From a virus: 38,341 nucleotides of DNA. Location of the stretch: the IMG/VR virus record IMGVR_UViG_3300027849_000023, positions 1-38,341 of that record. The stretch is one strand, 5' to 3'. A program made the position numbers and the translations under genes. This document shows positions 1 to 38,341 of this stretch, piece after piece (positions within the stretch are counted from its first letter, which is position 1; the number at the start of each line of letters is the position of its first letter). The notes under the pieces were generated by a model. That model ran no database searches. It was not told the DNA's origin and worked only from the letters and a program-made list of their open reading frames with translations.

Positions 1-20
1 AATGTTAACAGATATTTCAT
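1..20 (-). CDS. Possible start of a gene running off the left edge
   Basis: An ATG lies at 20-18, one base after the stop of the preceding small membrane-protein gene, and the frame stays open to the window edge (M-K-Y-L-L-T). The one-base spacing matches other junctions in this genome, so a co-transcribed gene is plausible. Only six codons are visible, so no function can be given. Confidence 0.3.
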
Positions 21-21
21 G

Positions 22-306
22 TTATTGATTTTTGGTTAACTCATATATTCTCTGCTCCAATTTTTCAAATTTTTCTAAAAGCATTTCAACATCTTCTTGG
101 GTATCCATTATTGTTTGTCGAATCAACTCATCCTTTAAGTCATATTCTACCCTTTCAATAACTGGTTCTGGTAACTCCATTGCTCGTGCAATGTCTGATT
201 TTAGTACAAAGTACATACTCGACAATGATACAGCAAAGCCTACTATCATTCCTATTGTTTTTAAATCTAATGTTACTTTAGTTCCTTCTCCTAATTGTTG
301 TGCCAT
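22..306 (-). CDS. Small single-span membrane protein with C-terminal coiled coil
   Basis: The protein has 94 residues. Residues about 17-35 form one hydrophobic span (GMIVGFAVSLSSMYFVL). The remainder is charged and rich in Glu, Leu and Lys, with a likely coiled coil over residues 65-92 (EDVEMLLEKFEKLEQRIYEL). Its ATG lies three bases after the stop of the exported-protein gene, so the two are probably co-expressed. A short membrane protein next to an envelope protein could be a holin-like or envelope-modifying factor, but nothing in the sequence proves this. No family is recognised with certainty. The gene is real by its tight packing and typical composition. Confidence 0.7.
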   Translation of the reverse strand: MAQQLGEGTKVTLDLKTIGMIVGFAVSLSSMYFVLKSDIARAMELPEPVIERVEYDLKDELIRQTIMDTQEDVEMLLEKFEKLEQRIYELTKNQ

Positions 307-309
307 TTC

Positions 310-1518
310 TTATTTAAATGTATAATTTAATCCAAAGGTAGTATTAAACAATTCACTATCCCACATTTTAGCATATTCACCTTCTATGAATACTCCTAAA
401 TTTTTTCCTACTTTCCAACCTAAATTTAAACCCGCAGAGTAGTCACTCCATTGTTCCGGTTTTGAATCTTCTCTTAAACCACCCATTCCCCAGTTACTTC
501 TATTTAAGTAGCTGAAATCTTTACTTCCTTGAACGTATTTGTGATAGGGTAATATATAATTTGCGTAAGCGTGTAACCAAAATTTACCTTCATAATGGTA
601 AAAATCAGCACCTACTATAGGAGCAACTTCCCCAAATGCATCTAATAAATCCCATTGTTCTCTATTATAGCGGTTCATTAAGTTAGTAAAGACATTTTCT
701 CTAAATTCTAAATCGGAATATGCTACTATGTTTCCATCTGCATCTTTCCAAATCCAATCTTGAGTTGTATTACCTGTGTTTGCATCTGTATAAGTTGTGA
801 AATGATCTGTATAACCATACTCAAATCCTAATGTATACCAATAATTTGCTGGGTAATCATAGGGATTTCCATTTTGGTCTGTGTATGTTGCTATTTCATT
901 TAACCATATTTCTATAGGATTGTACCCATATGCTCTTTCATGTGTTCTATAAATGGCACCTGCAGAAATTGAGAATTTTTCTCCAATTGGTAATCTTGCT
1001 CTTACTTCAGCTGACATATAGTTTAGGTTGATTTTACCTACTTCTCTTGATTCAGCTTTTACAATATGGTATTTACCTGTGTGTTTTAAAAAGAATCTAT
1101 GGTTTTGGAAATCTTCACCTCTCCATCTTTCCTTTTCTAAATGGAATTGATATTCTAAACCATCTAAAGCAGAAGAAGGTGCTGTGAAAGCTAATTGGTC
1201 TTCAGTACCATCATAAAAATTCTTAGGTTTTCTTTCATAATTAAACCTAGCTAATTTTCTAATCCCAAATCCATATCTGTAATCGAATGGGTAATCGGGA
1301 GTATTATCTATTACATCGGGGATAGAATAAAGACTTCCATCCTGATTAGTCCTTACAAAATAAGTTTGTTCTGAGGCTTCAATTGAATTACTAACATCTC
1401 CTGCACCATAAACAGTTCCGTATTTTAGAAAGTCTTTATAAAGATCTTTAAAAATGTTTTGTGAATATGACTGATTGGAAAACAAAATAAACGAAACGAT
1501 TAATATTAATATTCTCAT
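310..1518 (-). CDS. Exported, outer-membrane beta-barrel-like protein
   Basis: The protein has 402 residues from the ATG at 1518; a longer reading would need a TTG at 1542. The N-terminus is a clear signal peptide (MRILILIVSFILFSNQSYSQ, cleavage probably after SQ, as is common in Flavobacteria). The mature part is rich in Tyr, Trp and Phe with alternating polar and aromatic residues, and it ends in FGLNYTFK, like the closing strand of an outer-membrane barrel, although the last residue is Lys. There is no lipobox Cys. It is probably placed in the host outer membrane or periplasm; roles such as blocking superinfection, altering the envelope or aiding lysis are guesses. A late-like motif lies 22-31 bases upstream of the start, and a weak terminator separates it from nrdA. 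I have an impression of related proteins in uncultured marine phages, unverified. Confidence 0.7.
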   Translation of the reverse strand: MRILILIVSFILFSNQSYSQNIFKDLYKDFLKYGTVYGAGDVSNSIEASEQTYFVRTNQDGSLYSIPDVIDNTPDYPFDYRYGFGIRKLARFNYERKPKNFYDGTEDQLAFTAPSSALDGLEYQFHLEKERWRGEDFQNHRFFLKHTGKYHIVKAESREVGKINLNYMSAEVRARLPIGEKFSISAGAIYRTHERAYGYNPIEIWLNEIATYTDQNGNPYDYPANYWYTLGFEYGYTDHFTTYTDANTGNTTQDWIWKDADGNIVAYSDLEFRENVFTNLMNRYNREQWDLLDAFGEVAPIVGADFYHYEGKFWLHAYANYILPYHKYVQGSKDFSYLNRSNWGMGGLREDSKPEQWSDYSAGLNLGWKVGKNLGVFIEGEYAKMWDSELFNTTFGLNYTFK

Positions 1519-1539
1519 ATTATAAAGTTTATTTGTTAT

Positions 1540-1549
1540 CAATAAATAT
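1540..1549 (-). promoter_or_regulatory. Variant late-type motif upstream of the exported-protein gene
   Basis: The coding strand reads ATATTTATTG here, matching 8 of 10 positions of the motif found at the late gene junctions (ATATTTATAA). It lies 21 bases before the ATG at 1518, inside the normal spacing range. This suggests that the exported protein is expressed late although it sits next to replication genes. Confidence 0.4.
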
Positions 1550-1561
1550 GAAAGAAAAATG

Positions 1562-1590
1562 TAAAATTACCCTCCTTTCAGAGGGATTTT
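1562..1590 (-). terminator. Weak intrinsic terminator after nrdA
   Basis: On the minus strand CCCTC (1585-1581), a six-base loop and GAGGG (1574-1570) form a short GC stem immediately after the nrdA stop codon, followed by TAATTTT. AAAAT before the stem can partly pair with this tail. The stem has only five GC-rich pairs and the U-tract is interrupted, so termination may be partial. Confidence 0.45.
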
Positions 1591-1591
1591 G

Positions 1592-3307
1592 TTATCCGTC
1601 GCAGGATAGGCAGTCAGCCATACGACTTCCTAAATCTCCTTTAATTACTGAGTCAGTTCGTAAATAATACAGCGTTTTTACACCCAATTTCCACGCTTCC
1701 ATGTGGACTTGATTAATCCATTTAGGAGAATCGTTAGGATCAAATGAAAGGTTTAAAGATTGTGTTTGATCTATATATTTTTGGCGTTCTGCTGCTTGTT
1801 TTACTAATTCTAATTGGTTTGTTTCTGAAAAGGTTAAAAATACTTCTTTTTCTTCCGCAGATAAGATGCTATCTGGTAAGTTTAATACAGATCCACCTTC
1901 TTGTAACATTTGGTCCCACCATTTGTTCTTATTTTCACCCTTAGATTCAAGCAATTCTTCTAATACTTTATTTTTTCTAATAAATGTTCCTTTAGCACCA
2001 TTAAATGTGTAAACATTTGCAGGTAGGGGTTCAATACCCGCACTAATACCACCACAAATAACAGAATTTGATACTGTTGGCGCTACTGCTAATAAGTGAG
2101 TATTTCTCATACCTGTTCCTTTACACCATAAAGGTTCTCCATATTCTGCTGCTAAATCCATTGATGCGGATTCAGCTTCACTTCTTATTCTATTAAATAT
2201 ATTTCTTGTATGTACTGTAGAGGCAACAGAGTTAAATGGTAAGTTTTTCTGTTGTAAAAATGTATGCCATCCCATTACACCTAAACCTAAGGCTCTACCT
2301 TTTCTAGCATGTGAATGTGTTCTTTTTAAACTTTCTTTGCCGTTTGATTTATCTATAAATTCTTGCATTACACCATCTAGGAACCAAACCGCTGTTTGAA
2401 TGCAATCTGTGTCTCTATATTCTTCCCATTTAGCTAAGTTTAAAGATGATAAACAGCAAATGAATGAATGTTCTTCATCTGTAAATAAAGTGATTTCAGA
2501 GCATATATTAGTCATTGATACCTCTAAGTTGTTTACCCTATAAGCAATTGGATTATCTCTATTGACATTATCCTTATACATTATGTAAGGTTCTCCAGTT
2601 TCCATTCTTGATTTTAAAACTGTAGCCCATTTATTCATTGCTTCTGGGTCTCTCGCTTCTAATTTTCTCATAAATGAATCACCTACAACAACACATTGAT
2701 GTAAATTAAGACATTGTCTATTTGGATCACCCTTCGGTCTACGAATTTGTAAAAATTCTTCAATATCTCCATGTTCAATATCTAAATTAACAGATGCTGC
2801 TCCTCTTCTAACATTTCCTTGGTTAGTAGCAATAATTGATGAATCATATATTTTAGCCCACGGTACTACACCTTCACTTTTACCGTTTCCTGTAATCCCT
2901 TCTCCACGTTCTCTAATGCGAGATAACGAAATACCTACACCCCCGCCGGATGCTGTTAACTTCATTAGTTCCGCGTTAGTTAAACCGATTCCACGTATTG
3001 AATCGGGTGTATCGATACCAAAACACGAAATTGGTAATCCTCTATCAGTACCCATATTTGATATAACAGGGGATGCTAAACCAATCCAACCATTCCAAAT
3101 ATATTTAAAAAATTTACCTGCTAATTCTGGTTTTTTTAGTCTACTAGCTGATGCGTTTGCTACCCTTCTATATGCTGTTTTAACAGTTTCCCCAGGTAAT
3201 AAATAACCTTTAGAAATTGTTGCTAAAGAGATTTCATCCATCCATTCAGGGTATTCTTTACCTGGTGTCCATTGACTATAATCTACTTGTAACGCGTTGT
3301 TTTCCAT
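1592..3307 (-). CDS. nrdA: Ribonucleoside-diphosphate reductase large subunit (class I, short form)
   Basis: This subunit reduces ribonucleotides to deoxyribonucleotides for phage DNA synthesis. The ATG at 3307, four bases after the nrdB stop, gives 571 residues; a longer reading to 3415 would overlap nrdB and adds unrelated sequence. Catalytic residues are visible: Cys95 (ISCFG), the N-x-C-x-E motif with Asn267, Cys269 and Glu271, Cys284 of the active-site pair, the radical-relay Tyr-Tyr in TLYYLRT near the C-terminus, and a C-terminal CLSC pair for re-reduction. At 571 residues it is far shorter than E. coli or T4 NrdA (about 750-760), and the N-terminal ATP-cone is absent, so it should lack overall-activity inhibition by dATP. 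Short cone-less large subunits are known for flavobacterial class Id enzymes. Confidence 0.95.
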   Translation of the reverse strand: MENNALQVDYSQWTPGKEYPEWMDEISLATISKGYLLPGETVKTAYRRVANASASRLKKPELAGKFFKYIWNGWIGLASPVISNMGTDRGLPISCFGIDTPDSIRGIGLTNAELMKLTASGGGVGISLSRIRERGEGITGNGKSEGVVPWAKIYDSSIIATNQGNVRRGAASVNLDIEHGDIEEFLQIRRPKGDPNRQCLNLHQCVVVGDSFMRKLEARDPEAMNKWATVLKSRMETGEPYIMYKDNVNRDNPIAYRVNNLEVSMTNICSEITLFTDEEHSFICCLSSLNLAKWEEYRDTDCIQTAVWFLDGVMQEFIDKSNGKESLKRTHSHARKGRALGLGVMGWHTFLQQKNLPFNSVASTVHTRNIFNRIRSEAESASMDLAAEYGEPLWCKGTGMRNTHLLAVAPTVSNSVICGGISAGIEPLPANVYTFNGAKGTFIRKNKVLEELLESKGENKNKWWDQMLQEGGSVLNLPDSILSAEEKEVFLTFSETNQLELVKQAAERQKYIDQTQSLNLSFDPNDSPKWINQVHMEAWKLGVKTLYYLRTDSVIKGDLGSRMADCLSCDG

Positions 3308-3311
3308 ATTT

Positions 3312-4298
3312 TTAAAATAATGATCCAGCATCCCAATTTTGGACACCTTTTGAATAATTAGTAACTCTATTTGCAAAGAAATCTGTATGTTGTTTTCCTC
3401 CTGAAAGGTTATCAAACCAACTCATTCTTTGTACTGCTTCTTTATCAATACCATTTACTATAGCTCCATAACCTAAATCACCCATTTTAGTGTTTACTCT
3501 ATGTTTAATAAATGAAATTAAATCATATTTAGGGCAACCTGGTAGGTCTCCCATTTCATATACTTTATCAATAAAATCTAATTCTAATTTTAAAGATAAT
3601 CTTGCTGCTTCTTCAATATCTGCTTTTAATTCAGGTGTATTAAATTCTGGGTGTTCTTGTAATAAAGTTCTAAATAACCAACAACCAGCATTCGAATGTA
3701 GTGATTCATCTCTAATACTCCACTCAACTATTTGACCTACACCTTTAAGTTTATTATCTAATTTAAATGATAATAATACCGCAAATGATGAAAATAAATT
3801 CACTCCCTCGGTAAACGCAGAAAAAATTGCTAAAGATTTAGCTCTTTCATGCCAATTAGCCTCCCCCGTATGTGAATCTCTTACTGTTGTTAAAGCTTCT
3901 ATTTTAGCCATTGTAGCTTCATCTTCTAAAAACTCATCAAAATTATCTAATCCTAATTCTTCGTTTAACAAAGAATAGGCCTCAGCGTGTATAGTTTCAA
4001 ATGATGCAAATGTAACTGCCATCATAATTACTTCAGGCTTTCTAAACCATTTTGTAACTAAAGTTGACCAGTAATCATTTACTACTGTTTCAGTTTGAGC
4101 AAAACCTTTTAATATAGAACCAATAATGTTTTTTTCGGTTTTAGTTAAAATTTGCTTCCAATCATTAACATCACTCATCATTGGTACTTCTGTATGTAGC
4201 CAATGTGCTTGTTGTTGTTTCATCCAATAATCATGTGCCTCTGGGTATTCAAAAGGCTTGTAAACGATACGTTCCTGCAATAATGATGTTTTTGCCAT
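3312..4298 (-). CDS. nrdB: Ribonucleoside-diphosphate reductase small subunit (radical-generating)
   Basis: The protein has 328 residues and carries the dimetal-oxygen carboxylate site: Glu70, Glu101, His104, Glu164, Glu198 and His201, in the motifs FETIHAEAY and RDESLH. Tyr108 occupies the place of the radical Tyr of E. coli NrdB. The first ligand is Glu instead of the Asp84 of E. coli. From memory of the family, Glu at this place occurs in the Mn/Fe class Ic and the Mn2 class Id enzymes, the latter described from Flavobacterium johnsoniae; the retained Tyr argues against class Ic. It forms the holoenzyme with the NrdA encoded immediately downstream (four-base gap). The gap to the helicase gene upstream is 20 bases, so it belongs to the replication operon. 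Confidence 0.95.
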   Translation of the reverse strand: MAKTSLLQERIVYKPFEYPEAHDYWMKQQQAHWLHTEVPMMSDVNDWKQILTKTEKNIIGSILKGFAQTETVVNDYWSTLVTKWFRKPEVIMMAVTFASFETIHAEAYSLLNEELGLDNFDEFLEDEATMAKIEALTTVRDSHTGEANWHERAKSLAIFSAFTEGVNLFSSFAVLLSFKLDNKLKGVGQIVEWSIRDESLHSNAGCWLFRTLLQEHPEFNTPELKADIEEAARLSLKLELDFIDKVYEMGDLPGCPKYDLISFIKHRVNTKMGDLGYGAIVNGIDKEAVQRMSWFDNLSGGKQHTDFFANRVTNYSKGVQNWDAGSLF

Positions 4299-4318
4299 TC
4301 TTTTAAATTATTAAATTA

Positions 4319-5704
4319 TTATTTTGAAATTGTGAAAAAATTAGGATCGTATGCCTTTTTTAGTGCAGCTTTATCATACTTGTCTACATCTGTATCAAAC
4401 TTATTTGTTTTAACAGCGGGTGAAAAATTTTCTTCATCTTCTACATCGGTATTATAATTATGTACTTCAAAATGACCAGTTGCTGTGTCAGCTTTGACTG
4501 CAAATGTAAGACCATCTATACCGTATCTATTTTTCATAATATGAAATCTACCAGTGTTTTTAATTTTATCTTCTTTTTTCCTTGATAAGGACATTGCAAA
4601 ATCAGATATCATCAACTTATCATAAGATCCAGCTGCTTTATCTCCTTCTATAATATCGTCGTTGGCCCCAGCCCTGTTTACTTGAGAAACTGACCAAATA
4701 GGTATGTCTAGTTCTCGTGCTAACCCCTTCGTACTTGTATAAATATCATCAATTTCATCCTTACGTTCTCTACTTTTACGTCTTGATGAAAGTAAATCAA
4801 CATAATCAATAATTACTAAATCTGCTTTAATTCCCATACCCTCTACTTTTTTAATATGCGATTCAATTGTGGACATAGTTGCGCGTCCTGTGGGGTATTC
4901 TTTAATTATTAATTGACCTGGTAGTTGGGGTATTACTTCTTCTGCTCTTGCTCTTAATTTAATAGTTTCGTTAACAGGAGTATTAGTAAAAAAAGCATCA
5001 TATCTTTTTCCAACATAAGCTTCTCCTAATTCTAAAGTATAATGTAAAACATTATAACCACTTCTTACAGCATAACCTCCTAAAGCAACTAATGACCAAG
5101 ATTTACCACCTCCTGGGCTACCAAATATAAGACCAAAATCTCCGTTTCCCAGTCCACCTTGTAATATATCATTGATCTTAGGCCAAGGTGTCTCAATAGT
5201 TGTTCTTGAATCCTCTCTATACCTTTCTTCAATATCTTTAATATATTCATGTCCTACGTTTTTATCTTGTCCCGCTTTTAAAGCCCCTTCAACTAAATAC
5301 CTAATACCTTCAAAATCCCCAGCTTTTAACATATCAACTGAGGACATTAAGGCCTTCTTCAATTGTTGGTTTCTGCAAAAATTAGTAAATTCTTCTTGAA
5401 TATACTTTAAATCCTCATCAGAACTAACATATGCGGTTTTTAATTGCTCTTTAATTGCAATTTGTAATACTTCATTATCTACCTTCTGTAATTCAATTTT
5501 TAATGTTTCTAATGAAGGTGTAGTGTGATATTTTTCATAATAATTTAATACTTCTTTTATAGCCCACCTATGTGCACTATTTTCGAAATATTCTTCACTA
5601 ATAATATCATGTATATTAATTAAAAAATCTTTATGAGTAAGCAGTGATGAAATGACTTTTATTTGGAAATCATGTCCATACTGATTTAGTGAATGTAATG
5701 TCAT
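4319..5704 (-). CDS. 41: Replicative DNA helicase, DnaB/T4 gp41 type
   Basis: The protein has 461 residues. The N-terminal part (about 1-145) is helical, and the C-terminal part is a RecA-fold motor: Walker A GSPGGGKS at 195-202, a catalytic Glu at 225 in TLELGE, Walker B DLVIIDYVDLL near 295-305, SQVNR at 340-344, and an arginine-finger-type KNRYG at 391-395. It should unwind the fork 5' to 3' on the lagging strand. No primase, clamp or clamp loader gene is in this window. It is packed between the RNase H and nrdB genes with gaps of 15 and 20 bases, which fits one replication transcript. Confidence 0.93.
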   Translation of the reverse strand: MTLHSLNQYGHDFQIKVISSLLTHKDFLINIHDIISEEYFENSAHRWAIKEVLNYYEKYHTTPSLETLKIELQKVDNEVLQIAIKEQLKTAYVSSDEDLKYIQEEFTNFCRNQQLKKALMSSVDMLKAGDFEGIRYLVEGALKAGQDKNVGHEYIKDIEERYREDSRTTIETPWPKINDILQGGLGNGDFGLIFGSPGGGKSWSLVALGGYAVRSGYNVLHYTLELGEAYVGKRYDAFFTNTPVNETIKLRARAEEVIPQLPGQLIIKEYPTGRATMSTIESHIKKVEGMGIKADLVIIDYVDLLSSRRKSRERKDEIDDIYTSTKGLARELDIPIWSVSQVNRAGANDDIIEGDKAAGSYDKLMISDFAMSLSRKKEDKIKNTGRFHIMKNRYGIDGLTFAVKADTATGHFEVHNYNTDVEDEENFSPAVKTNKFDTDVDKYDKAALKKAYDPNFFTISK

Positions 5705-5719
5705 AACCTTTAATTTGTT

Positions 5720-6760
5720 TTATTGTTTATAAATTGGGAATTGAGTAAAAATATCATTTAACCATATGTCTACATTTCTAATCATCCCACCTAATTTATC
5801 TTCATTGTATAATTGTATAAATAATTCAGCATTAAACTCAGGTAACTCTTCAGAAATTAATTCATCAATGTGTTCTTTACCTTTATCATCAATCATAGGG
5901 ATACTTAAATCCATAACCTTATAATTAGTTTCAATTCTTGCTTGTTCCTGAACTATGCGTGAATATACGACGTGTTCCTTGAATTTCCTAGCAGATATAT
6001 CGAAAATGTCTTGAAGTGTTAATTCTTCTGTTTTTAACTCAGGAAACCTTTTAAATATGCCCTTAGCACCTAAACCTTTAATTCCTTTTATATTATCTGA
6101 ATTGTCACCTAATAATGTTTTATGTAAAATAAAGTTATGAGGTAATAAACCGAATTTTTCTTCTACTACTTTTGGAGTGTAATATTCTTTCTCCATTGGT
6201 CGGTATACAATAATTTTATCAGTTACTAATTGTAAGAAATCCTTATCACTTGATACTATAAAACAAGTTGAATCATGTTTTTCTACTAGTTTTTCAGCTA
6301 ACACGGCTATAATATCATCAGCTTCAACCTTATCGAGTATGGTGGTTTTAACGGGTAACAGCTTAAGATATTGGATTATACGTACAATTTGGTCGATTTT
6401 CGAATCATGTTCCTCTTCAATATTATCAAACGCTTCCCAATTAGTAATCCTTTGTAAATTTCTTGTTCCTTTGTACTCGGAGAGCAAGTTCTTACGATTT
6501 ACCGTAGAACCTGCCCCGTCGAATACTACATAAACAGATGTAGGTTGTGTTTGTCTAATCATTGCACCTAAAGAGCGAAAAAAACCTCCTAATCCCCCAA
6601 TATGTACCCCATCAGGATTAACCATATTCATCATAGCAAAGTTTCTAAAAAATAGATTTAAACCATCTAAAATTAATACTTTATCATGCCTGTTTGGAGT
6701 AGATTCCTCCCCTTGCTCCTGAACTTCGTCCAGCAACTTAAATAACTCTTTATGCTTCAT
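5720..6760 (-). CDS. rnh: 5'-3' exonuclease / flap nuclease, T4 RNase H-like
   Basis: The protein has 346 residues with the metal-binding acids of the FEN/5'-nuclease family in order: Asp32 (LILDGLNL), Asp81 (VVFDGAGS), Glu146, Asp148 and Asp149 (VEADD), Asp172 and Asp174 (SSDKDF), Asp219 and Asp222 (LLGDNSDN). A helix-hairpin-helix-like GIKGLGAKG follows at 226-234. The conserved Arg/Lys helical arch (RKNLLSEYKGTR) is present. It probably removes RNA primers from lagging-strand fragments. It is only nine bases downstream of uvsX. A 26-residue leader before the first motif is charged and of unknown role. Confidence 0.92.
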   Translation of the reverse strand: MKHKELFKLLDEVQEQGEESTPNRHDKVLILDGLNLFFRNFAMMNMVNPDGVHIGGLGGFFRSLGAMIRQTQPTSVYVVFDGAGSTVNRKNLLSEYKGTRNLQRITNWEAFDNIEEEHDSKIDQIVRIIQYLKLLPVKTTILDKVEADDIIAVLAEKLVEKHDSTCFIVSSDKDFLQLVTDKIIVYRPMEKEYYTPKVVEEKFGLLPHNFILHKTLLGDNSDNIKGIKGLGAKGIFKRFPELKTEELTLQDIFDISARKFKEHVVYSRIVQEQARIETNYKVMDLSIPMIDDKGKEHIDELISEELPEFNAELFIQLYNEDKLGGMIRNVDIWLNDIFTQFPIYKQ

Positions 6761-6769
6761 GTTTTTGTT

Positions 6770-7846
6770 TTATAAGTCCTGTGGGTCGAAAAGCACAGGT
6801 GTTACATCCTCAGTATCTTCTACAATTTCGAATTTTCCTCCTCCTAAGATTTTAGCCCATTCTTCCGAATGTTCTTTCTTATAAGCATTTTTATCCTTAT
6901 CAGTATCTTCAATAAAACCGTGTGTTGTCATAACAATTTTACCTCTTGACTGAATACCATTAACGTGGTTCTTATCAATTTGTAAATTAGTACGTTTACC
7001 CCATTCTACTTGCTTACCACCTTTAATTGCTTTAATTTTAGATGTACCAGCATTCGAAACATTACCAAACGTAACTACAAATGTTGCATCATACCACATA
7101 GCCATTCCACCTTTGTTCATCATCTTTGGTTGACCCATAGGTGATTCTGCTTTAGCAGTCCATACTTTATTAATAGCACATAAGGTGTTTGTATATGGTG
7201 CTGATTCTTTACGAGACATTACAATACTTTGGTTAACTGTATTACCAAATTGAGTTGACATTGCACCTGCATTCCATTCGTTATTGTTCTTCAGTTTTTC
7301 AACTGACATAGCACATGGAATTGATCCAATTGAATCCCAGAAAAAACATAAATCGTAAGGTAAATTACCTTTTTTCTGTTCATTCTGTAAATCCATAATA
7401 AAGGCAGCTACATCTTCAATAGTGTGTACTGTTTCTCTATCAACATAAATAAAGTTACCATCGTAATCAAGTACTTCACCTGTATCCTTATCTTTAATTA
7501 GATTAACTTCTAACCCCATTTGAGCCGCATGTTCCCAATTCCATTTCATCTCAGTGATAATAAAGACGGGTAATACTCCCATTTTTTGGGCTGAAACCGC
7601 TGCTTCAAGTAAAGCTGTTGTTTTACCTGTATCAGAATGTCCTCTAAGTAATGAAATGTGTCCCATTGGTATCCCAGGTACTCCAGCTATTTCTTGAAAA
7701 GCAGGTGATAATGGTATCCAATTTTGTTCCTTAAATTTAACGTTTTTATCTAAACCTTTGTTCTGTTTAAATTTATTAAGGTCAAATTTACTCTTAATTT
7801 CGGCAGACACAGCCGCCGAGAGAGATTTTGATGGTTTTTTTGCCAT
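6770..7846 (-). CDS. uvsX: RecA-like recombinase UvsX
   Basis: The protein has 358 residues. It carries Walker A GHSDTGKT at 69-76, a catalytic Glu at 99 (FIITEM) and a Walker B region DLCFFWDSIGS around 165-175. Lengths and motif spacing fit T4 UvsX, which forms filaments on single-stranded DNA for strand exchange and recombination-dependent replication. The gene starts two bases after the gp32 stop, so the recombinase and its ssDNA-binding partner are translationally linked. The C-terminus is acidic, as in other recombinases of this family. No uvsY mediator is visible in the window. Confidence 0.93.
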   Translation of the reverse strand: MAKKPSKSLSAAVSAEIKSKFDLNKFKQNKGLDKNVKFKEQNWIPLSPAFQEIAGVPGIPMGHISLLRGHSDTGKTTALLEAAVSAQKMGVLPVFIITEMKWNWEHAAQMGLEVNLIKDKDTGEVLDYDGNFIYVDRETVHTIEDVAAFIMDLQNEQKKGNLPYDLCFFWDSIGSIPCAMSVEKLKNNNEWNAGAMSTQFGNTVNQSIVMSRKESAPYTNTLCAINKVWTAKAESPMGQPKMMNKGGMAMWYDATFVVTFGNVSNAGTSKIKAIKGGKQVEWGKRTNLQIDKNHVNGIQSRGKIVMTTHGFIEDTDKDKNAYKKEHSEEWAKILGGGKFEIVEDTEDVTPVLFDPQDL

Positions 7847-7848
7847 AC

Positions 7849-8688
7849 TTAGAAAGGTAAATCATCAGTTTTACCATCTTTATCATCAAATAATGAGTCA
7901 AATTGGTCGGTTTTTGATTGTTTTACATTTGAAGTATCTAGGCTAAAATTAGATTTAGAAGCTTCTGGGGTTGTTGCAGGACCTGTTGGTGCTGAATCAT
8001 CGCCTTCACTTTCTTGTTCCTCAGGTGATAACCATTTTTCTAAAGCATCTTTCATTTCATCAAATGTGAATTTTTTAAATTCAGCTTTAGGGTCTGGTTG
8101 TGTATTTGACCATGTTTCTACTTGAGTAGCATCATCACTAAGTGGTGTTTGTTTAAGTCTAACTCTAACTGATGATTTGTTGTATTGAGTACCTGTAGAT
8201 TCTGGTCCTACTGTTTCAATAGTAATGTCTCTACCATTTACAATGTCAGTATAATCACCAATTTCATCATCTACTGCTAGTGAAAGTAATTCTTCATAAA
8301 CTAACTTTCCAAATTGCCATAATCTAACACCTTTATCTTCTTCACCTCTAACGATTACAGGTGCAAAGATTCTAGTTTTAGCATCTAACTTTTTAGCTAA
8401 TAGGTAATTTTCTTTACTATATTCTTCTCTAAGTTTCTTAGCGAATAAAGCAATTGGGTCTTTTTCACCCCAAGTTTCAGGTGATAACATCACCTTGTTT
8501 GTAATACCATAATAGAATTTTAATTCTGAAAATGGGTTGCTAGCACTGTACGCTGATGGTACAATTCTAATTTGTTGTTTTCCTACTGTTGGTCTCCAAA
8601 ACGTTAGAGAATAATCTCTTTTTGGTCCACCCACAGGTGTTTTTTGTTGGAGTGTATCCAACTTCTGTTTAAGCGCATTTAAATCCAT
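7849..8688 (-). CDS. 32: Single-stranded DNA-binding protein, gp32-like
   Basis: The protein has 279 residues. A basic N-terminal segment for cooperative binding is followed by an OB-fold core (SLTFWRPTVGKQQIRIVPS opens it), and then by a long acidic, low-complexity tail from about residue 215. The core contains no cysteine at all, so the zinc site of T4 gp32 is absent. The C-terminus ends in KTDDLPF, the pattern used by bacterial SSB to recruit repair and replication partners. It should coat ssDNA for the polymerase, helicase and UvsX. It has its own promoter with the -7 box at 8729-8723 and a 35-base leader, with a dyad overlapping the -33 box. Start is the ATG at 8688; no Shine-Dalgarno is visible. 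Confidence 0.9.
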   Translation of the reverse strand: MDLNALKQKLDTLQQKTPVGGPKRDYSLTFWRPTVGKQQIRIVPSAYSASNPFSELKFYYGITNKVMLSPETWGEKDPIALFAKKLREEYSKENYLLAKKLDAKTRIFAPVIVRGEEDKGVRLWQFGKLVYEELLSLAVDDEIGDYTDIVNGRDITIETVGPESTGTQYNKSSVRVRLKQTPLSDDATQVETWSNTQPDPKAEFKKFTFDEMKDALEKWLSPEEQESEGDDSAPTGPATTPEASKSNFSLDTSNVKQSKTDQFDSLFDDKDGKTDDLPF

Positions 8689-8722
8689 AATATAACTATT
8701 TTTATAACTGTTAATGTAACCA

Positions 8723-8752
8723 CAATATACGACCTATAATTTGGGTAGCCAA
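8723..8752 (-). promoter_or_regulatory. Bacteroidetes-type promoter for the gp32-uvsX-rnh-41-nrdBA operon
   Basis: The -33 box TTG (8752-8750) is separated by exactly 20 bases from the -7 box TATATTG (8729-8723). The decamer TCGTATATTG followed by TGG is identical to that of the promoter at 9382-9411. The known Bacteroidetes primary-sigma consensus is TTTG and TAnnTTTG with comparable spacing. The gp32 start lies 34 bases downstream of the -7 box. Confidence 0.75.
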
Positions 8753-8759
8753 ACTATAG
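8734..8759 (-). promoter_or_regulatory. Dyad overlapping the -33 box of the gp32 promoter (candidate operator or RNA hairpin)
   Basis: Two 11-base arms, CTATAGTTTGG (8759-8749) and CCAAATTATAG (8744-8734), surround a four-base centre. They pair with a single G-U wobble in RNA, or one mismatch in DNA. The dyad covers the -33 box of the gp32 promoter and the stop codon of the upstream gene. There is no U-tract after it, so a terminator is unlikely. It could bind a repressor, or form a hairpin in transcripts coming from further upstream. Confidence 0.5.
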
Positions 8760-9221
8760 TTCAATTATTTTGTGTATTTTTGTATTTAATTGTGAAAGTT
8801 CATTGTGTTGGGTAAGTAAAACACAATTTCTGTAATGTTGCCAATCTACTTGGTATTTAGTATCTACTACACCTCCGTTTAGCTTTTTAATAAGCTCATT
8901 AAGGGCATTAATAGTATACAAAGTGTTGGACTCTTTTTTCCTATGTACTAGGATTGTATTATCTGGTATGTCTGTTACATTTCCTTGGTCTACATTGTAA
9001 GTAACAACGTATTCATCTTTCCCTACAATCTCTAAAACAAACATCTTGTTATAGATAATAGTGTATTTAGATGTTAGATTGTCAATAAGACTATCTAAGT
9101 TTTCTAGGTTAGTAAATGTACAGAATAATTTATTATTCAAATCTCCTATGTTTTGGATATTTTTTACAATATCGTAATTCGCATTATACGTATTTGGCTC
9201 TCTATCTAAAATCGTAATCAT
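8754..9221 (-). CDS. Conserved-type hypothetical protein between polymerase and gp32
   Basis: The protein has 155 residues, is soluble, has no signal or membrane segment and only two cysteines. I do not recognise the family. It overlaps the 3' end of the polymerase gene by 20 bases in another frame and ends just before the gp32 promoter. It also appears to have its own promoter inside the polymerase gene (boxes at 9411-9409 and 9388-9382). A position between polymerase and ssDNA-binding protein suggests a replication accessory or a regulator such as the RegA translational repressor of T4, but no RegA similarity was seen by eye. Confidence 0.75.
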   Translation of the reverse strand: MITILDREPNTYNANYDIVKNIQNIGDLNNKLFCTFTNLENLDSLIDNLTSKYTIIYNKMFVLEIVGKDEYVVTYNVDQGNVTDIPDNTILVHRKKESNTLYTINALNELIKKLNGGVVDTKYQVDWQHYRNCVLLTQHNELSQLNTKIHKIIEL

Positions 9222-10470
9222 AACCTTGTTTTGTTTTTATATTTAATTTATATTTAGAAAATACCATTTTGATATCGTCCATCACCTGCTCTTCTTCTTT
9301 ATCCCAATCAAATAAGAATGAATCGTATGTGTATAATACTAACTTAGTTTTCTTATTTTTTATTATTTTAATTATGTCCCACAATATACGAACATTCATT
9401 GACGTCTCCAAGTTTTGTAGCAAATAATTAAATAGTTTTTGTGGGTTCATGTCTTCAAGTGTATCTTTTTTGTATACAAAGTTAGATATTGGGCACGTTA
9501 TCTCACCCTTACTCTTATATTCATCCCAGAGTTCTTTTACGTATATATCAATTTTCTTAAAAAATTCGATATGTCTATATTGATCAAATACTCCTCCATA
9601 TAGTTGCTTAAATGTCAGCTCTTTTGATTTCTCGTAACTTACTCCATAGAGTTGTTGTAAATGAGAATGAATATCAACAGTGGGGAAAGTATAATCAACG
9701 AGGCGACAAGACAAGCTAGGATGAAAACTGCTAATGTCAATTTCGTAAAGATAATCATTACTCGGAATAAAAGACTTTCTACATCCGTTGTCTTTGTTAA
9801 GTGCGGCATAATTTACATTTTTAAATTTATTAGATGGTCTAGTAGTAGTTGTTTTTAAGTTGAACTGTGTGTAGACTCGTTTATCAACAGTGGGATAAAA
9901 GTGTTTTTCGAAGGTTTCATTGTGTATCTGTATTCCACTTCGCTCGATGTAGTTGAACACCAAGGATACTGTATTGTTAAAGAATTCATTATATTTTGTT
10001 TTTTCTAGGTTTATATTTGCTTTTAAGTCATCAAAAATTTGTTCACACAATTCATAATGTTTAACAATAGGTACAATTAGGTTAACATCCGGTTCATCTC
10101 CATGTTTCCTATATATTATCTCGTGTGCTTTAGTTGTTGGTCGTATATATGTAGTAGGTGGTGTGTTTATGTCATAAAGAGCTTTAGTTGGAAAGTAATG
10201 TAGCATCTCCTTTTTATCGCGGCAATACAACACATTAAACTTCGATATTAATGCGTCTATACGCGTGTTTAACGCATTCAAACATTCACTATGCGTAACG
10301 CATACAATAAAACCTTTACGCGCGTTAATCGGGCGTATGTATATTAGTGAAATACTATTAATAGATGGGTGAATGTTGTTATTATAGGGGATAACCTCTA
10401 TAAAAGCCTCTTTATAACCACTATTTATTAAAACACTTAATTGTTCTTCATCTTCTATTAACCAATACAT
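9202..10470 (-). CDS. Short family A-type DNA polymerase
   Basis: The protein has 422 residues. The C-terminal half carries polymerase-I motifs: TTTTRPSNKFKNVNYAALN at 207-225 (primer/template region), motif A EIDISSFHPSL with Asp245, motif B with Lys283, Phe287 and Tyr291-Gly292 (spacing K-x3-F-x3-YG as in E. coli Pol I), and motif C TYDS with Asp383. The two catalytic Asp residues are thus present. The residue at the steric-gate place (E. coli Glu710) is His250, and the Glu after the motif C Asp is Ser. The N-terminal 165 residues show no DEDD exonuclease motifs. T4 itself uses the unrelated family B gp43. I think similar small polymerases occur in uncultured marine phages. It has its own host-type promoter at 10488-10517. 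Confidence 0.8.
   Translation of the reverse strand: MYWLIEDEEQLSVLINSGYKEAFIEVIPYNNNIHPSINSISLIYIRPINARKGFIVCVTHSECLNALNTRIDALISKFNVLYCRDKKEMLHYFPTKALYDINTPPTTYIRPTTKAHEIIYRKHGDEPDVNLIVPIVKHYELCEQIFDDLKANINLEKTKYNEFFNNTVSLVFNYIERSGIQIHNETFEKHFYPTVDKRVYTQFNLKTTTTRPSNKFKNVNYAALNKDNGCRKSFIPSNDYLYEIDISSFHPSLSCRLVDYTFPTVDIHSHLQQLYGVSYEKSKELTFKQLYGGVFDQYRHIEFFKKIDIYVKELWDEYKSKGEITCPISNFVYKKDTLEDMNPQKLFNYLLQNLETSMNVRILWDIIKIIKNKKTKLVLYTYDSFLFDWDKEEEQVMDDIKMVFSKYKLNIKTKQGYDYDFR
9382..9411 (-). promoter_or_regulatory. Bacteroidetes-type promoter inside the polymerase gene
   Basis: TTG (9411-9409), 20 bases, TATATTG (9388-9382), with the shared decamer TCGTATATTG and TGG after it. It lies within coding sequence of the polymerase, about 160 bases before the start of the 155-residue protein gene, which it would express. 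The full match in box sequence and spacing to two intergenic promoters makes it more than a chance decamer. Confidence 0.6.
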
Positions 10471-10487
10471 TTATAACCATTTTACCC

Positions 10488-10517
10488 CAATATACGAAAG
10501 CCTTTGTTATTATCCAA
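10488..10517 (-). promoter_or_regulatory. Bacteroidetes-type promoter for the DNA polymerase gene
   Basis: TTG (10517-10515), 20 bases, TATATTG (10494-10488), with the decamer TCGTATATTG followed by GGG. The -33 box lies inside the last codons of the upstream structural gene, so the late and replication blocks are directly abutted. The polymerase ATG is 17 bases after the -7 box, giving a very short leader. Confidence 0.75.
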
Positions 10518-11133
10518 GCTTTTTATAATATTGATCAAACTTTCCTCTAAAATAAGGAACAAACCCATAAGCTTTAAACCTAAATTCAATTAATGTACTT
10601 ATATTAAAATTAACATTACCTACATCCTTTGGAGTATCACCAGTTAATGTCCAAGCTTGTTGAAGGGGTTGGTAAGATTGCCATTGTACACTTTCATCAT
10701 GACCCGCAAATAAATTAAATTCCTTTTGGTTTATTTCTATAATAGTATTACCATTTGGTTTTCTTAAAAAATATCTTTGAAATTCACCTAATTGATAATC
10801 TTGTGGGGTTGGTTGAGGTATAATAGATTTTGGACCTCTGGGGCTAAGCCTACTTACCTTATAATTTTTAGCAGCATAATAACCATCATTAATAATATAA
10901 TAAGAATCTGGTTTAGTTTCAGCCTCAATTTGAGATTGGTTTTGTGTTGACGTACCTGGGGATAATAACTCTAACAGATAGTTAGGAGTGTCTTGATAAT
11001 TTTTTCCACTATAAAATCTACCTTCTGATGTTTTAAAGTAAGGACCACTATAAGGCTCTTGGGAAGAGTCTACTACAAACTCACCCGCGTTAGCATATTG
11101 GTTTTCTATTATTTGTGTTTTTGGGTAATACAT
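10510..11133 (-). CDS. Probable virion structural protein, last gene of the late block
   Basis: The protein has 207 residues, is rich in Tyr, Gln, Pro and Asn, and has no membrane segment. Such composition is typical of baseplate or fibre-attachment proteins. It starts three bases after the stop of the large baseplate protein gene and is therefore likely made with it. The C-terminal part (from about residue 165) has a compact hydrophobic pattern ending in FRGKFDQYYKKLG. I do not recognise a named T4 counterpart; a baseplate wedge or tail-associated role is inferred from position only. Confidence 0.6.
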   Translation of the reverse strand: MYYPKTQIIENQYANAGEFVVDSSQEPYSGPYFKTSEGRFYSGKNYQDTPNYLLELLSPGTSTQNQSQIEAETKPDSYYIINDGYYAAKNYKVSRLSPRGPKSIIPQPTPQDYQLGEFQRYFLRKPNGNTIIEINQKEFNLFAGHDESVQWQSYQPLQQAWTLTGDTPKDVGNVNFNISTLIEFRFKAYGFVPYFRGKFDQYYKKLG

Positions 11134-11136
11134 ATT

Positions 11137-14100
11137 TTAACTTAATTGGTTTATTACATCTCCCTTTGCTTGAAGCTCAGCGGCATTAATTGCATTTCTT
11201 GTTTTTTGGCTTTGATTTCTATTAACTATAGGGATATCTACAGTTCCTGTTCCCGATGCTATTTTACCTTGTCCATCATTATAATTAATATAAACTGTTA
11301 CTGTAGCTCCAGGTTCTGGATTTACTGGGTCTTGGGTTACTGTAGCATACTGTTGTTGGTAATTAAAAGTTGGTTTTAAAGTTCCTGTTAATTTTGTATT
11401 TTTAGTTTCCCAATCGCCTGGTCCCTTGCCTGCGTTGTCTGCTTGAGCATTTTGATATGCTACGTTTATATTAAAGTCTGTGTAAAAATGGATGCTATCT
11501 ACATACCCACTAAAATTACCACCCCATTTAAACCCTAATGATTCAGCTAAAGTAACAATACCAGAGTTTAACCATGGTTCTCTTTCTTTTTTCATAAAAG
11601 TTTTCCCCTTTGGGTCTCTAATATTCATATCTACCGCACTATAATAATTATGTTTAGATTTACCTGGGGCCGCATTTGCTCCTTGACTTTGTAATTCTGC
11701 TGATTTTTGGTTTGTCCTTCCAATTGCATTTACATAAGCCGTGTACCCAGGGTATTTTTCATTTAAGGCTTCAAATAATGACCTCCACTTAGTTTGTACC
11801 GTGTTATTAAATTGTGATACTATATAATCAATAGAAACATCATTACCCCCCGCCCCTGATCTACTATCTACAATTCTAAATGCTTGGTCCGAAGGTATAG
11901 GACCCGAAGATTCATAAGTTTGAAATGTACTTTCAGAACTAAATTGTTTTGTAATCGCGGCACCTAATGGGAATGTTTCTACAGGTGATGTTGCTAATGT
12001 ATTAAGAGAAGTTGTCCAACTATTACCTGATATTTTATGGTTAACTTTTGTTATTATAAACTTAAGGGCCCTATCATATTGTTTTGGTAGGAAATTTTGT
12101 CTAATAGGTAAACTATTATAAATGAGTATACCAGACATTCCTTCTAAAGTTAATGATAAATCCACAGGTATAAAGCCTATTTTACCTGAAGGTTTTGAGT
12201 ATTTTTTCATTAATTGGTCAGTAGTAGTAACCATATAAGCTTTAAAAGCAGATTTACCTTGTCCTATAAAATCACTCTCCATTTTAGTATATAAAGTTTT
12301 ATCAGGAGAAATTGTCTTTACAGTACTATTAGTCCTTTGTAATTTAGAATCGAATGTAGTTTTTCCACCAAAAGCTCTAACTAACCATAAATTATAGTTA
12401 GAACCAAACATAGCTTTATAGTCATCTGTGGTTAGTCTAGCATTTTTCTTTTCTTCTTCAATTGCTTGTAGTATTTGCTTTCCTTTTTCTTTCCATTCTT
12501 CATATTCATAATTATCATATCCTTTTCCTAAAAACTTTATATTTTTAGCGGGACCATCCCCCCCATCTTCTATTGATTTTGCTTCTTTTGCTGATGTATT
12601 GATGCCTTTTGTTTTTCTATCTGCTACTACTTGTGGCATCCTAAAAGTTATAATTTTCCAAACATTGCTAACTGCTTCTATTGGATCAAACACACCATCA
12701 TCACCTAATATTAATCCACTAATAAAATTTCCTGTTTTATTTAATCCTTCTCTAAATGCACCAACTTCTTCCCCATCCTCCCAAGCTTTTTGTATTCGTT
12801 CTTGGTCTGTTGGTGTTCCTCCACCTGTTGCATCTACAATTTGTGCTGCAAATCTATCTAATAAGCCTACATTCCATTTAGAAAATGCAGTACTATCTTG
12901 ATTTTTTGTTTTACTAGTTCCACCTGTTGCTCCAATAGATATTTGTGTAGCATATGCAGGTGTTATTTTAGATGTAAATTTAATATCTGTTACAAAGTTA
13001 GATGTATTATTATTTACATTATATCCAAATACTTCTAAGGGGGTTGATGTATCTTTTGGTATTAGACCGGGTATTGGGTTTTGGTCTATAATAGTAACTA
13101 TATAATCGTCTTTTAGAATAGGTTCTAAATTACAAACATTACCTAAAGCAGCGTTTATGTCTTTACATAGCTCTTCTAAAAAACTAAACATACTTAAATC
13201 CCCATCTTTATTTTTACTATTTAAAAGTTTAGCTATATGTTCAAAGTTTATATAAATGTTCATTATTCTCCCAAATAATATGTCTCCATTTTGTACTACA
13301 CAATCACTTAAACTTTTAAAATAACTTGGGGTATAAATTATAGTCCCATCACCTTCAGAATCAAAAAATAAAGGTTTTATTAAACAAACCCTAGGATCTA
13401 AAGATACCATATTTGGAAAGGCACTCATAACATTATATTCGGCCCCGTCAAATTCTACTTGTTTTCTAGCTTTACCTGAAGTTGTCATTACTGTAGGACA
13501 GGTATTCTCTGAAAGGTATCTCATTAGTTGACCAAAAGTCATAAAATAATTATAATTTGATTGGTCAATTTCGGGGTAATTTTGTCCTGATTCTGCCCTA
13601 GATACTTCCCACGAAAAGAAATTTCTATCCTCTTCAGTTTCATTTTTACTAAAATCCCTATCTCTAACGTCTAAATATAACTGCTCAGACATTTTATTAC
13701 TACCGGCTCCCGCTATAATATTATTACCGTCAACATTTCCACCTACTTCTAATTTATTAAATACATCACCATTAGAAAAGGGCCAAGTAGCATCTTCAGT
13801 ATCTAATAGTATAGCATCTTCAGATGTTTGTGCTCCTGCTGCTGTAACGCTTAAAGATTCTATTACATCACCTATTGTAATAAGGTCTAATTTTATATCA
13901 TAAGTACCATCAGCATTAAACGTCCATTCAAAATTTGTTACTTTACCAAAAAAGGCATCATAATTAAAATCATATAAATTTCTATAATTTTTAATATCTT
14001 CAATCATTTCTACTTGAGAAACTCCATTTTGACTAAACCATTTATCCTCAATAATAGTATTTTCTACTTGTTGGTAAGACCCATCATTGGCTATGTATTT

Positions 14101-14820
14101 ATCCCATCCCCATTCTAACATGACAGAATATCCTAGTCTCATATAAACTAGTTCTAGCAATTCAAATTGGAATTTATTGTATGCTTTAAGTGTAATTGAA
14201 CATTTTCTTATTGATCCTCTATTTACACATTCTATCGATGCATCTATTAATCCAGGTGCTGGTGATAACCCAAAATCAGTTCCACCTAAACCATAACTAT
14301 TATTATTCCATAAACCATTACTTTTAGTTACACCCGACCTAAAATCATAAGTTCCGGAAGTTGTCGCATCTCTATTATATACACCATTTTCATCAACAGC
14401 TACCGCCGCTCCTTTTGAGGGGTTTACTGTTGATAATGTATTAAATAATACTGTTTGTTGTGCTAAAAGGTTTCCTACAAAGTTTTCTGGATTTGAAATT
14501 CCTATATCTTTTAGTCTATTTATTCCATCTGCTACTCCATCAGCATCGACATCAGTATTAAAATTAAATTTTTTAGTTATATCCTTACCATCATCATCTT
14601 TTTTTCCAGTTTTTTGTTGAATGTTAATATCGGTATTGGTGCTATCTCCTACTACATAAACAGAAGATGCCATCTTTAACCAAGCATTTCTATTATTTAG
14701 ATAATTTATTTGCTCAGTACTTCTAGTGCCTGAAAAGCCACTACCATGGGTTTTTTGACGGATATTTATTTGTTCCGATACTCTTAAGTCAAATTGTTCT
14801 CCTAATAAGTTTCCTCTCAT
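11137..14820 (-). CDS. Large baseplate hub-type protein with C-terminal M15 peptidase domain
   Basis: The protein has 1227 residues. The C-terminal region contains an M15-type peptidase: SKHNYYSAVD supplies zinc ligands His1057 and Asp1064, and LAESLGFKWGGNF followed by VDSIHF supplies Asp1108 and His1111. The KWGG and DxxH patterns match the L-alanyl-D-glutamate endopeptidase group (M15C, e.g. Listeria phage endolysins). A Gly/Asn/Val-rich beta tail of about 110 residues follows. The first 1000 residues look structural and probably form the hub. The protein would carry the peptidoglycan-cutting activity that T4 places in the gp5 lysozyme, locally opening the wall during infection. It is placed between the gp53-like gene and the final structural gene. 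The hub assignment is inferred; the peptidase domain is well supported. Confidence 0.8.
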   Translation of the reverse strand: MRGNLLGEQFDLRVSEQINIRQKTHGSGFSGTRSTEQINYLNNRNAWLKMASSVYVVGDSTNTDINIQQKTGKKDDDGKDITKKFNFNTDVDADGVADGINRLKDIGISNPENFVGNLLAQQTVLFNTLSTVNPSKGAAVAVDENGVYNRDATTSGTYDFRSGVTKSNGLWNNNSYGLGGTDFGLSPAPGLIDASIECVNRGSIRKCSITLKAYNKFQFELLELVYMRLGYSVMLEWGWDKYIANDGSYQQVENTIIEDKWFSQNGVSQVEMIEDIKNYRNLYDFNYDAFFGKVTNFEWTFNADGTYDIKLDLITIGDVIESLSVTAAGAQTSEDAILLDTEDATWPFSNGDVFNKLEVGGNVDGNNIIAGAGSNKMSEQLYLDVRDRDFSKNETEEDRNFFSWEVSRAESGQNYPEIDQSNYNYFMTFGQLMRYLSENTCPTVMTTSGKARKQVEFDGAEYNVMSAFPNMVSLDPRVCLIKPLFFDSEGDGTIIYTPSYFKSLSDCVVQNGDILFGRIMNIYINFEHIAKLLNSKNKDGDLSMFSFLEELCKDINAALGNVCNLEPILKDDYIVTIIDQNPIPGLIPKDTSTPLEVFGYNVNNNTSNFVTDIKFTSKITPAYATQISIGATGGTSKTKNQDSTAFSKWNVGLLDRFAAQIVDATGGGTPTDQERIQKAWEDGEEVGAFREGLNKTGNFISGLILGDDGVFDPIEAVSNVWKIITFRMPQVVADRKTKGINTSAKEAKSIEDGGDGPAKNIKFLGKGYDNYEYEEWKEKGKQILQAIEEEKKNARLTTDDYKAMFGSNYNLWLVRAFGGKTTFDSKLQRTNSTVKTISPDKTLYTKMESDFIGQGKSAFKAYMVTTTDQLMKKYSKPSGKIGFIPVDLSLTLEGMSGILIYNSLPIRQNFLPKQYDRALKFIITKVNHKISGNSWTTSLNTLATSPVETFPLGAAITKQFSSESTFQTYESSGPIPSDQAFRIVDSRSGAGGNDVSIDYIVSQFNNTVQTKWRSLFEALNEKYPGYTAYVNAIGRTNQKSAELQSQGANAAPGKSKHNYYSAVDMNIRDPKGKTFMKKEREPWLNSGIVTLAESLGFKWGGNFSGYVDSIHFYTDFNINVAYQNAQADNAGKGPGDWETKNTKLTGTLKPTFNYQQQYATVTQDPVNPEPGATVTVYINYNDGQGKIASGTGTVDIPIVNRNQSQKTRNAINAAELQAKGDVINQLS

Positions 14821-14825
14821 AACGT

Positions 14826-15143
14826 TTAGTTTCCATTCAGTGCATTAAATTCAGATAACACTGCTCCTAATTGTGATGGTATACGAATTTGTAAACCAGG
14901 TTGCAAATATAGTGATGATTGTTTTAATGTTTCATTTGCAATAGATATAACCCACCAATAATTAGAATTTCCATAATATTGTTGAGCTATAATATCAAAC
15001 CTATCTCCCATTTGGGTAAATACATAAGTATCTTGGAAATTTAATGGTATTTGAGGGTATATAGTAGTACCGTAAAATCTTTTACCTACTACGGTTTTAG
15101 ATTTTTGTTTTTTTCTTATCGGTATTTGAGTATATCTCCCCAT
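14826..15143 (-). CDS. 53: LysM-like baseplate wedge protein, gp53-like
   Basis: The protein has 105 residues. After a basic N-terminus comes a LysM-like unit at about 45-90: FTQMGDRFDIIAQQYYGNSN, then WWVISIANE, and PGLQIRIPSQ. T4 gp53 is a small wedge protein with such a LysM-like fold, and equivalents in other contractile systems join tail tube and baseplate. It sits between the tail-tube-cap-like gene and the hub gene with gaps of three and five bases. The family call rests on fold pattern and position. Confidence 0.7.
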   Translation of the reverse strand: MGRYTQIPIRKKQKSKTVVGKRFYGTTIYPQIPLNFQDTYVFTQMGDRFDIIAQQYYGNSNYWWVISIANETLKQSSLYLQPGLQIRIPSQLGAVLSEFNALNGN

Positions 15144-15146
15144 TAT

Positions 15147-17330
15147 TTATTTTTTTACTGCTTGGTAGTTAGGTGTTTTTTCATTACCATCATAATTACT
15201 ATTAGTTCCATTAGTTAAACCAATATATCTTTCTTGTCCAAATGAGTTTGCAAAATTAGCTGACATACCGTTCCATTCCCCTGTAGCAAAGTTATTTTGT
15301 TGTACTCTTGGTACAAAATTATGGATAGGTTTAAAATTAAATCCTGATACCTTTACTATCATAGGTAATTCTTTTACACTTCCATCGTAATTTCCTTCAT
15401 CATTTATTGCTATTTCCCAAGGTGAATCTTGAGGTACATCTAAAGTTATACCTTCCATTATTCCTGTTTGTTCATAGCACCATCCTCCTACTGTTAATGT
15501 AATAAGATTTCCTTGCATATACCCGTTACTTGAATAATCAGGTGCAAGGGTTGAAGCTAAATAATTTAATTTTTGATACATTGGTATCAATTCTTGTTTA
15601 GATTGGGCTGCTACGGTCCAACCCATTGAGATACTCCTATCAAATCCTTCGTATTTATAAAAATCTTCTCCACGACCCATAAATTTTTGGGAACCCCAAT
15701 TAGCAGAGTAATTATCAGAAAAACTATCTATAAATGCTCTAAAATGAATGTATGTTTTTTTATTAGGGTCTTTATTATCTATTACACCTATTCTAAATTT
15801 TACTAAATCATTTTTTAAGGATGAATCTGTAACTTTATCAGAATTATACAAAGGCATAGCTGTAATCTTATCTAAAGCATTGCGTTGGTTTTCTAATACC
15901 CCAGTTCCATTTTTTCCTATAGAGTAACTTTTTATATTACCTCGTTTTCCCGGGTTTCCTAAGTTAACTCTCTGGTTTATGTTTTTATTTATGTAAGAAG
16001 GTGATTTAGGTATTTGGTCATTATTATCAACATCTGGTATTTTAGTTTCAAAACTTTCTAAATCAACCCCTGTATTCTTAGGTTGTTGTTCAAGTTCTTT
16101 ATGAGTCCATGTTGAAATAGCATTTATCTCATTTAATCCACTTTTAAATGCTTTATTACCTATTTTAGTTATTAATGAAAAGGGATCATTATTATTATCA
16201 TAGATACTAAATTGATTTTGAACTTTTCCATTAGGTAAAAAATTAGATTTTGCATTATCAATAGTTGTACCTAAAATAAAACTATTTCCTAAATAGGCAA
16301 CACTTGCACCAACCCTTAAAAATTGATCATTGTTTACTTCATTATTTAAACTTTGATCATTAACTGTTGGGCTTTGATTAATAGTACGAGTGTACCCTGT
16401 ATTTCCTCTTAAACCAGTAAATGAAGGTGTTGCTGGGCGAAATAAAGGAGGAGATGTAAGTGCATTAGCTGTTACCCCAAACACCGGAGGTCTGTTAAAT
16501 AAATTTTCGGTTGTTCCTGAAGACCAAGATATTGTAGGTTTTAAATTTAGTAAATTTGGGTTATTTGCTCCTGTTCTTTGGGATTGGAGCATATTAATAT
16601 TAGTTTTACCTACTCCTAAAGTTGCACCTGGTCCTCCTGTATATGAATATAAATTTAAATCGTTTGCCCCTGTTGTTCCACCTACAGTCTTATCCATTTT
16701 AGGTAAAAAACCTAATAGTCTACTTTTATTTCCTTCTGTACCCCCGTTTATTATTTGAACATAAGTAGGTAATGTTAACCCATTAGGGGTAGTTTGAATA
16801 TCACCCGCTTCCATTCCTTGCATCGGGTTAAATGGATTTAATCCTTGTTTATTTGGATAAATTCCTAACCCTACGCCTGCGGCCGCAGCTAATGTAGATA
16901 AAGGTGTATAAATACCTTGATTTAGTGCTAAATTGTCTTTAATAAATCTACCTATAGCAGATTGTGGAGATGATCCTTCATTACCCCCACCACCAGTATT
17001 TTGTGCCTCTGAATAGTTGATGTAACCTGTAGTTGTATCTACGTTAGATAACGATAATACATTTTGTTTTGCTATGAATAAAGGTCCTCTAATTGCACTT
17101 CCTCCAAAGTCAAAAAACATCTTTGTCAATCTAGATACATCATCTATTGCGTGTCCAGGAAAGAGAGTTCCACCCCTAAGTAAAAAATCTGGACCTCCTG
17201 TTCTAGAAATATCTTCTAAATCATTTGGTGGATTTTTAGTTACATAAGGTTGTCCACTCCATCCTCCGCCTACAGTATCTTTTCCATACCTTAATGACGT
17301 TAGATCTGTTTGTAGATCAACTAAGCCCAT
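15147..17330 (-). CDS. Tail-tube cap / baseplate initiator-like protein (gp48/gp54-like)
   Basis: The protein has 727 residues. The N-terminal 450 residues are Gly/Asn/Pro-rich and poorly structured in appearance. The C-terminal part (about 480-690) has a tube-like pattern: a segment FRAFIDSFSDNYSANWG, then GRGEDFYKYEGFDRSISMGWTV, a helix with MYQKLNYLASTLAPDYS, then LITLTVGGWCYE and an IHNFVPR end. Such a pattern fits the tail-tube-fold proteins gp48/gp54 that cap the baseplate and start the tube. In T4 genes 48 and 54 also follow the tape measure gene, which agrees with the position here. The exact T4 counterpart is not certain. Confidence 0.6.
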   Translation of the reverse strand: MGLVDLQTDLTSLRYGKDTVGGGWSGQPYVTKNPPNDLEDISRTGGPDFLLRGGTLFPGHAIDDVSRLTKMFFDFGGSAIRGPLFIAKQNVLSLSNVDTTTGYINYSEAQNTGGGGNEGSSPQSAIGRFIKDNLALNQGIYTPLSTLAAAAGVGLGIYPNKQGLNPFNPMQGMEAGDIQTTPNGLTLPTYVQIINGGTEGNKSRLLGFLPKMDKTVGGTTGANDLNLYSYTGGPGATLGVGKTNINMLQSQRTGANNPNLLNLKPTISWSSGTTENLFNRPPVFGVTANALTSPPLFRPATPSFTGLRGNTGYTRTINQSPTVNDQSLNNEVNNDQFLRVGASVAYLGNSFILGTTIDNAKSNFLPNGKVQNQFSIYDNNNDPFSLITKIGNKAFKSGLNEINAISTWTHKELEQQPKNTGVDLESFETKIPDVDNNDQIPKSPSYINKNINQRVNLGNPGKRGNIKSYSIGKNGTGVLENQRNALDKITAMPLYNSDKVTDSSLKNDLVKFRIGVIDNKDPNKKTYIHFRAFIDSFSDNYSANWGSQKFMGRGEDFYKYEGFDRSISMGWTVAAQSKQELIPMYQKLNYLASTLAPDYSSNGYMQGNLITLTVGGWCYEQTGIMEGITLDVPQDSPWEIAINDEGNYDGSVKELPMIVKVSGFNFKPIHNFVPRVQQNNFATGEWNGMSANFANSFGQERYIGLTNGTNSNYDGNEKTPNYQAVKK

Positions 17331-17333
17331 TTA

Positions 17334-17543
17334 TTATGAAGGTAAGTTGTTCATATACTTACCACCTTCTCTAACTTCCCCTGCTAATTGGGTAGGTTGT
17401 GGTTCTCCTTTTACGTAAGGTTTACCATCTAAAGAATAGTCAAAGTGTAATTTAGAAATTTGTTGATCTGTTGGGGTTGGAGAACTTCCATTAAGTCCTG
17501 TTAATGTTGAGTCTCCGCTTTCAAGTTTTTTTAATATACTCAT
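17334..17543 (-). CDS. Small hypothetical tail-region protein
   Basis: The protein has 69 residues, is Gly/Ser/Pro/Thr-rich and contains no Cys, signal or membrane segment. It begins with an amphipathic MSILKKLES and ends with KYMNNLPS. It has its own late motif 15 bases upstream of the ATG and is followed three bases later by the tube-cap-like gene. A short, disordered protein between tape measure and baseplate genes may be a chaperone or a minor baseplate component. No family is recognised. Confidence 0.6.
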   Translation of the reverse strand: MSILKKLESGDSTLTGLNGSSPTPTDQQISKLHFDYSLDGKPYVKGEPQPTQLAGEVREGGKYMNNLPS

Positions 17544-17558
17544 GATTATTGATTTTTA

Positions 17559-17568
17559 TTATAAATAT
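17559..17568 (-). promoter_or_regulatory. Late motif before the 69-residue protein gene
   Basis: Exact copy of ATATTTATAA on the coding strand, extended as AATATTTATAATAAAA. It lies 15 bases before the ATG at 17543, in the short gap after the tape measure gene. Confidence 0.65.
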
Positions 17569-17572
17569 TATA

Positions 17573-19876
17573 TTATTGTATTTGTATTACTCCTGGGTTT
17601 GCTATTACAGGTCTTGATCTTTGGTCTCGAACTAAGGATTCTAATAATCCTTCCATTCTACTATTATCTGCTGGGGCTGGCATTTGTATTTCGCCCGCAC
17701 CCGCTGACATAACGTCGTCACCTTTTGGAAATAAATTAGTTCCTGCTATAACTGTATCTTTGTTATTTAATGCTATTGCTCCTTCTGGGCCCATTAAAGT
17801 ACGGTTACCATACCCCCCACCATTTTTACCTGGTGACATCACATCATCTCCAGTTAAATATTTAGCTGCCATTGAAGCAATACCTGCTGCTGCAATAATA
17901 CCTAAAGGAATCCCAATTCCAAATGGTATTTTAGAGAATGAAGATATAGCACTAAAAATAGCTGTACCTACAGTTTTAACTAAACCTTTTGATTCTAAAA
18001 GATTTCGTTTTCCTTGTATTCCTAGCTGAACTGCTTGTATGCCTGCAATTACTCCCTGGGTTACTTGTATACCTTTAGATATAGCATAATAAGCTGTATA
18101 TGCTCCAACTATAGTAGCAATAATAGCCGACATAACACTTAATTCCTCATTTGTGCCTGCTATAAACCCAAATGCTTCTGATACGCTGTCACCTATAACT
18201 TTAAAACCTTCTGTGATTGGCATTAATAATATTCCTAGTGCAGCTATTGCTGGGATTAATATATCTACTATAGGTGCTACAATTTGAAGAATAGGGCCTG
18301 CTAAACCAATAAATACTTGTTTTAATTTATCCACTGCTGCTGCTAAATTTTCTTGAACACTAACTTGTTTCTTTAAATCAGATACACTTTGTTTTGCTAA
18401 TTTTGCTTTTATTTGATCTTGTGATAAACCTTTAGCTTGTAAGTCATTAATTTGAGTTTCTCTTAAAGCTACTTCTTCTCCTGATAAACCTACTAATTGT
18501 TCTTGGGTAAATAACATTTGACCTAATTCTTCTCTACCCATTCCTACAGCTCCAGCTAATGCCTCCTGTTCTATTCTATTCATAGAGGCAAATTCCGCTG
18601 CTGTTCCTGCTTGTTCTGCTATTTCTTTGGCTACCGTAGCTAAATCGTTATTTAGAGCCGCGGTTCTTGCTTTTTCTAAATTAATATCTTTTCCTAATAA
18701 TAATTCTGCTTCTAATTCTTTTGAAATTGAAGATTCGAAATCAAGTAAACTACCTGCTATGTCATCAACTTTACCTAATTCTAAACCTAATGATTTAGCA
18801 ACACTTACTGCCTTACCTATTTCACTAGCACTCATTCCAAGTGATATTGTAGTAGCAGCTGATACTTTGCTTATGTCTTTTAATACTTCCTTTTCATTTA
18901 AGGATACTCCTAATTTTGTTCCTTGTATTTTAGCTTGTGCTAAAATTTCACCTGTATTTGATTTTAAATCCCCACCTGTAGCATTTGTGATAGCATTAAC
19001 TCCTTTTAATTCTTCATATGTTAACCCTGCATATTTATGCATTTGTTGGAAAAATACTAAATTTTCATCTACAGTAGTGTTAGTAATACCTAATTCTGAA
19101 TTTATTGCCATTAAGGCTTCACCTAATCCCTTAGCTGTTAATTTAGCTGACATTGAGGTAGTAGCTACCTTTTGCATTTCATTTTGCAATTGAGCAGCTT
19201 CGTGATATGTAAGATTCATACCTTTAGCCATCTCACCGACTTGTTTATCGGTTGCAACTACTGCTTTATATAAAGCTACCATTGCTAACTCACCTAATCT
19301 TTGAACACTTACTATATCTTTAAAATTTCCAGATAATAATGCAGATAAGGTACCTGTTTTATCTATTTCATCAGCAGCAGATTTTAAATTATCCCTAAAT
19401 ATTTCGGTTAAAGATTTACTCTTTTGTAGTTTTTTAAACCTAATTTCTAACTTTTTATTTATTGCTTCTTGGGCATCTATTTCTGAAAGCTCAGAGGTTA
19501 AAAGTTCTTTCTGTTTGTCCGTTAACTTACCAGCTAACATTTCTTGTTTTACTAGTAATCTTGCTTTACTAAAAGCTATTTGTTCGGAAGATTTAGCTAA
19601 GTCTGCTTGGGTTGCTAACCCTAAACTAACTTTAGTTCCTAAATCTATTAAATTGTTTGTATTTTTTACTACTGCTTTAAGATCAGCAGCTAAACCACGT
19701 TGCAGGGTTTTACCTATAATTTCTACACCACTATTAAGTGCATCTGCCCCATCAACCGCGTCTTCAAATGATGCAACTAACTTATCCCCAATGCTACTAA
19801 CGGCATCTAGGATATAACCTAATTCTTCATTGATTTTTTTGGCTTCCTTTTGACCCTTACCATCACCTATAGGCAT
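17573..19876 (-). CDS. Tail tape measure protein
   Basis: The protein has 767 residues and is mostly long helix, rich in Ala, Lys, Glu and Leu. Hydrophobic segments lie near 520-555 (GLAGPILQIVAPIVDILIPA), about 585-600, and 655-675 (GIGIPLGIIAAAGIASMAA). These are typical for a tape measure that spans the tail tube and is ejected into the host envelope. The C-terminal tail carries two short repeats, GDDVMSPG and GDDVMSAG, around a segment with GPEGAIALNNKDTVIAGTNLF. Length sets tail length in this family; at roughly 0.15 nm per residue the tail would be about as long as that of T4. It follows the gp26-like/frameshift pair, the classical place for this gene. Confidence 0.85.
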   Translation of the reverse strand: MPIGDGKGQKEAKKINEELGYILDAVSSIGDKLVASFEDAVDGADALNSGVEIIGKTLQRGLAADLKAVVKNTNNLIDLGTKVSLGLATQADLAKSSEQIAFSKARLLVKQEMLAGKLTDKQKELLTSELSEIDAQEAINKKLEIRFKKLQKSKSLTEIFRDNLKSAADEIDKTGTLSALLSGNFKDIVSVQRLGELAMVALYKAVVATDKQVGEMAKGMNLTYHEAAQLQNEMQKVATTSMSAKLTAKGLGEALMAINSELGITNTTVDENLVFFQQMHKYAGLTYEELKGVNAITNATGGDLKSNTGEILAQAKIQGTKLGVSLNEKEVLKDISKVSAATTISLGMSASEIGKAVSVAKSLGLELGKVDDIAGSLLDFESSISKELEAELLLGKDINLEKARTAALNNDLATVAKEIAEQAGTAAEFASMNRIEQEALAGAVGMGREELGQMLFTQEQLVGLSGEEVALRETQINDLQAKGLSQDQIKAKLAKQSVSDLKKQVSVQENLAAAVDKLKQVFIGLAGPILQIVAPIVDILIPAIAALGILLMPITEGFKVIGDSVSEAFGFIAGTNEELSVMSAIIATIVGAYTAYYAISKGIQVTQGVIAGIQAVQLGIQGKRNLLESKGLVKTVGTAIFSAISSFSKIPFGIGIPLGIIAAAGIASMAAKYLTGDDVMSPGKNGGGYGNRTLMGPEGAIALNNKDTVIAGTNLFPKGDDVMSAGAGEIQMPAPADNSRMEGLLESLVRDQRSRPVIANPGVIQIQ

Positions 19877-19901
19877 AGTTATAATATTTTTTAGTTATAT
19901 G

Positions 19902-19911
19902 TTATAAATAT
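19902..19911 (-). promoter_or_regulatory. Late motif before the tape measure gene
   Basis: Exact copy of ATATTTATAA on the coding strand, extended as TAATATTTATAACATATAA. It lies 25 bases before the ATG at 19876. Confidence 0.65.
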
Positions 19912-19922
19912 TAAAAAAAAAT

Positions 19923-20228
19923 TTATTTATAACCACTTTTACCTTTAAAACTATTATCACCCTTTAAAAAGTCTGGAGTGTTTACTTTACCTTCTGAGTC
20001 TATTACATTTGATTGACCATTTGAGTTTGAGGCATCTTTTTGTGCTTTTGATTCTTGTTCATAAAATTCACTTATTTGATGAAAAGTATATTTTCTTAAC
20101 CAAAGAGGCATATTATATACAGTTTGATGGTCATAACCACCTTTACCGTGAAATACTATTTCGTGAATTTGTTTAAATATGGATAATCTAATATTAGAGG
20201 CTGTTTCCGAGCTCAGGCCAAAAAAAGT
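19923..20228 (-). CDS. gp51-like tail/baseplate assembly segment in the +1 frame (no clear start of its own)
   Basis: This frame opens directly after a TAA at 20231-20229 and runs to the stop at 19923. The first ATG (20111) would give only 62 residues, but about 33 codons before it read like protein and share its style (IFKQIHEIVFHGKGGYDHQ, then YNMPLWLRKYTFHQISEFYEQE). There is no ATG, GTG or TTG start in that upstream part; only a CTG. The simplest reading is that ribosomes translating the gp26-like gene shift +1 on the T7 run at 20226-20220 and enter this frame, giving a 336-residue fusion. In T4, gene 51 (hub assembly) follows and overlaps gene 26. The tail after residue 70 is polar and probably flexible. 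Confidence 0.6.
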   Translation of the reverse strand, partial: TFFGLSSETASNIRLSIFKQIHEIVFHGKGGYDHQTVYNMPLWLRKYTFHQISEFYEQESKAQKDASNSNGQSNVIDSEGKVNTPDFLKGDNSFKGKSGYK

Positions 20229-20934
20229 TTAGGCCAATTGAGACCTCTACCTCCTTCCCGTTATCCAATACATAGGATAAATCTACATCCGGGGATGTAG
20301 TTTTAATGTGATCTCTAAAAGCTCTAGCATCTCTAGCTAAAAAGCCATTATCTACGAATTCTCTAACGGTTTTTTTCTCTGAATCCCCATTTACTGAAAG
20401 GATCATATATTTCATTCTAGTAGATAATTCTGCACTAGAATTTTTATCTAATTTTTTTAGACCTTGAACTTCTCTATTAATACTATTTTCATCATTCCCC
20501 GTTAATATTTTATAAGTTAAGTCAACTTTAGAATGGGGTAGTTTAAAACTAAATTCATTTTGACCCTCTGTTATTAAAGAAACGTCAAATTCTTTATTTT
20601 CTATCTGCCCTAAATCTATTGTATGTTCTTCTCCTGAAATCATAACTTTGTAATCAGCACCATATCCTAAAATACGGGTAGCTATCATTACAGCATTTTT
20701 ATCTCCTACTATTAGGTCTTTTTGGTTAACTCCTTCTGTTACTATTACAGAATCTATTAACTTATCAATTACTGTTCCATTTTTAATATATGCCGAGTTA
20801 GTAAGAATATCTTCTTCTTTAGCAGTCATATATTTTACTTCTACTTTACCACTACGTAATATGTGTTCTTTAGGATAAACTAATCCTTTGGAGGGTAAAT
20901 CTACTGTTTCAGTAGGAAATTTAAATTCACTCAT
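20194..20934 (-). CDS. 26: Baseplate/tail assembly protein, gp26-like
   Basis: The protein has 246 residues. It opens with FKFPTETVDLPSKGLVYP, followed by VEVKYMTAKEEDILTN and a region with DKNAVMIATRILGYGADY; this order is typical of the T4 baseplate gp26 family, where an MT-x-x-EED-type segment follows a LPSKG start. The region near residue 160-190 is charged and helical. Located just upstream of the tape measure gene, it fills the position of tail assembly chaperones. Eight residues before its stop the mRNA has the run A-AAC-UUU-UUU-UGG, where a +1 shift would extend the protein by 98 residues. No late motif precedes it; the terminator after the tail tube gene lies 46 bases upstream. Confidence 0.75.
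   Translation of the reverse strand: MSEFKFPTETVDLPSKGLVYPKEHILRSGKVEVKYMTAKEEDILTNSAYIKNGTVIDKLIDSVIVTEGVNQKDLIVGDKNAVMIATRILGYGADYKVMISGEEHTIDLGQIENKEFDVSLITEGQNEFSFKLPHSKVDLTYKILTGNDENSINREVQGLKKLDKNSSAELSTRMKYMILSVNGDSEKKTVREFVDNGFLARDARAFRDHIKTTSPDVDLSYVLDNGKEVEVSIGLNFFWPELGNSL
20217..20231 (-). promoter_or_regulatory. Candidate +1 programmed frameshift site
   Basis: On the coding strand TAAACTTTTTTTGGC. In the gp26-like frame it reads AAC TTT TTT TGG. A +1 slip of the Phe tRNA from TTT to the overlapping TTT leads to GGC and into the open downstream frame. The overlap between the two frames is only about 35 bases and contains this run. A -1 slip would instead reach TGA after two codons. 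Confidence 0.5.
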
Positions 20935-20979
20935 AATCTTTATTTAATTAAAACTTTGTTCGTGTATACATATGTAATA

Positions 20980-21007
20980 TAAAAAAAAGCCTGGCGTAAG
21001 CCAAGCT
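20980..21007 (-). terminator. Intrinsic terminator after the tail tube gene
   Basis: On the minus strand AGCTTGGC (21007-21000), loop TTAC, GCCAGGCT (20995-20988), then eight T residues (20988-20981). All eight pairs form in RNA, with one U-G wobble; on the plus strand the stem would have a C-A mismatch. This shows that the functional direction is minus. Confidence 0.8.
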
Positions 21008-21032
21008 ATTTTTAAAAATATGTTAATTTCTT

Positions 21033-21521
21033 TTAGAAATTTAAAACACAGTAATCTGGTTGTACAGTTAATTGTATTTCTTGTGCAGCATTTTCAGTAT
21101 CCCAATTGAAATCTCCAAAGTTAGCTTCTGTAATTAAAGCTCCTTTAATGACCCATTCAGATACGATATCACCTACAGGTCCTAATACGTTCATAGTTAA
21201 ATCTTTTTTATAGAAATCACTATATCCATCTCTACCTGTTACTGATTCATGATGTAATCTGACCCACTCCATACATGCTTGAGCACCACTAGGAGTAATT
21301 GGATCAAATAACGTCATTTGAATTGTTCCCCAAGTTGTTTTTCCTTTAACAAACCTTTGAACGTTTATATGATTTAAAGGTACTGTTCCTTGAGTTAGTG
21401 TTACAGCTCCGATTCCCTTAATTTGATAAGAAGGAATTCCATCTACATACATTATGAATCTATTCTTTTGTTTAGGTTCAAAAGCTGTGAAAAATATTTC
21501 GTTTGGGTCTAATACTGCCAT
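21033..21521 (-). CDS. 19: Tail tube protein, gp19-like
   Basis: The protein has 162 residues, close to the 163 of T4 gp19. Motifs include NRFIMYVDGIPSYQIKG near the start, WGTIQMTLFDPITPSGAQACMEWVR in the middle and LTVQPDYCVLNF at the end, all typical of the tail tube family. Subunits stack as hexamers to form the inner tube through which DNA passes. The gene follows the sheath gene, as in T4 (18-19), has its own late motif 21 bases upstream and ends with a strong terminator. This suggests high, separately tuned expression. Confidence 0.9.
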   Translation of the reverse strand: MAVLDPNEIFFTAFEPKQKNRFIMYVDGIPSYQIKGIGAVTLTQGTVPLNHINVQRFVKGKTTWGTIQMTLFDPITPSGAQACMEWVRLHHESVTGRDGYSDFYKKDLTMNVLGPVGDIVSEWVIKGALITEANFGDFNWDTENAAQEIQLTVQPDYCVLNF

Positions 21522-21542
21522 TTTATTATTTTATTTATTTTA

Positions 21543-21552
21543 TTATAAATAT
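21543..21552 (-). promoter_or_regulatory. Late motif before the tail tube gene
   Basis: Exact copy of ATATTTATAA on the coding strand, extended as GAATATTTATAATAAAATAA. It lies 21 bases before the ATG at 21521. Confidence 0.65.
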
Positions 21553-21567
21553 TCTGTCTTTTAGTTT

Positions 21568-23340
21568 TTATGCAGGGAAATCAACTCCTGTTGGTAATAC
21601 ATTGAAATCTAGGATTATGAATTCTGCTGTTTTAGTTGGTTGTAAATAAATAGCACCTACTAATTCGTTTCTATCAATAACATCCGGTGTATTGTTAGTT
21701 TCGTTCATTACAACTTTAAACGCGTATAAACCTTGTCTTTGTTGTACTGATTCCAAGTATGGGTTAACTTGTGTCAAGAAGTTATTTCTTGTACTAATTG
21801 TATTTTGCTCAAACACTAAGTTATCTGATACTTGTACTATAAATGATTTAACTGCTATTAACAATCTTCTTACATTTACTCTATCTAATGCACTTGCTCT
21901 ACGTTGTAATGTTTTTTGTCCAAATACTACAACTCCACTTGCTGGAAATGTTGCTATTGGATTTACATTTCCACTATATAAAGTGTCTCTTTGTCCTGAT
22001 GTTAATCTTTGTTCTGCTCTAATAACATTTCCTAAAGCACCTCTAACTAAGCCTGCTGGTGCAAACCATGGTTCAGATGATGCGTCTGTAAATGAATATA
22101 CGCCTGGAATAAACGCTGACGCTGGGGACCAAGTGGTCATGCCGCTAGTCGGGTCTATTGCTTGTAACCACGGCCAATACGCAGCTGCATAACTTGAATC
22201 AAATGCTGTAGCACTTGCTACTGTTTGTGATACTGTTTTACCATATGCTGATGGGTCAACTACTGTTATACAATCTTGTCTATTTTCTGCTAATGCTACT
22301 AATGAATTAACTTGAACTAACGAGGTTGTAAATGATGAATCTCCAATTAATCCTGGTGCAACTACTACATTAAAATTATAATCATCTTTATTGTTAAGTA
22401 AAGATATTGATGCTGAGTAATCTGTTGCCGTTAATCCCTGTATATTCGTGTCTGTTATCGCGCTATTAAATTTAGCTGGCGACATTGATGCTTGAACATT
22501 TTCTCCTGTTGCTCCCGTGAATGATCCTGAAGATGCTACTGGGATGAATTTTGAATATAATGTTCCTGCTGATCCGCTACTTACTCCTCCAGCATTGTTG
22601 AAGAAATTTGGTGTTGGAGTTAATACAGATTTAACATTAATATATCTACTTCTATTTAAGAAATCTCCTGTTGCTTTTACGTAATAATCTGCTCCATCTT
22701 GAGCTATTTCGTAAGTAGTGTTACCTAATACTCTTGCAATATAGTTTGGTTGAAACGGATCTAATGATAAATCATTCCATGTTTCTAAAATTGATGGTGA
22801 GTTTGAAGTATCATTACCTTGTCTTACTATTATAGAGAAAGTACCTGATCCTGTATTAACACCAGCAATTTGCCATCTAACGTTATCTGCTGAACCTAAT
22901 GATAAAGTACCTGATGCTGCATCCGCTGTTTGGTAATTATTCATTATAGTTCCTTCAGAAATTGTTTGTAATACAATAGATTCTGATGTTTCAGTATTCA
23001 TGATACCACTATTTCCAGATCCTGCAGTACTACCTGAAGTAAATGCTGGAGCGAAATCACCATGAGTAACTCTTGTTACTAATAATGAAGTTCCACCTTG
23101 TCTAAAATAATTGTTAGCCGCCGTAGAGGTTAAGTAAGAATATTGTAGAGAAGCACTTTCAACTGTTTGACCAAATATTGCTTGGTATTCACTGAATGAA
23201 GTAACTAATGTAGGCTTTTCTACAGGTCCTTTTACTGCTGGTCCTATGATTGCTGCACCGAAATTTAATGGGTTTTGTTGGATAAATGATTGATCATTTT
23301 CTCTTGCCAATACGCCTGGAGATATTAATGTTTCTGCCAT
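21568..23340 (-). CDS. 18: Tail sheath protein, gp18-like
   Basis: The protein has 590 residues. The N-terminus (SPGVLARENDQSF, then GAAIIGPAVKGPVEKPTLVTS and FSEYQAIFG) is characteristic of contractile sheath proteins. The C-terminal part contains the conserved sheath core: VVFGQKTLQRRASALDRVNVRRLL, FVFEQN-type helix, and an end with ELVGAIYLQPTKTAEFIILDFNVLP. The middle (about 90-330) is a Ser/Thr/Gly-rich variable domain exposed on the tail. It forms the sheath that contracts on infection. The gene has a late motif 32 bases upstream and precedes the tube gene. Confidence 0.93.
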   Translation of the reverse strand: MAETLISPGVLARENDQSFIQQNPLNFGAAIIGPAVKGPVEKPTLVTSFSEYQAIFGQTVESASLQYSYLTSTAANNYFRQGGTSLLVTRVTHGDFAPAFTSGSTAGSGNSGIMNTETSESIVLQTISEGTIMNNYQTADAASGTLSLGSADNVRWQIAGVNTGSGTFSIIVRQGNDTSNSPSILETWNDLSLDPFQPNYIARVLGNTTYEIAQDGADYYVKATGDFLNRSRYINVKSVLTPTPNFFNNAGGVSSGSAGTLYSKFIPVASSGSFTGATGENVQASMSPAKFNSAITDTNIQGLTATDYSASISLLNNKDDYNFNVVVAPGLIGDSSFTTSLVQVNSLVALAENRQDCITVVDPSAYGKTVSQTVASATAFDSSYAAAYWPWLQAIDPTSGMTTWSPASAFIPGVYSFTDASSEPWFAPAGLVRGALGNVIRAEQRLTSGQRDTLYSGNVNPIATFPASGVVVFGQKTLQRRASALDRVNVRRLLIAVKSFIVQVSDNLVFEQNTISTRNNFLTQVNPYLESVQQRQGLYAFKVVMNETNNTPDVIDRNELVGAIYLQPTKTAEFIILDFNVLPTGVDFPA

Positions 23341-23372
23341 TGCTTTATATTATATATTAAAGTATTATTTTG

Positions 23373-23382
23373 TTATAAATAT
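23373..23382 (-). promoter_or_regulatory. Late motif before the tail sheath gene
   Basis: Exact copy of ATATTTATAA on the coding strand, extended as TAATATTTATAACAAAATAA. It lies 32 bases before the ATG at 23340, the largest spacing seen. Confidence 0.65.
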
Positions 23383-23401
23383 TAGAAATTTCCTCAAAAG
23401 T

Positions 23402-23650
23402 CTATTCTATCGGACTTATTTCGCCATTTGTTAAATTTATGTTTCCACTGCCGTATTTTTCTTCTAATTCTTTAGCAGTAACATCTTGTTCTTTTTGAAG
23501 TTCTTTAAAATTTCTAAATAACTCCTCTTTTTTTTCACTTTGGACCATTTTATTTAATTCAATGGATCCTAAACTAAATATTATATCATTATTTTTGGTT
23601 TGATAACTATTTAGTAATTGTAACTCCTTTTCTGATAACTTTTTAGACAT
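23402..23650 (-). CDS. Small helical protein upstream of the sheath gene
   Basis: The protein has 82 residues, is rich in Lys, Glu and Leu and is predicted by eye to be almost entirely helical or coiled coil from residue 4 to about 66 (SEKELQLLNSYQTKNNDIIF, then KKEELFRNFKELQKEQ). The end is a short polar tail. It has its own late motif 16 bases upstream. The position between the gp15-like gene and the sheath gene suggests an assembly factor for the tail, but no T4 counterpart is recognised. Confidence 0.65.
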   Translation of the reverse strand: MSKKLSEKELQLLNSYQTKNNDIIFSLGSIELNKMVQSEKKEELFRNFKELQKEQDVTAKELEEKYGSGNINLTNGEISPIE

Positions 23651-23666
23651 AATGTATTATATTTGA

Positions 23667-23676
23667 TTATAAATAT
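23667..23676 (-). promoter_or_regulatory. Late motif before the 82-residue protein gene
   Basis: Exact copy of ATATTTATAA on the coding strand, extended as ATATATTTATAATCAAATA. It lies 16 bases before the ATG at 23650. Confidence 0.65.
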
Positions 23677-23693
23677 ATTTAAATTTTTTGAAA

Positions 23694-24638
23694 TTAATCT
23701 CTTATTCTACCATCTGTTGTAGGATTCCTTAAAGGTGAAGTATCTCTCATATCTCTTACGGCTTCTGTTGTAATTGTTACTTTAGCTTTAGAATTATACT
23801 TTTTCATTGCATTTAAATCTTTTTGTATAACATCAGGGATAATATAACCTCTTAATCTTATATTGAAAGTACCTTTAACAAGTCTGTCTTGACCCATTAT
23901 TAATTCTGTTGCTGTTGCGAATGAATCAATAAATGCTCTAAATTTATATCTTTCAGGATTACCCCAATATGAATCTGATGCATACTCACATGCTTCAATA
24001 ATCTTATTTAATTGAGACATATAATAAGTTTGTATAAGACAACTATATTCTAATGTTACATAATCCGGTTGTGCTACTACATGGTAGGATTCAACGGGTT
24101 TTCTATTGTTTAATAAAGAAAAATTATCATAAAAATTACTTGCACCATATGATTTAGACCATGTACCATATAAATTAGGTTGGTTAGAATCTAATTTGTT
24201 GGCTACTGATCTATCTTTAGTAATTGTATCTCTTTTAATTACAATAATAGGTAACATGATTGCATCTGATTTGTCTCTATAATATCCATCACGTTGAAAT
24301 GATTTCCATCTTTCAGGGGCACCATAAATTACGGGTACTTCTCTTCTAGTACCGTTTTGTATTACAAAAGGTTTAATTACATTTTGAAAGTAATAAAATA
24401 CAGCTTCATCTAAGTCTTGTATACCAACAGAATACTGTTTTGTTTTATCACCTTTAAAACTCATTTCTTCAGACCTGTTGTAACTTATTCCTGTATCTTG
24501 ATAATTAGCATTTTCATGCCCATCAGCAGAATTAGGATTAGTTAGAATACCTTGGTCTTCAATACCTTCAAAAGCTTTTTGCTTTGAAACAGATATTTGT
24601 TTTTGGGTTTTGGGTGTGGGTTTTCTAGGTTTTGCCAT
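23694..24638 (-). CDS. 15: Tail completion / sheath terminator protein, gp15-like
   Basis: The protein has 314 residues. A Lys/Gln/Pro-rich leader of about 75 residues precedes a core that matches the layout of T4 gp15: EVPVIYGAPERWKSFQRDG, LPIIVIKRDTI, then YVTLEYSCLIQTYYMSQLNKIIEAC, a segment RYKFRAFIDSFATATEL, and GTFNIRLRGYIIP. In T4, gp15 caps the tail tube and sheath and binds the neck. The gene overlaps the gp14-like gene by one base (TAATG). Order gp13, gp14, gp15 is kept, but here they follow the capsid gene instead of preceding the terminase. Confidence 0.75.
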   Translation of the reverse strand: MAKPRKPTPKTQKQISVSKQKAFEGIEDQGILTNPNSADGHENANYQDTGISYNRSEEMSFKGDKTKQYSVGIQDLDEAVFYYFQNVIKPFVIQNGTRREVPVIYGAPERWKSFQRDGYYRDKSDAIMLPIIVIKRDTITKDRSVANKLDSNQPNLYGTWSKSYGASNFYDNFSLLNNRKPVESYHVVAQPDYVTLEYSCLIQTYYMSQLNKIIEACEYASDSYWGNPERYKFRAFIDSFATATELIMGQDRLVKGTFNIRLRGYIIPDVIQKDLNAMKKYNSKAKVTITTEAVRDMRDTSPLRNPTTDGRIRD

Positions 24639-25153
24639 TACATTCTTTCTAAATATGGTGAAATTGCTACTTTGTCAGCAGGAATATAATAAGTTGAAAC
24701 TAATATTGATAAATTATTACCAAAACCTTCCAATCCAGGATTAAGTGGATTAACGTTATTTGGATATGCTGGGTTTTTACCTCCCCAATATTGGTTAGCT
24801 ACTGTACTTTGTACTCCATAATATGATTCTTGATATAAAACAATATCTCCAACTCTAGGTACAACGTCAGAATCTACTAAGTCATCTCTAAAGAAATAAA
24901 ACTCAATACCTTGACCAAATTGAACTCCTTCTATGTTATCAACATACTGTTGGTTTTCTCTGTTTATTAAAACGTTAAATATAAAGGGACCATTATAATA
25001 TTTTTCAGCGTCTGCTTCTCCGTATAAATTAACTTTAGTTTCTTCTAATTTAAACTGATATAAAGAACACTGTTGAGTAATAATATTACCCATCAGTTCT
25101 CTATTTAACTTTCTAACCAGAGACATATCTCTCTGGGTTGTGAACATTGCCAT
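24638..25153 (-). CDS. 14: Neck protein, gp14-like
   Basis: The protein has 171 residues, shorter than T4 gp14 (256). It contains the pattern of a neck protein: helical start RDMSLVRKLNRELMGNIITQ, then IEFYFFRDDLVDSDVVPRVGDIVLYQESYYGVQ, in which a polar segment leads into a GD-x-I/V-x-Y turn, as in gp14. It probably joins the portal-capped head to the tail together with the gp13-like protein. It starts one base after the gp13-like stop and overlaps the gp15-like start by one base, so translation is likely coupled. The assignment rests on pattern and gene order. Confidence 0.6.
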   Translation of the reverse strand: MAMFTTQRDMSLVRKLNRELMGNIITQQCSLYQFKLEETKVNLYGEADAEKYYNGPFIFNVLINRENQQYVDNIEGVQFGQGIEFYFFRDDLVDSDVVPRVGDIVLYQESYYGVQSTVANQYWGGKNPAYPNNVNPLNPGLEGFGNNLSILVSTYYIPADKVAISPYLERM

Positions 25154-25154
25154 A

Positions 25155-26369
25155 TTATGCTATATAGATTGTGTAAGGCACTTGTTGTAACTCGATCATT
25201 TTAGATTCGGCTTCAGATGCTCTACGATTTAATAATGCTTGTCTTGATGTTTCGTCGAAATAATTTCTTAATCTTTCAAGTAAGGCCGTCTTTTCAGATG
25301 TGGCTGCTGTTAGTAAATCACCTTGATTTAAATTAACTTCAGCATTAGGGATAGGTATACTGCTATATTTTCCTCTTACATATCCTAACATTTCTTTTGA
25401 TATTGCTAATGTGTATTCAAAAATCCATTGTCTACCAATTGAATTAATATAATCATAATTTGGATTTTCATAGGGAGTGTTTGAAACATTTGTTACTTGT
25501 GTAGGTGTTTTTTTAACTGAACCTTCTATTCTTTCATCTCTAATAATATATTCAAACCAAATGTTACGTTCACAACATCCATCACAACCCCCATTTGCAC
25601 CACTAAAATTGGGTATTGGGAATATTCTTAATTTAGTATTTCTAATTTCAAAGCTATAGTTACTTCTTCTAACTTGTCTATTCATATCAATAGATTGAAT
25701 AACTTGTAAATCATAATTTAAAGGCATCATTAAGAAACCTTCTCCTCCTCCAAAACCTCCTACTCCTGCAATGCCTGCAGCTATAGCTCCTCCAAATCCG
25801 AATCCATTATAAGGATCCATTAATATAGCAGATGCTGGTAATGGTTCTTGATAAAATACTCTTTTAACTTCTAAACCTGATGATCCAAAGGCAGCTAAAC
25901 CTGTACCTAATGAACTTGTTATTTTACTTGATGACATAAATGTCTCAAAATCATAATCTTGTATGCTTGAAGTTAAACCAAATGACCCTGAATAATAAGG
26001 TACATTACCACCTGATCCTGCTTCAGCACCATACATTTCTGTAAGTCTTACTATAGGTTCAAATGATGGGGTTATTAAAGCCTGATTTAAAGGACCCGAC
26101 CCTGTTTTAAGACCCTCTAATGTTAATTGATTATCTCTTACTTTATAAGCATATAACTCATTTCCATACGTAGTTACGGCTTCTTCAAAAGCGGTATAAA
26201 ACGACCCTGATTGTAATTCAATGTCAACTAAAGGATAACCTAATCTTCTTGCGCAAAAATCAGCTACTTTATCTGCATCGGTATCAAAATCTGCTTGTGC
26301 ATCATAAAAACCAAAAGGTGTTGCACCTGCCGCAAATGTTGATGTTCCTGTCCAAATTGGTACATTCAT
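25155..26369 (-). CDS. 13: Neck / head completion protein, gp13-like
   Basis: The protein has 404 residues against 309 in T4 gp13. The N-terminal helical part (ADKVADFCARRLGYPLVDIEL, then FYTAFEEAVTTYGNEL) resembles head-tail connector proteins. The middle is Gly/Ala-rich (about 185-212), and a compact Cys cluster GCDGCC lies at 261-266 (Cys262, Cys265, Cys266), unusual in this otherwise Cys-poor set. The C-terminus is helical. It should bind the portal after DNA packaging. A terminator lies just upstream and a late motif 15 bases before the ATG, so it begins a new transcription unit after the capsid gene. Confidence 0.6.
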   Translation of the reverse strand: MNVPIWTGTSTFAAGATPFGFYDAQADFDTDADKVADFCARRLGYPLVDIELQSGSFYTAFEEAVTTYGNELYAYKVRDNQLTLEGLKTGSGPLNQALITPSFEPIVRLTEMYGAEAGSGGNVPYYSGSFGLTSSIQDYDFETFMSSSKITSSLGTGLAAFGSSGLEVKRVFYQEPLPASAILMDPYNGFGFGGAIAAGIAGVGGFGGGEGFLMMPLNYDLQVIQSIDMNRQVRRSNYSFEIRNTKLRIFPIPNFSGANGGCDGCCERNIWFEYIIRDERIEGSVKKTPTQVTNVSNTPYENPNYDYINSIGRQWIFEYTLAISKEMLGYVRGKYSSIPIPNAEVNLNQGDLLTAATSEKTALLERLRNYFDETSRQALLNRRASEAESKMIELQQVPYTIYIA

Positions 26370-26384
26370 AGTATTAGTATTTTG

Positions 26385-26394
26385 TTATAAATAT
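26385..26394 (-). promoter_or_regulatory. Late motif before the gp13-like gene
   Basis: Exact copy of ATATTTATAA on the coding strand, extended as AATATTTATAACAAAATA. It lies 15 bases before the ATG at 26369 and directly after the terminator that ends the capsid transcript. Confidence 0.7.
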
Positions 26395-26418
26395 TGAAAA
26401 TTTCTTTATTATTATAAA

Positions 26419-26447
26419 CAAAAAAAAAGAGGCGCAAAAGCGCCTCT
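26419..26447 (-). terminator. Strong intrinsic terminator after the major capsid gene
   Basis: On the minus strand AGAGGCGC (26447-26440), loop TTTT, GCGCCTCT (26435-26428), then a run of T residues to 26421. The stem is perfect and GC-rich. It ends the capsid transcript 30 bases after the stop codon. Confidence 0.9.
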
Positions 26448-26476
26448 AATTTATTAAAATCTAGTTTAATCTCTTA

Positions 26477-28132
26477 TTATAGAGTATTTAAACCTGAAAT
26501 TTCGATAGTACCATAAAATTCTGGTCTTACCATTTTCTTAGCATATCTAGTCAATAGACCTTTTCTAGGCACAAACGTGTCTGGATCATATACTAATGGA
26601 GTCATAATTAATGGAATATATGGAGCAAATACAGCACCACTTTCTAAGAATTGTCCACCTCTAAATCCTAATAACATAATGTTAGAAGTCATGTAAGGGT
26701 TTTTGTAAACTTTATATCTTCCGTTTAATTGACCTACTTTCTGTACACCAAATGCATAAGAAGCTTTAGCAGCATCTCCATCTGAATCAGATGCAAATCC
26801 TGGTATAGATTCAATTATTGTAGCAACTGTTGGAGAAACTACCATAAAGTTAGCACCACCTCTTAAAGTTTTCTGGTGGATAATGTTACTTAACTTTTGA
26901 ACTTTAGTTCCTAATGTTTGGAACCATTGTCCTTGAGAATTGTAAAATCCTAGATCACTTACAGCACCTGCGCTTGTAATAGATGTGTTGTTAACAGCTG
27001 ACCATACTTCAGTTCCTGCAGCAGCGTTAGTAATTAACATACTTAAGATTTCTAAGTCAATTTCTAATGAAATGTACTCGCTTAAGATTGAAGTTAATTC
27101 AGCTTCAGCATCTAATGCATGATATGCATTTAAATCCTGTGCAAATTCTGGCGTCCATACAGCTTTCAATTTCTTAGTTTTAGCAACGATAGCAGATGAT
27201 TTCATCTGTACATTGATTTCTGGAATTGTTTGTGCTGGACAACAGTAAGAACCTGTTAGGTTATTGTTTCCGTTTGGTAATGAATTACCCGCTTCAAAGT
27301 CACCTCTGTATTGATCAGTTGGTTGTAAAGAAAAAGAAACTAATGCACTTTCAGTAGCTCCACCTGTAACCCAATCAGAAGCAGATACTACAAATGAGAT
27401 CTGTCCGTTTTGGCTTGTACTAAATGCATTTACTTGAATTGCAGTAGCCGAACCTGAATAAAGTTGGAATGATTTTACAGCAGTAGCGTCTATGTATGCA
27501 AAACTTGAAGTGTTAAAAGTAATTAATCTATACTCGTTGTTAGCAACTGATGCAGAATAATCTGAATCATAATCTAGGTTACCCCAAGATGCAGTAGCAG
27601 CAGCAACACCAGCTTTTAAGCTTGAAGTTGTTTGTGTAGAATATGAGAATCTACCTGATCCGTATAATCCACCTGCGTTTGTATTACCAAATGGGTTAGT
27701 AGCAACGCTACCGTTTCCATAAAGTGATTGACCTGCAGTAAATGGTGCTTTGTTAGTACCATATTGGAAGTCTAGGAAGAATACAAGACCAGAAGGTAAG
27801 TTCATTGGTTGAACCGAAACAAATTCCTTTGCAGCGATTTGACCAAATACTTTTCTTACTAATGGTAAAGCAACTCCTGCCCATTGACCACCAATGTTTA
27901 CAGCAGTTTGTGATTGAAATGTACCTGAAGATGCATTTCCTCCACCTGTTTGAGAAGATTCGACAACAAGTTGTTTAGCTTGGTTTTCAAGAATGATACC
28001 CATGTTACTTTTATGGGAACCATCTAAACCTTCTAATAAACCTGTTTTTTCCCATTTTGTGGCTAACCTAGCAGCATCACTCTGTACCGAGTGATATGGG
28101 TTAGCGCTTTCTAATAGAGAATTTAAGCTCAT
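26477..28132 (-). CDS. 23: Major capsid protein, gp23-like
   Basis: The protein has 551 residues. The N-terminus aligns by eye with T4 gp23: KWEKTGLLEG (T4 KWKPLLEG) and IILENQAKQ (T4 KIFENQEKD), then GQWAGVALPLVRKVFGQIAAKEFVSVQPMNLPSG leading into the HK97-fold core. A prohead-protease site should remove the first 50-60 residues; candidates are IILE-N (after Glu49) and VVE-S (after Glu58). Residues about 200-300 form a Ser/Thr-rich insertion, as in gp23. The end is KKMVRPEFYGTIEISGLNTL. A variant late motif touches the ATG, and a strong terminator follows. Confidence 0.95.
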   Translation of the reverse strand: MSLNSLLESANPYHSVQSDAARLATKWEKTGLLEGLDGSHKSNMGIILENQAKQLVVESSQTGGGNASSGTFQSQTAVNIGGQWAGVALPLVRKVFGQIAAKEFVSVQPMNLPSGLVFFLDFQYGTNKAPFTAGQSLYGNGSVATNPFGNTNAGGLYGSGRFSYSTQTTSSLKAGVAAATASWGNLDYDSDYSASVANNEYRLITFNTSSFAYIDATAVKSFQLYSGSATAIQVNAFSTSQNGQISFVVSASDWVTGGATESALVSFSLQPTDQYRGDFEAGNSLPNGNNNLTGSYCCPAQTIPEINVQMKSSAIVAKTKKLKAVWTPEFAQDLNAYHALDAEAELTSILSEYISLEIDLEILSMLITNAAAGTEVWSAVNNTSITSAGAVSDLGFYNSQGQWFQTLGTKVQKLSNIIHQKTLRGGANFMVVSPTVATIIESIPGFASDSDGDAAKASYAFGVQKVGQLNGRYKVYKNPYMTSNIMLLGFRGGQFLESGAVFAPYIPLIMTPLVYDPDTFVPRKGLLTRYAKKMVRPEFYGTIEISGLNTL

Positions 28133-28141
28133 AATAAATAG
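28132..28141 (-). promoter_or_regulatory. Variant late motif touching the capsid gene start
   Basis: The coding strand reads CTATTTATTA, matching 8 of 10 positions of the late motif, and its last base is the A of the ATG. If it is a promoter box, transcription would begin inside the coding region, so it may instead aid translation or be a chance match. Confidence 0.3.
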
Positions 28142-28165
28142 TTTTAAATTTTAGTTAATGTTTTT

Positions 28166-29476
28166 TTAAATTAATCCCGCAAGCTTACGCATACGGTTGA
28201 AAACGTCATTTGATTCGATAATAGGTTGTTTTGCTGACGTCGCTTTTGGTTCTAAACCACTAGCTTTCGAAGCTGAACCTTTTACTCTATTAACCATGTT
28301 CGTACTGTCAAGTAATCCCTCGTTTAATGTTGTGTAAATTGTTTTTGCTTGTTTTACATCCTGAGCCTTGTCAAATGCTTTTAATACTTTTACTTTTTTA
28401 CTTTCTGTTAAGTTTTTAGCTTTGAAAATTTTATTAGTATAAAGTAGTTTCGCGTTTAATAGATTTACTTCATTAAGTTCTGCTTTTAATTCATTTACTG
28501 AACTGATTGCAGATTCTAAATCTTCTTCCATTTTACGCATTTTTTCAGTTTCCATTTCTGGTTTAGATTCCTTTTTGAACTTACCGTCCTTTTTCTCATC
28601 GTCACCTTTTCTTTGAACTGGATTAGACATTTCGTCTAACTCGTCTTTGTCATCTTTTTTAACTTCGTCGATTTCAATGTCTACGTCTACGTCTTCAACA
28701 TCTTCGATGTCAATTTCGTCTTCTACGTCTACTTCGTCTTCTACGAATTCATCGCCTGGTTCAATTTCTCCACCTGCGACCATGTCTTTAATGACATCTT
28801 CAATAAAGCCTTTAAGGTCATCTTCAGACATATCTTCAAGATCAATTTCTTCATCTTCAAGACCATCTTCCATGTCTTCCTTTTCGTCTTTTTCACCGTC
28901 TAAAAAGCCTTCTTCTTCAGCGTCAGTACGTTCATCTTCTTTGATGTCTTCGTCTTCTTCTTCAGTAGTTAAAATAGCATTTTCGCTTACGTCTTCTTTC
29001 TTATCAGCTTTTAATTTAGCTAATTTCTTTTCGTCGTCTGCGAGGTCTTTTTCAAGACTCTTAATGTGGTCTCTATCATCTCTGATAGCGCCTTCCATTT
29101 TTTTCTGCTCTTCTTTGTTACCCTTTTTAGAGTCTTCAAGTTCAGCTAATAGTTCGTCAAGATTTATATCTTCATCTACTTCTTCATCTTCTTGTACTGT
29201 TGATGTTCCCACTTTACGTGGTGCAGTATCAATTGAATCACCAGCAGGTGAATTTTTTCTTTCAAAGCTAGGAGCGTCCATTTCTTTTACTTCCTCTTCA
29301 GATTCTTTTACTTCATCATCCTCTTTATCCATTTCATCTAACTTTGCAGATAGCATAGATTTAAGGTGTGGAGTGAAAGCTTCTTCTAGAGCAAGTTTTG
29401 CATTAGCGATTGCTACTTCCTTAACGGACTTTGCATCGGCAATGGCTTCTTTTAGCAAATCTCTGTTTGTTGCCAT
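28166..29476 (-). CDS. 22: Prohead core scaffolding protein, gp22-like
   Basis: The ATG at 29476 gives 436 residues; three further codons upstream would need a TTG. The N-terminus is helical (RDLLKEAIADAKSVKEVAIANAKLALEEAF), and residues about 50-290 are extremely rich in Glu, Asp and Lys, as expected of a scaffold core that is degraded by the prohead protease. A coiled coil follows near 310-345, and the end is NRMRKLAGLI. An (I/L)xE site, LKE, lies at residues 8-10. It lies directly upstream of the capsid gene, as in T4. The antisense strand shows a long Ser-rich frame purely because of the Asp/Glu codons. Confidence 0.88.
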   Translation of the reverse strand: MATNRDLLKEAIADAKSVKEVAIANAKLALEEAFTPHLKSMLSAKLDEMDKEDDEVKESEEEVKEMDAPSFERKNSPAGDSIDTAPRKVGTSTVQEDEEVDEDINLDELLAELEDSKKGNKEEQKKMEGAIRDDRDHIKSLEKDLADDEKKLAKLKADKKEDVSENAILTTEEEDEDIKEDERTDAEEEGFLDGEKDEKEDMEDGLEDEEIDLEDMSEDDLKGFIEDVIKDMVAGGEIEPGDEFVEDEVDVEDEIDIEDVEDVDVDIEIDEVKKDDKDELDEMSNPVQRKGDDEKKDGKFKKESKPEMETEKMRKMEEDLESAISSVNELKAELNEVNLLNAKLLYTNKIFKAKNLTESKKVKVLKAFDKAQDVKQAKTIYTTLNEGLLDSTNMVNRVKGSASKASGLEPKATSAKQPIIESNDVFNRMRKLAGLI

Positions 29477-29501
29477 AGTTCCCAAAATTTTGTTTGTGAA
29501 A

Positions 29502-29567
29502 TACGATTATTAAGAATCGTAATAAGTATTAATTATATATCGACATCATATAAGATATTCATGATGT
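29502..29567 (-). promoter_or_regulatory. Two hairpins in the leader of the scaffold gene
   Basis: In the 125-base gap between protease and scaffold genes, the coding strand has ACATCAT (29567-29561) pairing with ATGATGT (29549-29543) over an 11-base loop, and TACGATT (29521-29515) pairing with AATCGTA (29508-29502) over six bases. No U-tract or late motif follows. They may be RNA processing or stability elements; function is unknown. This is among the longest gene-free stretches in the window. Confidence 0.4.
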
Positions 29568-29601
29568 ATTCTGGTTATACGTATATGAGTATTTTTAGAA
29601 A

Positions 29602-30201
29602 TTACACTATTGGGCAAGACCCTTTTGAACAAAGGATTTCGTGTATTAATGAATTAACTTTAGTGTAATTGTAGTTAACCATTTCTTTTCCTTCTTTAAT
29701 GCTATGCATGTATGATCCTGGATTTGAAGGAGTTGAGACAAAATCCCAACATAATAGTTCAAAATCATCTTGAACCTCCATTACACCACCTCTTTGTTCT
29801 AATGAACCCATACCTCTTGATGATACACCTACGGTAACACCATGTTTAATTAGTTCTTTAAGTATATTTCCTGAAGGTGTAGGTAAAATTTCTATTTTAC
29901 CCATTACATTATCTCCATCCCACCAATATTCAGATATTAAGTGTGATACATTTTTTAAGTTAACTACTGAAGATTCAGGGTGGTCTAATTCTCCCATTGA
30001 ACGTCTTTGTTCAATTAATTCAGAATATTTGTCCATTTCCCTATCCCAAAGACCTTTAGAATAATATCTACCATTACCATTTTTAACTTCTGCCGTTGCT
30101 AATACTCCTTCGACTAATAAGTTACCAGCATCAGAAATATTTTCTGTTAACTGATTTGGGGATGCCTTAAACGCATGCGTTTCTATTAGTAATGTCTTCA
30201 T
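29602..30201 (-). CDS. 21: Prohead maturation protease, gp21-like
   Basis: The protein has 199 residues, near the 212 of T4 gp21. Catalytic candidates are His74 in GELDHPES and Ser127/Ser128 in VGVSSRGMG, with WDFVSTPSNPG (Asp153) completing the conserved core. The NGRYYSKGLWD segment near 44-53 is typical for phage prohead proteases. It cuts scaffold, capsid and internal proteins after (L/I)-x-E during head maturation, then itself. It lies between the core-protein gene and the scaffold gene, as in T4 (67-68-21-22-23). Confidence 0.93.
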   Translation of the reverse strand: MKTLLIETHAFKASPNQLTENISDAGNLLVEGVLATAEVKNGNGRYYSKGLWDREMDKYSELIEQRRSMGELDHPESSVVNLKNVSHLISEYWWDGDNVMGKIEILPTPSGNILKELIKHGVTVGVSSRGMGSLEQRGGVMEVQDDFELLCWDFVSTPSNPGSYMHSIKEGKEMVNYNYTKVNSLIHEILCSKGSCPIV

Positions 30202-30214
30202 GTATAACTTTATT

Positions 30215-31681
30215 TTATTTATAGTTTCCTACGTGATCTCTATTAATAGCCCCTGCTATTTTTTTAGCATCTTCTTCTGATTTACCTGATTTTTCAATTT
30301 TGTCAACTACACTATCAAAAGATTCTTCTACTTCTTCTTCACCTACTACTTCTTGTTTACTATATTTTTTACCACAAGATTTTTCATAGATTTTTTCCAT
30401 GCCAGCTTTCTTTTTCTCTAAAAGTTTAATCTCTCTTTGCATTTCTTTCATCTTAGACTTATCAATTAATTCACTAAGATTTTCATCCTCGTTAATTGAA
30501 GCTACTCTGTCTACTTTTTCTTGAATAAATTCATGTAAATAGTCTAATTGAGCTTCTAACTTTACGGCTTCAGCTTCTTTTCCTATTTCTGCTAATTTTG
30601 TATCTATTGTTTCTTTTTTCATTTTTTTCTTTTTTTCTTTTGCTGCTTTAGCCATTGGTTCTTTAGTATCACCATCTCCATCAACATCCGGATAATCAGG
30701 TCTTGATTCTTCTTCCATACCTGCTTTGTCTTGAGAAGCATCTATTGCTTTATCAACAGCGGATTCTTTTACTTTAGGTTCCATTGGTTTTTCAGTTTCA
30801 AAGTCTTGTAAACTTTCTGCTTCTTTTACAGGTATTGGAGCAACTGATGTCCATTGTAATCCTTGTTCATTCATCATTTGTTTTATTACTTCACCTGATA
30901 GTGAAGCTAATGAGTTTGGATTTCCTTTACCTATTACAAGGTTTTCTTTAACTACTTTTTGAACTGACTCTTTTACTACTGCCCAATTGTTATCCGTGTC
31001 TTTTAATTTATCACTATATCCACTACCTCCATAGGTTTTACCATCATTTTCTTGTACTGCTGGTTGTTGATATCCTAAATCTTTAACTCCAAATTGTCCA
31101 TTTTTTACATAATGTAATGGATCTTTAGCTAAGTTTTTAACTGCTAAAGCTTGTGCTTCTTCTAATGTTAATTCTGGATTGTATTTAGTTTCAACGTATA
31201 CTCCGTTTAGCATTTCTTGCCCATTAACATTATTAATATTATCTACTACAGGAGAATAATCATAATTATGTGATTCTATATTTTCAACTGAATCTGCTAC
31301 TTTGTAAGAACCAACACCACCACTTTTCATTTCAAACTTTAATTTAGGATCAGCTGATATTTTTTCATCTTGTTCCTTAGTATTAAATTTCATATCGTTA
31401 TTAACAATAGGATTTAATGATTTATCTCCAGCTTCATTTAAAAAATTATTAAATTTAGTTTCCCAAGTTGGTTTAGCAGGTGCTTCCCATGAACTAATAG
31501 GTTTTAAATCTACATAGTTTTCTTGAATTACACTTCTTCTTTTTAAAATATTAGATGCTTGTGTAAAATTGGCAGCATTATTAATCATTGAAGGGTATTG
31601 AAGTTTAGCTTCTTTAAGGAACACATCTTTTGCTCCTTTTCCTTCTTTAATTAAATTGTAATGTTCTTGTAGTGTTTTCAT
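30215..31681 (-). CDS. Putative internal head/prohead core protein
   Basis: The protein has 488 residues. The N-terminus MKTLQEHYNLIKE resembles the T4 capsid-targeting sequence MKTYQEFIAE of internal proteins I-III, with an IKE protease site at 11-13. The middle is polar and low-complexity; a Ca-loop-like DVDGDGDTKE is followed by a very basic KEKKKKMKKE stretch. The C-terminal 130 residues are strongly helical and charged (LEKKKAGMEKIYEKSCGKKY), ending with KKIAGAINRDHVGNYK. It may be packaged in the prohead and processed by gp21. It starts one base after the small 78-residue gene. No named family is recognised. Confidence 0.7.
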   Translation of the reverse strand: MKTLQEHYNLIKEGKGAKDVFLKEAKLQYPSMINNAANFTQASNILKRRSVIQENYVDLKPISSWEAPAKPTWETKFNNFLNEAGDKSLNPIVNNDMKFNTKEQDEKISADPKLKFEMKSGGVGSYKVADSVENIESHNYDYSPVVDNINNVNGQEMLNGVYVETKYNPELTLEEAQALAVKNLAKDPLHYVKNGQFGVKDLGYQQPAVQENDGKTYGGSGYSDKLKDTDNNWAVVKESVQKVVKENLVIGKGNPNSLASLSGEVIKQMMNEQGLQWTSVAPIPVKEAESLQDFETEKPMEPKVKESAVDKAIDASQDKAGMEEESRPDYPDVDGDGDTKEPMAKAAKEKKKKMKKETIDTKLAEIGKEAEAVKLEAQLDYLHEFIQEKVDRVASINEDENLSELIDKSKMKEMQREIKLLEKKKAGMEKIYEKSCGKKYSKQEVVGEEEVEESFDSVVDKIEKSGKSEEDAKKIAGAINRDHVGNYK

Positions 31682-31682
31682 A

Positions 31683-31919
31683 TTATTTTTCTAATAGTGT
31701 TTCTATGTCCTTTAAAAAATCTCCAATTAAGTCTGTGGGTTTAATTACCGCATAGGTTTTTGGTTGGTCTCTATAGGTTTTTATTGTTTCAATTTTTGCT
31801 TGACGTAATAATTTTTTAATATCATCGATTCTTGCTTCTAATCCATCAAATGCGTTAATGCGTTCTTGTTGGAATTCTTTAGCTTTGTTTTCTTCTTCTT
31901 TTACAATTCTGTATCTCAT
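31683..31919 (-). CDS. Small helical head-region protein
   Basis: The protein has 78 residues and is helical and charged throughout (RYRIVKEEENKAKEFQQERI, then ARIDDIKKLLRQAKIETIKT). Its first eight residues contain IVKE, close to a prohead protease site. The position between portal and protease genes equals that of T4 genes 67 and 68, which encode small prohead core proteins, so a core role is plausible. A late motif lies one base before the ATG. Next gene begins one base after its stop. Confidence 0.65.
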   Translation of the reverse strand: MRYRIVKEEENKAKEFQQERINAFDGLEARIDDIKKLLRQAKIETIKTYRDQPKTYAVIKPTDLIGDFLKDIETLLEK

Positions 31920-31920
31920 A

Positions 31921-31930
31921 TTATAAATAT
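31921..31930 (-). promoter_or_regulatory. Late motif directly before the 78-residue protein gene
   Basis: Exact copy of ATATTTATAA on the coding strand, separated from the ATG by one base. A promoter here would give a leaderless or internally started transcript for this gene, so it may serve the following large core-protein gene. Confidence 0.55.
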
Positions 31931-31935
31931 TGGCC

Positions 31936-32712
31936 TTATCCCCAAAGTTTACGAACTGGCATAGATGAGCCTTTTTGTACGTAAGTTCCTTTTTTATTTT
32001 TAGGGACTAATTGGTATTTAAATGCTTTTACTAAATAATTATCCTTTACCCCATCTTCACTAGCTTTAGGTCCAGGTCCTAAATCTGCACCCGGATTATC
32101 TTTACCTTCAGCAATACCAAAAGAACTAACCATACCTGAAGGTAGTTTCATTTTTTGTTTAGATGTTACTTTTTTAGCTTTAGGTGCTTTTCCAAGTTTT
32201 TTTCTAATTATATTTTGTACTTTTTCTTTTACTGGTTTGTATCCAATAGAAGTATATGCTGAATCATCATCGGTTCCATCTGCTTTTTTATTTTTATTAA
32301 ATGCATAAGGTGTATTATAAGCTCCAGCTGCTCCGGACATAGATACTTCTTCCACATCATTTTCTGATATAGTCATTCTTTTATAATCTTCAGGGTATTC
32401 CCTGCGTAGATGAGTTCTTAATTTATTTTTTATTAACCTAAGATCGTCATAAATTTCTCTAAATTTTTCATCATCTTTTGTTTTAGTATAAACCCCTTTA
32501 GCTGTTGCAGATGCATCAGTTACCTCATCAAATAATTTGTCAAAGTTAGGTAATTCAGAAACTTTCCATCCTACTTGACCCGTTTGTGGGTTAATAGAAT
32601 CAACAGTAAATCTAGTGTTTCCATCTTTAGAATATGTTATATCACCTATTTTATAATTGCCCTGTTGGGCTAAATTAGGAGAAGCTTCTTTAATTTTATA
32701 TTTGAACGCCAT
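31936..32712 (-). CDS. Hypothetical head-region protein
   Basis: The protein has 258 residues. It begins MAFKYKIKEASPN, with an IKE site at 7-9 of prohead-protease type. A beta-rich part (about 15-55) is followed by a helix (DDEKFREIYDDLRLIKNKLR), a Gly/Ala/Tyr segment EVSMSGAAGAYNTPYAF, a strongly basic stretch (RKKLGKAPKAKKVTSKQKMK) and a C-terminal PVRKLWG. The start overlaps the 3' end of the preceding gene by 17 bases, so expression is coupled. A basic internal protein of the head is a reasonable guess; the family is not recognised. Confidence 0.65.
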   Translation of the reverse strand: MAFKYKIKEASPNLAQQGNYKIGDITYSKDGNTRFTVDSINPQTGQVGWKVSELPNFDKLFDEVTDASATAKGVYTKTKDDEKFREIYDDLRLIKNKLRTHLRREYPEDYKRMTISENDVEEVSMSGAAGAYNTPYAFNKNKKADGTDDDSAYTSIGYKPVKEKVQNIIRKKLGKAPKAKKVTSKQKMKLPSGMVSSFGIAEGKDNPGADLGPGPKASEDGVKDNYLVKAFKYQLVPKNKKGTYVQKGSSMPVRKLWG

Positions 32713-33559
32713 TTGCTGTTTTAATTTCTTGAATTAATTCATAATATTGAAGTAAGTCAACTAGATTATCACTATCTACCCTATCAGTTTTATCTAATTC
32801 AACTAGTAATTTTGAAACCTCTTGTACTTTAATTTGTGTAGCTTTATCTTTAATATTGTTCCCTGTTTCTTCTAATAAAGAATGTAATTCTTTTATTTTA
32901 GAATTATAAAAGTTTCTTAAACTAGGGGTTGAATCTACAGAATAAATAAATTCTTTAAGTACTTGTTTTTGATCAACACTTAAATTATCATATTTATCGT
33001 TAAATTTTTCTAATAATATTCTATATGTTAGTGATCTAACATCTTTATCATACTCTGAAAATTCATTCAATAATTGATCTTTACTATCTTTTTTTAATTC
33101 CTGTTTAGTTAAATGTTCTAATAATGTGATTTTATTATTATTAATTTGGTCTAAATCAGTAATTTCAGGGTTGTTATAACTTTCTAATAAAGTATAAATA
33201 GAACCTATTTCTTTATAATTATTTATTTTAGAACCAAAAAATGATTCTAAATTATAATGTTTTTTAATCTCATTAATTAAATTATATTTTTGTTTCTTTA
33301 ATGAAGTTCTATTTAGTTTTTTAGAATTTTCTAAAATGGTAGAAATCAATAAATTAGCTCTACTTTCACTTAATATTTTAGATTTTAAAACGGATTCATA
33401 TAATTTGTATTCACGTCCAAGTTCACTTTTTACAAAGTTTTCTTTTAGTAGGTTAATTGCTGGTGAGTCTACGCCTTTTAAAGTATCGGCTGTTATTTGC
33501 CTTACTAGCAGTTCAAATAGTATGCCAGTATTTTTATACTTTGAGTGTTTTATTTTCAT
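32696..33559 (-). CDS. Hypothetical helical protein downstream of the portal gene
   Basis: The ATG at 33559 gives 287 residues; the codon before it is TTG. The protein is almost all helix, Lys/Leu/Asn-rich, and starts with KHSKYKNTGILFELLVRQITADTL. There is no N-terminal (I/L)xE site, unlike the neighbouring head genes. It follows the portal gene and has a late motif 15 bases upstream. It may be an assembly chaperone or prohead core protein by position (T4 has genes 67 and 68 here). I have an unverified impression that related proteins occur in marine T4-like phages. Confidence 0.65.
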   Translation of the reverse strand: MKIKHSKYKNTGILFELLVRQITADTLKGVDSPAINLLKENFVKSELGREYKLYESVLKSKILSESRANLLISTILENSKKLNRTSLKKQKYNLINEIKKHYNLESFFGSKINNYKEIGSIYTLLESYNNPEITDLDQINNNKITLLEHLTKQELKKDSKDQLLNEFSEYDKDVRSLTYRILLEKFNDKYDNLSVDQKQVLKEFIYSVDSTPSLRNFYNSKIKELHSLLEETGNNIKDKATQIKVQEVSKLLVELDKTDRVDSDNLVDLLQYYELIQEIKTANGVQI

Positions 33560-33574
33560 CAAAAATATATTTAT

Positions 33575-33584
33575 TTATAAATAT
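33575..33584 (-). promoter_or_regulatory. Late motif after the portal gene
   Basis: Exact copy of ATATTTATAA on the coding strand, extended as AATATTTATAAATAAATA; this copy also contains the full T4-type TATAAATA. It overlaps the portal stop codon by one base and lies 15 bases before the ATG at 33559. Confidence 0.65.
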
Positions 33585-35470
33585 TAGTCTTTTAGTTGAG
33601 ATTCATCAAGTAAAGATGAAGCTTTTTTGTCTTCTTCAAAAATTAGTTTTTTCTTATTTAAAGATTTAAACATATCTTTGTTTTTTAGATAAGTTACTTG
33701 GGCACTTGTCGATTCTCTTAAATTAGACATACCACTACCTTCGTTTTTATCTGTATCTTTCATTCGTTTAGTTCCTAAGGGGTCTTTTCCAAAGTTACTA
33801 TCTTGTTTACCACGTTTTGTAATACCATCTTTAGGTCTTCCTAACTCTAAATCATCAGCATAACCATCTGGTACATTTGCTGGATCTGATTGTGTTCTTC
33901 CCATACCATATAATGAAGCTAAATCGTGAGGAGTACCATATGATTTACCTGTTGATACTGGATCGTTACCTTCAGCTTTAATTTGGTCAACTCTAAATTT
34001 ACGTTTAGCATCTTCCCTAACTAAGTCTCTGTATTCATCATATTGGTCTTCACTAAAGTGATATACATTATGGTAAATCCAATCAGATGGTACTAAACCT
34101 TGTTCTAATAGTGTACCTGCTAATTCAGATTTTGATTTCATTAACTCAACTTTCTCCTGTTCAAATATAATTGATGGAGTAGTCATTGATAAATCAAAAT
34201 TAGTTAATGTTTCATCAGTATAACCTTGAGTGTATAAATGAACTAATGCTATTTTGTTTAATTCTGATAGTATTATTCTTTGTATTCTATCAATTGTACG
34301 AGCAAACCTAATATCTTCGGCTGCTAATGTGGCTTTACCTTCTATATTTTCATCATATCCTAAAAATGCTTTAGGTATTTTAAGTGCTGCAAATAATTTA
34401 TCTCTTAAATATTCAACATCTTGTATACCATCATATGATAAACCTGGTGTTGTATCAATTTTAGTTGCGCTATCATTGCCTCTAACTGGTATATAAAAAT
34501 CTTCAAGCATGTTTTGCATATTGTACTTTAGATTATATTCACCTGTTTTTTCATCCATCATAGGAGTACGTTTCATACTTGAAATAGTTTGTTGCATAAA
34601 TGCTTCTATTTCATTTGGAGGTATAGAACCAACGTTTACATAAAATACTCTTTTTTCTGGGGCACGAGCAATTCTGTGAATTAACATCGCGTCTTCCATT
34701 AATGAATATTGTTTGTATAATTTTCTTGCTGGCTCAATATACGATCTACCATAGGGAAGGTAGTTAACATCCGCTACCATTCTAAAATGGGCCATTTCAT
34801 AATTTTCATAAGTAATACCTGGACCATTATCTGCACCTTGGTTAGGTACATTATAATAACCATAAGAACTACCTGCAAACCCATCAGGATTCCATTTATA
34901 TAATACTTCAGCAGGATTATCAGGGTTGTTACCTTCTAATCTTTCAATATGATACGCAGTGTATGGAATTACATTATAAACACCAAATGTTTCTGCTATT
35001 TCTAACTTTAAGAAAAAATCACCATATTTACACATTTGTCTAACCCACATCCATAAATTAAATTCTATGTTTAAAACATCATAAAATAAATTATAAAGTA
35101 TTTTTTGAATGTCTTCGTTTGAGCTTCTAATTTGTAACACCTCACCCATATCATTTTTAAGTGTGGACTCATCAGCTATAATATCTAGAGCAGAAGCAAT
35201 AATTGCATCTGTATCCATTACATCATATTCTGAGTATAAAGTTGTTCTTAAGTATTGGTAATTCAAATTAAATTGAGCACCAAGTAATGATGTTGGGGCA
35301 CTAGAATATACTTTATTAAATCTGTCTACTAAAGCATTGGTTTCATATTCCCCACTGGATTGGATATGTCCTGAATCGATAGTTTTGACTTGTTTTCCCC
35401 CTACATTTCGTATTACTACGTCTGTTGAGAATAACCTTCTTAGTCTTGAAAATACGCTTTTATCTGCCAT
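33584..35470 (-). CDS. 20: Portal protein, gp20-like
   Basis: The protein has 628 residues against 524 in T4. Portal features are clear: LYSEYDVMDTDAIIASALDIIADEST near 77-102, a Tyr/Trp-rich segment NLWMWVRQMCKYGDFFLKLEI, then RIARAPEKRVFYVNVGSIPPNEIEAFM and MMDEKTGEYNLKYNMQNMLEDFYIPVRG, and KIPKAFLGYDENIEGKATLAAEDIRFART in the C-terminal half. The last 120 residues are polar and likely flexible. It forms the twelve-subunit ring at the head vertex, through which DNA enters. A late motif lies 18 bases before the ATG; the terminase gene is just upstream. Confidence 0.95.
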   Translation of the reverse strand: MADKSVFSRLRRLFSTDVVIRNVGGKQVKTIDSGHIQSSGEYETNALVDRFNKVYSSAPTSLLGAQFNLNYQYLRTTLYSEYDVMDTDAIIASALDIIADESTLKNDMGEVLQIRSSNEDIQKILYNLFYDVLNIEFNLWMWVRQMCKYGDFFLKLEIAETFGVYNVIPYTAYHIERLEGNNPDNPAEVLYKWNPDGFAGSSYGYYNVPNQGADNGPGITYENYEMAHFRMVADVNYLPYGRSYIEPARKLYKQYSLMEDAMLIHRIARAPEKRVFYVNVGSIPPNEIEAFMQQTISSMKRTPMMDEKTGEYNLKYNMQNMLEDFYIPVRGNDSATKIDTTPGLSYDGIQDVEYLRDKLFAALKIPKAFLGYDENIEGKATLAAEDIRFARTIDRIQRIILSELNKIALVHLYTQGYTDETLTNFDLSMTTPSIIFEQEKVELMKSKSELAGTLLEQGLVPSDWIYHNVYHFSEDQYDEYRDLVREDAKRKFRVDQIKAEGNDPVSTGKSYGTPHDLASLYGMGRTQSDPANVPDGYADDLELGRPKDGITKRGKQDSNFGKDPLGTKRMKDTDKNEGSGMSNLRESTSAQVTYLKNKDMFKSLNKKKLIFEEDKKASSLLDESQLKD

Positions 35471-35488
35471 ATTAATATATAATTATTG

Positions 35489-35498
35489 TTATAAATAT
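35489..35498 (-). promoter_or_regulatory. Late motif before the portal gene
   Basis: Exact copy of ATATTTATAA on the coding strand, extended as TAATATTTATAACAATAAT. It lies 18 bases before the ATG at 35470. Confidence 0.7.
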
Positions 35499-35500
35499 TA

Positions 35501-37075
35501 CTATAATAACCAACTAATATCCTCATTGCCATCTGGTGTGTTCATTTGGTAGGGATTTTTAACTTTCGTGTGACCTACGCCATAACCCGCCTGATAAGGA
35601 GTTCTGTTGACTTTCATATTGTTTAATGTTTGTTTTGTTATATCGATACCTCTTTGTCTAAACTTAAGAGCTGTATCTCTAATGTACATAGCCATGCCAA
35701 AAGACATAACTAAGTCATCGTTGTATCCTGTTTGTGCTTCTGGTCTCCCATTACGCCAAATAAAGGTTTTCATTTCTTCAATTAATCTTTTAGATTGGAT
35801 TGTTACACCCCCATCACTAATATATTCTTGAAATTTTCCTATTACCATAGGTCGAGTTCTTGAAGACATAGTAAAACCTGCTACCATTTTTGAATGGTCT
35901 TGGAATTTATCAAAATAAGAATTAATGTTTGTGCCCTCTGATTTTTGTGAGTAATATAAATTAGGGTAATTACGTTCGATTACTACTTGAATTGATGCCC
36001 AACCTATATTTGCATTTTCTATTACTAATAAAGCTTCATTATATTCAGTAGCTATACCAACTAATAAATGTCCAAATTCTTTAGTACCTAATTGTCCTTT
36101 ATATTCTGCTACTTGAACATTATTAGTAACATCTATTACATGAAATGCAGAATAATCTTTTCCATCACCTCTAGATACATCTGCTACAACTAAATAATCT
36201 CTAGTATAATCAGCATTTTCCCATACCCATAAATTTTTATCAACTCCTCTTCTTTCTAAGGGTTCTTTGATAAAGGATTTTTCATAGTATTCTATATATT
36301 CATTGTAAAATACAATATCACCTGATGTGCTAAAATCACAATCACACTCTTGTGCTGCCATTCTAGGATCACCTAATAATTGATCTTGTTGATCCCTCCA
36401 TGCTTGATCTCTTTCAGGATGTACATACCAAGGTAACTTTATAGGTAAAAATTGATTTTCCCTTGCTTCCGCTCTTGTCCATGTTTGGTGAAACCAATTA
36501 CCAGTACCATATGGTGTACTTAATGCTATACACCCACCACCCGTTGCTAATGTTTGTTGTGCTGATGCCCAAATTTCTCCAATATTGTCAATAAAAGCAG
36601 CCTCATCAATTAGTAGCAAAGATACTGCTTCGGATCTACCCGCATCACTTGATGCTGATGTAGCTTTAATTTGAGACCCGTTTGATAATCGGAGGTTTAA
36701 TTTATTATTTTCAGCGGCATCAATCTTAAGCCATGAAGGTAAATTTTCATACATGAATTTTACTTTCGTAACCATATTTTTAGCTGTTTCCTGTTTAGTT
36801 GCTATACAAAGAATATTTTTATCCTTATGAAATGTCATCATCCATAAAGAATAACCTGCTGATAGTGTTGATATACCTAGCTGCCTAGATTTTAATATTA
36901 TTGAATAGGGGTTGTCTTGAAATAAGCTGAGTACCTTTTCTTGAAATGGGAATAGATTAAACTGTATGCGACCACGTTGTGGGTGCTGTATATAACAGTA
37001 TTTACGCATAAAATGCACGGGATCCTGGGCACATTTAAGGTATTCTTGACGTATTACTTTTTTTAAATCAGACAT
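35501..37075 (-). CDS. 17: Terminase large subunit, gp17-like
   Basis: The protein has 524 residues. The ATPase has a variant Walker A KSRQLGIST at 62-70, Walker B LLLIDE at 153-158 and the coupling motif STP at 186-188. The RNase H-type nuclease follows: VVADVSRGDGKD with Asp299, VIENANIGW with Glu353, and YNDDLVMSFG with Asp453/Asp454. Together they pump DNA into the prohead and cut the concatemer. The gene starts one base after the spanin-like gene. The small terminase (gp16) was not found in this window and may lie further right. Confidence 0.96.
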   Translation of the reverse strand: MSDLKKVIRQEYLKCAQDPVHFMRKYCYIQHPQRGRIQFNLFPFQEKVLSLFQDNPYSIILKSRQLGISTLSAGYSLWMMTFHKDKNILCIATKQETAKNMVTKVKFMYENLPSWLKIDAAENNKLNLRLSNGSQIKATSASSDAGRSEAVSLLLIDEAAFIDNIGEIWASAQQTLATGGGCIALSTPYGTGNWFHQTWTRAEARENQFLPIKLPWYVHPERDQAWRDQQDQLLGDPRMAAQECDCDFSTSGDIVFYNEYIEYYEKSFIKEPLERRGVDKNLWVWENADYTRDYLVVADVSRGDGKDYSAFHVIDVTNNVQVAEYKGQLGTKEFGHLLVGIATEYNEALLVIENANIGWASIQVVIERNYPNLYYSQKSEGTNINSYFDKFQDHSKMVAGFTMSSRTRPMVIGKFQEYISDGGVTIQSKRLIEEMKTFIWRNGRPEAQTGYNDDLVMSFGMAMYIRDTALKFRQRGIDITKQTLNNMKVNRTPYQAGYGVGHTKVKNPYQMNTPDGNEDISWLL

Positions 37076-37076
37076 A

Positions 37077-37490
37077 TTATTTTGATAATAATAAAATACC
37101 TATTACAGCTACTATACCCGCCCCAGACATTAATTTAGTTTTAACTTTTTGTTTTTTTAGATCTGTTTGAAGCCTTAAAGAAAGTTCTTGTGATAAGATT
37201 ATCTGGTTTGATTTAGTATTTAACATACTCTCAAAATTCAAAACTCTTTCGTTTAATTTATCTATAACACTATCTTTAATAACAACTTTTTTTTCTAATA
37301 AGTTAATTTTATTATTAACTATTATTAATTCTTTTTTATTACCATCCCCTTGTATTAAATCTTTAATTACTAGACGAACTATGGGTTTATTTAATTGAAT
37401 CGTTTTTAATGAATCTGTCTTTGTATCTGTCTGAGAAAAACTTTGTAAGTTCATCATCATTAAAACTATCAACGGAATTAACTTTTTCAT
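37077..37490 (-). CDS. Exported coiled-coil protein with C-terminal membrane anchor, spanin-like
   Basis: The protein has 137 residues. The N-terminus is a signal peptide (MKKLIPLIVLMMMNLQSFSQ) without lipobox Cys. The middle, about 55-115, is a coiled coil, and the C-terminus has one hydrophobic span (GAGIVAVIGILLLS). The gene begins inside the 3' end of the upstream membrane-protein gene (104-base overlap, different frame), an arrangement typical of Rz/Rz1 spanin pairs. Classical outer spanins are lipoproteins; unimolecular spanins have an N-terminal lipid anchor and a C-terminal span. This protein has the C-terminal span but no lipobox, so its topology would be unusual. A lysis role is inferred. 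Confidence 0.6.
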   Translation of the reverse strand: MKKLIPLIVLMMMNLQSFSQTDTKTDSLKTIQLNKPIVRLVIKDLIQGDGNKKELIIVNNKINLLEKKVVIKDSVIDKLNERVLNFESMLNTKSNQIILSQELSLRLQTDLKKQKVKTKLMSGAGIVAVIGILLLSK

Positions 37491-37755
37491 TTACTTTATA
37501 TTTTAAGGTGACAATTTTTCTATCTTGTTGATATATTTCCTTGTCTAACTTTACTACTTGTTGGTTTAATGTATCAATTTTAAATACTAAATTACTATTT
37601 ATATTATGTAAAGAATCTACTTTTGATTCTAGTTTTTCTATTTTGGTGTTATAATCTACAACATACTCCTCATCTCCTAGAAGGACAAAATATATTAAGG
37701 CACCTCCTAAAAGAAAAATTAAACTATAAGTAATGAATCTTTCTTTAGATAGCAT
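37387..37755 (-). CDS. Membrane-anchored coiled-coil protein, inner-spanin-like
   Basis: The protein has 122 residues. Residues 8-26 form one N-terminal span (TYSLIFLLGGALIYFVLLG). The rest, predicted to be periplasmic, is a coiled coil with repeated IEKLESKVDSLHN and IDTLNQQVVKLDKEIYQQ heptads. This is the layout of an Rz-type inner spanin. It overlaps the next exported-protein gene by 104 bases and the preceding gene by 11 bases. Together the two products could bridge the inner membrane and envelope at lysis. No holin or endolysin gene is adjacent within the window. Confidence 0.6.
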   Translation of the reverse strand: MLSKERFITYSLIFLLGGALIYFVLLGDEEYVVDYNTKIEKLESKVDSLHNINSNLVFKIDTLNQQVVKLDKEIYQQDRKIVTLKYKVNEKVNSVDSFNDDELTKFFSDRYKDRFIKNDSIK

Positions 37756-38146
37756 CTTTTTCTAACTTTGCAACTAATGATTCTAATTCTTTCTTTTTGG
37801 AAGTCTTTTGTTTTAATTCATTTTTAATGACTTCTTTATCACTTTCATCCGCTGCACTATATTTTCTAGCTAATGATTTCATATTAGTAGTAATATCTTT
37901 TAGTGCTTTAACCGCTATATCTAATTTTTTAAATTTACCCCTTGCTGCCTTAGCTTGGGCTACTGCATCTTTATCATCTACATCTTCGTCTTCTCCTAAT
38001 TGTTTTTGTAAGTCAACTGTTTTTTTAAGTTCAGCATTATATGATTGTTGGGATTTTACATCTTCAGGTGAGATTTTATTTTCTTCCTGTTCAAGGGTAT
38101 TAATAATATTTTCCTTAATGTATGATTTTAACTCGGATTTTTTCAT
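37745..38146 (-). CDS. Small charged coiled-coil protein with N-terminal IxE site
   Basis: The protein has 133 residues and is Lys/Glu/Asp-rich. The N-terminus MKKSELKSYIKENI carries an IKE site at 10-12, similar to prohead protease and capsid-targeting sequences. A coiled coil covers the C-terminal half (NELKQKTSKKKELESLVAKLEK). It may be a small head protein encoded just before the lysis and packaging genes, but its position outside the head cluster is unusual. It has a late motif 15 bases upstream. No family recognised. Confidence 0.65.
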   Translation of the reverse strand: MKKSELKSYIKENIINTLEQEENKISPEDVKSQQSYNAELKKTVDLQKQLGEDEDVDDKDAVAQAKAARGKFKKLDIAVKALKDITTNMKSLARKYSAADESDKEVIKNELKQKTSKKKELESLVAKLEKDAI

Positions 38147-38161
38147 TAGTATTGGGTTTTA

Positions 38162-38171
38162 TTATAAATAT
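38162..38171 (-). promoter_or_regulatory. Late motif before the 133-residue protein gene
   Basis: Exact copy of ATATTTATAA on the coding strand, extended as CATATTTATAATAAAAC. It lies 15 bases before the ATG at 38146 and heads the block containing the spanin-like pair and the terminase gene. Confidence 0.65.
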
Positions 38172-38172
38172 G

Positions 38173-38341
38173 TTAAAGTCCTGTAATAGTTAATATTTGC
38201 TGAATACGTTCATCTGTAGATCCTGATATTTTTTCTATTGTACCCGCTTTATGGCCATGTCTTTTAATTAATGTTGTAATAGTAAAATCAATTAAATCCC
38301 TATAATGTTCATCCGTTTCTCTAACCCCATTATCTTCAATT
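38173..38341 (-). CDS. C-terminal part of an unidentified protein, cut by the right edge
   Basis: The frame is open from the window edge to the TAA at 38175-38173 and gives the last 55 residues, containing ETDEHYRDLIDFTITTLIKR and ending in RIQQILTITGL. The fragment is polar and helical, with no membrane segment. It ends two bases after the late motif of the next gene begins. The visible part is too short to identify it. Confidence 0.55.
   Translation of the reverse strand, partial: IEDNGVRETDEHYRDLIDFTITTLIKRHGHKAGTIEKISGSTDERIQQILTITGL

Follow-up and report, generated by a model that had tools for sequence, protein, structure and literature searches.

The tail assembly chaperone (TAC) gene of a T4-like myophage was located on a 38,341-base IMG/VR virus fragment (the window, i.e., the whole stretch of DNA analysed), and a +1 slip at AAC-UUU-UUU-UGG would very probably extend its short product, TAC-N, to the long product TAC-NC, as judged from the comparison of homologous sequences. 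It had been proposed in a preliminary description of the window that a +1 frameshift on Phe codons extends a gp26-like protein encoded ahead of the tape measure gene, and this is strongly supported by the relatives collected here. Thereby, the frameshifts described for this protein pair, with T4 named as the exception (PMC5009743), are extended by a widespread +1 case.

The chaperone locus and its reading frames

On its minus strand the window encodes terminase, a gp23-type capsid protein, sheath and tube, which together form a T4-type structural module; the chaperone gene of this module sits between the tail tube gene and the tape measure gene, the latter being assigned by position (Table 1). 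The putative tape measure gene gave no significant family match of its own in PHROG and Pfam searches, and it corresponds in position to the genes annotated as tape measure in Flavobacterium phage Immuto, Bacillus phage SP-15 and Listeria phage LIS04. Two large ORFs lie downstream of it, at 15147-17330 (727 aa, no PHROG or Pfam match) and at 11137-14820 (1227 aa). Runs of eight to nine T on the minus strand are found only between genes (26420-26428, 20981-20988 and 19913-19921) and never inside them.

Table 1. Coordinates of the chaperone locus and neighbouring genes in the window.
Feature	Position	Strand	Basis
TAC-N, gp26-like tail assembly chaperone, short form, 246 aa	20194..20934	-	phrog_150, weak PF12322, AlphaFold, Foldseek
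Putative frameshift site AAC TTT TTT TGG (E, first Phe, slip and A-site codons)	20218..20229	-	
Putative P-site slip codon, the second TTT of AAC-TTT-TTT-TGG	20221..20223	-	conserved in relatives
TAA in the +1 frame, immediately 5' of the site	20229..20231	-	frame reading
TAA stop of the short product TAC-N	20194..20196	-	
TAC-C, +1-frame extension, 98 codons (GGC...AAA) and stop TAA	19923..20219	-	conservation, third-position substitutions
TAC-NC, predicted 336-aa fusion via +1 frameshift	19923..20934	-	aligned with 44 relatives
Probable tape measure protein, 767 aa, next gene downstream	17573..19876	-	position and length
Tail tube protein, next gene upstream	21033..21521	-	phrog_4542 E 1e-24
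Tail sheath protein	21568..23340	-	phrog_23 E 1e-74, PF04984
T4-type major capsid protein	26477..28132	-	PF07068 E 1e-73

The gp26-like ORF ends with GGC CTA AAC TTT TTT TGG CCT GAG CTC GGA AAC AGC CTC TAA. In the +1 frame a TAA stands directly before ACT TTT TTT GGC and the frame is then open until the stop at 19923; this TAA therefore rules out +1 reading from any start further upstream. The +1 frame opens 32 bases 5' of the first base of the gp26-like stop, or 35 bases if the stop is included, which is the count given in the preliminary description. The other readings made there for the overlap hold as well: the run AAC-TTT-TTT-TGG lies within it, a +1 shift gives a fusion of 336 residues, a -1 shift meets a stop immediately (LFLA*), and no usual start codon occurs in the first 39 codons of the downstream frame, its first ATG being 39 codons in. 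No ATG, GTG or TTG was found in the +1 frame of the window upstream of or near the site. The T at 20220 and the slip codon together form the tetranucleotide UUU-U, which would be read as one Phe step. Of 33 window genes inspected for an in-frame TTT TTT T, a single one contains it.

Identity of the two protein parts

TAC-N matched phrog_150 (baseplate hub) with an E-value of 5.5e-7 and the Pfam family PF12322 (T4_baseplate) with an E-value of 0.0015, which is below the curated cut-off, while the homologue from LIS04 matched PF12322 with an E-value of 5e-24. The AlphaFold model of TAC-N has a pLDDT of 91, and a Foldseek search with it retrieved phage T4-like baseplate hub proteins with E-values down to 2e-20. 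Against the PDB, the top Foldseek probability was 0.51 for the HK97 chaperone 2ob9 (E 0.98, not significant) and YqbN (3klu) reached 0.15; a PDB sequence search yielded nothing relevant, direct hhalign comparison of TAC-N with gp26 and gp51 gave no significant match, and a scan with the TAC-N of Xanthomonas phage XacN1 as query found nothing. From the family matches and the gene order we infer that the locus encodes a tail assembly chaperone pair, TAC-N and TAC-NC.

In T4, the match to PF12322 covers most of gp26 and also most of gp51, and both proteins therefore carry the domain of the upstream ORF. For this reason the downstream part cannot be equated with the whole of gp51. The "gp51-like partner" of the preliminary description holds for the C-terminal end of gp51 and is given up for the complete protein: the profile of TAC-C from the +1 loci matched that of TAC-C from a related clade with a -1 layout (hhalign E 2e-6), and the latter matched residues 200-244 of gp51 (E 3e-5), whereas direct profile comparison of the +1 TAC-C with gp51 gave no significant match. 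By these profiles, the +1 product would correspond to the C-terminal extension of gp51. The model of TAC-C, folded apart from TAC-N (pLDDT 78), shows three helices and a flexible tail. A match of TAC-C to DUF6760 (19926-20219, E 0.0058, below the cut-off) was discarded, as the sequences of the relatives gave no such match; DUF6760 was not mentioned in the literature searched.

Conservation of the +1 layout

Relatives were collected by seven scans with TAC-N queries and by tblastn of phage records, resulting in 183 loci of the +1 type, of which 126 remained after removal of those at least 90% identical; loci from MAGs are kept outside this count. The frame that is open beyond the stop is the +1 frame in all 126 non-redundant loci, a recurrence that excludes a chance occurrence. 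The extension comprises 65-114 codons with a median of 91 (121 loci with a complete end), and the short product ends 4-11 codons past the slip codon. Upstream of the two Phe codons the +1 frame shows frequent stops and low amino-acid identity; from these codons on it contains no stops and the residues FF-G-L-T are highly conserved. Within TAC-C the substitutions fall mainly on third codon positions (28/20/53% at positions 1/2/3).

The layout is present in the isolates Immuto, Microcystis phage Mel-JY01, SP-15, LIS04 and Streptococcus phage GXN1, and none of these five genomes carries a frameshift annotation. Bacterial MAGs contain it as well, in seven binned contigs, of which five are named as Flavobacteriaceae, Flavobacteriales (two), Winogradskyella or Saprospiraceae. 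In the window, an SD-like motif precedes only 2 of 33 genes and the start regions are A/T-rich, as in Bacteroidota. Because of the few SD-like motifs and the relatives in Flavobacteriales bins, a host from the Bacteroidota is probable.

The persistence of the T run in relatives had been suggested as a check, and the run is kept: codon 2 of the site is TTT or CTT in 125 of the 126 loci. Two findings had been named that would speak against the frameshift. A downstream gene starting with ATG exists only in the loci L104 and L109, both of which lack the T run, and no case with both genes in one frame was seen among the relatives examined.

Variants of the slip site and codon choice

TTT-TTT-TGG is the commonest site (105/126 loci), with TTT-CTT-TAC, TTT-CTT-TGG, CTT-TTT-TGG, TTC-TTT-TGG, TTT-TTT-TAC and TTT-TTT-TTC as further variants. 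Most loci have TGG as the A-site codon; TAC or TTC also occurs, and the group of SP-15 and LIS04 has AGT, CAC or CGT. In all variants but L084, and in part LIS04, the tRNA on codon 2 can re-pair one base further on (UUU-U, UUU-C or CUU-U). The L084 site (TTT-CTA-TTC) is better suited to a slip on the first Phe codon, and that of LIS04 (TTT-TTT-AGT) suits a codon-2 slip in part only. TTC-TTT-TGG counts against a first-codon slip in its clade because TTC shifted by one base reads TCT. Taken by these variants, the second codon of TTT-TTT-TGG is the likely place of the slip.

Codon choice was compared with counts expected from the codon usage of each locus, and since the P values of this comparison take the loci as independent and ignore shared ancestry, the effect sizes given here are the safer guide: codon 1 is TTT in 119 of 123 loci (84.6 expected), codon 2 is TTT in 120 of 120 Phe codons (82.9 expected), and the codon preceding the run ends in T in 2 of 116 (74.8 expected). 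These three biases bear on the site itself. Behind it, Pro is encoded by CCT in 122 of 123 cases (44.9 expected) and Asp by GAC in all 79 (14.7 expected). By these two choices the +1 frame retains Leu and Thr, which speaks for its translation immediately behind the slip. The control codons three to six places upstream showed far weaker biases. Both the slip codons and the +1 frame are under selection.

Candidate stimulators were searched for on both sides of the site. There was no signal for RNA structure downstream (mean z -0.3 to -0.7, about as upstream), and the relatives share no conserved purine block or prfB-like SD element in the 18 bases upstream. The motif GAGGAGG, which is found upstream in many relatives, was considered as SD stimulator or as internal start and rejected: it encodes Glu-Glu-Val, lies more than 20 bases from the site and is not conserved.

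Alternative explanations

TAC-C could be a separate protein, made without frameshifting from an internal or downstream non-AUG or weak start. An ATG, GTG or TTG is present upstream in the +1 frame in 81 of the 126 loci, Mel-JY01 is annotated accordingly in GenBank with a separate TTG-started CDS for the downstream part, and for T4 gene 26 an internal product, 26', is annotated. However, 45 of the 126 loci, including the window, have no such codon upstream of the site, and in 35 of 126 a +1 stop lies at most 12 bases from it. To the question raised in the preliminary description, whether the frame always stays open without ATG, the answer is that it is open in all 126 loci and lacks any upstream ATG, GTG or TTG in these 45. 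The commonest candidate, a TTG at -11 from the first Phe codon (33/85 loci), is ATT GG(N) read out of frame. Furthermore, conservation of the +1 protein begins at the FF codons, ahead of any start, and both relatives with an ATG-started gene have lost the slippery run. A separate start is therefore improbable.

Alternatively, the ribosome could move two bases back, as described for phage Mu, because this opens the same frame as a +1 step and a run of seven T would let tRNA-Phe re-pair at that place. At TTC-TTT-TGG and TTT-CTT-TAC, however, the tRNA would pair poorly after a -2 shift, with TCT or TTC, but would stay paired after a +1 shift. A -2 shift thus fits the variants poorly and is improbable.

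Transcriptional slippage on the T run, giving mRNAs that are one U short and a fusion made by normal reading, is the least probable of these three, even though most loci have seven consecutive T. The +1 layout is kept where the run is interrupted (TTTCTTTAC, TTCTTTTGG, TTTCTTTGG and TTTCTATTC, with a longest run of 3-4), and an eighth T at -4, which would favour slippage, is avoided, as seen in the codon preceding the run. Homopolymer runs are prone to sequencing and assembly errors, but an artefact hiding a gene in one frame is refuted by the 183 loci that share the layout, isolates and loci without a long run included, and has a negligible probability.

Homologues with a -1 frameshift or with separate genes

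A related clade of 80 IMG/VR loci around Methylophilales phage Melnitz, belonging to T4-like phages of the Kyanoviridae type, has a homologous TAC-C and a poly-T run near the end of TAC-N, and here the open frame is the -1 frame. Its site is T-TTT-TTN and the base before the run is always T, whereas loci of the +1 type almost always have C, G or A at this place. The chaperone of Melnitz is annotated as two separate genes. Homologous chaperones in which the -1 frame is open behind a T-TTT-TTN heptamer are those of L091 and L114-L193, and XacN1 and the huge phage LR756511 also read as -1.

In L104 (IMGVR_UViG_3300001528_000621) and L109, TAC-C is a separate, ATG-started ORF just past the TAC-N stop. 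Their sites read TTC-TTG-TAT and TTC-CTT-TGG-CCA, i.e., the slippery run is lost, and in the tree both are nested in the +1 clade beside Immuto. They suggest that the fusion can be replaced by a separate gene. In T4, genes 26 and 51 were already described as separate in the preliminary account; they indeed are, and they lie on opposite strands.

The occurrence of +1, -1 and two-gene homologues therefore indicates one T4-like family with several routes to the same protein pair. Mapped on the tree, in which the long branches of XacN1, LR756511 and T4 are placed with little certainty, the mode of expression requires 4 changes as compared with 17 for shuffled labels. It is conceivable, and put forward here as a tentative model with somewhat less than even chances, that the family moved among -1, +1 and separate genes, that the base before a shared poly-T run sets the direction, and that the +1 shift in Bacteroidota hosts operates without SD element, RNA structure or stop codon. 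In such a model a T before the run would create the -1 heptamer T-TTT-TTN, and C, G or A would leave UUU-U for a +1 slip. As the homologues span +1, -1 and separate genes, the factor that sets the direction of the shift is testable by exchange of one base.

Proposed mechanism and known systems

Normal translation would produce TAC-N with 246 aa. A fraction of the ribosomes would slip by +1 with the peptidyl-tRNA-Phe on the second UUU of AAC-UUU-UUU-UGG, which would re-pair with the overlapping UUU one base downstream (UUU-U). The slip would probably occur while the in-frame Trp codon UGG in the A site awaits its tRNA, and GGC would be read next. Many copies of TAC-N together with few of TAC-NC would coat the tape measure protein, as do gpG and gpGT of phage lambda, and the C-terminal domain of TAC-NC would recruit the tail tube protein. 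Infrequent shifting would be appropriate for a chaperone of which TAC-N is required in large excess over TAC-NC.

The lambda G/GT genes are alike in that a short product and a frameshifted C-terminal extension are encoded between the tail tube and tape measure genes. They differ in the direction of the shift, which is -1 in lambda and would be +1 in the window, and in the protein family, TAC-N belonging to the gp26/PF12322 family of T4. TAC-N is also about 100 aa longer than lambda gpG. The ratio of short to long chaperone in lambda was reported to be approximately 30:1 (PMC5009743). T4 gp26 and gp51 are of the same family as TAC-N, and the C-terminal extension of gp51 is related to TAC-C through the -1 clade, but T4 uses two genes where the window has a single gene and a predicted +1 shift.

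The gene prfB, encoding RF2, also uses a +1 slip, on CUU-U and in some low-GC genomes on UUU-U (PMC12421855). In contrast to prfB, which combines an in-frame A-site stop with an upstream SD-like element, the site described here has the sense codon UGG and no conserved SD-like element. CUU-U, UUU-U and CCC are the most +1-prone prfB codons, and CCC and UUU are ranked next after CUU-U by PRFect (PMC10885494); low-GC prfB genes with TTT as shift codon were reported (PMC12421855). For Flavobacterium johnsoniae it was reported that the prfB shift is inefficient and that SD signals are rarely used (PMC12421855), so that an SD-free site would be in keeping with the presumed host. A simple +1 site of this kind probably works in hosts where Shine-Dalgarno signals play little part.

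Both T4-like TACs and some +1 shifts in tailed phages are already known. Vladimirov, Gautam and Davidson (2022, Virology 566:9-15) reportedly identified TACs in T4-like phages. As cited from that work, some T4-like phages have a short gene and a fused long TAC gene (PMC10885494), and poly-T -1 signals occur in T4-like TACs (PMC12846349). Tailed phages were described to use -1, -2 or +1 shifts for these proteins with T4 as the exception (Atkins 2016, PMC5009743). In the haloarchaeal myovirus HSTV-2, an unrelated phage, a shift in the same kind of gene was called "very likely +1", and the Listeria phages PSA, A118 and A500, also unrelated, shift by +1 on CCC, i.e., on proline codons (Atkins 2016, PMC5009743). 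The latter shifts are located in tail shaft genes, in PSA also in a capsid gene (PMC5009743), whereas the window has its site in the chaperone gene and on Phe codons. An earlier description of the +1 site was not found in the literature searched, to which Vladimirov 2022 did not belong; within that scope a +1 case in a T4-like TAC is apparently unreported. Within the gene family, the +1 shift would join the -1 frameshift of the related clade and is therefore not the first one.

Annotation of the chaperone in public genomes

The public annotations of Immuto, SP-15, LIS04 and Mel-JY01 miss or truncate the long chaperone. The TAC-C frame is unannotated or covered only by a short 3' fragment in L082 (Immuto, 5727-5950), L089 (SP-15, 3242-3440), L087 (LIS04, 5712-5925) and L085 (GXN1, 5733-5997).
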